Source: an uncultured bacterium (GTDB lineage: Bacteria > Patescibacteriota > Minisyncoccia > Minisyncoccales > UBA5738). From it: 49,643 bases of DNA. The position numbers and the translations under genes are program-made. The DNA is taken from NCBI GenBank assembly GCA_903847095.1, contig CAINCQ010000038.1, positions 1 through 49,643 of the forward strand. Reading direction: 5' to 3'. Shown here in pieces: positions 1 through 49,643 of this stretch; within the stretch, counting starts at the first letter, position 1, and the number at the start of each line of letters is the position of its first letter. The notes under the pieces are model-generated. The model searched no databases. It was given only the letters and a program-made list of their open reading frames with translations, and had not been told where the DNA came from.

Positions 1-47
1 CCTATAAATGTTCTTTTTGCATTTAACCACGTAAGCCGCAAAAAGTA

Positions 48-75
48 AATCCATAGGAGAGCCTATGGATTTTTG
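48..75. terminator. Rho-independent terminator-like hairpin, possibly bidirectional
   Basis: AATCCATAGG-AGAG-CCTATGGATT followed by TTTT; lies just past the stop of the minus-strand ORF ending at 84. Confidence 0.7.
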
Positions 76-83
76 GTAAGCGC

Positions 84-422
84 TTATCGGCAATTTGATA
101 CCACTTTAAAAACGAGACTCAACATTCTGATCAATAAAACGATGGTCGTACTGCTCGTGCCGTTGTAAACATCGGTCGCGTTATAAAGGGCGTCTGTTTC
201 TATTTCCTGGATTCCTTTATCTTCGATCCAGTTTTTTACTTTGATTTCGGTTCTTTTGTTGAAAATAACCGTCGCTTTATTTCCTTCTATTTCCAAGATG
301 ATTACTTTTGCTCCCTTCGGGATCGGATAATAATCGCTATAAGCTACTTTGTCCGGTCCGTATCCGACTACCCGGTCTATCCTTTCCCTTAAGATATATA
401 CGTCTCCAACTTTTATTGCCAT
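84..422 (-). CDS. hypothetical protein, 112 aa
   Basis: ORF with GGAGG upstream (tagcctccaat) and a TTGACT-type -35 on the minus strand near 474-479. Confidence 0.6.
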   Translation of the reverse strand: MAIKVGDVYILRERIDRVVGYGPDKVAYSDYYPIPKGAKVIILEIEGNKATVIFNKRTEIKVKNWIEDKGIQEIETDALYNATDVYNGTSSTTIVLLIRMLSLVFKVVSNCR

Positions 423-652
423 TTTTAGCCTCCAATAATGAACTTTAAGTATTTAAGCACGGTTTTATTAAAAAGTCAATCCATAGGTTGCGCTTTTTGA
501 TATGTTGGCCGATCACCTTTTTGTCGGCATTAAACCGCTATTTTCCCCCGGACTTATTGCAAAAATTCAACCGAGACCCTTTATAGCGCTCCGCCTCCAT
601 AATAACGTCCTTTTCCAACCACCACTACCATCAATCGGAAAACTCGTGCCTC

Positions 653-1075
653 TCAATGACCGACCGCTATGTTCTTAAAATGGGATATCTTAAGTTTTGG
701 ACCAAAAATCCAACGGATTATCTTTGGGCGGTCGTCTTTGAGCAACTCAACCGCGATGACATCGATCCGCCATTTAGAGTCCAAGGGTATTTTATGTTTT
801 ATCAGCCAGATCTCGGCCGCCATCGCGATCTTCCTTTCTTTTTCCGAATTAACCTTGTCTTGGGCCAAAAACGGCTGGCTCGATTTTTTGTTCGATGTTT
901 TGACTTCAACAAACACAATACAATCTTTTTGCCTGGCGATGATATCAACCTCGGCGATCTTCGGTCCGTTCGCCCCTCTGAAGAAAAAATTCCTGTCCAG
1001 TATCTTATATCCCTCTCTCCCTAAATAACCAGCCGCGATTTTTTCCCCTTGTTTGCCGGTAAATTTCGTATTCAT
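653..1075 (-). CDS. YraN/UPF0102 family endonuclease-like protein
   Basis: GKQGEKIAAGYLGREGYKILDRNFF...EVDIIARQKDCIVFVEVKTS: UPF0102 (E)VDxI...VFVEVK motif. Confidence 0.9.
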   Translation of the reverse strand: MNTKFTGKQGEKIAAGYLGREGYKILDRNFFFRGANGPKIAEVDIIARQKDCIVFVEVKTSNKKSSQPFLAQDKVNSEKERKIAMAAEIWLIKHKIPLDSKWRIDVIAVELLKDDRPKIIRWIFGPKLKISHFKNIAVGH

Positions 1076-1103
1076 CGATTCTTTTGTTTGCGGCCGCTAC
1101 CGT

Positions 1104-1829
1104 TTAACCGGCATCATTTTTGCTGGCCGCATCCGCTTTTTTATACTCTCTGTCGAGCTCGATCCTAACCTGCCTCCTTTTAAAAAATGCGGCTATGAAA
1201 TAAATTAACAATCCCGACATTACCAGAAAAATAAAAAACGCCAGCCCCGTGTAGTTGTTGTAAGCCGTCCAGGGCGATTTGCCGAAAAAATCTTTTTTAA
1301 CGGCCGGCATCGCGCGCAAAGCGGCGACGGTTTCCAATAATCCGAATTTTTCGGTTTTCCCCACCGCTAACGCGTATTTTCCGGTATTGCTTTGACTGTA
1401 AACCTTAATGGTATACGATCCCGGTTGCGCTTGGGATTCAAATTCCGGACCCTTTAAATAGTAGTCGTCGCCAAACGGCTCGTAGAAATCCATCCAGAAA
1501 AAGTCGGGTCCGTATAACCTTTGGATCGATACTCCGTCTTTTTCGATCTCAAGCGAAAAATCGGTTTTGGCGTTGCTAACATTGGACACCAGCAAATTAA
1601 CGTAAAGCTCGAATGGTTTAACCGATTTAATGGTATAAATTGCGGGTTGGCCCGCGAGTACCCCATAATAAGCTTTCGATATCTCGGGATCCTTAACGTT
1701 TATCGCGGTATTCGTCCCCGCGATCACCGGTTGATGGGCATACGCATCGCCGCAGACGGCAAAAGAAAAAATAAATAAAAAAAACGATAATAATGTAAAA
1801 AACCCGATTTTTTCCGTCGATTTGGACAT
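1104..1829 (-). CDS. secreted/membrane-anchored hypothetical protein
   Basis: N-terminal hydrophobic signal-like segment and a C-terminal TM segment (LAFFIFLVMSGLLIYFIAAFF). Confidence 0.65.
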   Translation of the reverse strand: MSKSTEKIGFFTLLSFFLFIFSFAVCGDAYAHQPVIAGTNTAINVKDPEISKAYYGVLAGQPAIYTIKSVKPFELYVNLLVSNVSNAKTDFSLEIEKDGVSIQRLYGPDFFWMDFYEPFGDDYYLKGPEFESQAQPGSYTIKVYSQSNTGKYALAVGKTEKFGLLETVAALRAMPAVKKDFFGKSPWTAYNNYTGLAFFIFLVMSGLLIYFIAAFFKRRQVRIELDREYKKADAASKNDAG

Positions 1830-1945
1830 TTTTTCTGTTATACTTTAAGATAACTGAAAATCATCCGGCTGGCAATCGCAAACCAGTTCAAAAACCGATT
1901 TGCATTTATGCCTAATTAACGGTAAAAAAAGGTTAAGAGAAAATC

Positions 1946-2383
1946 ATGAACAAAAAAATAATCATAGCCGCATTCTTATTCATATTCATATCGATCGCGA
2001 CCGCCGCTGTTTTGGTGTTTGAAAAAAATCAAAACATTCAGACGGATCCTGCCACGCAAGAGCCCGGCCCAGTCGATAGCCCATCCATTGTCGACGGAAA
2101 GATAATCCTGTTTTACGGAGACGGCTGCCCCCATTGCCTTAAAGTTGAAGCCTTTTTGGAAGAAAAAAACGCTTCCCAAAAAATCAGCTTCGAAACAAAG
2201 GAAGTATGGAACGACAGCGCAAACCGCGGATTAATGATGGAAAAAGTAAAAGCCTGCCAAATGAACTCGGCCAACATCGGAGTTCCCTTCCTTTGGGATG
2301 GAGAAAACGGAAAATGCCTCATCGGAGAAGATCAAGTGATGGAGTTTTTCCAAAAAAAACTCGATGCGGCGAGTAAAGAATAA
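1946..2383 (+). CDS. thioredoxin/glutaredoxin-like lipoprotein or membrane-anchored thiol protein
   Basis: N-terminal TM plus ILFYGDGCPHCLKVEAFLEE (CxxC) and a GVPFLW cis-Pro-like region. Confidence 0.75.
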   Translation: MNKKIIIAAFLFIFISIATAAVLVFEKNQNIQTDPATQEPGPVDSPSIVDGKIILFYGDGCPHCLKVEAFLEEKNASQKISFETKEVWNDSANRGLMMEKVKACQMNSANIGVPFLWDGENGKCLIGEDQVMEFFQKKLDAASKE

Positions 2384-2394
2384 TCCACTTAAAT

Positions 2395-2910
2395 ATGAAT
2401 AAAGAACGATTGGCATTCATTGGCGTTTTATTTTCTTCCCTTTTTTTTGCGTTGCCGGCGTCTGCCGTCTGTCCCGTCTGCACCGTGGCGGTCGGCGCGG
2501 GACTTGGCCTTTCTAGATGGCTGGGCATAAACGATTCCATTTCTGGCGTCTGGATAGGCGGCTTGATCGTTTCATTCATCCTCTGGACAATCGATTGGCT
2601 TAATAAAAAGAATAAGCGCTTCCCTTTCCGAAACACGCTTGTAATTATTGGTTATTTCCTAGCCGTGATCGTTCCGCTTTACTATGCCAAGATCATCGCG
2701 CATCCTTACGCTTTCCTTTGTTCCTGCGCGGGCGACAAGTTGATCCTGGGAATCGCCGCGGGCGCAAGCGGTTTTTATTTCGGCGCGATCTTATATGAAT
2801 ACCTCAAAGAAAAAAATAACGGACACGCCCATTTCCCCTACGAAAAAGTCGTTATGCCGATAATTCCGCTGATTATCCTGTCATTATTATTTTATTTATT
2901 GACGAAGTGA
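2395..2910 (+). CDS. multi-TM membrane protein with CPVC motif
   Basis: SAVCPVCTVAVGAGLGLSRWLGINDSISGVWIGG and several TM segments; starts 12 nt after the thioredoxin-like ORF. Confidence 0.7.
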   Translation: MNKERLAFIGVLFSSLFFALPASAVCPVCTVAVGAGLGLSRWLGINDSISGVWIGGLIVSFILWTIDWLNKKNKRFPFRNTLVIIGYFLAVIVPLYYAKIIAHPYAFLCSCAGDKLILGIAAGASGFYFGAILYEYLKEKNNGHAHFPYEKVVMPIIPLIILSLLFYLLTK

Positions 2911-2941
2911 ACAAAAAGCCCGACCGCGACTTTAATTTAAT

Positions 2942-3109
2942 ATTAGACCTACTACTTAAATATTTCCTACTGCAATTTTCATATTCCGGCTACGCTAAAT
3001 TCATCGCTCGTCGACATACTTAGCTTAAGTATGCCTCCTCGTTCTTCATTCGACTCGCTCGAAATCTGGAACTTTCGCTACGGAAATATTTGAGCAGTAA
3101 GTCTATTAA
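2942..3109 (+). repeat. palindromic element with terminal inverted repeats, copy 1
   Basis: TTAGACCTACT...CAAATATTT-type ends are inverted; shares several long blocks with the reverse complement of 22876-23137. Confidence 0.85.
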
Positions 3110-3120
3110 AACAAAACAAT

Positions 3121-3666
3121 ATGGACCAAGCCAACAATCCGATAAAAAACCTTGAGGAATTCGTGGCTAAAGTCGACGAGATGAAAAAGAAAGACAAAAT
3201 GGACCTGTCCAGCGACCAGGACCTTTCCCTGGCCATAATGAATCTTGTTTCGATCGAAGAACACTTTTTTTTCACGGGCGCCAAAACCGGAAAAACCGAA
3301 TATTATGATTTCATCCAGGAAGTCCGAGAAATACGCAAAGAGCTTTTGAAAAAAATCATCAAAGAATACGAAGGCGAAGTCTGGTGCATTTCAAAACACC
3401 TGCTTGCCGCCTCGATGCGCCTGATGGAAGTCGGAACGAAACAACTCAACATGGGCAACAAGGAAACCGCCTACGACCTTTTCAACAAAGCCTATAATCT
3501 CTATTCCCTGTTCTGGGGCCTGAATATGAAACTGGTAAAAACGGAAGATATTAAAAAAATCTCTGCCGACGCGATTAACAAGCACGACACGGATCCCGAA
3601 CCCAAAGGATTATTCGCCCGCCTCGGCTCCGTAGTCAAAAAAGCCCTCAATTGCTGCATCGAGTAA
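3121..3666 (+). CDS. hypothetical helical protein, 181 aa
   Basis: Long ORF with soluble helical composition; followed by a strong terminator. Confidence 0.6.
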   Translation: MDQANNPIKNLEEFVAKVDEMKKKDKMDLSSDQDLSLAIMNLVSIEEHFFFTGAKTGKTEYYDFIQEVREIRKELLKKIIKEYEGEVWCISKHLLAASMRLMEVGTKQLNMGNKETAYDLFNKAYNLYSLFWGLNMKLVKTEDIKKISADAINKHDTDPEPKGLFARLGSVVKKALNCCIE

Positions 3667-3685
3667 CCGTATTTTGGTTTCTTGT

Positions 3686-3712
3686 AAAAAACCGGGTCAA
3701 GCCCGGTTTTTT
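3686..3712 (+). terminator. Rho-independent terminator
   Basis: AAAAAACCGGGTCAAGCCCGGTTTTTT. Confidence 0.85.
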
Positions 3713-3780
3713 GGAATTTACTCATTGACAAAACAACGGATTCGCCTAAAATTCAGGCAAAAGAATAGGAAGGTGAAATT

Positions 3781-4362
3781 GTGACCAAATCTCAGGGATC
3801 GCCAAAGAAATGGGACGATCGAACACTCGCCCGCATAACGATATTGTCATGCGCCAAACAGGCTGGCGAAGCAAAGGGAAGCGACGCCAGATCAAAGCTC
3901 ATCATATTAAGCTGCGGTCTGGTGAGAAAACCGGTCGGAATAATCTGCGCCAGAGAAAGGCAAACCGATCTTTTAAAACTCCTGGACGTGCTGGAAAAAT
4001 GGGCCAGCGGACAAAAAGAAATCAACCTCTCGGATAAAGAATGGCTTAAATCTTATTTCGAATATTTTAGGAATAACTATTTTTATTTCGGAGACTTTCT
4101 GGAATACAACGCGCTGTTTGCCGCTTGGATACTGACCGGCAGTCTCGTTAATTCCTTATGTGGTTTCGATGCTGAGCTGCGCGACACCCTTGGAATTAAT
4201 CCCGTTCCGTTCGGCAGACTGACATGCCTACTCACAGAACTAGCGCCGCGAGCCCAAGGATACGCGCAAACCGCGATAAAAAACGGCTCAAAAAATTCGT
4301 ACGAGGACTTTGCCCGGATAATACTGGATTCCCTACCCCCATTTAACGCCGCAAACACTTGA
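3781..4362 (+). CDS. hypothetical protein, 193 aa (GTG start)
   Basis: ORF with aggaaggtg upstream; TTGACA-like -35 at about 3725. Confidence 0.6.
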   Translation: MTKSQGSPKKWDDRTLARITILSCAKQAGEAKGSDARSKLIILSCGLVRKPVGIICARERQTDLLKLLDVLEKWASGQKEINLSDKEWLKSYFEYFRNNYFYFGDFLEYNALFAAWILTGSLVNSLCGFDAELRDTLGINPVPFGRLTCLLTELAPRAQGYAQTAIKNGSKNSYEDFARIILDSLPPFNAANT

Positions 4363-4403
4363 ATTTCTACGCCAAACAAGTTTTTAAACAAAAAATAAAG
4401 ACG

Positions 4404-4658
4404 TCATGAGACGCCTTTTTTTATGGCCGGAACTCTCTGTCTCTCTTTTAGGCAAAGAATGTGTCCGCTATAGCTTATGGCAACGAATATTAATAACCCA
4501 ATCGCAATTCCAACTCCATTAACCAGATTCACGGGGCAAATCACAGTCAATTTCGAAGCCGTTCCGTTCATAAAATACCAGGAGATAAAGGAAACGGCGA
4601 AAAATATGCCGCCCAAATATCCAACCAATCCGTACGTTTCATCCCAATCTTTTCTCAA
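4404..4658 (-). CDS. small two-TM membrane protein
   Basis: Two hydrophobic segments (GGIFFAVSFISWYFM; VGIAIGLLIFVAISYSGHIL). Confidence 0.5.
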   Translation of the reverse strand: MRKDWDETYGLVGYLGGIFFAVSFISWYFMNGTASKLTVICPVNLVNGVGIAIGLLIFVAISYSGHILCLKERQRVPAIKKGVS

Positions 4659-4758
4659 CCGATATTCCTCCGATCATATTTAAGTGAAATTATTTTAATA
4701 TATTTATTTAGCTATGTAAATGGTAACCGGAAAAATATTTTCTCTCATCAACCAAAAC

Positions 4759-4787
4759 TTGACACTGGAAACGTTAGGGATTATAAT
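4759..4787 (+). promoter_or_regulatory. consensus sigma70-type promoter of the csoR-copA operon
   Basis: TTGACA (4759-4764), 17 nt spacer, TATAAT (4782-4787). Confidence 0.85.
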
Positions 4788-4796
4788 TACTTATTA

Positions 4797-4817
4797 ACCT
4801 GTACCTAAGGTGTAGGT
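4797..4817. promoter_or_regulatory. candidate CsoR operator (inverted repeat)
   Basis: ACCTGTACCT-A-AGGTGTAGGT, imperfect IR just downstream of the -10 and overlapping the SD region. Confidence 0.65.
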
Positions 4818-4825
4818 ATACACTT

Positions 4826-5101
4826 ATGACCACAAACTATAAAACCTCCGCCTTACTCAATTTCAAAAAAGCCCAGAGCCATTTGGCCAAAGTGATTTCG
4901 ATGGTAGAAAAAGACGCCTACTGCGTCGACATCATGCAGCAAAACCTCGCCGTCATCGGCCTGCTCAAATCCGCCCATCAGATGATGATGGCCAACCATC
5001 TGACCACCTGTTTTAAAACGGCCATGGAATCGACCAACGAAAAAAAGAAGCAAACAATGATCGATGAAATCCTTAAAGTAACCAAAATCGCCAACAAATA
5101 A
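4826..5101 (+). CDS. csoR: CsoR/RcnR-type metal-sensing transcriptional repressor
   Basis: C...H...C metal-site pattern (DAYCVDIMQQ...KSAHQMMMANHLTTC) in a 91-aa helical protein upstream of copA. Confidence 0.8.
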   Translation: MTTNYKTSALLNFKKAQSHLAKVISMVEKDAYCVDIMQQNLAVIGLLKSAHQMMMANHLTTCFKTAMESTNEKKKQTMIDEILKVTKIANK

Positions 5102-5157
5102 TAAATGAACCGGTGGTGACCCGCTCCTGCCAAGATTAAAAAAATAATAAAAAATTT

Positions 5158-5820
5158 ATGGAAGAAAATGTCGAAAAAAACATTATAGCCAAAGATCAAA
5201 ATTCCTTGCCGCCCTGTTGCCGGCCGGTTAACAAGCCGGAAAGCCGGAAGGGATTTTTCTGGGGCGTCGTTTACGGGATCCTTCCCCATACGTTTTGCCT
5301 ATTATTCATCGTTTTATCCGTCATTGGCGCGACCGCGGGTGCCGCTTTTTTTGAAAAATTCCTGGTTATCCGCTGGTTTTTCCCGGCCTTGATCGCGCTG
5401 TCTTTTTTGTTCGCGACGATATCGGCTACGATTTATTTATACCGGAACAAAAAAGCGTCTTTTCAAGGAATAAGAAACAGCTGGAAATATTTATCCATGC
5501 TTTATGGCACAACGATCGCCATAAGCTTGCTGTTCATTTACGTTGTTTTTCCGTACGCCGTAAGCAGCGCGTACAATAATGCGGAAAGCGTCCGCCAGGA
5601 ACCAGACAGCGCCCAAATGACAATCGCCGTCGATATCCCCTGCTCCGGCCACGCCCCATTGATCATCGCGGAATTAAAAAAATTGGAAAACGTCCGGGAC
5701 GTTAATTACCAAAGCCCCAATATATTCAAGATAGCCTACGACAAAACTAAAAATACAAAACAGGATATTTTATCTCTGGAAATATTTAAAACCTACAAAG
5801 CTACGGAAAAAAATCAATAA
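5158..5820 (+). CDS. membrane protein with C-terminal HMA-like domain
   Basis: Multiple TM segments; C-terminal MTIAVDIPCSGHAPLIIAELKKLENVRDVNY... resembles an HMA fold with a degenerate CxxC. Confidence 0.65.
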   Translation: MEENVEKNIIAKDQNSLPPCCRPVNKPESRKGFFWGVVYGILPHTFCLLFIVLSVIGATAGAAFFEKFLVIRWFFPALIALSFLFATISATIYLYRNKKASFQGIRNSWKYLSMLYGTTIAISLLFIYVVFPYAVSSAYNNAESVRQEPDSAQMTIAVDIPCSGHAPLIIAELKKLENVRDVNYQSPNIFKIAYDKTKNTKQDILSLEIFKTYKATEKNQ

Positions 5821-5821
5821 C

Positions 5822-8032
5822 ATGGTTAAAAAAAACTTTAAGCTCGTCGGGATGCACTGCGCTTCCTGCGCCAATACCGTAGAGAGCGCGATAAAAAAAT
5901 TGCCGGGAGTAGTATCGGCTAACGTCAACTTCGCCAGTGAAACGCTTTACGTCGAATTTGACGAAAAAACGTCCGACGCCGAAAAGATCGTTGAAGCCGT
6001 GAAAAGATCCGGCTTCCGCGCTAATGCAGGAACCGAAAATAAAGACATCTTTACGGAAAGCAAAGAAACATCCGAAGGCCAAAAGTTGAAAAATCGATTC
6101 ATTCTCTCCCTTCTGTTCGGGCTACCCGTCGTTTACCTGGCAACGGCCCCACTTTTTGGCCTTCCCTTACCGGAGCTTGGAATGAAAATGACGGCGCTCA
6201 TCCAGCTCACCATCTCCACGATTATAATGGCTTTGAACGCCCCTCTTTATGTTTCCGGGCTGCGCGGGCTGGTCAACAGAAATCCAAACATGGACTCTTT
6301 GATCGAAATCGGCACCGTCGCCGCGTATTTTTACAGCTTGGTCATTTCCCTTTTGGTTTGGTTTTCACCCGGATATTCCGCCGACCATCTTTATTTTGAA
6401 AGTGCCGTAATGATCTTGATCTTTATAACTTTAGGCAAATACCTGGAAACCAAGGCAAAAGGAAAAACAAGCGATGCCATAAAAAAACTTATCGGCTTGC
6501 AGCCGAAAAATGCGACCTTGATCGTTGAAGGCCGGCAAAAAACGATCCCGATCTCGGACGTCAAGACCGGCGACCTGGTTTTCATCCGTCCGGGCCAAAT
6601 GTTCCCGATCGACGGCATCGTTGTTGAAGGAATTTCTTCGGTTGACGAAAAAGCGATTACCGGAGAAAGTATGCCGGTGGTCAAAAAACCCGGGGACATG
6701 GTCATCGGATCAACAACCAACAAAGTAGGCGCCTTGACCGTCAGGGCAACGAAAGTAGGCAAAAATACCGTTCTAGCTCAAATCATCAAGATCGTTGAAG
6801 AAGCAATGGGATCAAAAGCGCCAATCCAGCTCATAGCCGATAAAGCCGCTTATTACTTCGTACCGGCTATCTTATCCATCGCGACCCTGGCTTTTGTGGT
6901 CTGGCTAATTCTCGGAGAACCCTTCACTTTCGCGCTCACGGTTTTTATTTCGGTTTTGATCATCGCCTGCCCCTGCTCTTTAGGGCTGGCAACGCCGACA
7001 GCCGTCATGGTCGGTTCGGGTCTGGCCGCCAAACGCGGCATCCTGGTTAAGAACGGCAAAGCCCTTGAGATCGCAAGCATCGTGGATACCGTAGTTTTCG
7101 ACAAAACCGGAACCTTGACCGTCGGCGAACCAAAGGTGTGCGACATCATCGATGGAAAAAATACCGATAAAATCCTGAAATTGGCCGCCGCCCTTGAAAT
7201 GAATTCCGAGCACCCTTTAGCCTCGGCTATCGTATCCCAAGCAAAACATAAAAAATTGGAAATTCCCAAAGTCCGGGATTTTATTGCGATTCCCGGCAAA
7301 GGAATATCGGCAACTTTCCGCGCCAAACCATTATTGTTTGGATCAAAAATTCTGATGGCGGATAACAAAATCGATATTGCCAATTTCAACAAAAGCCTAT
7401 CCGATCTTGAAAACCAGGGAAAAACCGTTATGATTTTGGCTTATGACGGCAAAGCCGCCGGCCTGATCGCGGTTGCCGATGTTCTCAAAAAAAATTCCAA
7501 AGACGCGGTTTCGGCTCTGCAAAAAATGGGGAAAACCGTGATCATGATCTCGGGCGACAACGAAAAGGCGGCAAAAGCAATAGCCAAAAACGCCGGCATC
7601 GAAAATGTTTTTGCCGAAGTTTTACCGCAGGAAAAAGCAAGCAAGATAAAAAAACTGCAGAAAGAAGGCCACATTGTTGCCATGGTCGGCGACGGGATCA
7701 ATGACGCGCCCGCCCTGGCCCAATCGGATCTTGGAATCGCCCTGGGTTCGGGAACCGATATAGCAATCGAAACCGGCGATATGGTTTTGATCAAAGATAA
7801 CCTGAACGACGTGGTGGAAGCGATAAAGTTAAGCGCCTTTACCCTGAAAAAAATAAAGCAAAACCTATTTTGGGCTTTCTTCTACAACGCTTTGGGCGTA
7901 CCGATTGCCGCCGGGATCCTCTACCCCTTTACCGGCTGGCTTTTGAACCCGATGTGGGCGGCCGGCGCAATGTCAATTTCTTCCATCAGTGTGGTCCTCA
8001 ACTCTCTTTCGATAAAAAAATACAAAGGATAA
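5822..8032 (+). CDS. copA: copper-translocating P1B-type ATPase CopA
   Basis: HMA MHCASCA; CPCSLGLATP; DKTGTLT; SEHPLA; GDGINDAP. Confidence 0.95.
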   Translation: MVKKNFKLVGMHCASCANTVESAIKKLPGVVSANVNFASETLYVEFDEKTSDAEKIVEAVKRSGFRANAGTENKDIFTESKETSEGQKLKNRFILSLLFGLPVVYLATAPLFGLPLPELGMKMTALIQLTISTIIMALNAPLYVSGLRGLVNRNPNMDSLIEIGTVAAYFYSLVISLLVWFSPGYSADHLYFESAVMILIFITLGKYLETKAKGKTSDAIKKLIGLQPKNATLIVEGRQKTIPISDVKTGDLVFIRPGQMFPIDGIVVEGISSVDEKAITGESMPVVKKPGDMVIGSTTNKVGALTVRATKVGKNTVLAQIIKIVEEAMGSKAPIQLIADKAAYYFVPAILSIATLAFVVWLILGEPFTFALTVFISVLIIACPCSLGLATPTAVMVGSGLAAKRGILVKNGKALEIASIVDTVVFDKTGTLTVGEPKVCDIIDGKNTDKILKLAAALEMNSEHPLASAIVSQAKHKKLEIPKVRDFIAIPGKGISATFRAKPLLFGSKILMADNKIDIANFNKSLSDLENQGKTVMILAYDGKAAGLIAVADVLKKNSKDAVSALQKMGKTVIMISGDNEKAAKAIAKNAGIENVFAEVLPQEKASKIKKLQKEGHIVAMVGDGINDAPALAQSDLGIALGSGTDIAIETGDMVLIKDNLNDVVEAIKLSAFTLKKIKQNLFWAFFYNALGVPIAAGILYPFTGWLLNPMWAAGAMSISSISVVLNSLSIKKYKG

Positions 8033-8058
8033 CCGCCAAACAAAAAAACCGCGGTGCG

Positions 8059-8373
8059 CTAGAAAAACAATTCTGGCAGTCTCGCGGTTTTAACTTTATT
8101 CGGGTTATGGTCGCAATTTGAACAAGGCGCGCCCTCTCCGGCTTTGGCCACAACGCCAGTTCCTATGTGGCAACAGGTATCGCAAACCAAAAATTCAACT
8201 ATATTCAATTGCTTTTTTTCTTTCGTGGTTTTTGGAGGGAACAAAACTGTTTTCCGAGCCTCCAAAATACAATCTTCCCGATAACACGAAAAAATGGCCA
8301 GGCTCTCCGCCGAATTTATTATCTTAATAACCGGCCTCTTTTTATGGCAAGTAGCGCATATACCTACAGGCAT
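8059..8373 (-). CDS. Cys-rich (zinc-ribbon-like) hypothetical protein
   Basis: CATCHKKR, CDTCCH and CSNC Cys pairs. Confidence 0.55.
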   Translation of the reverse strand: MPVGICATCHKKRPVIKIINSAESLAIFSCYREDCILEARKTVLFPPKTTKEKKQLNIVEFLVCDTCCHIGTGVVAKAGEGAPCSNCDHNPNKVKTARLPELFF

Positions 8374-8462
8374 TCTATTTTCCCCCTTGTGAATTTACTG
8401 ACAAAATTCTAGCTTGTTTAGCCGTAAAGTCAACAAGGTCTTTTTATAAATTAAAATCAATT

Positions 8463-8639
8463 ACATATTTTCCAAACGTTGTTTCCCGAAACCACGCCCG
8501 TGAAGCAACCAACGAAAACGATCTGAAATTGAGCGCGGAGCACGCCGAATTTAAATGGGTTTCAAAAAACGCTTTTCTGAAGCTGAAGATCGAAGACGAC
8601 GGCGATTTAATCCAATCGATTTTGGAGCAATCCGATTAA
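8463..8639 (+). pseudogene. degraded NUDIX-like hydrolase C-terminal remnant
   Basis: Open frame without start: TYFPNVVSRNHAREATNENDLKLSAEHAEFKWVSKNAFLKLKIEDDGDLIQSILEQSD*; EHAEFKWVS resembles the NUDIX C-terminal motif. Confidence 0.45.
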
Positions 8640-8953
8640 ATGATCACCCGCCACTTTTTCCAAAAAAAAGCTTCCTGGAATAAGGAAGTTATTTTTGTTT
8701 CGGCTTCGACCAAAGCCATCGATAAGCCGACGACTACTAGGGGGAATATCCTTGCCAGGTAAAATCCAAATGCAGCCACAACGATGATGCAAACGATCGC
8801 ATTGTGCATAAAACCACTGCCCGGGATCAAAAAACTCCAGACGCCGGAAATACAGTAAGTCCACGAAAAACCTATCGCCGTAGCCATGGCCAGTATTAAA
8901 ACCGCCTTCATAATCAACCCAAATCCAATTTCGGTATTTTTCATAGCAACCAA
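8636..8953 (-). CDS. small multi-TM membrane protein
   Basis: Hydrophobic segments; reads through a terminator-like hairpin near its 3' end. Confidence 0.45.
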   Translation of the reverse strand: MVAMKNTEIGFGLIMKAVLILAMATAIGFSWTYCISGVWSFLIPGSGFMHNAIVCIIVVAAFGFYLARIFPLVVVGLSMALVEAETKITSLFQEAFFWKKWRVII

Positions 8954-9062
8954 CCCATTTTTATAATTATAATAACACTGATAAAATCATTTGTCAATAC
9001 AGAACAAACGCCGACGAGTCCTTTTATCACTCTTACGAATTATAAAATTAAAGCTTCCTTAC

Positions 9063-9305
9063 TCAGGAAGCTGTTTTGTTTTCTATTCTTTCCAATAACC
9101 GCACGGTTTCATCCATAATCCGGCACGCCGCATAATTTGTGTACACGGCATAAACCATAACCCCGGCCAGCATCATTAATAGCTGTTTAATTCCTCCCGT
9201 ACCGGGCAAGACGGCCTTGACGGCCAATATTGCCGCAATCACTACTACCAAACAGCAAAGCGCGGCCGCGAGGAAAGCAAGCGCCTTTATCGTCCTACTA
9301 TTCAC
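9063..9305 (-). CDS. small two-TM membrane protein
   Basis: Two hydrophobic segments; stop codon sits in the loop of a terminator hairpin. Confidence 0.5.
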   Translation of the reverse strand: MNSRTIKALAFLAAALCCLVVVIAAILAVKAVLPGTGGIKQLLMMLAGVMVYAVYTNYAACRIMDETVRLLERIENKTAS

Positions 9306-9368
9306 GCAATCACCTACTCCGATAAGAGCTGGGCTACAATATACAACTTTTCCTCATCCTGTCAATCA

Positions 9369-9752
9369 TTAAGTTTCTTCATTGATCATTGATACGGCTT
9401 CCTGGACTTTATAGGCCGGGATCTCGTACTCTTTTTTACCCGCGAACAACCCCTCTTCCCGAAGGGCTTTTAGCATCGGGTCGATCGTTCCCTTCTTGAT
9501 TCCGGTCTTTTGATGCAACTCCAATGCGCTGATATTCTCATCGGCGATCAGATTGTTCCTTTTCAGCAACTTCTTGGCCAAACCATAAGCCAGCATTTTC
9601 CGCTTGGCCGAAAGCTTGGTTTCTTTGAAAAAAATCTCGTAATCCGGCTTCTGGATCACAATATGCGGCAAAAGGGCTCTCACGACCAGATCCTCGTCGA
9701 AAGGGCCGCTGTCCGAGAATAATGCTTCGATAGTAAGTTTTTCTTTGTTCAT
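9369..9752 (-). CDS. hypothetical protein with possible winged-helix C-terminus
   Basis: ISALELHQKTGIKKGTIDPMLKALREEGLFAGKKEYEIP resembles a wHTH. Confidence 0.55.
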   Translation of the reverse strand: MNKEKLTIEALFSDSGPFDEDLVVRALLPHIVIQKPDYEIFFKETKLSAKRKMLAYGLAKKLLKRNNLIADENISALELHQKTGIKKGTIDPMLKALREEGLFAGKKEYEIPAYKVQEAVSMINEET

Positions 9753-9788
9753 AACTTATATAAGTCTTACTTATAAAATCTTAAAACT

Positions 9789-9873
9789 TTATCCCCAATT
9801 CCGGCTGTTTTTCCACATAAGTATTTTGACTAATTACTTGCTTAACTTTATTTTATCCACATCTTCATCCACA
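9789..9873 (-). promoter_or_regulatory. cluster of DnaA-box-like sites
   Basis: TTATCCCCA 9789, TTTTCCACA 9809, TTATCCACA 9853 (perfect), TCATCCACA 9865, all in one orientation. Confidence 0.5.
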
Positions 9874-9907
9874 GTCAACCAAAAAGAACCGGGAACGGCC
9901 AGCCAAA

Positions 9908-9933
9908 TAAAAAAAGCTTTTTAAAAAGCTTTT
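9908..9933 (-). terminator. terminator-like hairpin
   Basis: AAAAAAAGCTTTTTAAAAAGCTTTT immediately downstream of the minus ORF ending at 9939. Confidence 0.6.
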
Positions 9934-9938
9934 CGGAA

Positions 9939-10721
9939 TCATTCGATAATTCCCAATTTTTTAAGAGTGTCTGAGTCGATCCCCTTCGCAAATCGGCCAA
10001 TCTGGCTTTCGTAGATCATCACAACCCTGAACCGAGCGTTGTTTTTTTTCATCTCCGCTGACAACTGGCGCATTGTAGCCAGCGGAAATATTGTCTCGTA
10101 CAAGTCGTCTTCGGATACACCGCCCAAACATCCGATCGCTTCAAGCGGCCATTGACTGAAATCGGGGCAACCCCATTCTACTACTTCTTTGGATATATCC
10201 TTAAAGTCCCCATAAGTCTTGGTCTGGTCTTTTCCTTTAAATTCATAGCCGTCCCGCAACGGATAAGCGGTAAGACCTACCGCAACCTGCCTTTCTTTTT
10301 CCAAAAAAAGCCTATCCGGCGCTTCCCAAAACCGTAAATACAAGACAATCTCCTTTCCCTCTGCCGCGGCTTTTATTATGCTTATTTCCAGGGAACCCTT
10401 TGCCAGGAATCTGAAATACGTCTTGATGTATATGACCGGAATGGCCAAAAAGCTCGGAAGATTTTGGATCAAGGCGCTCCCATAGATGATGCTGGAAACA
10501 ATCGTCTCCATTCGCGCCTTATTGATAAATTTCTTATCAGCCAAATTGATCGCCAATGCTTTTGTTTCTAATTGTTTGGCCTTGACAACCCATTGCCCGC
10601 AAAACCTGGCCGCGCTTTCGGCGTCATACGCTATCATGGGCAAGCCGATCGATATGCTGCCATCAACCGATCTTGTACTAACGACGGTATCACCGCCGGT
10701 CATTTCTTCCTGTTCTTCCAT
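9939..10721 (-). CDS. hypothetical protein, 260 aa
   Basis: Long ORF with GGTGG-type SD; no recognised family. Confidence 0.6.
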   Translation of the reverse strand: MEEQEEMTGGDTVVSTRSVDGSISIGLPMIAYDAESAARFCGQWVVKAKQLETKALAINLADKKFINKARMETIVSSIIYGSALIQNLPSFLAIPVIYIKTYFRFLAKGSLEISIIKAAAEGKEIVLYLRFWEAPDRLFLEKERQVAVGLTAYPLRDGYEFKGKDQTKTYGDFKDISKEVVEWGCPDFSQWPLEAIGCLGGVSEDDLYETIFPLATMRQLSAEMKKNNARFRVVMIYESQIGRFAKGIDSDTLKKLGIIE

Positions 10722-10980
10722 TTTCCACCTCTACTTTTTGAAGACTTTTTATTATATGTCTTTTTCCTAAAAAGTCAAATAAAAAACGCCTCCGGGGTAG
10801 ACCAAAAAAACGGGCAAGACCAACCGACCCGAAGAACAGCAATCCTACGCTCTTTGTTTGGTTGTGAGTAATTTGTGCTTAGGGAACGAATTTTACCTTA
10901 ATAGATACTCCCTGCCTTTCTCCTGGCTACACAATACTGATTACCAAATACTGCGAATTTTACGCAGTAAAATTTGTTGG

Positions 10981-11051
10981 TGGACCCGGCGAGAATCGAA
11001 CTCGCGCTTCAGCAATGCGAATGCCGCGTCTTACCACTTGACTACGGGCCC
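10981..11051 (-). tRNA. tRNA-Ala (anticodon CGC)
   Basis: GGGCCCG TA GTCAAGTGGTAAGAC G CGGCATTCGCATTGCTG AAGC GCGAGTTCGATTCTCGC CGGGTCC A; G3-U70 pair; CCA encoded at 10978-10980. Confidence 0.9.
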
Positions 11052-11099
11052 GACTTCACTTCGTAATTTCCAATTAATGATTTATGATCGAAGAGTAAA

Positions 11100-11723
11100 C
11101 TATAAATACTGCTTCAACTCTTTTAAACTGCTGATTTTAATAATGGAATTATCGCTTACTTTTCCTTCCCTGTCAATCATAATTCCCCTGATACCAAGGC
11201 TCACAGCCGGAAGAATATCTTTTTCCAAACTATCGCCTACCATCACTGCTTCCTCCGGTATCGACTTCATTTTTCTCAATACCTCCAAAAAAGCCCGCTT
11301 GTCCGGCTTTTTGAATTGGAGCTCCCTTTCGGTAAAAATATCGAAATCGGAAAGCTCGCGTATGCCTTCGACAAGAAACCGGCTGGCTAAAGTAAGGATC
11401 GCTTTTTTCTGGGGAAGATCAAAAATCTCGCTGGTATCGTCGTAGAGCTTGAAACTTAATTTTTTCTTAAAATATTTCGACAGTTCTTCTTTTTTTTCTT
11501 TTGAAAGACCGGATCCCGTTTTCTTTAATAACATTTCGGTAAATTCGGTCCAGCTATCGGCTTCGGAAAAAAGAGAAACTATAAGATCATGGAATTGTTG
11601 GGCTTGTTTCTCGTCTTGAACCACGATCCCGTACTCCTTTAGTCTGCCGAAGATTCCCTTTAGATTGGAACTTCCGGAATACGCCAAAGTCCGGGAAAAA
11701 TCAAAAATTATTAATTTATACAT
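11100..11723 (-). CDS. HAD-superfamily hydrolase
   Basis: IIFDFSRTLA...FDIFTERELQFKKPDKRAFLEVLRKM...AVMVGDSLEKDILPAVSLGI. Confidence 0.85.
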   Translation of the reverse strand: MYKLIIFDFSRTLAYSGSSNLKGIFGRLKEYGIVVQDEKQAQQFHDLIVSLFSEADSWTEFTEMLLKKTGSGLSKEKKEELSKYFKKKLSFKLYDDTSEIFDLPQKKAILTLASRFLVEGIRELSDFDIFTERELQFKKPDKRAFLEVLRKMKSIPEEAVMVGDSLEKDILPAVSLGIRGIMIDREGKVSDNSIIKISSLKELKQYL

Positions 11724-11821
11724 TATTTGTTTTACTTATGCTTAAAATAGCAAATACCGGTAACCAACACAAGCAAAATGACGACAAAAGATTGGCCGGC
11801 AAACATAAGAAGCATACCCGA

Positions 11822-13219
11822 TTAAAGAGTTCTAAGCAATCCTCTGGCGGCCAACAATCCCGTTGCCGAAGCTTTGACGATATCGCGGCTCAATCCGGTT
11901 CCGTCGCCGGCGGCAAATAGATTTTTCACACTGGTTTCCATTTTATCGTCAACCGCCACTTTCATAGAATAGAATTTGATTTCTGGAGCGTAGAGAAAAG
12001 TGGAATCGGTGGCAACGCCCGGTATGACCTCGTTTAATTTTTCCAATCCTTCCATGATATCGGTAAGGATCCTGTGAGTTAAGACCATGGCGATATTCCC
12101 GGGCGTAGCTTCCTTGAGGGTCGGGGAAAAAGTGCTTTTTTGCAGGCGCCAATCGTTTGACCGCCGGCCGCGCCTAAGATCGCCCAATCTCTGGATGATC
12201 GGCTTCCCTTGGCCAAGGATCGTAGCGATCTTGGCAATGGATTCACCATACAAAGTCGTATTTTCCAAAGGCTGGGTCAGAATGGTCCGCACCAAAAAAG
12301 CGAAATTGGTATTTTCCGACTTTCTATTCTGAAACGAATGACCATTGACCCCGATGAATTTTCCGTAGCTTTCTTTGACCACGAAACCCTCGTGATTCGT
12401 GCAAAAAGTCCTCACAAAATCTTCATATTTAGAACTCCAGATATGGAACTTCGGATCGCGATTTACCTCAATCACCGACTTCATAACCATCGAAGGAACC
12501 TCCACTCGCACCCCGATGTCTATTGGAGCGTGGCTTGCTTTAATTTTGTGCTTCGCGACCATCTCGTCAACCCAGATCGCACCAACCCTTCCGGGAGCAA
12601 ATATGGTTTTTTGGGCCTGGATAACCTCGCCGTTTTGCATTAAAACCCCAAAACATTTCCCGTTTTCAATAATAAGGTCCTCAACGGTCTTTCCGGTCAT
12701 AAAAACCGCTCCTTTTTGCTCCAGATAATCACTGAACTTTTTGATCAGCCGCGGGGTATTTTCACTTCCAAGATGCCGCTGGCGGATCTTGACGAATTTT
12801 ATCCCAGCCGACATGGCCTTCAAAGACAAATCGGCTATTTTTTCATCATTCATGCCGTGAACATGCTCCGGCGCTCCGAACCGCAAAAAAACCTTATCGA
12901 CCTCATCCACTATCTTCCAGGCCTCGCTTTCATCATTGATATAGTCGCTTAGATCGCCTCCGACCACGTCGGGGCGAAGGTTTAAAATCCCGTCGGAAAA
13001 TATCCCGGCCCCGCCCACACCGCACATGATGTGGCAAGGGTCGCAAGAAAAACATTTGCCATTGTTGGTGACCGGACAAATCCTTTTGTCCGCTGCCGGC
13101 CCTTTATCGATCAAAAGGACTTTCAACTGTTCCGATTGCCCAAGAAGCTCATAAGCGGCAAATAGGCCGGCCGGGCCCGCCCCTATGATAACGACATCCC
13201 ATTGTTTTGATTGTTCCAT
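11822..13219 (-). CDS. NAD(P)/FAD-dependent oxidoreductase
   Basis: VVIIGAGPAGLFAAYELL; CPVTNNGKCFSCDPCHIMCGVGGAG; C-terminal NLFAAGDGTGLSRDIVKASATGLLAARGL. Confidence 0.9.
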   Translation of the reverse strand: MEQSKQWDVVIIGAGPAGLFAAYELLGQSEQLKVLLIDKGPAADKRICPVTNNGKCFSCDPCHIMCGVGGAGIFSDGILNLRPDVVGGDLSDYINDESEAWKIVDEVDKVFLRFGAPEHVHGMNDEKIADLSLKAMSAGIKFVKIRQRHLGSENTPRLIKKFSDYLEQKGAVFMTGKTVEDLIIENGKCFGVLMQNGEVIQAQKTIFAPGRVGAIWVDEMVAKHKIKASHAPIDIGVRVEVPSMVMKSVIEVNRDPKFHIWSSKYEDFVRTFCTNHEGFVVKESYGKFIGVNGHSFQNRKSENTNFAFLVRTILTQPLENTTLYGESIAKIATILGQGKPIIQRLGDLRRGRRSNDWRLQKSTFSPTLKEATPGNIAMVLTHRILTDIMEGLEKLNEVIPGVATDSTFLYAPEIKFYSMKVAVDDKMETSVKNLFAAGDGTGLSRDIVKASATGLLAARGLLRTL

Positions 13220-13287
13220 TTTTTTTAACGGGAAGTTATCTTTTTTCCACTATGGCAGAAGGCCTTAGAATTTAGCCCGATAATCAA

Positions 13288-14301
13288 TTAAACCGTCGTG
13301 GTTAGCTTGATGATCTGGCTAAGAAAGGTGAAAATAAGCGCTCCAATCAGGGCAGATCCGGGTATCGTGAACAACCAGGCCCAAACAATGTTGAAAGTAA
13401 CATTCCAGCGCACGGCCGAAACGCGCTCGGACGCCCCCACTCCCGAAATGGCACCCGTGATCACGTGTGTCGTGCTTACTGGAATTCCCAAGTGCGTTGC
13501 CAAAAAAATACTTAAAGCGCTGGCAGTCTCGGCGCAAACTCCGTCAATCGGTTTCAATTTGGTGATCTTTTGGCCCATGGTCCTTACTATCCGCCAGCCT
13601 CCGCTTAACGTACCCATGGCTATGGACGCATGAGCGCAAAGGACTACCCATAACGGAATGGAAAATTCGCTGCTTAACCCGGAGGCAAAAAGCAATCCGG
13701 CGATAATACCCATGGTTTTTTGGGCATCGTTGCCCCCATGCCCAAGACTATAAAGCGCGGCGGAAAAAAGCTGCAAAACTCTGGACCATTTGTTGACGCC
13801 TTCGGGAGAGTGTTTAAAAGCGATCCACGCCGAAATCACTTTTAATATATAGCCCAGAATCAAGCCGATGGTCGGAGCCAAAATTATAAAAATAAGGGTT
13901 TTGATCCACCCTCCGGGAATGATCACGCCAAATCCACCGTTAACTACGGCCGCCCCGGCATATGCCCCGATCAGCGCATGCGAAGAGCTTGTCGGCAACC
14001 CGCGATGCCAGGTAAATAAATTCCAGCAAATCGCTCCAAGCAACCCGCAAAAGATCACAAAAATCGTTACGGTCCCTACATCGATCATTCCCGATCCAAT
14101 GGTTTTGGCAACCGCCGTACCGAACACCAAAAAAGCGATGAAATTAAAAAAAGCGGCCCAGACCACTGCTTGCTTCGGGGATAACACCCTGGTTGATACA
14201 ATCGTTGAAACGGAATTGGCGGCATCGTGCATGCCGTTCGTAAAATCAAAGATTAAAGCGATGAAAATAACGAAAATAGTGAATAAAATAATCGGTTCCA
14301 T
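13288..14301 (-). CDS. pit: PiT-family inorganic phosphate transporter
   Basis: FDFTNGMHDAANSVSTIVSTRVLSP; SLGHGGNDAQKTMGI; GIPVSTTHVITGAISGVG. Confidence 0.93.
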   Translation of the reverse strand: MEPIILFTIFVIFIALIFDFTNGMHDAANSVSTIVSTRVLSPKQAVVWAAFFNFIAFLVFGTAVAKTIGSGMIDVGTVTIFVIFCGLLGAICWNLFTWHRGLPTSSSHALIGAYAGAAVVNGGFGVIIPGGWIKTLIFIILAPTIGLILGYILKVISAWIAFKHSPEGVNKWSRVLQLFSAALYSLGHGGNDAQKTMGIIAGLLFASGLSSEFSIPLWVVLCAHASIAMGTLSGGWRIVRTMGQKITKLKPIDGVCAETASALSIFLATHLGIPVSTTHVITGAISGVGASERVSAVRWNVTFNIVWAWLFTIPGSALIGALIFTFLSQIIKLTTTV

Positions 14302-14377
14302 GATTACTGCGTTATTCTTACCGAGCCATGTCGTGCAAGATAAAGTTGATTACTGATTTACGATTACCGATAAATAA

Positions 14378-15019
14378 TTATTGGTTTTTGATCAAGATGG
14401 TTTCGAACATATTTCCCACATCCTCGCAACAATCAATGGCATTTTCCAAAGTTTCAAAAATTTCCTTGAGTTTTATTATTTCAATCACCTTTTCGCAATT
14501 AACCTGTGGCGCGTTCATCAAGGTGTTAAGGGCTTTCCGGTTTATCTCATCACCCGCATTTTCCAAATCATTAAGTTTTTTACAACGGTCGTGAAGCTGT
14601 TCATGGTATTTTCGCACGTTCTTAATCTCCTTTATCCCAAGGTAGATTTCCTGGATCGCCGACTGGATCACCCCCGAATAATCATTGATCGCTTGGACGA
14701 ACGGTTGCGGAATCTTGTAAATCACCATGCGGTTCACCGCCTTTTCCAGATGATCAATAATGTCGTCCAAATTCTGCCTCAGAAGATCGATGTCCTCCCC
14801 TTCCAAAGGAGTAATAAAATTCCGGCGTAAATTATCCATCACCTCGTGGCCCAGATCATCGGCCTCTTCCTCTAATTTTTTTAATCTGACCGAACATGCC
14901 TCCAATTTCTGCGGGTCTTCAAGTATCTGCCTTAAAAGCACTCCCGCTTCGTTCAATTTTTCGGCTTGTTTTTCGAACAACTGATAAAAAATTCCATCTT
15001 TGGGAAATAGACTGAACAT
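14378..15019 (-). CDS. DUF47/PhoU-like protein
   Basis: FSLFPKDGIFYQLFEKQAEKL...EEADDLGHEVMDNLRRNFITPLEGEDIDLL; start moved to the internal MFSLFPKDG. Confidence 0.9.
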   Translation of the reverse strand: MFSLFPKDGIFYQLFEKQAEKLNEAGVLLRQILEDPQKLEACSVRLKKLEEEADDLGHEVMDNLRRNFITPLEGEDIDLLRQNLDDIIDHLEKAVNRMVIYKIPQPFVQAINDYSGVIQSAIQEIYLGIKEIKNVRKYHEQLHDRCKKLNDLENAGDEINRKALNTLMNAPQVNCEKVIEIIKLKEIFETLENAIDCCEDVGNMFETILIKNQ

Positions 15020-15058
15020 ATTTTTGCTTTTTTGGTTAATCGTTATTATTATGGGCAC

Positions 15059-15087
15059 AAAAAAAATGGCTCACGCCATTTTTTTTA
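15059..15087 (-). terminator. terminator-like hairpin upstream of the phosphate pair / after nothing else on this strand
   Basis: AAAAAAAATGGC TCAC GCCATTTTTTTT. Confidence 0.7.
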
Positions 15088-15169
15088 AAACCTCAACTAT
15101 TCAACCCGTCAGGTATTTAATTACTATAAAACACGTTTTTTTATCAAGCTTCATATTGGATCAAGCTAG

Positions 15170-15409
15170 TTAAAACCTCTTTGACAATATCACCATTTTC
15201 CCTTTTTCAAATTCCAATATCCCGCCTTCGATCTCGCGCGTAATGTCCTTATCGCTGGTCTTGATCGTAAGCTTGCCGGCTTTAAGAACCGAAATTATCG
15301 GCACGTGGTTTTCCAAAATCGAAATTTCCCCGCCCAAAGCCGGAGCGATCACTATTTTCGCTTCTATCTCCAACTCCAAACCTTTTGGGGTTAAAATTTC
15401 TACTTTCAT
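15170..15409 (-). CDS. atpC: F1Fo ATP synthase subunit epsilon
   Basis: MKVEILTPKGLELEIEAKIVIAPALGGEISILENHVPIISVL. Confidence 0.92.
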   Translation of the reverse strand: MKVEILTPKGLELEIEAKIVIAPALGGEISILENHVPIISVLKAGKLTIKTSDKDITREIEGGILEFEKGKMVILSKRF

Positions 15410-15419
15410 ACGGTGGTAT

Positions 15420-16882
<1,463 letters not shown>

Positions 16883-16891
16883 TTATTCATA

Positions 16892-17770
16892 TTACTCTAA
16901 CACTTCTTTCGCCGACGATATTTCCGTGACTTCCCTGGTAATCATTTCCTGCCTCGCTTTATTGTAATCGAGCATCAACTCCGAAACGCGTTTCTTGGCG
17001 TTATCGGATGCGTTCCTCATCGCTACCATCCGCGCCGAATGTTCGGAAGCATTGCTTTCAAGAATGCACTGATAGATCAAGTATTCGACCAGCTGGGGTA
17101 TGATCTCGCGGGCAACGATCCCCAGGGACGGCTCCACAAGCGGCTCAGCCACATGTTTTTCCTCAATTGCTCCTTTGAAGAATTCCTTTAAAGATTCCCC
17201 GTCCAACGGCAAAAGCTGGATCATCCTCGGCTTCTGGGAAAAAGTCGACAAAAAATCGGTCCAAATGATATAAACTTTCTGGTATTCCCTTTCAATAAAA
17301 GCCCGGATGATGTAATCGGAGATCGGTTTAACCTCTTCAATCTCGCCGTAGTCGCCAATACCGAAAAAACTTTTCCCGATCTTTTCTTTTTTCTTTTTGA
17401 AATTCGCGGTGGACTTTTTACCGACGGAAAAGATTTCCACCTCTCCCTCTTCTTTCAACTTCTTGATCTTGGCATCAGCAAGCCGGGCAACATTCTGATT
17501 GAACGGCCCGCAAAATCCCCGGTCGGAAGCGATCACAACCGCCAAAATCTTCTTTACCTCGTCCTGGCGTAAAAATACGTCCTTTTGGGCTTTCAAAACG
17601 GGTTCCAGATGCTGGAGCAAGTGACCGACTTTTTGGGCGAAAGGCCGGGAATCCATAACGAATTTCTGCGATTTTTTCATCTTCAAAGCCGACAGCGTTT
17701 CCAGCGCGCCCGTGAGTTTCCTGATATTGGATACTGATTCGATCTTACGCCTAATTTCCTTAAGCTCCAT
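16892..17770 (-). CDS. atpG: F1Fo ATP synthase subunit gamma
   Basis: ELKEIRRKIESVSNIRKLTGALETLSALKMKKSQ; SDRGFCGPFNQN. Confidence 0.95.
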   Translation of the reverse strand: MELKEIRRKIESVSNIRKLTGALETLSALKMKKSQKFVMDSRPFAQKVGHLLQHLEPVLKAQKDVFLRQDEVKKILAVVIASDRGFCGPFNQNVARLADAKIKKLKEEGEVEIFSVGKKSTANFKKKKEKIGKSFFGIGDYGEIEEVKPISDYIIRAFIEREYQKVYIIWTDFLSTFSQKPRMIQLLPLDGESLKEFFKGAIEEKHVAEPLVEPSLGIVAREIIPQLVEYLIYQCILESNASEHSARMVAMRNASDNAKKRVSELMLDYNKARQEMITREVTEISSAKEVLE

Positions 17771-19262
17771 AAGATTTTTTAACCCTTTTGATCACCTCTT
17801 CAAGTTCTCCTTCGGTTTTGGAATCCACCAGTTCTTTGTCGCGAATATTATCAAGGATCTCCAGCGAAGGCGCTTTCAGCTCCTCAATGAGATCAATTTT
17901 AAATTGCCGTATCTTCTCCAAAGGCAGATCGTCGAGATATCCCTTGGTTCCGGCGAAAATAACCGCGATTTCTTTTTCAAAAGACAAGGGTGCCAGATCT
18001 TCCTGTTTCAAAAGTTCCCTCATCCGCTTCCCGCGCTCCAGCATTTTCCGGGTTTGCGGATCCAATTCCTCGGTAAATTCGGAAAATCTTTCCAAATCCT
18101 GGAATTGCGCCAAATCCAGCTTGAGCGTTCCCGCGATCTTTTTCATTCCGGATACTTGCGCCTTTGAACCGACGCGAGACACCGAACGTCCGATATCAAG
18201 CGACGGCCTTTGCCCTTTGTAAAATAACGCGGAATCCAAAAAAATCTGACCATCGGTGATGGAAATGACATTGGTCGGAATATAACCGGAAATATCGCCC
18301 GCTTGCGTCTCAACGATCGGCAAAGCTGTGAGGGATCCGCCCCCTTTCTCTTTGGATAATTTAGCCGCCCGCTCCAGCAACCTAGAATGCAAATAAAAAA
18401 TATCGCCCGGATAAGCCTCGCGCCCCGGCGGCCTTCTCAAAACCAGGGAAATTTCACGCCACGCCCATGATTGCTTGGTAAGATCATCGTAAACGATAAC
18501 GGCGTCTTTTTTATTGTCACGGAAATATTCACCGATAGCGCAACCAGTGTAAGGAGCCAAATAAAGGAAGCTGGCCGGATCATCGGCGAACGCCGCCACC
18601 ACAATAGTATATTCCATCGCCCCCTTCTCTTCCAAGGCCTTAACCAGCCGTTTCAGTTTTGATTTTTTCTGGCCGCAAGCGACATAAACGCAAACCGGCC
18701 GGTTCTTTTCTTCCTTCTGGTTCAAAATCATATCGAGGGCAATAGCCGTTTTCCCGATACCACGATCGCCAAGGATCAGCTCCCGCTGGCCTCTCCCGAT
18801 CGGAATCAAAGCATCGATGGCTAAAATACCGGTATGAAGCGGTTTGTCCACGGGCGCTCTTTCGATGACCGAAGGAGCCAGCCTTTCGACCGGATAGCTG
18901 ATCTTGGATTCGATCTTGCCCTTGCCATCAAGAGGTCTTCCTAGCGGATCGACCACTCTTCCGATCAAACCTTCACCCACCGGAACAGACAGCGTTCTTT
19001 TGGTCCGCTTCACCACATCGCCCTCCTTGATCGCGTTTCCTTTGCCCAAAACTATGATACCGGTCTCGTATTCTTCCAAATTCAAAGCCAATCCGAAGAT
19101 CTGGCGCCCTTCAAATTCCACCAATTCGAAATTCTCGACATCCCTGAGGCCATTCGCCTTAACAACATTATCCCCGGATTCGATCACGGTTCCGATCTCG
19201 TCCATTTTAGGCTCGATCTCCTTTTCCTCTAATTGTCTTTTAAATTGTTCGATTTTATCCAT
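17760..19262 (-). CDS. atpA: F1Fo ATP synthase subunit alpha
   Basis: GDRGIGKTAIALDMILNQK; RRPPGREAYPGDIFYLHSRLLERAAK; VSRVGSKAQ. Confidence 0.97.
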   Translation of the reverse strand: MDKIEQFKRQLEEKEIEPKMDEIGTVIESGDNVVKANGLRDVENFELVEFEGRQIFGLALNLEEYETGIIVLGKGNAIKEGDVVKRTKRTLSVPVGEGLIGRVVDPLGRPLDGKGKIESKISYPVERLAPSVIERAPVDKPLHTGILAIDALIPIGRGQRELILGDRGIGKTAIALDMILNQKEEKNRPVCVYVACGQKKSKLKRLVKALEEKGAMEYTIVVAAFADDPASFLYLAPYTGCAIGEYFRDNKKDAVIVYDDLTKQSWAWREISLVLRRPPGREAYPGDIFYLHSRLLERAAKLSKEKGGGSLTALPIVETQAGDISGYIPTNVISITDGQIFLDSALFYKGQRPSLDIGRSVSRVGSKAQVSGMKKIAGTLKLDLAQFQDLERFSEFTEELDPQTRKMLERGKRMRELLKQEDLAPLSFEKEIAVIFAGTKGYLDDLPLEKIRQFKIDLIEELKAPSLEILDNIRDKELVDSKTEGELEEVIKRVKKSYGA

Positions 19263-19312
19263 AGTACTGCTTGGGCTTGAAAGGAAGCATTCTTCCTTGG
19301 TCGCCGATGAAG

Positions 19313-19714
19313 TTAGATTTCTTCAAGCGAAATCCTTTTTAATTGATTCAAATATTTTTTTACCGACGCGTCGATCAGGTAGTCCTCGGTCCGGGCGACA
19401 AACCCGCCGATGATGGAATCGTCTATTTTCGATTCGATCTTCTTTCCCTTTCCCAAAGATGCTATCAATTTTTGACCCAGCATCTCTTTGGTCGCGCTAT
19501 CGGTTTCCCGCGCTAAAACAAGCGTTATTTTTTCGGCCTGCGCCAGGTATTTTTCCGCGGTTTCCAGGATCTTTGGCAAAAGATAATCCTTTTTTTTGCG
19601 CTTTAGCTGTTCCTGCAAACGGAGGATGATATTTTTTTTGGCGTTTTCGGACTGGCCTTTCGTAAGCAAAACCAGAACGCGGGCCCAAGTGGTGATGGTG
19701 GTTTTCGTTTTCAT
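19313..19714 (-). CDS. atpH: F1Fo ATP synthase subunit delta
   Basis: C-terminal GKGKKIESKIDDSIIGGFVARTEDYLIDASVKKYLNQLKR; position in operon. Confidence 0.85.
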   Translation of the reverse strand: MKTKTTITTWARVLVLLTKGQSENAKKNIILRLQEQLKRKKKDYLLPKILETAEKYLAQAEKITLVLARETDSATKEMLGQKLIASLGKGKKIESKIDDSIIGGFVARTEDYLIDASVKKYLNQLKRISLEEI

Positions 19715-19731
19715 TGATTTTCCGAGTCTTT

Positions 19732-20217
19732 CTATCCCAATTCCTTGGCTAGTTTTTCGATGATTTTTTTATCCTTTTCCTTGTTTATCTCCTCTTTCAG
19801 TACTTTTTCGGCCAGGATAAAAGCGAGATCGATCGCCTCTTTGCCTTGCTGTTCCCGGGCCGCCGCCTTTTCCTGCTCGGCCGCAACCTTAGCGGCCGCC
19901 ATTATCCTGGCTTTCTCTTCCTCGGCTCCGGACAATATCATTTTAGCTTTTTCTTGGGATCGTTTCTCGGCCTTGACCATTATATCTTTGGCTTTTTGTT
20001 CCCCCTTCTCCCTAATCTCGTCGCCCAAGACCCTGATTTTTTGCAAGGATGTTTCGGCCTCCTCGGATTTTTTTATTCCTTCTTCGATCCTGGCCCTTCT
20101 TTCTTCGAGCATACCCAAAACAGGCTTATATAAAAACTTCTTTAAAAGCAGAAGAAGAATGAAAAAGTTCACGATCTCCGCTATTAATAAATACCAATTT
20201 ATTCCTAATCCTTCCAT
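19732..20217 (-). CDS. atpF: F1Fo ATP synthase subunit b
   Basis: N-terminal TM then long charged helix: LLIAEIVNFFILLLLLKKFLYKPVLGMLEERRARIEEGIKKSEE. Confidence 0.93.
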   Translation of the reverse strand: MEGLGINWYLLIAEIVNFFILLLLLKKFLYKPVLGMLEERRARIEEGIKKSEEAETSLQKIRVLGDEIREKGEQKAKDIMVKAEKRSQEKAKMILSGAEEEKARIMAAAKVAAEQEKAAAREQQGKEAIDLAFILAEKVLKEEINKEKDKKIIEKLAKELG

Positions 20218-20249
20218 AGCTTTTTTGATGTGAATCTTCGCTCCTTCGG

Positions 20250-20501
<252 letters not shown>

Positions 20502-20513
20502 TTATTTGACCTT

Positions 20514-20801
20514 TTATTTATTTGTTCGTTTATCGGAATTTTGGTCTTTATTGTCCTTGTCTTCTTTTATGTTGATTTGGTTTTTCTTTTCCAGGACCGG
20601 AAGGACGACATACCGCATTTCCAGGCCCGCTCCCGCAAAACCCATCACCACTCCCAATATCATGAATAATGGTTTGGTATCAAGCAATTTATCCAAATAT
20701 ACCCCCAAAACCAACAAACCCGCCATCGTCAACGCCACCATCAAACCCAATTGCATTCCCATTCCCAGGACATAAGCGAGTTTATCCCGTTGATCATCCA
20801 T
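20514..20801 (-). CDS. AtpI/AtpZ-like small membrane protein
   Basis: Two TMs with GLLVLGVYLDKLLDTKPLFMILGVVMGFAGA; start set to MDDQRDK. Confidence 0.8.
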   Translation of the reverse strand: MDDQRDKLAYVLGMGMQLGLMVALTMAGLLVLGVYLDKLLDTKPLFMILGVVMGFAGAGLEMRYVVLPVLEKKNQINIKEDKDNKDQNSDKRTNK

Positions 20802-21513
20802 GCTCCATTTCAATGGTCGCTATCGAGTAAAACACCACGGTAAGGGTCGCGAACACCAGCGCCTGGATAAAAGTAACCAGCACTTCCAGCGCCAAAAAAG
20901 GCAAAGGCAGCAGATAAGCGCACAAACTCGAAATTATGATCAGAAGAACCTCACCGGCGAAAAGATTGCCGAACAACCTCATGGATAGCGAAATTACCTT
21001 GCTGAACTCGCCGACGAATTCCAGGATCCCGACGAAAAATTGGATCGGACTCTTGAAATTGAAAAATTTGCCCAAATATTTGCCCGCGCCCAAATGTTTT
21101 ATCGAGTAGTAATTCACCGAAACGATCGAAATGATCGCCAGCGCGATTGTGAAATTCAGATCGGAACTGGGCGACCGCAAGATCGGAAATACTCCCAAAC
21201 CGGGGATCAATTCCATCAAATTAACCGACCAGATCAGCAAGAACAGCGTCGCGGCCAGCGGAAAGATCTCATTGGTCTTTACGCCCGACCCGGTAATCGA
21301 GTCCACGAACCCCATCAGACTTTCAAGGATGAACTCAAAAAAATTCTGAACCCTGTTGGGAACCAAGCTAGGCTTCCGGAAAATAAAAGCCATGCTGACA
21401 ACAAGCATGGCGGTAATAACCAGAGTCCAAAAGAAGGTATTGGTAATCACCAACCCCCCGACTTGAAAAATCTCTTTAGCGGCAACCGATATTTCCTCCA
21501 TAAAATCATCCAT
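20794..21513 (-). CDS. atpB: F1Fo ATP synthase subunit a
   Basis: LFLLIWSVNLMELIPG; SKVISLSMRLFGNLFAGEVLL; QALVFATLTVVFYSIA. Confidence 0.95.
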   Translation of the reverse strand: MDDFMEEISVAAKEIFQVGGLVITNTFFWTLVITAMLVVSMAFIFRKPSLVPNRVQNFFEFILESLMGFVDSITGSGVKTNEIFPLAATLFLLIWSVNLMELIPGLGVFPILRSPSSDLNFTIALAIISIVSVNYYSIKHLGAGKYLGKFFNFKSPIQFFVGILEFVGEFSKVISLSMRLFGNLFAGEVLLIIISSLCAYLLPLPFLALEVLVTFIQALVFATLTVVFYSIATIEMEHG

Positions 21514-21684
21514 TCAAAAAAAGCAACACCCACTATGGGTTCAAGAAAAATTTACCTCTTTTCCCTTTTTTTGTCAATTTTACGGCTATATCGCTCACAA
21601 CCGACAAAAACTCCCGCAACGGCAAGAACGCTGCGGGATTGAAATTAAAATTGACTAGGATTGCTTTGGCAATTTCCTTGTAAC

Positions 21685-21706
21685 AAAAAAGAAGCGTTTG
21701 CTTCTC
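21685..21706 (-). terminator. Rho-independent terminator
   Basis: Minus strand GAGAAGC AAAC GCTTCTTTTTT after the ORF ending at 21716. Confidence 0.75.
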
Positions 21707-21715
21707 TCGGAGCGG

Positions 21716-22372
21716 TTAACCGCTCGTAAGAGTCGCAATATACACTTCTTTGCCCGGAGTATTCTCGCTGGTCCAGATGAACCAGTTATTTTCCGGATCT
21801 GTGCTGGTGGCGCTAACCGCCGCTATCGCCGCTTTGCTCCCGGTCATAACCAGGACCAAAGCGTAGCTGTGGTCATTTCCCAGGTCATCCCGGGTAATCA
21901 TGAAGCCGGCGCCGATCATATGGCGCGACCCCTGCGCATTCCCCCAAAAAGCGGTTTGCGTCGCCTCCATTGCTTTGGCAAATCCTATTTCCGCCTTATT
22001 GTTCTTTAAAGCGACCAGGAATTCGTCAAACTCGGCGCCGTTGGCCGCCCTCATGCTCCCCTTGGAGTATATATGGGCATTCGAGTCCGAGACCCTATCC
22101 TTAAGCAATTTTATTACCTGCTGCTCGGAATAGGACTGAACCTTGTCCGAAACATTGATCGTTCCGGGAACAACGATCCTTTCTTGGACTATCGTTACCT
22201 TTTTCTCTTCGCTAACGTTTGGCGGCGTCAGCTCTTTAGCAAGCTTCCCCGCCGTGTCTTCAACGGGCTGCTGCATTCGTGGCAGCACCACGGCCGCAAG
22301 GATCAGCAGTACTATTGCTACCGCGACATACATCAATGCTTTTTTCTGTCTTGCTTCCAATGAATCAAACAT
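21716..22372 (-). CDS. hypothetical protein with N-terminal TM anchor
   Basis: KKALMYVAVAIVLLILAAVVLP anchor; 218 aa. Confidence 0.6.
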   Translation of the reverse strand: MFDSLEARQKKALMYVAVAIVLLILAAVVLPRMQQPVEDTAGKLAKELTPPNVSEEKKVTIVQERIVVPGTINVSDKVQSYSEQQVIKLLKDRVSDSNAHIYSKGSMRAANGAEFDEFLVALKNNKAEIGFAKAMEATQTAFWGNAQGSRHMIGAGFMITRDDLGNDHSYALVLVMTGSKAAIAAVSATSTDPENNWFIWTSENTPGKEVYIATLTSG

Positions 22373-22527
22373 GAAATCACCTATTTCCCATTAATAATTG
22401 TCAATGCGCAGAAGTTGGAATTCCTTCTGTTTTCTGCCTTAATTATACACCTTTTCTACCATTTTGTCAAGTAAATTGGGGCCTAGGCCCCTTGGAAATT
22501 TTTATCGGGAAAAACCCTAAATCCTGT

Positions 22528-22869
22528 TTAGCAGGTTAAGTGGAACAAGCCTACCACCCGCTTCCCTTCCGCCGCGTTTTCGTTGAAAATCGAAACCGCC
22601 TTGCCGGTTTTATCGATAGCCAGGTTCAGTCCTTTTTCGATGATCGCTTTCGTCGCGTCTTCCGAAACATTGGCGATACCGTCGGCTCCCGTACCGATAA
22701 CGATGATCTCGGGATTTTGGCTGATCGCCAATTCAACATCGGGGATATCCACGGTATGGGATTTTTTCCTCTGCCAATTCACTACGGTCCCGTTCCAGAA
22801 TACCGCGATGTCCTTGCGATACTCCTTGCCATTAATGGCCATACAGCCGAATTCGTAATGGTTGACCAT
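22528..22869 (-). CDS. MTH938/DUF498-like protein
   Basis: VNHYEFGCMAINGKEYRKDIAVF...NPEIIVIGTGADGIANVSEDATKAIIEKGLNLAIDKTGKAVSIFNE; true start taken as MVNHYEF. Confidence 0.85.
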   Translation of the reverse strand: MVNHYEFGCMAINGKEYRKDIAVFWNGTVVNWQRKKSHTVDIPDVELAISQNPEIIVIGTGADGIANVSEDATKAIIEKGLNLAIDKTGKAVSIFNENAAEGKRVVGLFHLTC

Positions 22870-22875
22870 AAGATT

Positions 22876-23137
22876 ATTAGACCTACTGATCAAATATTTT
22901 CGTAGCGAAATTTCCAGATTTGAGCGACGCGGTAATCCGCAAGTCCCGAGTACCCCCGAGGGGCGAGCCGAATGAAGAACGAGGAGGCATACTTAAGTTA
23001 AGAACCTTGATCTCTCTATGCTCGATAAAGCATGTCGATGAATGATGAATTCGGCGTAGCCGGTTCCCGCGGGCACCGCTAATGCGGGGATAATATGGAA
23101 ATTGCAGTAGGAAATATTTGATCGGTAGGTCTATTAG
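22876..23137 (-). repeat. palindromic element with terminal inverted repeats, copy 2 (expanded)
   Basis: Reverse complement matches 2942-3109 in ordered blocks, with three extra internal segments. Confidence 0.85.
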
Positions 23138-23649
23138 TTGATCCGGGTTATTATTTCTTCTTTGGCCAGGTGTGCGGGAGAATCGGGATCTTCGGCCGCG
23201 TAACCCACCGGCACGAGAGCCACCGGACGAACATTTTCCGACAATCCGACAGCCTCTTTGACCACGCCTTCATCAAACGCACCCATCCAAAGGGTAGCCA
23301 AACCAAGCTCGACGGCCTGAAGCATCATGTTCTCGATCGACGCGGCAACATCGCAAACAGCGAATAGTTTTTTCCCGCGCTCCCCGTACTTGTCCGCGCT
23401 CTTTTCGTTAACGCAACAAACAATTACCAAAGGAGCGTCCCATAACGGCTGCTGCCGGTTGGCCGCCAACGCCAATTTTTTCCGAACCCCTTCGTTGAAA
23501 ACAAAATAGAATTTCCTTGATTGCAAGTTTCCCGCCGATGGCGCCCAAATCAAAGCATCCGAAAGTTTTTCGATGATTTCGGGACTGATCGGTTTTGTTT
23601 GAAACTTCCTGACGCTTCTTCTTTTTTTTATCGCGATAGATACTTCCAT
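23134..23649 (-). CDS. nitroreductase-family FMN protein
   Basis: AIKKRRSVRKFQTKPI; DALIWAPSAGNLQSRKFYFV; ELGLATLWMGAFDE; PVALVPVGYAAE. Confidence 0.93.
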   Translation of the reverse strand: MEVSIAIKKRRSVRKFQTKPISPEIIEKLSDALIWAPSAGNLQSRKFYFVFNEGVRKKLALAANRQQPLWDAPLVIVCCVNEKSADKYGERGKKLFAVCDVAASIENMMLQAVELGLATLWMGAFDEGVVKEAVGLSENVRPVALVPVGYAAEDPDSPAHLAKEEIITRIN

Positions 23650-23733
23650 AGCTATATTATAGCTGAATTATTGGTTTAGCGAAAAAGAAACTTAATTTTT
23701 ATATCTGTTCCTTCAAGTAAAATCTGACGAAAT

Positions 23734-24702
23734 TTAAATATCGAGTTTCATAGTAGACCATTTTCCGCAACGATCGCCCCAACGAGCCGCAACCTTGCCG
23801 TCGATCCGCGTTTCGATCACTTCGCAATTGTTCGGGCATCCCCCGCAATTAAACGACGAACAGCGGATATCGCGTTCGGTAATGTCAAAACCCAAAAATT
23901 TCGTCTTTTCCGGCGGCTTATCGCGCACCAGAAACGCCGCGCCCACCGCGCCCATCACCGTGTTGTAAGGCGGAATGATCACCTCTTCCTGGAGAGCGTC
24001 CTCGAACGCTTTCTTGATCCCTTTATTCTCCGAAACCCCTCCCTGGAAAACAATCTTTGATTTGATGTTCTTGCCCTTGGCGACGCTGGAAAGAAAATTC
24101 CGAACCAAGCCGTGGCAAAGACCCGCGACGATATCCTCGGTCGAGTGGCCGATCTGCTGTTTATGAATCATGTCGGATTCACAAAACACGGTACACCGGG
24201 CGCCAAGCTGGGTCGGCTTTTTCGACCTTAAAGCGATATCTCCGAAGTCCTCGATGGGAATTTTCAAACGGTTCGCCTGGGCATCCAAAAACGCACCGGT
24301 GCCAGCCGAACAAATAAGGTTCATAGCGAAATCAACGCTAGACCCATCCTCCAAAATGACGATTTTCGAATCTTGGCCGCCGATCTCCAGGATCGTGCGC
24401 AATCCCGGCACGAATTGGGACGCTCCCCGGGCATGAGCCGTTATCTCGTTTTTCATCAGATCAGCCCCCGTGATCGCGCCCACGAGGTAGCGCGCCGAAC
24501 CGGTAGTTCCCACTCCGATAACCTCGACATCCATTTTTTTCTCGCTAAGATTTTGCTTAAGCATCGTCAGCCCGGCCTGCACGGCTTTGATTGGATTTCC
24601 TTCCGTCCGGATGTAAAGCGTATAGATAACTTCGCCCGCCTCATTGACCAAAACGAAGTTCGTGGAAATTGACCCGACATCGATTCCTAAATAGCATTTC
24701 AT
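23734..24702 (-). CDS. acyl-CoA dehydratase activase (BadF/BadG/BcrA/BcrD ATPase family)
   Basis: GIDVGSISTNFVLV; EIGGQDSKIV; CSAGTGAFLDAQANRLKI; FQGGVSENKGIKKAFED. Confidence 0.93.
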   Translation of the reverse strand: MKCYLGIDVGSISTNFVLVNEAGEVIYTLYIRTEGNPIKAVQAGLTMLKQNLSEKKMDVEVIGVGTTGSARYLVGAITGADLMKNEITAHARGASQFVPGLRTILEIGGQDSKIVILEDGSSVDFAMNLICSAGTGAFLDAQANRLKIPIEDFGDIALRSKKPTQLGARCTVFCESDMIHKQQIGHSTEDIVAGLCHGLVRNFLSSVAKGKNIKSKIVFQGGVSENKGIKKAFEDALQEEVIIPPYNTVMGAVGAAFLVRDKPPEKTKFLGFDITERDIRCSSFNCGGCPNNCEVIETRIDGKVAARWGDRCGKWSTMKLDI

Positions 24703-25829
24703 ATTTTTTTTACGTTAAGGGTTCGCGCGTCTTTTTGCCGCTTAAGATCTTTTTGTTTTTTGAAGTGGTAATTTTTGACGACGTCGGCAAAAGCCTCAAG
24801 ACGGGTATTTATCCCGGCTTCGGCCACTTGTTCGTCGAGCGATAAAGAAAGAAAAGGAATATTGTTTTCCTGCCTGATCTTTTCCAAAATCGGGCGCACG
24901 GTAACTTCGGGCATACAGCCGAACGGCAAAAGCTGGATCACGCCGTCGAAATCCTTTTCAATAAAAGTGAGCATTTCGCCGATCGCATCGCGGCCATGAC
25001 CCCCAACCGTCGATTGAAGGTAGGAATAGATCCGGCGCTGAATCAGCCAGTCTATCCAGGGAAACGCCAATTTCTTTAAGTGATAGGTCAAATTCATCTC
25101 GCGATGAACCTCGATGCCATCCAACCCGAGCTTGGCTTCAAGATCGAAATTAATGGCCGGATCGGTCACCGTGTATATCTCGCCGATCATTCCGACCTTA
25201 AAAACTTCCCGGCTGTTATCAATCTCCACTTTTTTAAGTTTTGAAATTATTTGTTTCTTTAAGTTTAACAGTTCTTTTAAATTTTTGGTTTTTTCGATCG
25301 AGGCCAAACCCTCCCGAACGATTTTTTCCGTTCCACCTTTATTTATCTCGCGCGGCCGAATTTTCGCGGCCATTTTCTCGATCCTTTCGATAAGAGATAA
25401 TTTTTGAAAAAACGTATAAAAAGCCGAAGCGACCTGCCAATCGGTCGCGCCGCTGTTCTTCTTCAGCGCTTTAAAAATATCGCGGGGCGTGGCGCGGAAA
25501 TCGACAAACTTTACTTTGTATCCGCCATCCTTCAAGACTTTTTCCTGGATCAAGCCGTAATATTTCTGGCGGCAGGAACCGCCAACGTTCTGAATGCTTA
25601 AAATGGTATCGACTCCCTCCCTGATAACGGCGAGATATCCGCCAAGTGTTACCTTCATGGGAAAACAAAAAAGCTCCGGGGCTATCTTGGCTCCGTCGGC
25701 AATGATGGTCGAATTGGTTTTGGGCGGCAGGATGACCTTCATGCCAAGTTGCTCCAGCAATCCTTTTACGGCGATGGTGTAATTACCCCAACGCGCGAAT
25801 GTCACTACCGATTTTTCGGTTTTATCCAT
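24699..25829 (-). CDS. 2-hydroxyacyl-CoA dehydratase/DUF2229-like partner protein
   Basis: APELFCFPMKVTLGGYLAVIREGVDTIL; GGSCRQKYYG; LLPFGCMPEVTVRPIL; 4-nt overlap with the activase gene. Confidence 0.85.
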   Translation of the reverse strand: MDKTEKSVVTFARWGNYTIAVKGLLEQLGMKVILPPKTNSTIIADGAKIAPELFCFPMKVTLGGYLAVIREGVDTILSIQNVGGSCRQKYYGLIQEKVLKDGGYKVKFVDFRATPRDIFKALKKNSGATDWQVASAFYTFFQKLSLIERIEKMAAKIRPREINKGGTEKIVREGLASIEKTKNLKELLNLKKQIISKLKKVEIDNSREVFKVGMIGEIYTVTDPAINFDLEAKLGLDGIEVHREMNLTYHLKKLAFPWIDWLIQRRIYSYLQSTVGGHGRDAIGEMLTFIEKDFDGVIQLLPFGCMPEVTVRPILEKIRQENNIPFLSLSLDEQVAEAGINTRLEAFADVVKNYHFKKQKDLKRQKDARTLNVKKI

Positions 25830-26003
25830 AATTAACTTTTTTACCATATCAAAAAAGTTCTTACAAGGACAAATTCAAAAAAACAATCAAGATAATCTTA
25901 CGCCCCAAGCTGTCTCCGAAATTGCCTATAAATATTTTTTATGTTATTGTGATTACGTTTTCCCCCGCTCTCCTTACCGATTCGCAATGAAGCGGAAAGC
26001 AAC

Positions 26004-26076
26004 GCCCTCGTAGTTTAATGGATAAAATGCAAGGTTGCGGACCCTGCGACTACAGGTTCGATTCCTGTCGAGGGCA
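26004..26076 (+). tRNA. tRNA-Arg (anticodon GCG)
   Basis: GCCCTCG TA GTTTAATGGATAAAAT G CAAGGTTGCGGACCCTG CGACT ACAGGTTCGATTCCTGT CGAGGGC A; one A-C mismatch in the anticodon stem; CCA not encoded. Confidence 0.88.
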
Positions 26077-26081
26077 CAAGA

Positions 26082-26110
26082 AACAAAAACGGCTCTAAGC
26101 CGTTTTTGTT
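26082..26110 (+). terminator. Rho-independent terminator after tRNA-Arg
   Basis: AACAAAAACGGCTCTAAGCCGTTTTTGTT. Confidence 0.8.
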
Positions 26111-26531
26111 CTTTTCACTTTTCAATTCGATAAAATACGAATAGCGTGTTTACTGTGACACCATGCTGCGCTAAATAAAAAAATAATCACCGAGAAAAAC
26201 GTTCTCCCTCGATAGCTTACCCTTACTGCTTGCCATAGTGGCTTTTCTTTAACCATTATTGTCCTGCCCTTGCTCGACGCCAAAAAATTCTCTGCCAAGA
26301 AACCCATGGACGAAAAAGCTCAAACAGTTTCCACTTTTTTTGAGCAAAAACTCCGGAGCCACGCCGGAGTTTTTTCTTTACTGAAGTCTGTTTAAATTTG
26401 ACTTCCCCACTCCGGAAACCCTCGCCGGAGCGACCGTTTTGCCCCAGTATTGCCTGAAAAACTATTGGGATTAGCTTGCATTTTTGATGGGCTCGGGTAT
26501 ATTTAAGAAAACTTAAATGGAGGAATCTTGA

Positions 26532-27272
26532 ATGGACGATTGTGCGACCCTGGAACAACTATCGACGGTGTCGATAAAAAAAACCGAAGTAAAACCGGCG
26601 GTAGATTGGAAAGACGCGATAGTTCCTAAAAAAATTGGCGGAAAAATGATTTATACCTGTCCGACTTTTCCGATGTCGGCGACTATCGACCCCTGCGACT
26701 TAAACCAAATATTCTCCGACCATGACGAATGGAAAAATTTCCCCGCAAACGACGGAAGGGCCCCATTTGCCGGCGGACCGCAGCATCAGTCAACCGAACG
26801 GATCACGCGTTTTGGCGCCAAAATCAACAAGGCTGATTTTAATGCCCTGCTGCGGATATTGGAACTCAAACGCGACCGAAGCGCCGATGAAAAGTGGCAA
26901 AGGTGGTACGACAAAGGATACATGGTCACTTACCATGAAGCACTCTGCCCCAAAACGGCGGGATATCTCACACAGATGCGCGTCATAAGCGAAACGATAC
27001 TGCCGTACAAATTCCATTTATCTAAAAACCTTTCTTCGATGCCGCGGCAACCAACCCCTATGGACGAAGTGCTGTGGCTTTTCATTGAAGAAGAAAAGAA
27101 AAAATGGGACAGATGGAATGGCGGCCAAAGCCTGAACGGCATATTCGCCGATTCGCATAATTGGGACGCGTCACTCCGCTTCGGCATTATGAAAGAGGAC
27201 GCTTTCGGCAGCATTATTCGAATCTTCAGCGATGCCAGTCTGAGGTTAATAGATTTCTGCGACGAAGAATAA
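26532..27272 (+). CDS. hypothetical protein, 246 aa
   Basis: Long ORF with tggagg SD; no recognised family. Confidence 0.6.
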   Translation: MDDCATLEQLSTVSIKKTEVKPAVDWKDAIVPKKIGGKMIYTCPTFPMSATIDPCDLNQIFSDHDEWKNFPANDGRAPFAGGPQHQSTERITRFGAKINKADFNALLRILELKRDRSADEKWQRWYDKGYMVTYHEALCPKTAGYLTQMRVISETILPYKFHLSKNLSSMPRQPTPMDEVLWLFIEEEKKKWDRWNGGQSLNGIFADSHNWDASLRFGIMKEDAFGSIIRIFSDASLRLIDFCDEE

Positions 27273-27336
27273 AAAATAGAGACGGAACAATTCCGCCTTT
27301 TTTCTTTGTCCAACAAAAAACGGCGTTGAATCGCCG

Positions 27337-27975
27337 TTATGTTTTTTGGGCCCAGAAATGGAAGATCGTTTCGCCGAATATTTTTTTCGGATAGCCGACC
27401 ATTACTACAAATTCCAATTCCGCTTTCTCAAGCAAAACCATCATTTCCTCAATACCGTAATAGGCGTAATAACGCTCGCCACCACCAAAAGACCTTGGCT
27501 TTTCTTCCAGCCCCTCTCCTTCCCCTATTTTAAAGTTGAAAGAAAAAATACCGTTTTTTTTCAAGACCCGCCTTATTTCTAAAAGCACTTGAGGAAAATC
27601 GGCTTTGGGCACATGGTACACGCATCCATTAGCCCAAACGCCGGAAAACTTTCCCGCTCCAAAACCTAGTTTCCTCATATCCGCTTGGACAAACGGAATG
27701 CCGGCATTGCGCTCTCTGGCAACGTTAAGCATACCGCGCGAGAAATCGGCGCCGGTTACTTTCAAATTTTTTGATCCCAGGAAACCAGCGTCCTTGCCGT
27801 TTCCGCATCCGAGGTCGAGGACAGTCTCTCCGGGAAGCATCCCGACGAACATAGCAAGAAGCTTCTTCTCAAACTCCCCGACCCATCCGGCTATCGTTTC
27901 ATCGACGCTGCCGGAATATTCCGCGGCGATGCCATCGTACGTCTTTTGTGTAGTTTTAACTGCTGTTCTTTCCAT
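27337..27975 (-). CDS. SAM-dependent methyltransferase
   Basis: GETVLDLGCGNGKDAGFLGSKNLKVTGADFSRGMLNVA; start set to MERTAVK. Confidence 0.9.
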   Translation of the reverse strand: MERTAVKTTQKTYDGIAAEYSGSVDETIAGWVGEFEKKLLAMFVGMLPGETVLDLGCGNGKDAGFLGSKNLKVTGADFSRGMLNVARERNAGIPFVQADMRKLGFGAGKFSGVWANGCVYHVPKADFPQVLLEIRRVLKKNGIFSFNFKIGEGEGLEEKPRSFGGGERYYAYYGIEEMMVLLEKAELEFVVMVGYPKKIFGETIFHFWAQKT

Positions 27976-28093
27976 TAAACCACCTCTGTATTTTCCCAAA
28001 ACAAAGTTACAACAAACTCAATTAAAAAACAATCCCTCGTGCTTCCAAAGCATGAAAAAAGCTCTTGGTTTTTCCAAGAGCTGAATATTGGTT

Positions 28094-29797
28094 TCAAAAC
28101 TTTCCGCCACCTCCGCTTCCGCCGCTGTGGCCGCTACTGAAGGTGTGGCTGCTATTGCTACTGCTGCTACTATGCCCGCCATTAAATGAAGTGCTCTTAT
28201 GCCTAGCCTCAGCCGCGAGAGCGTCTTTGTGCTCCTGCTCGATCCGCTGAATATGGGCTTTATGAGCGCGATCGGCTCCGTCGTTATGGCTGTTGATCGC
28301 GTTCAACATCATATATGTTGTCACCCAATCGGTTGAGTCCCTTCCGGAAGAAAGTTGCTGAACCTCCATGATCTTTTCACGGGCGGCCGCAATCTCGGCT
28401 TGAGCAGTTCTTGAATCCCGGTACGCGGTTTCTTTTTCGTCCAGCTGTCTCTTGATTTCATCCATTTGGGCCAGCATTTTCGGCCCTTCGGTTCGCGCCC
28501 GTTCCGCCAGCGCCTGATCTTCTCTGGCTTGGGTGACAGCGCCGGACACCGCATTGCTCATTTCCTGAAGCTCGGCATTGGCCCGGATCCAATCGATTTC
28601 CTTGGGATCCTTTCCCTCGTATTCCCCACTTAATGCGGAAAAACGTTCTGCGGCCGGACTAAGCATGCCCCTCGCTTTATCGGTGACATCCTTGCCCTTC
28701 AACGCCTCCTGCGCTGCAGCAATCCGCTCCGGTAAATGGGCCAAAGCGCTTTGGGCTTCCCCTTTCGCCTCATCGGCCTTCTTCAATAACTTCTCCGCGT
28801 CGGCGCATATCTTGACGTAGGAAGTTATTTTTTCACCGACCTCGCTCAGCTCTTCTTTGATCTTTTGATGCTCCTCATTCTTTTGAGCATCAGCCTCGGC
28901 TAGATCAAGCTCTAACCCGGCCGTTTGCAGGGCATTAGCGGTGATCTCATTAAAAGCGCTGGCCAACCCTCCCCAAAGAGTCTGAGGATAGCTTGCTTTG
29001 AGTTTATCCAGGCTTTTTTGAGCCGCTATCAGCATATTTCCCAGCGAATCAAGCTGGCCTCTTAGGTTTTTGACCGACGCGAGATTATTGGCTTTAAATT
29101 CCGCCTCTTCTCGCGCTTTTTCTTCAGCCGCCCGCTTGGCCCTGGCTCTCGACGAGAGCACAGACTTTGCGATCAACAAGACAATTATTATGGCGACTAT
29201 AATCGCGATCAGGTAAAGAAATCCCGACCCGTCGCCGCTACTTGTTGCTGTTTGTCCGCCGGAAACCGGTACGCTGTTTGGCATTTGAGGCGAAGCTGTT
29301 GCCGCCGGCCAATTCGCGGGAAGCGCTTTTATTACCGCTTCGACGCCCGCATTCAATCCGGCAGACCATTCCTGATTTTTGAAGTACGGAATCATGTCAT
29401 CATTGGCAATCGAATCGCCGTTGATGTCGCCGGCAACACCGTCGCCCGGCTGGATCCACACTCCCCGGTCAGCCGTATCCAGAGAAAGCAGGATAAGTAC
29501 GCCGTTATTGACGTCGGCTCGCCCTACTCCCCATTCGTTGAACAGACCTTTGGCGTATTCATCCAAAGATTGCCCTTGGAGATCTTGTGTTGTCACAACC
29601 GCGATCTCGTTGGTCGTCTGCTGCTGATAGTCTATTAGCTTATTGTTCAAATCCTTAAATTCCTGCGCCGACAGTTTTCCCGCATTGTCGTACAAATACT
29701 TCCCCGCGACAGATTGGGGGTAACTAACCGCCAGCCCGATGCTTGTCATGATCAAAATTACAACAAGCGTCTTCAAGATATATCCATTGGCTTTCAC
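28094..29797 (-). CDS. TPM-domain (YgcG-like) protein with coiled coil and Ser/Gly/His-rich tail
   Basis: VAGKYLYDNAGKLSAQEFKDLNNKLIDYQQQTTNEIAVVTTQDLQGQSLDEYAKGLFNEWGVG...; TM; C-terminal GGHSSSSSNSSHTFSSGHSGGSGGGGKF. Confidence 0.88.
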   Translation of the reverse strand: MKANGYILKTLVVILIMTSIGLAVSYPQSVAGKYLYDNAGKLSAQEFKDLNNKLIDYQQQTTNEIAVVTTQDLQGQSLDEYAKGLFNEWGVGRADVNNGVLILLSLDTADRGVWIQPGDGVAGDINGDSIANDDMIPYFKNQEWSAGLNAGVEAVIKALPANWPAATASPQMPNSVPVSGGQTATSSGDGSGFLYLIAIIVAIIIVLLIAKSVLSSRARAKRAAEEKAREEAEFKANNLASVKNLRGQLDSLGNMLIAAQKSLDKLKASYPQTLWGGLASAFNEITANALQTAGLELDLAEADAQKNEEHQKIKEELSEVGEKITSYVKICADAEKLLKKADEAKGEAQSALAHLPERIAAAQEALKGKDVTDKARGMLSPAAERFSALSGEYEGKDPKEIDWIRANAELQEMSNAVSGAVTQAREDQALAERARTEGPKMLAQMDEIKRQLDEKETAYRDSRTAQAEIAAAREKIMEVQQLSSGRDSTDWVTTYMMLNAINSHNDGADRAHKAHIQRIEQEHKDALAAEARHKSTSFNGGHSSSSSNSSHTFSSGHSGGSGGGGKF

Positions 29798-29982
29798 AAG
29801 TCTTCACCTTACCTGATTTTAGATGAGCTGTTTTCGTTGTAATATTACAATATTTATTTAGTTCTGTCAATAGACAAACGACCGAGAATACTCTTGACTA
29901 ATTGTGCTTATTATTTTATTATACAGCTTGCGGCAGTAAAGGTTTGCGCCGCAAACGATCATTTGCAATAGGAGGTATTTGA

Positions 29983-30354
29983 TTGGATGAAACAAAACCG
30001 AGAAAATTCAGGTTGGTAAGCGTTTTAAACATAGCGGCTGGCGTGACTATCGGGCCACTGAAAAACGTGCTGGAAATAATAAACTCTATGCACGGACAAA
30101 CGGTCCACTCGACCCGGATACCGGAAGCAATGGAATTGTGCCGGAAAAAGATCTGCCGCGAATATCCAGGGCTTGATGTTCTGCTTGGGCCTCAGATCGA
30201 ACAGATGAAAGGGATAGTCCCGCCGGGAAGCAAAGAGGATATGGCATCAATATTCCTGCGCCATTGGCTGTCCGCGATGACAAATATATACGGGGAAGAA
30301 ATCCTACTTTTTCCCCTCCCCTACAAATTGGATCTGGCCAACCCAAGAACCTGA
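29983..30354 (+). CDS. hypothetical protein, 123 aa (TTG start)
   Basis: AGGAGG SD; TTGACT-N17-TATTAT promoter at 29894-29922. Confidence 0.6.
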   Translation: MDETKPRKFRLVSVLNIAAGVTIGPLKNVLEIINSMHGQTVHSTRIPEAMELCRKKICREYPGLDVLLGPQIEQMKGIVPPGSKEDMASIFLRHWLSAMTNIYGEEILLFPLPYKLDLANPRT

Positions 30355-30540
30355 GAATAATGAAAGGCGAAAAATTGGAAGTAATCCTTTTTTTCCGTAC
30401 TTTCAGATCTCTCTCCAAAAACAAGCGATGGATAAACATCGCTTTTATTTTACTTGCCAACGTTCTCATCGTTTGATTAAATTTCAATTTTACGGTAAAA
30501 AGCATCCAGCAAAAGCTCTTTCAAATTGGGAGGTCGAAAT

Positions 30541-30927
30541 ATGGTAGAAATTCAAACCGGAACGATGAGGCTTAAAGGAGAAGGCATCGCGGACCTTCTG
30601 GAACATTTAAAAGACCAATTTTCTTCGCGCCTGGCCGTACCGGTAAAGATAAAATTTTCCGGCGAGATCAGCGGACCTATGGCTCCCTGGCCTTATTACT
30701 CCTTGGTCATTCCGAAGAAAAAGAAAATCGGACCGTTCGAATACGGAAAAAATGATCTGGTTCTGATGGCAATATATCCAAGTATCTACGGACGCGCCCG
30801 CGGTAGAAGCGAAATGTTTTGCAGCTTATTTTACGAAAAAATGGAAAACATAGTTACGGAAGAATTACAGCGATTCGGCGAGCTTTTCGATATCGACATA
30901 ATTTATATCACCGAAATCTTCGATTGA
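30541..30927 (+). CDS. hypothetical protein, 128 aa
   Basis: GGGAGG SD then ATG at 30541. Confidence 0.6.
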   Translation: MVEIQTGTMRLKGEGIADLLEHLKDQFSSRLAVPVKIKFSGEISGPMAPWPYYSLVIPKKKKIGPFEYGKNDLVLMAIYPSIYGRARGRSEMFCSLFYEKMENIVTEELQRFGELFDIDIIYITEIFD

Positions 30928-30975
30928 AGCTTTAACAGGAATTCTAATTTCCTGTTTTTTGTTTCCCGGTTAGCC

Positions 30976-31003
30976 TTGACTAATCATTAACAATATGTAT
31001 AAT
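30976..31003 (+). promoter_or_regulatory. sigma70-type promoter
   Basis: TTGACT, 16 nt spacer, TATAAT, upstream of 31043 ORF. Confidence 0.75.
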
Positions 31004-31042
31004 ATTGCCAGTCAAACGCACCTTAAAAAGGAGGATTAAAAA

Positions 31043-32284
31043 ATGAAGGAATATCATCCGGATTTTGTATTTCCGGTAGTAAAAGAAGGACAACAATATC
31101 CTTTCGATGGGATATGTGAACAAATAATCAGAGAGCTGGCGGTACGGAATTTCAACATACCCGATATGAAGATTGATTTCCACCGATTCGGCTCAGGCCG
31201 GGCAAAGTGCGTCAGCGCCAACATCATTGAGGGGAATGATTTCCGGCTGTGGTTCAGCCGCGGCCTTGGAAAAATAGGAAAAACCGGCGCGAGAAATTCT
31301 TCAGGAGTGTCCATCATCATAATTCCAGGCATGGAACTTCTTCTCTATTCCCCCAGCGACGGCTGCGGTCCAACCCTTTATAGATACGTTGGGTCAAATT
31401 GGGCGGAAGACTGCGAATCGTTTAAAAACGGAATGTTCAGGATCGACACAATGCCCCCCTATATAGTCTATACTGGGAAAGGGAATAAATCGCCTGGTAA
31501 TTTCTGGCCTGCCGAACTTAACCTCGACAACGATTTCGACTGGCAAAACAAGCTAAGCCGAGGTCATCCCGCGTCCCTGAAAACGGATGAAATCTTCAAC
31601 CTGACCCGAGATTGGCTCAATAAAAATGTTCTGGCAACCATCCAAGCCCAGCCTCGGGCAGCCAAGCTGATCGATTTTTTCGAGCCGGAACAGCCGATAC
31701 CCGTCCCGTCCCGGATTGGTCCCCTGTTCACTCTCGCGGAAAGCCGCGACTGCACAAGGATCATTAAGGGACAAAAAGACATCAATCTTTTGGAGCGCGA
31801 AGATCAATTCGCCCTGCACATAGGAAGCAGATTTGTCTGGCTGGACGTTCCAAGCAACGACGGCGCCATCCCGGAAGCTGCTTACAACGGCTCCGTCTGG
31901 TGTGGCATAGGAGCCGTGGATCAAAACTCCCAAGCGGACGACCTGGATATTCCGGGATTCTTCCCTTCGATGGACCAGAAATACGTCGTGCGCGTAACTT
32001 TAAATCGGGCCAACGATGTATACATCGCCAACTTCTGGCCGTACGAGATGGTTCAAAAATCCCTCTTTGGAAAAAAGGAAGAAGGAGCCCATCTGACCAA
32101 CAGCGAAGTCAACCTTTGCACACAGGCCAGCGGAAGAACCGTGATCCCTCTCGCGTCGTACACCGGCGGATATTGGCTTCCGGTTATCCTGGTTAACCGC
32201 GAGCTGGATTTCGACGAAGTCGAAATCTTAAGCGGTCCTCGCCTGGACAGCATAATCAAAAGAGCATTAGAGGTAGAAGCTTAG
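31043..32284 (+). CDS. hypothetical protein, 413 aa
   Basis: Long ORF with AAGGAGG SD; followed by terminator. Confidence 0.65.
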   Translation: MKEYHPDFVFPVVKEGQQYPFDGICEQIIRELAVRNFNIPDMKIDFHRFGSGRAKCVSANIIEGNDFRLWFSRGLGKIGKTGARNSSGVSIIIIPGMELLLYSPSDGCGPTLYRYVGSNWAEDCESFKNGMFRIDTMPPYIVYTGKGNKSPGNFWPAELNLDNDFDWQNKLSRGHPASLKTDEIFNLTRDWLNKNVLATIQAQPRAAKLIDFFEPEQPIPVPSRIGPLFTLAESRDCTRIIKGQKDINLLEREDQFALHIGSRFVWLDVPSNDGAIPEAAYNGSVWCGIGAVDQNSQADDLDIPGFFPSMDQKYVVRVTLNRANDVYIANFWPYEMVQKSLFGKKEEGAHLTNSEVNLCTQASGRTVIPLASYTGGYWLPVILVNRELDFDEVEILSGPRLDSIIKRALEVEA

Positions 32285-32295
32285 AGAAAATAATA

Positions 32296-32322
32296 AATCC
32301 CGCGGCAACGCCGGGATTTTTT
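32296..32322 (+). terminator. Rho-independent terminator
   Basis: AATCCCGCGGCAACGCCGGGATTTTTT. Confidence 0.8.
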
Positions 32323-32407
32323 CTTGCAAATTTTTCCCCGATGGATTAACTTTTAACCAAGCTTGCGGATGTCCGCAAGACGCACTTTAAAAAAGGAGGC
32401 AGAAAAA

Positions 32408-33151
32408 GTGTTAAAAGGAAGAAAAGTGGCGCCGAAAGACTGCGTGATCTTTCCGCTGGACGGAGTGGATCCGATCGGAGCGGCCAAGCTGATCGAGGAA
32501 TTGAAGAACTATGTCGGATATTTCAAGATCGGGCTGGGTCTTAGTTCGGAAATGGGAACGCCTCAGGCCGTGCAAATGGTACACAGCCGCGGAGGAAAAG
32601 CGTTTGTCGACTTAAAAATAAACGACATTTCCAACACCGTGGCTGACGCCGTAAGAGCATTATCCGCGCAGAGCGTGGCCATGGTCAATATCCATGCCTC
32701 GGCAGAGATCGACGCCATGCTGGAAGTTGCTAAATATAAAGGCAACAGCCTTGCTTACGCCGTCACTGTGATTACTTCGCTGGACGAAGAAGAAGCGTTC
32801 CTCTCGTTCGGTATGCCGGTGAAAGCGAAGGTTCTCCAGTTCGCGCGCTTCGCGGCCCTGGCGAGAATGGACGGCATCATTTGTTCCGCTGAAGAACTGG
32901 CAATGCTGGCCAGCCATCATGAGCTGGACAAACTGTTGAGAATCGTTCCGGGCATACGGCCGAAATGGGCTCCGCCAAATGACCAGAGCCGGTATATGAC
33001 GCCGACCGAAGCCATTAAAGCCGGAGGCCCCGACATCAAAATGGTGATTGGCAGACCCATCTCCAAACCGCCGAAAGAAATCGGATCGCGGGTTGACGCG
33101 GCGAAACTAATCCTTGAAGAAATCGCAAGCGCCCTCGAAGCCTGCGCCTAA
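32408..33151 (+). CDS. pyrF: orotidine 5'-phosphate decarboxylase-like protein
   Basis: VIFPLDGVD; GYFKIGLGL; FVDLKINDISNTVADAV; RIVPGIRPKWAPPNDQSRYMTPTEAIKAGGPDIKMVIGRPI; GTG start after AGGAGG. Confidence 0.88.
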   Translation: MLKGRKVAPKDCVIFPLDGVDPIGAAKLIEELKNYVGYFKIGLGLSSEMGTPQAVQMVHSRGGKAFVDLKINDISNTVADAVRALSAQSVAMVNIHASAEIDAMLEVAKYKGNSLAYAVTVITSLDEEEAFLSFGMPVKAKVLQFARFAALARMDGIICSAEELAMLASHHELDKLLRIVPGIRPKWAPPNDQSRYMTPTEAIKAGGPDIKMVIGRPISKPPKEIGSRVDAAKLILEEIASALEACA

Positions 33152-33187
33152 ATTTTTCGCGCCGCAACGATTAAGGAGGAAATATTC

Positions 33188-33958
33188 GTGAGAAAATCGG
33201 CAAAGGAAATATATTCGCAACAGCGCGATTATTTTGACATCGCACGGGCAAGACAAGCCCTTTATGAACAAAGTAAAGACGGATGGCTGGTTGGTTACGC
33301 CGGAAAATACCTAGGCGCGGACGGAAAAGAGCACGCTTACGTCGGCCGCACCTACCTGAATTTTGCCATCCTGGAAGAATGTCCTTCCGACGACCTCGAC
33401 TTTATCGGCGAAGTCCTTGCCAAAAAAGCAAAAGAGGAGCTGGAAGAAACTCTGCCCTGGGACCGCCTGTCACTAAATATCGTACTTTGTGGAGCACCCA
33501 TTGGAGGCTACTGTCTCTCAACAATTCTTGGCCAAAAGCTGGGTTGCCGGACAATTAAAGCCGAAAAAAAAGTACTGGTTGTGGGCACCAAAGGGCTAAG
33601 GGACGAAACCAAGCTCATCCTAGACCGCCATGAGCTCCACGAGGGAGACTTGGTAATTATCGTGGAGGACGTCTGTAACAACTTCAGCACAACGCAAAAA
33701 CTGATCGAACTGATCGAAAGCTACGGCGCCATAGTGATCGCCATCGTCTGCTTCCTTAACCGGTCGCCCGATATCGACGAATGGTACACTTTCGATAACG
33801 GAAAACGCTCGATACCGGTTATCGCCCTGGTCCGAAAAAAAATCAAAGAATACCATCAGGATGATCCGGAGGTGGCCGAACAGATAGCACGCGGAGAAGT
33901 ATACTGGAAACCGAAGAGAAAAGAACAATGGGCCGCTTTAATGGCCTCTATGAAATAA
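33188..33958 (+). CDS. phosphoribosyltransferase-fold protein (orotate PRTase-like)
   Basis: DLVIIVEDVCNNFSTTQKLIELI resembles the PRPP-binding motif; directly follows pyrF with AGGAGG SD. Confidence 0.7.
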   Translation: MRKSAKEIYSQQRDYFDIARARQALYEQSKDGWLVGYAGKYLGADGKEHAYVGRTYLNFAILEECPSDDLDFIGEVLAKKAKEELEETLPWDRLSLNIVLCGAPIGGYCLSTILGQKLGCRTIKAEKKVLVVGTKGLRDETKLILDRHELHEGDLVIIVEDVCNNFSTTQKLIELIESYGAIVIAIVCFLNRSPDIDEWYTFDNGKRSIPVIALVRKKIKEYHQDDPEVAEQIARGEVYWKPKRKEQWAALMASMK

Positions 33959-33975
33959 ATCAGACAAGCGTAGAT

Positions 33976-34000
33976 ACCCTGCCTCAAGCGCAGGGTTTTT
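33976..34000 (+). terminator. Rho-independent terminator
   Basis: ACCCTGCCTCAAGCGCAGGGTTTTT. Confidence 0.8.
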
Positions 34001-34103
34001 GTTAATTGCTTGTATTCTCTTATATTGCCCTTGACTAAAGCGATTTTAAGAGGTAAGGTATTGCATTATGGAATTAGCGGCACATTAAAAAAGGAGACAG
34101 TTT

Positions 34104-34403
34104 ATGGATATCTTCGACGAAGCGACTTTCAGCAGGGAGGATATAGCAAATCCTTTGGCAACAGCTTTAAAAACAACATTTCTGGTAATCGGAATAACGG
34201 TAATATTAAGTACAATCCTTAATATCCCGATTTATCTGATTGCCGGACATCTGCCTTTATCGCAGTTCGGTTTTCCGGTCACCGGCTTTATGGACATCTT
34301 GCCGGTGTCTTACCTTGGAGTGAATATATTTTCAGTCCTGGCTTTAATGAAATACCTTTCGCTTTGCGGCAAACCCCTCGCCTGCGCGTGGTATCTAATG
34401 TAG
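34104..34403 (+). CDS. small multi-TM membrane protein
   Basis: AAAGGAG SD; hydrophobic segments; 99 aa. Confidence 0.55.
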   Translation: MDIFDEATFSREDIANPLATALKTTFLVIGITVILSTILNIPIYLIAGHLPLSQFGFPVTGFMDILPVSYLGVNIFSVLALMKYLSLCGKPLACAWYLM

Positions 34404-34411
34404 GGATGTGA

Positions 34412-34627
34412 ATGAATTACCTGGCTCTTTCCGATATGCTTAGCGTAATGCCGAGACATTACTACGCTATTTTTTACGCGCTGTGGGCCTTCGACCTTTT
34501 CAACGCTTTCCCGCCGGCGGAAGTTTATACCCTGAAAGGCCAGCTGATCTTTATGGCTATCAGCATGATCTTTGCCTTCGCCATCGGTTTCATCTTCGGA
34601 ACCCGGATGAAAACGAGTCCGTATTAA
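34412..34627 (+). CDS. small two-TM membrane protein
   Basis: 71 aa, 8 nt after the previous ORF. Confidence 0.5.
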   Translation: MNYLALSDMLSVMPRHYYAIFYALWAFDLFNAFPPAEVYTLKGQLIFMAISMIFAFAIGFIFGTRMKTSPY

Positions 34628-34652
34628 AGTCCAATATTATTGGGCTTTTTTT
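34628..34652 (+). terminator. Rho-independent terminator
   Basis: GTCCAATATTATTGGGCTTTTTTT. Confidence 0.7.
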
Positions 34653-34722
34653 GTTGTTGGTATTGACAATATGGGATATTTTATATATTATTTTCTCTAG
34701 TTCGTTTAAATAGGAGGACGTT

Positions 34723-35139
34723 ATGACGGTTGAAATTGTCGATAACACCGAGGAAACTCTAGCGCAGAAGATCGAAACGTGGCTTAAGATAAATTTGCCG
34801 GATAATTTCGAAATCATCGGCGATACAAATGGCTATGGAATCATTGGAATCGGTTACGCGGATACATGCGACCTTAAGTTCTTAGGAATTACTCTGAAAA
34901 AAGCTGACCGCTATTATTTCGGAACTATCTTCACCCAGAGGGTCGGCATAACCCAGGCTTATGAATACACAGAAGAAGCCAACCCGGCCCATTGGGTCTT
35001 TACGGTCTGCGGCAAAAAAAATCTTGAGACCGCCAATATTTTAGCGGACAAGATGGCCGAAGACTTCAAAGTATCGATAAAGGTGATTCTTAAGTCAAAA
35101 GAGCCGCAAAAGCAACAACCGATGGATTCCGGATGTTGA
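34723..35139 (+). CDS. hypothetical protein, 138 aa
   Basis: TAGGAGG SD; TTGACA-like -35 at about 34664. Confidence 0.55.
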   Translation: MTVEIVDNTEETLAQKIETWLKINLPDNFEIIGDTNGYGIIGIGYADTCDLKFLGITLKKADRYYFGTIFTQRVGITQAYEYTEEANPAHWVFTVCGKKNLETANILADKMAEDFKVSIKVILKSKEPQKQQPMDSGC

Positions 35140-35150
35140 GAGGTGAATGA

Positions 35151-35462
35151 ATGAATTTTCCAGACTGGTTTCAAAAAAACAAGAAGCTTGTCGCGTTGAA
35201 TTGTATCGCGCTAACCGTAGCGCCCTTATATACCTTGCTTGGCTTGCTGGCGAGCATCTTTTTAACAGGAGAAGCTTTGTGGCTAACCAGCCGGGCGATC
35301 GCAATAATTAAATCGGGGAATGGTCCGAATGATACCAACGCATTACGATTCGCCTCCATTAAACGGTCCTTACCTTACGTTTGTCTCTCCTGGACTTTTA
35401 TCTGTGTCTCATTACTAATCCAGGCAGGAATCACCAACGGTAGTTTACCCCTTTTTAAATAA
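35151..35462 (+). CDS. small membrane protein, 103 aa
   Basis: Two hydrophobic segments; starts 11 nt after previous ORF. Confidence 0.5.
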   Translation: MNFPDWFQKNKKLVALNCIALTVAPLYTLLGLLASIFLTGEALWLTSRAIAIIKSGNGPNDTNALRFASIKRSLPYVCLSWTFICVSLLIQAGITNGSLPLFK

Positions 35463-35474
35463 AGGGGTTTTTAT
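35447..35474 (+). terminator. Rho-independent terminator overlapping the ORF end
   Basis: ACCCCTTTTTAAATAAAGGGGTTTTT. Confidence 0.7.
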
Positions 35475-35512
35475 TTATTTCGACATGGCACAATGTGCTA
35501 AAATATCTGAAT

Positions 35513-36187
35513 ATGAGCCTTTTGAATACCAGATCAAAATATCTGCAAATCGCGTTTAACCGATCTTTGGACGAAGTCAAAGAAATGGTAACGCTATTGC
35601 CGCCCTCGCCAAAAATCATCATCGAAGCGGGAACGCCTTTGATCGTACGCTATGGCAACAAAGCGATCTCCGACCTTAATTACTGGTGGGCTAAAATTAT
35701 CGGCCGTCCGAGTTATATCGTCGCCGACCTGAAGACCATGGACCGGGGATCGACCGAAGTAAGGAACGCCGCTCTTTCCGGAGCATCGGCGGCCACCTGC
35801 CTGGGCTTGGCACCCATTGAAACAATCGATGAATTCATCAAAAACTGCCAAACGCAAAGGATCGACTCGATGATTGATATGATGAACGTCCCCTTCCCCT
35901 TCGAAGTATTACAAAAAATAAATAAACAACCCGACATCGTCGTTTTACACCGGGGAGTAGACGAACATTCCTTGAACCGGGAGAAACAAATCCCCCTGGA
36001 CCAGATCACGCGCATCAAAGGAGCTTACGGAAATGTTTTGATCTCGGTCGCCGGAGGGGAAACAACCCGGGAAGTGGTAAGCGATTTTTTCAACGGCGCC
36101 GACATCGCGGTCATCTGGCGTTCATTCTATGAAAGCCCGAAAAACACCGCCGCGCTCGCAAGTGATTTTTTGAAATTGATCAAATAA
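35513..36187 (+). CDS. OMPDC/hexulose-6-phosphate synthase-superfamily protein, paralog A
   Basis: YLQIAFNRSLDEVKEMV; IIIEAGTPLI; IVADLKTMDRG (DxKxxD); DIVVLHRGVDE; VSVAGGET-like ISVAGGETTREV. Confidence 0.82.
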   Translation: MSLLNTRSKYLQIAFNRSLDEVKEMVTLLPPSPKIIIEAGTPLIVRYGNKAISDLNYWWAKIIGRPSYIVADLKTMDRGSTEVRNAALSGASAATCLGLAPIETIDEFIKNCQTQRIDSMIDMMNVPFPFEVLQKINKQPDIVVLHRGVDEHSLNREKQIPLDQITRIKGAYGNVLISVAGGETTREVVSDFFNGADIAVIWRSFYESPKNTAALASDFLKLIK

Positions 36188-36223
36188 CCGGGAAAGATCC
36201 CGGATGATAACGTCGACACCATA

Positions 36224-37012
36224 ATGCTCGAAAAAAGGAAAAAATATTTACAAATCGCGCTTAACGGAACCTTAAGCGACGCACGCCGGATCGTGGCTTC
36301 TTTGCCGCCCTCCCAAAATATTTTGATCGAAGCCGGAACCCCTTTATTAAAGGAACAAGGCGCTCAAGCGATCCAGGCGATCCGCAGCCTTGCCCCGGAC
36401 GCCTATATTGTCGCCGATACGAAATGCGCCGACCTGGCCGATCGCATTGTTGAAATGATCTCGCAAAACCAACCCAAATCCACCTCCCTGGCCGGACCCT
36501 TGGCGCAACAAAACTCCTTTTTGGAAATAACGAAAAAGACCGCCGGCCAGATCGAAACAATACAAAAAACCGGACAACCAAACCCCGCCTTTCCGACAAC
36601 GCTTGGCGGCGCCAATGCCGCCACGGTTTTAGGAGTGGCCCCGGTGGAAACGATCAACTTGTTTATCGAAGAGTGTAAGATTAGACAAATCGATTCAATG
36701 GTCGATATGATGAATGTCGGGAATCCGCTGTCGGTTTTGAAAAAATTAAAAACACCGCCCGATGTTGTCATCCTCCACCGCGGCGTAGACGAAACGGAAT
36801 TTTCGCGTGATAAACTTATCCCCTATTACCAGATCAAACAGATCAAAGGCAATTTTAATGTACTGGTTTCCGTCGCCGGCGGCGACACGATCCGCGATGT
36901 CCAAAGCGCTTTTTTCAACGACGCCGACATCGTGGTAGTCTGGAAAAACTTTTATCAGGCGGACCAAGATACCGCCCGGCTCGCCGCGGATTTTTTGAAA
37001 GAAGTAAAATAA
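36224..37012 (+). CDS. OMPDC/hexulose-6-phosphate synthase-superfamily protein, paralog B
   Basis: YLQIALNGTLSDARRIV; ILIEAGTPLL; IVADTKCAD (DxKxxD); VVILHRGVDE; VSVAGGDTIRDV. Confidence 0.82.
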   Translation: MLEKRKKYLQIALNGTLSDARRIVASLPPSQNILIEAGTPLLKEQGAQAIQAIRSLAPDAYIVADTKCADLADRIVEMISQNQPKSTSLAGPLAQQNSFLEITKKTAGQIETIQKTGQPNPAFPTTLGGANAATVLGVAPVETINLFIEECKIRQIDSMVDMMNVGNPLSVLKKLKTPPDVVILHRGVDETEFSRDKLIPYYQIKQIKGNFNVLVSVAGGDTIRDVQSAFFNDADIVVVWKNFYQADQDTARLAADFLKEVK

Positions 37013-37030
37013 AAAGGCAAAAAAACGGCA

Positions 37031-37057
37031 AAAAAAAGGCTATGGATAGCCTTTTTT
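37031..37057. terminator. bidirectional terminator between convergent genes
   Basis: AAAAAAAGGCTATGGATAGCCTTTTTT. Confidence 0.75.
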
Positions 37058-37466
37058 AAATTTTGCTTTGGGACAAGCATCCCAGACACGCATCCACGTA
37101 TTTGGGGCTCACAAAAATGAAGCCGATAAAATCATCTTCATCGATGGATCGCACCGCGTAGCCTTCGTGGGGATAAGCCGCCGCGTTCTTGAAGAGACCG
37201 TGCAATTCCTGCGCCTGCGAAACCGACAGCGGTACTGCCCAACACTTACCCCGCTCCAAGGAATCGTCGAAAATAAGGGTATTTATAGCCACCTTCACGA
37301 CAATACTTGTTCTATGATGATCCGCAGGAAAACGTTCGACAAAATCAAAACATTCGTAAGGCGCATCCCTCACCATCTTGCCTTTGAAACCAACAACTTT
37401 TCCTTTTTTATCCTCAAGTAAACTAATACTTAGAGGCAGGTTTGTCCTCGTACTATTTTTCGCCAT
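37056..37466 (-). CDS. hypothetical protein, 136 aa
   Basis: ORF with AAGGAG upstream on the minus strand. Confidence 0.55.
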   Translation of the reverse strand: MAKNSTRTNLPLSISLLEDKKGKVVGFKGKMVRDAPYECFDFVERFPADHHRTSIVVKVAINTLIFDDSLERGKCWAVPLSVSQAQELHGLFKNAAAYPHEGYAVRSIDEDDFIGFIFVSPKYVDACLGCLSQSKI

Positions 37467-37621
37467 ACTTCAACTCACGCTCCTTAAAGTTCTGGCGTAA
37501 GACTATAAAGTATCGTCACGAAAGTCAAGACTTTACGGGGTATTTCCCAATAAAGGAAGAAGCCTTTTCTTAAAACAAAAATAGTGATAACTTGATAAAA
37601 AGAAAAATACGAGGTGATTAT

Positions 37622-37885
37622 TTGAACCGGGGTTCTTTAAAAGAATTATATGGAACAACACCATTCTGCGTCTGGTTTCTGCTGGCGGGAATACTGCTGT
37701 TTTCCGCGGCTTCGGCTTTCTCCTTTTTTGGAGCCTTTCAGATAGAGCGCGGTTTAGTGATCGCGGCTCTTGCTTGCGGAGTACTGGCTTTCAGCGTCTT
37801 CTTCTGGCTGGCAAAACCATTATGGAAAAATAGCGCCGACAGAAAAAAATTGACCCTTTTGGAAAAATATAATCTTAAGCGATAA
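37622..37885 (+). CDS. small two-TM membrane protein (TTG start)
   Basis: GAGGTG SD then TTG AAC CGG; hydrophobic segments. Confidence 0.5.
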   Translation: MNRGSLKELYGTTPFCVWFLLAGILLFSAASAFSFFGAFQIERGLVIAALACGVLAFSVFFWLAKPLWKNSADRKKLTLLEKYNLKR

Positions 37886-37900
37886 TCCTATCGCTTTTTT
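37877..37900 (+). terminator. Rho-independent terminator
   Basis: AAGCGATAATCCTATCGCTTTTTT. Confidence 0.75.
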
Positions 37901-37973
37901 GTTTCTGCTCTGGAAAAATAACCCGATAAATGATATCTATGCGGTTAAGCACGTTAACAAGGAGGTTTTGAAA

Positions 37974-38774
37974 TTGTTTCGCCCCGGCTACGCGCATATT
38001 ACCGGAGAGAACACGCCATGTTGGTATGAGATATTATGGATCAATGACCGGTTGCTGTTAAAAATCCGCGAAGAAGTCTTCATTCACTTCCAAGAATTCT
38101 TCGTTAGGCAGCCGGAAACTCCGCTTATTATCGATATGCAAGAAAGGTTTAAAAAAGATGGTTATCCGCTGGAAGCAATTTCCATGGATCCAAAAATCAG
38201 CTTGGGCTTCGGAAACCAAATCAGGTTTCTTTCCGAAAAAAAAGGTTTTTGGACCTATCTCGTTCCCCTGCCCAAAGCGGATACGGATGCCTTGCAGGTA
38301 TCGGCAACATTGACGCTGGCGACCAGCCTGCTTAGATCATTCAACATGAAGGCGATGACTGAAAGCGAATCCATTCAACAACTTACTTTTGCGACCAATA
38401 CCGATATCGGTTTTTACGGCGCGCCGATCGCGGGAGAAATCGGCATTCCTTTAAGAAATTTTTTGGCCCAATTGTACCGCGAAGAAAGAATGGAAGCAAA
38501 AGACTTCATTGATCTGGCGATGGTCAGGGCCTGGAAAAAGATGCACGGCAAAGTCAATTTCCACGAGAAAAACAAATTAAGTTTTAAGCTGGAAAAGGGC
38601 GGATTCTTCCACCTCGATTGCCCCGGTAACGCCTGCGGCCTGGACCCGTGCGATTATCCGGAGTCATTAGACAAAGGGTATGAATTCTGTCCTCATAACA
38701 CTGACACTCCGAAACAACAACTAGCTCTGTTGACCGGCCTAGCCGCCATTTGCACTCTGGCCAAAAAAAGCTGA
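37974..38774 (+). CDS. hypothetical protein with Cys-rich C-terminus (TTG start)
   Basis: AAGGAGG SD then TTG TTT CGC; CPGNACGLDPCDYPESLDKGYEFCPHN. Confidence 0.6.
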   Translation: MFRPGYAHITGENTPCWYEILWINDRLLLKIREEVFIHFQEFFVRQPETPLIIDMQERFKKDGYPLEAISMDPKISLGFGNQIRFLSEKKGFWTYLVPLPKADTDALQVSATLTLATSLLRSFNMKAMTESESIQQLTFATNTDIGFYGAPIAGEIGIPLRNFLAQLYREERMEAKDFIDLAMVRAWKKMHGKVNFHEKNKLSFKLEKGGFFHLDCPGNACGLDPCDYPESLDKGYEFCPHNTDTPKQQLALLTGLAAICTLAKKS

Positions 38775-38779
38775 TATAG

Positions 38780-38806
38780 TCCGCGGAAAACATCCGCGGT
38801 TTTTTA
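38780..38806 (+). terminator. Rho-independent terminator
   Basis: CCGCGGAAAACATCCGCGGTTTTTT. Confidence 0.8.
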
Positions 38807-38870
38807 TAATCCGGCAAATATCTTTTTTGGCTTAAGCAATCGACCACCGGACTTGGACCTGAACGTACAC

Positions 38871-38893
38871 CCCCAACCAAAGCTGGGGTTTTT
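38871..38893 (+). terminator. terminator-like hairpin
   Basis: CCCCA ACCAAAGC TGGGGTTTTT. Confidence 0.55.
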
Positions 38894-38902
38894 AGAAGAA
38901 TC

Positions 38903-38930
38903 AAAAAACCGCCTTTCTGGCGGCTTTTTG
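38903..38930. terminator. terminator-like hairpin
   Basis: AAAAAACCGCCTTTCTGGCGGCTTTTT. Confidence 0.7.
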
Positions 38931-38951
38931 TTATGTTCGTAAATAATCTTT

Positions 38952-39359
38952 TTAAACCGGATTTTCTCCCTTGGTCATGCATTGGTTTTTGGCTGGCAAA
39001 AATCCCTGCTTTTGAAAAAGTTCGGCCGCGGACGGTTCCACTTCCACGTTCCACTGAACGTTTGGGTATTTTTTGAAACAGCGGAAAAGCAATTCTTCCG
39101 CCACTCCCTGTCCTTGGTAGCGCGGATCAACCGCCAAGCCAAAAATCACGCCGTGGGCATATTTGTCGGTGATCACCCTCACCGCTCCCGCGAGCATATC
39201 CTTATCCCAAGCGCTAAAAACGGCGCTGGAATTAAAATACACCTTGGCTAACAATAAACCATGCTTCTTGGGATTTTTGTTTTCCGTAACCCAGCCAACC
39301 GCTTTATAAAGAGAGAATAATTTCGCGGCCGGCAAACTCTTTGTGGTTTTATAAATCAT
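38952..39359 (-). CDS. GNAT-family N-acetyltransferase
   Basis: GVIFGLAVDPRYQGQGVAEELLFRCFKKYPNVQWNVEVEPSAAELFQKQGF. Confidence 0.88.
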   Translation of the reverse strand: MIYKTTKSLPAAKLFSLYKAVGWVTENKNPKKHGLLLAKVYFNSSAVFSAWDKDMLAGAVRVITDKYAHGVIFGLAVDPRYQGQGVAEELLFRCFKKYPNVQWNVEVEPSAAELFQKQGFLPAKNQCMTKGENPV

Positions 39360-39444
39360 AGTTTTAAAACCTATTATTTACCTTCTATGATGACTTTATA
39401 GCGCACTTTAACCCTAATGGCCTTTTTTCAATTTAATCTATAGT

Positions 39445-40308
39445 CTACTTCCCGTTCACCTTCTTTACCAGCTCCTTGAAGCCCTCCAATACCTCCACGG
39501 GCAGGGCGAAAATTACGGTCTTGGACGGATCGGGATTGAGTTTTTCGATGGTCTGCAAAGTACGCATCGACAAACCGCCGGGCGTTCCCGCCAAAACGCC
39601 GGCCGCTTGGGCCAAACGCTGCGCCGCCTGCGCTTCTCCCTCGGCGCGGATGATCACCGCCCTCCTTTCTCTTTCCGATTCGGCCTGTTTGGCCATCACG
39701 CGCTTCATATCGGCCGGAAGCTCGATGTCCTGGATCTTGATATCGGTGACATTAATTCCCCAATTGTCGGTAGCGATATCGACGATCTTTTTTATCTCCT
39801 CGGAAATTTTTTCCCGTTCCGACAATAAAGGGTCAAGTTCAATCCCTCCGATCACGTCGCGCAAAGCCGCCTGGGCGTATTGCGAAACCGCCAAGGTGTA
39901 GTCCTGGATATTCAAAATCGCCCTCTCGGCCGACTCCACCTGGAAATAAACCACCGCGTTGATACCGACCGGCACATTGTCTTTGGTAATCACCTCCTGT
40001 TGGGGAATATCGGTCGTGGTAATGCGAAGGTCAACCTTGATCATTCTCTGGACGCCGATCATAATCCAGGTAAGACCGGGTTGCTTGGTTCCCGAATATT
40101 TTCCCAAAGTAAGAACGACGCCGCGCTCATACTGATCGATCACCCGCAAACCAATAATAACGACAATGAACACTTCCAAAATCAACGCAACCAAAACACC
40201 GAGCGCGCCAAAACTTAGATAAGCCATTACAAGCGCGAACAAAAAAAACGTGATAAGACTTATTAACCCCGCCAAAGGATTAACTTCCGGTGTTGTATAT
40301 ATTGGCAT
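39445..40308 (-). CDS. SPFH/band-7 (stomatin/slipin) protein
   Basis: VIDQYERGVVLTLGKYSGTKQPGLTWIM; ALRDVIGGIELDPLLSEREKIS; GEAQAAQRLAQAAGVL; start set to MPIYTTPEV. Confidence 0.9.
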   Translation of the reverse strand: MPIYTTPEVNPLAGLISLITFFLFALVMAYLSFGALGVLVALILEVFIVVIIGLRVIDQYERGVVLTLGKYSGTKQPGLTWIMIGVQRMIKVDLRITTTDIPQQEVITKDNVPVGINAVVYFQVESAERAILNIQDYTLAVSQYAQAALRDVIGGIELDPLLSEREKISEEIKKIVDIATDNWGINVTDIKIQDIELPADMKRVMAKQAESERERRAVIIRAEGEAQAAQRLAQAAGVLAGTPGGLSMRTLQTIEKLNPDPSKTVIFALPVEVLEGFKELVKKVNGK

Positions 40309-40424
40309 AATTTTTCGGTCATGCGTTTGGCTTGCCAAACGGATGATTATATTTTTTAGTTATTATTATGAAAACCTTTCTTAGTATTATATCATAGTAC
40401 CATAAGGAAGCCGCTTTACAGACC

Positions 40425-42563
40425 ATGCCCTCAAAATTATCACAAGAGATCAAAAATATCCCGAAGATCGGACCAGCTTACCAAGCGCGCCTGGAACATT
40501 TAGGCATCAAAACCGTTAAGGATTTGCTTTACCATTTTCCTACCCGATACGAGGATTTTTCGACACGGATCAATATCGCCGATCTTAAGGTTGAAGAAAC
40601 CGCCTGCGTTCAAGGAATCGTTGAAAGTGTGAAAATGGTCCGCGTCTGGAAACGACATCTCACGATCACCGAGATCGTGATCAGCGACGAAACCGGGAAA
40701 GTTAAAGCCTTATGGTTCAACCAGCCTTATCTCGCCGGTTCTTTCAAAAAAGGAATGACTGTCTGTCTGGCGGGGAAATTGGTCGAGAGAAAAAGCAGCC
40801 GCTATCTTTCGAACCCAATGTACGAAAAAGTAAACGATTCCGCGGATGATGAGATTGATCTCACCCATACGGGCCGCCTGGTACCGATCTATCCGCAAAC
40901 CGCAGGCTTGTCGAGCCGGTGGCTGCGATACGTGATCAAACCCCTGCTCGCAAACTACACTAACCTGCCCGACCCCCTGCCAAACGCAACCATAACCGCT
41001 TATGAATTCATGCCTTGGGGTGAAGCAGTCAAACAAATCCATTTTCCGGAAAGCTTGGACGCGGCGCGCGGCGCACGGAAACGTTTTGCTTTCGAAGAAC
41101 TGTTTTTCATCCAGTTGTCGGTTTTACGCGAACGCATCAGACTCAACAACGAACGGGCGGACGCGATCGCCATGGATCTACCGCTAATCCAGGATTTTAC
41201 CAAAAGCCTGCCCTTCCGGCTTACGGAAGCCCAACGCGTTTCATCCTACCGAATATTGAAAGACATGGAAAAAAACCAGCCGATGAACCGCTTGCTCCAA
41301 GGAGACGTTGGTTCGGGAAAAACTATAGTCGCCATGATGGCCGCCCTCAATGCCGCGAAAGCGGGATACCAAACCGCCTTTATGGTACCAACCGAGATCC
41401 TGGCCACCCAGCATTATGAAACATTCTCAAAAATCCTGAAACCTTTCGGAGTCGAGACCGGAATTCTGTGCGCCAAGCACACCGCGGTTTCTTCATTCGG
41501 GCAAGTTTCCAAATCTACGGTTTTGGAACTCGCGAAAAACGGAAAAATCGGAATCCTGATCGGGACCAACGCCCTGATCCAAAAAGGCGTTTCTTTCAAG
41601 AAATTGGCTTTTGTGATTCTCGACGAGCAACACCGTTTCGGCGTGGAACAGCGGGCAGCGCTGGCAAAAAACAACCAGACGAAGAAAAAAGAAAAACTCA
41701 CCCCCCATCTGCTGTCGATGACCGCAACTCCCATTCCAAGAAGCTTGGCTTTGACCATCTATGGCGATCTTGATCTTACGTTGCTCGACGAGATGCCCAA
41801 GGGACGGAAAATCGTGGAAACAAAAATAATAAAACCGGACGGCCGAGCCGCCGCTTACGAATTTATCCGGAGTGAAATTAAAAACGGCCGGCAAGCCTTT
41901 ATGGTTTGCCCGCGCATCGAGGGCGACGAGGAAGAAAAAAGGGATGCCATTTTATTCGACCCTAAAGCCGATTACTCGGGCGCCGAAGCGGTAAAAGCCG
42001 TAAAGGAAGAGTACGAAAAACTTTCCAAGGAAGTCTTCCCCGACCTTTGTGTCGGCATGCTTCACGGAAAAATGAAAGCCGGAGAAAAACAAGAGGTTAT
42101 GGAAAAATTCAAACAAGGAGCCATAGATCTTTTGGTCTCCACTTCCGTTATCGAAGTTGGCATTGATATCCCCAATGCTTCGATTATGGCCATCGAAGGA
42201 TCCCATAAATTCGGGTTGGCACAGCTCCACCAATTCCGCGGTCGCGTAGGCAGAGGCGAACACCAATCCTATTGCCTGTTGTTTTCCGACTACCCAACCC
42301 GCCGCCTTAGCGCCCTGCTCAAATACGATAACGGCTTCGAATTGGCCGAAAAGGATTTGGAGATCCGGGGACCGGGAGAGGTTTTCGGCAGCCAGCAATG
42401 GGGTATGCCCGACCTGGTAATGGCTTCGCTCGCCGACGTCTTTCTGGTGGAAAAGTCGCGCAACGCCGCCAAAGGAATTCTTTCCCGCGACCCAACGCTC
42501 GAAAACCATCCCCAACTTCTAGAACGAGTAAAGCAGATCAAACAACGAACGCATCTGGAGTAA
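40425..42563 (+). CDS. recG: ATP-dependent DNA helicase RecG
   Basis: LLQGDVGSGKTIVAMMA; VILDEQHRFGVEQRAAL; MTATPIPRSLALT; GLAQLHQFRGRVGRGEHQSYC. Confidence 0.96.
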   Translation: MPSKLSQEIKNIPKIGPAYQARLEHLGIKTVKDLLYHFPTRYEDFSTRINIADLKVEETACVQGIVESVKMVRVWKRHLTITEIVISDETGKVKALWFNQPYLAGSFKKGMTVCLAGKLVERKSSRYLSNPMYEKVNDSADDEIDLTHTGRLVPIYPQTAGLSSRWLRYVIKPLLANYTNLPDPLPNATITAYEFMPWGEAVKQIHFPESLDAARGARKRFAFEELFFIQLSVLRERIRLNNERADAIAMDLPLIQDFTKSLPFRLTEAQRVSSYRILKDMEKNQPMNRLLQGDVGSGKTIVAMMAALNAAKAGYQTAFMVPTEILATQHYETFSKILKPFGVETGILCAKHTAVSSFGQVSKSTVLELAKNGKIGILIGTNALIQKGVSFKKLAFVILDEQHRFGVEQRAALAKNNQTKKKEKLTPHLLSMTATPIPRSLALTIYGDLDLTLLDEMPKGRKIVETKIIKPDGRAAAYEFIRSEIKNGRQAFMVCPRIEGDEEEKRDAILFDPKADYSGAEAVKAVKEEYEKLSKEVFPDLCVGMLHGKMKAGEKQEVMEKFKQGAIDLLVSTSVIEVGIDIPNASIMAIEGSHKFGLAQLHQFRGRVGRGEHQSYCLLFSDYPTRRLSALLKYDNGFELAEKDLEIRGPGEVFGSQQWGMPDLVMASLADVFLVEKSRNAAKGILSRDPTLENHPQLLERVKQIKQRTHLE

Positions 42564-42590
42564 CGATTTTCCAACCAGGATCTTTAGCTC

Positions 42591-42614
42591 GGCGGTTTTT
42601 TAAACCGCCGTTTT
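42591..42614 (+). terminator. terminator-like hairpin after recG
   Basis: GGCGGTTTTTTAAACCGCCGTTTT. Confidence 0.65.
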
Positions 42615-42628
42615 GCTTCTTAATTTCA

Positions 42629-42657
42629 TTGACAAATTTATATAAATATGATATAAT
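42629..42657 (+). promoter_or_regulatory. consensus sigma70-type promoter
   Basis: TTGACA, 17 nt spacer, TATAAT, 40 nt upstream of the phosphatase start. Confidence 0.85.
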
Positions 42658-42696
42658 CTAGTTACAAAAGGTGCCGCGCACCTGGAGGTTTGGGTA

Positions 42697-43231
42697 ATGA
42701 AAGTTTACGTTGTGCGGCACGCAATGCCGCATGAAATAAGGTTGGAGCCCGGAGGGCTTAACCCCGGTTTGTGCGACCTAGGCGTTGCGCAAGCAAAAAA
42801 ACTGGCTCTGGAAGTAAAGCTGCTTGGGTTCAAAAAAGCCTATTGCAGCCCGTCAGCCAGAACGATCGCAACGGCGAAAAACCTCGAAATCGAAATCGTA
42901 ATTTGCGACGATTTGAATTATGTCCAGCTCAAAGAGGACAGGATTCGGGCTTTTGCCAAGGAGGTTGAGGAAAATCCCGACTACTGGAAGGAATTCTGGA
43001 CCAGCCGAAATTTCCCGGGACTGGAAACGCCGGAAAAATTTCTCGCAAGGATAAAAAAGTGCCTTAAGGGAAATTATGAGGCAAAAAGAAAAAGTTTTGG
43101 TTGTAGCCCACACCGAGGTTATATTGGCAATGTTGGCTATCGCCAAAAAAAAGCCGCTCAAAGATGTGATCGGCGAAAAAGTCGAATACGCAACAATCTA
43201 TGTATTCGAAATTGAAGAGGGCGCGATCTAG
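42697..43231 (+). pseudogene. histidine phosphatase (phosphoglycerate-mutase-like) gene interrupted by a frameshift
   Basis: Frame 0 gives VYVVRHAMPHE...TPEKFLARIKK; the expected C-terminus KVLVVAHTEVILAMLAIAKKKP...YATIYVFEIEEGAI lies in the +1 frame (43076-43231). Confidence 0.8.
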
Positions 43232-44478
43232 CGTCCTCTTTTTGCTAATATTTTTATAATACCGGTATTACCGTCAACCTCAACCAAATCGCCATCTTTT
43301 AAAACCCGGGTCGCTATTTTAACGCTAACGACCCCGGGAATCCCCAGCTCCCGGGAAATGATGGCGGCGTGGGAGTTGATCCCGCCTTCGTCGGCAATGA
43401 TCGCGGCGGCCTTGCGGCAGGCCATAATGGTTTCGGGACCGGTGGTCCGGGAAACCAGTATCTCCCCTTTTTTCATTTCTTTGATCTTTTTTTTCAAAAG
43501 ATCCTCCCCTCCCCGGTCAAAAACAACCGGAATAATTTTTACCTCGCCGCGCGCGACGCCGGCACTGGCCGGATCGCCGCGAAGCTCGGCAATGTTTTCC
43601 CCGGTTTTAGGCTCGATTTTTTCAATCATTTTTTCCGCCTTCGGGCCGGTATAAAAAATTATTTTCCCGCCGCTTTTTAAACCGATAAAACATTTTGTCC
43701 GCTTGTTTACTTCATCCATATCGATATTCTTTCCGTTTAACAACGCAAAAACTTCATCGCAGTCACAAGATCGCGCCTGTTCCAAAGAAAGATAAAACCT
43801 GGCGGCTATTTCGCCTAAAATTGCGATCAGGGAACCGTATATTTGATTAAGAACGGAACGGAAAAAAAGTTTTTTTACCCCGGTTTCGCGCGCCGACCAG
43901 CAGAGATCAATGATCGCTTTTGGCGCCGCGATCTTTTTTAGCGCCGCTTCTCTGTCCGAAATTATCCGCGCCTCTTTTGAGGAATTCAACATTAAACTGA
44001 AAATTTCCGCCGCCACGGTCTTGTCTTTTATTTTTTTAAAAACAAAAGTTCGAATGACCTGGCCGATCATATTGGAGTAGACCTCGTCGGCAAAACCATA
44101 CATCGTAAAAAAGGGTATCGTCAACAAACGATATTCATTAAGTATCTCTTTGATTTCTTGGTTGTTTTTTTTCTTTAAAACAGCCTTGGAGATTCCGGCG
44201 GTCATTTTTAACAATCCGGACGATAATTCATCTCCCTCCGCAAGAATTTTTCTTATTTTTTTAACATTTTTATAAAGGCTTACCCCTTGCCTACCTACTC
44301 TCTTTTCGGCGGCACTACGGATATAAACGCTGCCCACACAAACATTGCCGGCTTTCTTCTGGTGGGTAAAAACCAAAAAATCATAATTACTCAACAATAT
44401 CATTTCATCCATAAGAACAAAAAAATCGGCATCGGGCCAAATTATTTGGTAACGGTTTTTTTGCGGATCTTTCTTCAT
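43228..44478 (-). CDS. PEP-utilising-enzyme mobile (phosphohistidine swivel) domain protein
   Basis: GDPASAGVARGEV...ILVSRTTGPETIMACRKAAAIIADEGGINSHAAIISRELGIPGVV; no PEP-binding barrel or ATP-grasp in the ORF. Confidence 0.85.
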   Translation of the reverse strand: MKKDPQKNRYQIIWPDADFFVLMDEMILLSNYDFLVFTHQKKAGNVCVGSVYIRSAAEKRVGRQGVSLYKNVKKIRKILAEGDELSSGLLKMTAGISKAVLKKKNNQEIKEILNEYRLLTIPFFTMYGFADEVYSNMIGQVIRTFVFKKIKDKTVAAEIFSLMLNSSKEARIISDREAALKKIAAPKAIIDLCWSARETGVKKLFFRSVLNQIYGSLIAILGEIAARFYLSLEQARSCDCDEVFALLNGKNIDMDEVNKRTKCFIGLKSGGKIIFYTGPKAEKMIEKIEPKTGENIAELRGDPASAGVARGEVKIIPVVFDRGGEDLLKKKIKEMKKGEILVSRTTGPETIMACRKAAAIIADEGGINSHAAIISRELGIPGVVSVKIATRVLKDGDLVEVDGNTGIIKILAKRGR

Positions 44479-46022
44479 TATTTCTTCCTCAATTTATCCG
44501 TCACCCAAAACCCGAGCGGCTTTTTGATCATCATCCGGGTCTGGGACTCGATGGCCGGAATGGAACCGAAGAATATCAGCGTCACCGGCAACAACACCCA
44601 TTGCAAAATCATCGACATGCTCCGCCACTGTCCGTATTTGGCGGGCTTGGGCGGCAGAATCAGCCAGCTGATCGCAGCCGAGATGATCATGCCGATCATG
44701 GCCATTGTCATAATCTGGGAAGTGATCCGCGGCAAATTATAAGAAATCAGTGTGGAACTGAACTCATCCCCTCCCAAGAGAAGCGGCAACCAACCAAGAC
44801 AAAAAGTAAGAATGGAGCAAGTAGCCCAGGACCAAAAACCTTCCAGCATCGTAAGGCTGTGGGAAATTTTCTCGCTGGCGCTTATTTTTTTGCTGGCCGG
44901 GTTCATCAAAAAATTGAAAAAAACGTATGGCACGTTCTCCACTCCCCAAGACCAGCGCCGTTGCTGTTTGTATTGGTTGATCATGGTTTTCGGCAGCGAC
45001 GGGGCCATCACCGCGTCCAGCGAAACCGGATAATGAAGAGGAACGACATGGTAAGCGCCTGAATTCTTAAAATAAGCGCGCCAGAATATTCTCGAATCGT
45101 CGGAAACGACATTTGACGGATAACCTGTCTCGAGCAATGTCTTAAGCGGCATGGAATGGGAAGAAAAAGTAACCAATTGTTCCGTCCTCTCCTGCTGCAT
45201 CATTTGCCAAAACGTCGAAGAAGTCGCGATTATCCGGGCAACAACCGACGAATCCCAGATATTGTTGTTATAAACCGGAATGGGCTGGTAGCTTTTTTTT
45301 AACGGATCCTCGGTGCTCAAAAAAACCCACGTTAGACGTGAAAAGTAATGCGGGTACGGCTTGGTATCGATATCGAAAATCGAAGCCATGACATTTTCCG
45401 CCGGACCTCCGATTTTTGGCAAGACCTCATCCCTGATCTTTGCCAAAGCCCAATTGACGTTAGCTCCTTTCCCAGCCTGCTCCCCGGCTATCCCGCTAGG
45501 GTGGATGCTGACGGAAAAATCATAAAAGATCTTCCCGAATTCCTTTTTAAGCTCACCAGCCGCTTTGCGTGTTTTTTCGCCCCCCTTTTCTTCAATGGCC
45601 AGCACGATGGTCATTCTTTCTTTAGGATAAAGGACGGTAACCAATGAAGATATCGCGTCCCTCACTACGGCCTTCTCTTCGTTGGCCACCGGCAAAATGA
45701 CCAAGTGATGGATCTTTCTCCATTCCCGGCTTTTTTCCTTTTTCAAACGCTTTAGCCAGTTAACCGCCGAATTAGCCTTTAATTTCCGGTAACTGGCAAT
45801 CTGGTGCACGGAAAGATAAAGTACGCGAAAAAGCCAATAAAGATCAAAGGCGATAATGAAAAAAGCCACCCAAAAAGGAACGAGCCAGGAAAAAAGCAAA
45901 GCAAAAACCAAAGTAAACCAGGCTAAGGCGCCGGGTAAAATCTCAAAAAACCGGTAGAGGATCTTCTCCCCCATCGTTGAAAGATCGTCCGCTTTCGAAA
46001 GATTGGAATAGTCTGTTTTCAT
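44478..46022 (-). CDS. membrane glycosyltransferase family 2-like protein
   Basis: HHLVILPVANEEKAVV; IFDIDTKPYP; QQRRWSWG; several C-terminal TMs; start set to MKTDYSNL. Confidence 0.85.
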   Translation of the reverse strand: MKTDYSNLSKADDLSTMGEKILYRFFEILPGALAWFTLVFALLFSWLVPFWVAFFIIAFDLYWLFRVLYLSVHQIASYRKLKANSAVNWLKRLKKEKSREWRKIHHLVILPVANEEKAVVRDAISSLVTVLYPKERMTIVLAIEEKGGEKTRKAAGELKKEFGKIFYDFSVSIHPSGIAGEQAGKGANVNWALAKIRDEVLPKIGGPAENVMASIFDIDTKPYPHYFSRLTWVFLSTEDPLKKSYQPIPVYNNNIWDSSVVARIIATSSTFWQMMQQERTEQLVTFSSHSMPLKTLLETGYPSNVVSDDSRIFWRAYFKNSGAYHVVPLHYPVSLDAVMAPSLPKTMINQYKQQRRWSWGVENVPYVFFNFLMNPASKKISASEKISHSLTMLEGFWSWATCSILTFCLGWLPLLLGGDEFSSTLISYNLPRITSQIMTMAMIGMIISAAISWLILPPKPAKYGQWRSMSMILQWVLLPVTLIFFGSIPAIESQTRMMIKKPLGFWVTDKLRKK

Positions 46023-46124
46023 ACCGCAAGAAGGCTGGCCTGCCAACCCGTAAATATTTAGAATGATTGATCTGCTGCGGTAAGTAAGCCAAAAACGGAA
46101 AATTCGCCGCAAAGCCACTACGTG

Positions 46125-46196
46125 TGGCGCTAACGGGAGTCGAACCCGTATTTTCGCCTTGAAAGGGCAACGTCCTAGCCGTTAGACGATAGCGCC
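46125..46196 (-). tRNA. tRNA-Glu (anticodon TTC)
   Basis: GGCGCTA TC GTCTAACGGCTAGGAC G TTGCCCTTTCAAGGCGA AAAT ACGGGTTCGACTCCCGT TAGCGCC A; CCA not encoded. Confidence 0.93.
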
Positions 46197-46371
46197 AAAA
46201 ATGCAAGAACGATTCATATTCTAACAAAAAAACCGGATTTGTCCAGCATCGGTATCGGTGTTCCATTATCGAAGTTCCCGCCTTTGGGAACGTTCCTTTT
46301 TGTTTTTCGCCACCGATACAAAAAATTCAAGCTCGGCGACCTCCTTTCGGTCAAGGCAATTCAACCAAAAA

Positions 46372-47394
46372 TCATACGCTCACTTCCGTCTTTTTTGACG
46401 CAAGCCTACCAGCCAACATTTTTCCCGTCATTATCGACACCACTCCGAGCGGAATTCCCAAAAGCACATCAACCGCGTAATGCTGGGCCAGATAAACCGT
46501 GCCCAAGGCCATCAGTAAAAACCATGGCACGGAGATAAAAAGGGTTTTTCGGTTGTAGACCGCCCAAAAATAAACGATCTGCATACCCCAGTTAACATGG
46601 GAACTGGGAAAAGTAGAAATGGGCGGAATCTTTTTTTGGTGTTCCCTCACATCTTCTTCAAAAACCAAAACTGGGCGACCGGGAACGTAGCCGGGAATCG
46701 AACGATCGGTCGATAAATAGTAATTATTCGGACTGTTTGCCGGAACAGCCCACCAAAAAACCAATCCCATGCCCATGGTCATAAAAAAAGAAATAACGAA
46801 AGCCGGATAGATTTTTTTGTTCGGCGCAAAAAAAATCAGGGTCGCGCCGATCAATAAGCTCAACCCTTGAAAACATATGATTATTAAAGGAGCTAAAAAA
46901 TCGAACAAAGGCTTCAAAGGATCGGATGCGGTGTGGAGCCAAATAAAAGGATATGCGCCAAAAATATTTTCATCCCAATTGAGAAGCGTCCCGCTTACCA
47001 GCCTTCCCTGCACATCGGCCGTGACTCCGCTTAGAGCGATTACCAAGCTGGAAAAACCTAAAAACAAGAAAAAAAACGGCCGTGCCAAACCGAAGGCCTT
47101 TTTGGCCAAACTTCTCATGCCAACAGGCTCTCCCCCTTTTTTCACGGCCAGTACGCCAGTAAGCTCCAAAAGTCTTTTAAGATAAAAATAAATGAAATAT
47201 ACCGCCGCAAGGATAACCGCCCCTTGAAAAAAAGAAAAACTCACCGTGAACGCATCCACTTCCAAAAGAAAAAAATCATAAAGTTTAGCCGGAACACGCG
47301 AGGAAAAATAAAAGGTTACCAAGGTCGCAAAAGAAAAGAACAACAAAAATTTTTCCTCGGCCTTTAATTTATACCATATTGTTTTAACCGTCAT
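46372..47394 (-). CDS. PAP2-family membrane phosphatase
   Basis: STFPSSHVNWGMQIVYFW...YLAQHYAVDVLLGIPLG; multiple TMs. Confidence 0.85.
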   Translation of the reverse strand: MTVKTIWYKLKAEEKFLLFFSFATLVTFYFSSRVPAKLYDFFLLEVDAFTVSFSFFQGAVILAAVYFIYFYLKRLLELTGVLAVKKGGEPVGMRSLAKKAFGLARPFFFLFLGFSSLVIALSGVTADVQGRLVSGTLLNWDENIFGAYPFIWLHTASDPLKPLFDFLAPLIIICFQGLSLLIGATLIFFAPNKKIYPAFVISFFMTMGMGLVFWWAVPANSPNNYYLSTDRSIPGYVPGRPVLVFEEDVREHQKKIPPISTFPSSHVNWGMQIVYFWAVYNRKTLFISVPWFLLMALGTVYLAQHYAVDVLLGIPLGVVSIMTGKMLAGRLASKKTEVSV

Positions 47395-47491
47395 AATCCA
47401 TCATCACCGCTCCTAAAGCGGTATTTCAAAAAAGTCGGAATAAAATTACAATACAAAGTAAGCCCGCGATTCCGCAGGTATTTCCCGAGGT

Positions 47492-48217
47492 ATGTCATAT
47501 TTATTATATATTCTGTTCGGTTTTATTCCCAGTATTGCCTGGCTTTTGTTTTATCTGAAAGCCGATGTTCATCCGGAACCAAAAAAAGAAATTCTTGCTG
47601 TTTTCCTTTTTGGCGCCCTGGCCACCATACCCGCGATTATCCTCGAGGTGGTTTTAGTCGACCTTTTCAATGAGTTACCGTTATCACCCCTGGCCACCGC
47701 GCTCCTGGTCAACGTCATCGGGGTGGCCCTAATCGAAGAACTGGTCAAATACGGGGCAGTGTGGTTAAAAGAACAAGAGCTAAACCAAAACTCCCAGCTT
47801 GACGAACCGGTAGATCTGGTAATTTATATGATAGTCTCGGCGCTTGGCTTTGCCGCCATTGAAAATCTTTTATTCCTGTTGCCGATCATCCAAATGAACT
47901 TAGCGATAATGACTTCTTTGTTCCGGGCCTTGAGCGCCATTCTTCTGCATACGCTTTGCTCTGGAACGATCGGCTATTATTTGGCTCTTTCCTTTTGCGA
48001 CCCCAAGCGGAAAAAACGGCTTATTTTTAAAGGGATCCTGATAGCCAGCTCCTTGCACGGATTGTATAATTTATTTATAATTAAAAGCGAATCAAATGTT
48101 GCGTACTTATACATACCTCTTCTCATTTTGACTGGATTGGCCGTGTTCTTATACCGGGATTTCAAAAAGCTCAAGAAAATGGGAAGCGTCTGTAAAATTA
48201 AGGAAATCCTGGCGTAA
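47492..48217 (+). CDS. prsW: PrsW-family intramembrane protease
   Basis: GVALIEELVKYGAVWL; SALGFAAIENLLFL; LHTLCSGTIGYYLA; multi-TM. Confidence 0.88.
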   Translation: MSYLLYILFGFIPSIAWLLFYLKADVHPEPKKEILAVFLFGALATIPAIILEVVLVDLFNELPLSPLATALLVNVIGVALIEELVKYGAVWLKEQELNQNSQLDEPVDLVIYMIVSALGFAAIENLLFLLPIIQMNLAIMTSLFRALSAILLHTLCSGTIGYYLALSFCDPKRKKRLIFKGILIASSLHGLYNLFIIKSESNVAYLYIPLLILTGLAVFLYRDFKKLKKMGSVCKIKEILA

Positions 48218-48238
48218 CGCCGGATCATAAACAAAAAT

Positions 48239-48922
48239 ATGTCTTCATTCTTGGAAAAACTCAAAAAAGGCACCAAAACAATCAACAAGATAAAACCCGA
48301 AGAAACGGAAAATACCCCAAAAGAGGAGGAAGAAAGTGACACTTTGACGGAAGACGATCGCGAAGAAGAGGAAGAAAGCGACCCGGAAGAAGCCCGGGCA
48401 GAAACAGCCTCTAACGAAGATGGGATAGACGAAGAAACGACGGTAAAAGGCCTTGTCAAGCCTAAGAAAACGCTAACTAAAAAAACAAAAACCTTGGAAA
48501 AAAAATTGGGAAATTTGGAAATCAAAAGCATTCCCGCCATCGAAGAAAAAACTACCAAGATCAACGAAACCCAAGACAAGGAGTGGCTTGAGACCGAGGG
48601 TCAATTAGGGGTAGACATGTATCAAACCGAGAATGAATTGGTGGTTCAATCGGCCATTGCCGGCATTAAGACGGAAGATCTGGATGTTTTGATCGAAGAC
48701 GATGTTTTGACCATCAAGGGCAAAAGGAATAATCCCTATCGGATCGATTCAGCCGATTATTTCATTCAAGAATGCTATTGGGGAGCCTTCTCAAGAAGGA
48801 TCATTCTTCCGGTCGAAGTCGATGCTTCAAAAACCGACGCTCAAATGAGAGACGGAGTTTTGACGATCAGAATCCCAAAGCTCCAAAGGGAATCAAAAAA
48901 AAGGATTGTCATCAAAGGATAA
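48239..48922 (+). CDS. Hsp20/alpha-crystallin-domain protein with acidic N-terminal extension
   Basis: LGVDMYQTENELVVQSAIAGIKTEDLDVLIEDDVLTIKGKR...RRIILPVEVDASKTDAQMRDGVLTIRIPK. Confidence 0.92.
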   Translation: MSSFLEKLKKGTKTINKIKPEETENTPKEEEESDTLTEDDREEEEESDPEEARAETASNEDGIDEETTVKGLVKPKKTLTKKTKTLEKKLGNLEIKSIPAIEEKTTKINETQDKEWLETEGQLGVDMYQTENELVVQSAIAGIKTEDLDVLIEDDVLTIKGKRNNPYRIDSADYFIQECYWGAFSRRIILPVEVDASKTDAQMRDGVLTIRIPKLQRESKKRIVIKG

Positions 48923-48941
48923 TCTATTAAAACCTTCATCC

Positions 48942-48970
48942 AAAAAAGCCGCGTGGTAAGCGGTTTTTTT
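48942..48970 (+). terminator. terminator-like hairpin
   Basis: AAAAAAGCCGCGTGGTAAGCGGTTTTTTT. Confidence 0.7.
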
Positions 48971-49117
48971 GGTAACAAATCAATCAATGAACAGCACGCG
49001 ATAAACGGAACTCATTTGTGTCGAGGGGGAGACTTTCCTCCCAAGGCGGATGCGCCTCTGGCGCAGAACTCCCATAGGTTGCCCCACCCCACATTCTGCG
49101 GGGCGCGTTTTTGGTCG

Positions 49118-49199
49118 TGCCACGGGAGAGATTTGAACTCTCACCCCTTGCGAGACAGGATCCTAAATCCTGCGCGTCTGCCAATTCCGCCACCGTGGC
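49118..49199 (-). tRNA. tRNA-Leu (anticodon TAG)
   Basis: GCCACGG TG GCGGAATTGGCAGACGC G CAGGATTTAGGATCCTG ... GAGAGTTCAAATCTCTC CCGTGGC A with long variable arm; CCA not encoded. Confidence 0.95.
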
Positions 49200-49419
49200 T
49201 AATTACAAATACCGATTCTACCGTCATTTCCCCCGCTAACAATCACTATCTTACGCCGTCTTATAAATTTTGCCAAGCGTCCCGCTGCCAATATTACCCG
49301 CAACTGGAAAATTGTCTGCGTGTCGCTTTCTGCCGACGCAAAGGCCTGACCTTGGAAACATTAACTGCTGTTTTAAGTTGATCATCGCCGCCCTTTTTTT
49401 CGTTTCGATGCCAAGCATC

Positions 49420-49452
49420 AAAAAACCATCTTTTGACAAAAAGATGGTTTTT
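49420..49452. terminator. bidirectional terminator-like hairpin
   Basis: AAAAAACCATCTTTT GACA AAAAGATGGTTTTT. Confidence 0.75.
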
Positions 49453-49496
49453 CTTCGCGATAAATCGTCTTTGATAAAACAACACATTACGCTGCC

Positions 49497-49643
49497 TTAT
49501 CCGGTCTTCGACATCAGTCCCTGGACAAGCGACACGATACCTCTGGCCAGAACGGCCACTGCCACGCCTACCATCGCGTACATCACATTCTGCCTCGCCG
49601 AATTGACCTTGTCCGGGTCGCCTCCGGCCGTGATGAACAGGAA
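49497..49643 (-). CDS. VirB2/TrbC-like pilin, C-terminal part (runs off the window)
   Basis: Minus-strand translation FLFITAGGDPDKVNSARQNVMYAMVGVAVAVLARGIVSLVQGLMSKTG*; not in the supplied ORF track. Confidence 0.65.
   Translation of the reverse strand, partial: FLFITAGGDPDKVNSARQNVMYAMVGVAVAVLARGIVSLVQGLMSKTG

Follow-up and report, generated by a model that had tools for sequence, protein, structure and literature searches.

What is a 160-bp palindrome doing in front of a start codon? The stretch of DNA analysed here (the window, 49,643 nucleotides from a patescibacterial genome) carries such a palindrome in the gap before a gene starting at 3121, with a second copy elsewhere in the window. 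The original prediction offered two readings, a non-autonomous mobile element (MITE-like or REP-like) or a structured regulatory leader. We therefore asked if the palindrome is real, if it moves, and if it has any relationship to the gene that follows it.

The palindrome and its position relative to genes

We found that the inverted arms, the internal perfect hairpin and the second copy that had been described are all present in the sequence, thus the observation holds. The arms are 27 nt long and 85% complementary. Reading the ends against other copies showed that the element itself is shorter than first described (2942-3109), since that interval includes the duplicated ATT on each side. The second copy lies in the opposite orientation and is larger (254 bp) because extra small hairpin arms are inserted at matching places in both halves of its core. 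To determine if the folding exceeded that expected by chance we compared each strand with shuffled sequence. Both strands folded far better as RNA than shuffled sequence, with z = -4.7 for the plus strand and z = -7.0 for the minus strand.

Features of the element and of related loci (positions without a genome prefix are those of the window; G and C numbers denote genomes and contigs)
Feature	Position	Strand	Detail
Inverted arms	2941-2967 and 3082-3108		27 nt
Left target-site duplication	2942-2944		ATT
Element	2945-3104		160 bp, ends 16 nt before the start codon at 3121
Left terminal inverted repeat	2945-2966	+	22 nt, AGACCTACTACTTAAATATTTC
Conserved core	2967-3082	-	116 nt; the structured strand is the minus strand
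Central helix, 3' side (minus strand)	3000-3014	-	tandem G.A pairs, faces 3034-3049
Apical perfect hairpin of the core	3015-3033		CATACTTA-GCT-TAAGTATG
Central helix, 5' side (minus strand)	3034-3049	-	ATGAAGAACGAGGAGG, tandem G.A pairs
Right terminal inverted repeat	3083-3104	-	22 nt
Right target-site duplication	3105-3107		ATT
Surroundings of the second copy	22867-23136		between a nitroreductase stop codon, which overlaps the duplication, and the start of a DUF498 gene 9 nt away
Duplications of the second copy	22876-22878 and 23133-23135		ATT
Second copy	22879-23132	-	inverse orientation, core 22898-23107
Other copies in the same genome	C39:6729, C29:8517, C39:34482		
Degenerate remnant	G000:C24:80218-80253		one end and the start of the core only
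Palindromes made only of the two ends	G002:C1:259031-259066 and G003:C50:20340-20375		36 bp, near-perfect, TAGACCTACTGCGTAAATATTTACGCAGTAGGTCTA
Partner IS locus (L185)	G195:C25:47392-48575		IS5-like IS, interrupted

To test if the element acts as a leader of the gene at 3121 we examined the same site in relatives. In G001 (same genus) and in G002, G003 and G004 (same family) the orthologue of this gene has the same upstream gene, a short gap and no element. The original prediction had pointed to the absence of an obvious Shine-Dalgarno before 3121. This is correct, however the orthologues without the element show none either, so this says nothing about the element.

We then asked if copies are placed with respect to genes. 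Of 129 placed copies 93 lie between tandem genes, 20 between divergent and 16 between convergent genes, as in the surrounding intergenic space. The core faces the downstream gene 69 times in the same and 64 times in the opposite sense, and the median distance to the start side (37) is about that to the stop side (35). Genes were called by a simple ORF rule, thus single distances are approximate. Many copies do lie within 30 nt of a start codon, but this closeness is what short A/T-rich gaps would give. In one end subtype (AGACCTCTTGC) the right end directly abuts a start codon, with the TAT duplication supplying the AT of ATG (GGTCT-TATG). We observed at least six such genes, always at the right end (loci L065, L066, L071, L075, L091 and L162 in genomes G181, G009, G043, G053, G440 and G113). 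Taken with the empty sites in four relatives, the leader reading is not supported and is largely refuted. By eye, no T-run follows the hairpin as in a Rho-independent terminator. Some copies have a short open frame on the minus strand, but, also judged by eye, this frame has stops in distant members and an encoded small peptide was set aside.

Mobility, ends and a possible partner insertion sequence

The genome (1.35 Mb, 42 contigs) holds five copies, two of them in the window. The sites without the element in four relatives indicate that the element most likely inserted in the lineage of the window. To test for target-site duplication we collected 63 copies with AGACC/GGTCT ends. We found that 41 have identical 3-bp flanks, mainly ATT, AAT, TAT and AGT, against 12 expected when flanks are shuffled (maximum 21 in 2000 shuffles). 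Of these 41 duplications 31 have the form ANT, as do those of the ISL2 group of the IS5 family. The two near-perfect palindromes that consist only of the ends have lost the core, as by recombination between GTAAATATTT repeats.

We next sought an autonomous IS with matching ends. In G193 the ends TAGACCTGTCCCTAAATAA occur in many pairs that bound elements of ~160 bp. In its sister species G195, which belongs to another genus than the window, the same 19 bases, identical to those of at least 15 short elements in G193, bound a 1102-bp IS of the related end type TAGACCTGTCCC. This IS encodes a DDE_Tnp_4 transposase (1.1e-25; the IS5_4 match was below its NCBIfam cut-off) and is flanked by a 3-bp ACT duplication. 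The IS is itself interrupted near the start of its gene by an 81-bp element with similar ends (TAGACTTGTCCCTAAATAA), and a second copy of that element sits directly beside it. The ends of this IS, checked by eye only, show no core sequence. The features of an IS5-family derived element are thus present for a related end type and not for the ends of the window element, for which a pattern search of G000-G004 found no pair of ends at IS distance. The DDE_Tnp_1 elements of G002 were considered as partners but their ends are only loosely similar. Most carrier genomes tested have no DDE_Tnp_1 or DDE_Tnp_4 transposase, the families searched for, including genomes with many and partly identical copies such as G055, G402, G359 and G286, so that for most copies no moving enzyme was identified.

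The core, its predicted fold and its distribution

We found that elements share the middle part of ~115 nt more than their ends. Core length is 112-119 nt in 128 of 141 copies, and whole elements are most often 160-165 bp. In G002 alone the core is held by ends of the types AGACCTGCTGC, GGGTCTGTTGCC, GAGGCTGTCTG and GAGAGCGT. Between types, ends are 42-71% and cores 70-88% identical; between end type a and types b, d and b4 of one family, end identity is 0.42-0.67 and core identity 0.78-0.84. Shuffled sequence gives about 55% (ends) and 59% (cores) in the same measure, so the end figures are near background, while over all pairs of copies the means are 0.65 for ends and 0.70 for cores. Duplication length also differs. 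Duplications are 3 bp for AGACC ends and 5 bp for GGGTCTGTTGCC ends (ATATT, ATAAT, TTGTA, TTAGA, TATAA and others). A single core in G193 lies between IS982-like ends with an 8-bp duplication (ACTTGAAG), and these ends match those of an IS982-like IS in G195. The core therefore sits inside at least four kinds of inverted ends, although different end types may be distant relatives rather than swapped ends.

To determine how widely the core occurs we searched genome samples with a covariance model (R1). The core was found in 43 of 247 genomes of the order (E<=0.001), and in 90 of 387 of the class and 43 of 382 of the phylum (E<=1e-5). It occurs in other classes too, patchily and often in many copies. 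Phages and plasmids gave no match. The samples overlap, so the counts are not additive. Many copies in G840, G676, G848 and other genomes of the phylum lie at the very ends of contigs, thus the repeat probably breaks assemblies and the copy numbers are underestimates.

We then tested if the fold is conserved. On 103 distinct cores 92.9% of cells pair and 26 of 28 pairs change on both sides, including all 6 pairs of the apical helix. The covariation score is 0.556 against 0.178 for shuffled and at most 0.101 for slid alignments. The alignment was fitted to the model, which favours these figures, however a small MAFFT alignment made before any model existed gave double changes at 20 of 28 pairs. 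Two of the 28 model pairs (outermost) are not real and were dropped from later counts. Part of the covariation could come from palindrome-correcting mutation (template switching) without selection on a fold, and single-mismatch intermediates are rare compared with double changes. Correction would, however, erase the G.A mismatches described below, yet these are among the most conserved positions, in several classes of the phylum. This suggests that such mutation is an unlikely explanation for the pairing as a whole.

The apparent symmetrical 14 x 14 bubble around the apical hairpin is not open. On the minus strand it is a helix in which G.A pairs come as tandem GA/AG steps (columns 34/35, 37/38, 41/42 and 44/45), separated by Watson-Crick pairs that covary. 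At the innermost step G.A is kept in 77% and 89% of cores. Two further internal loops are GA facing G-pyrimidine-A, kept in 94 of 101 and about 89 of 103 cores. On the plus strand all these are C.T clashes, so the structured strand is the minus strand. Members from other classes keep the same sequence motifs. Tandem GA/AG steps form sheared pairs in nucleic acids, and by analogy would do so here.

Since the structured strand could be RNA or single-stranded DNA we compared the two. One possibility, held tentatively, is that the core is a functional small RNA read from the minus strand and carried by a transposon, with the tandem G.A pairs as motifs bound by a protein. Consistent with this, the minus strand folds better as RNA than the plus strand and better than as DNA (z = -3.8), the GA/AG order is typical of structured RNA, and in the central helix minus-strand G.U exceeds A.C 66 to 15. 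In contrast, over all stems the excess is weak (137 to 82), so that these counts do not choose cleanly between RNA and DNA, orientation to neighbouring genes is random, and no match to a curated Rfam model was found. A somewhat less likely possibility is that the core acts as folded single-stranded DNA or as a cruciform that brings the two ends together, or is bound by a replication or uptake factor, and so helps any transposase that recognises the ends. The whole element, ends included, is one long hairpin of narrow length, its core is shared by end types with different duplication lengths, and the strand preference is weak over most stems. However the DNA folding energy is modest and no enzyme was identified.

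A probable MITE-like element and its relation to known families

Our data suggest, with a probability of roughly 0.82, that the element is a non-autonomous, MITE-like DNA transposon that carries a conserved structured module. In this view its ~22-nt inverted ends (AGACCTACTGC...) are of the kind found on IS5-like DDE transposons, whose transposase would insert it in trans into A/T-rich gaps between genes and duplicate 3 bp of target (mostly ANT). Between the ends the core would fold into a long rod of Watson-Crick stems interrupted by tandem sheared-type G.A pairs. Since the same core occurs with other ends and other duplication lengths, its conservation does not depend on one transposase. Comparison of sequences shows mobility (empty sites, duplications and identical copies), the conserved fold, the minus-strand G.A pattern and the sharing of the core between end types. 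That IS5-like transposases move the AGACC type is inferred, and any benefit of the core to the element, by joining the ends as a folded single strand or cruciform or as a transcript bound by a host or element factor, is speculative. The original interpretation was thus partly supported, as its mobile-element alternative holds while its leader and REP-like alternatives are not supported, and it missed the structured core shared by elements with different ends.

We compared the element with described systems one by one. Bacterial MITEs are 50-500 bp, lack genes, have terminal inverted repeats and direct repeats, form hairpins and target intergenic, A/T-rich sites (PMC10969869), as does this element. 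That review describes MITEs as decayed IS elements, whereas here the internal part is a conserved fold, not seen at the ends of the partner IS and shared by elements with several different ends across a phylum. The ends and 3-bp ANT duplications of the AGACC type resemble those of the IS5-like IS in G195, but the element differs from the IS5 family in having no transposase gene. ERIC and Correia (NEMIS) elements are also short intergenic palindromic mobile elements with transcript-level hairpins (PMC10969869). They occur in different hosts, no Rfam or sequence link to them was found, and those families have one end type each while several are present here. Coxiella QMITE2 has similar dimensions, with 23-29 bp ends and a 113-145 bp core (PMC10969869), but differs in having 7-9 bp direct repeats and in occurring in one species. 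REP or GTAG-tagged palindromes are likewise palindromic and intergenic (PMC3733652), but REPs are 20-40 bp without the duplications seen here, and the GTAG tetranucleotides of some copies are not conserved. Resemblance to box C/D or REP sequences was present in single copies only.

The element is an ordinary MITE in its ends and an unusual one in its core. We found no description of it in Rfam, in phage and plasmid records, or in literature searches limited to open-access papers, which also returned no account of a mobile element family shared among Patescibacteria, a very large, mostly uncultured radiation with small genomes. A single model finds it in roughly a tenth to a quarter of sampled genomes, so it is of practical use in annotation (repeats, assembly breaks and false ORFs). 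The conserved fold inside changing transposon ends raises the question of what a transposon gains from a structured core that outlives its transposase. A bolder reading, which remains tentative, is that of a phylum-wide selfish structure, in which a folded module with serial tandem G.A pairs has spread through Patescibacteria by lodging inside the ends of several different transposon families. In that case the module and not the ends would be the unit under selection, acting as single-stranded DNA or RNA through a factor yet to be identified.
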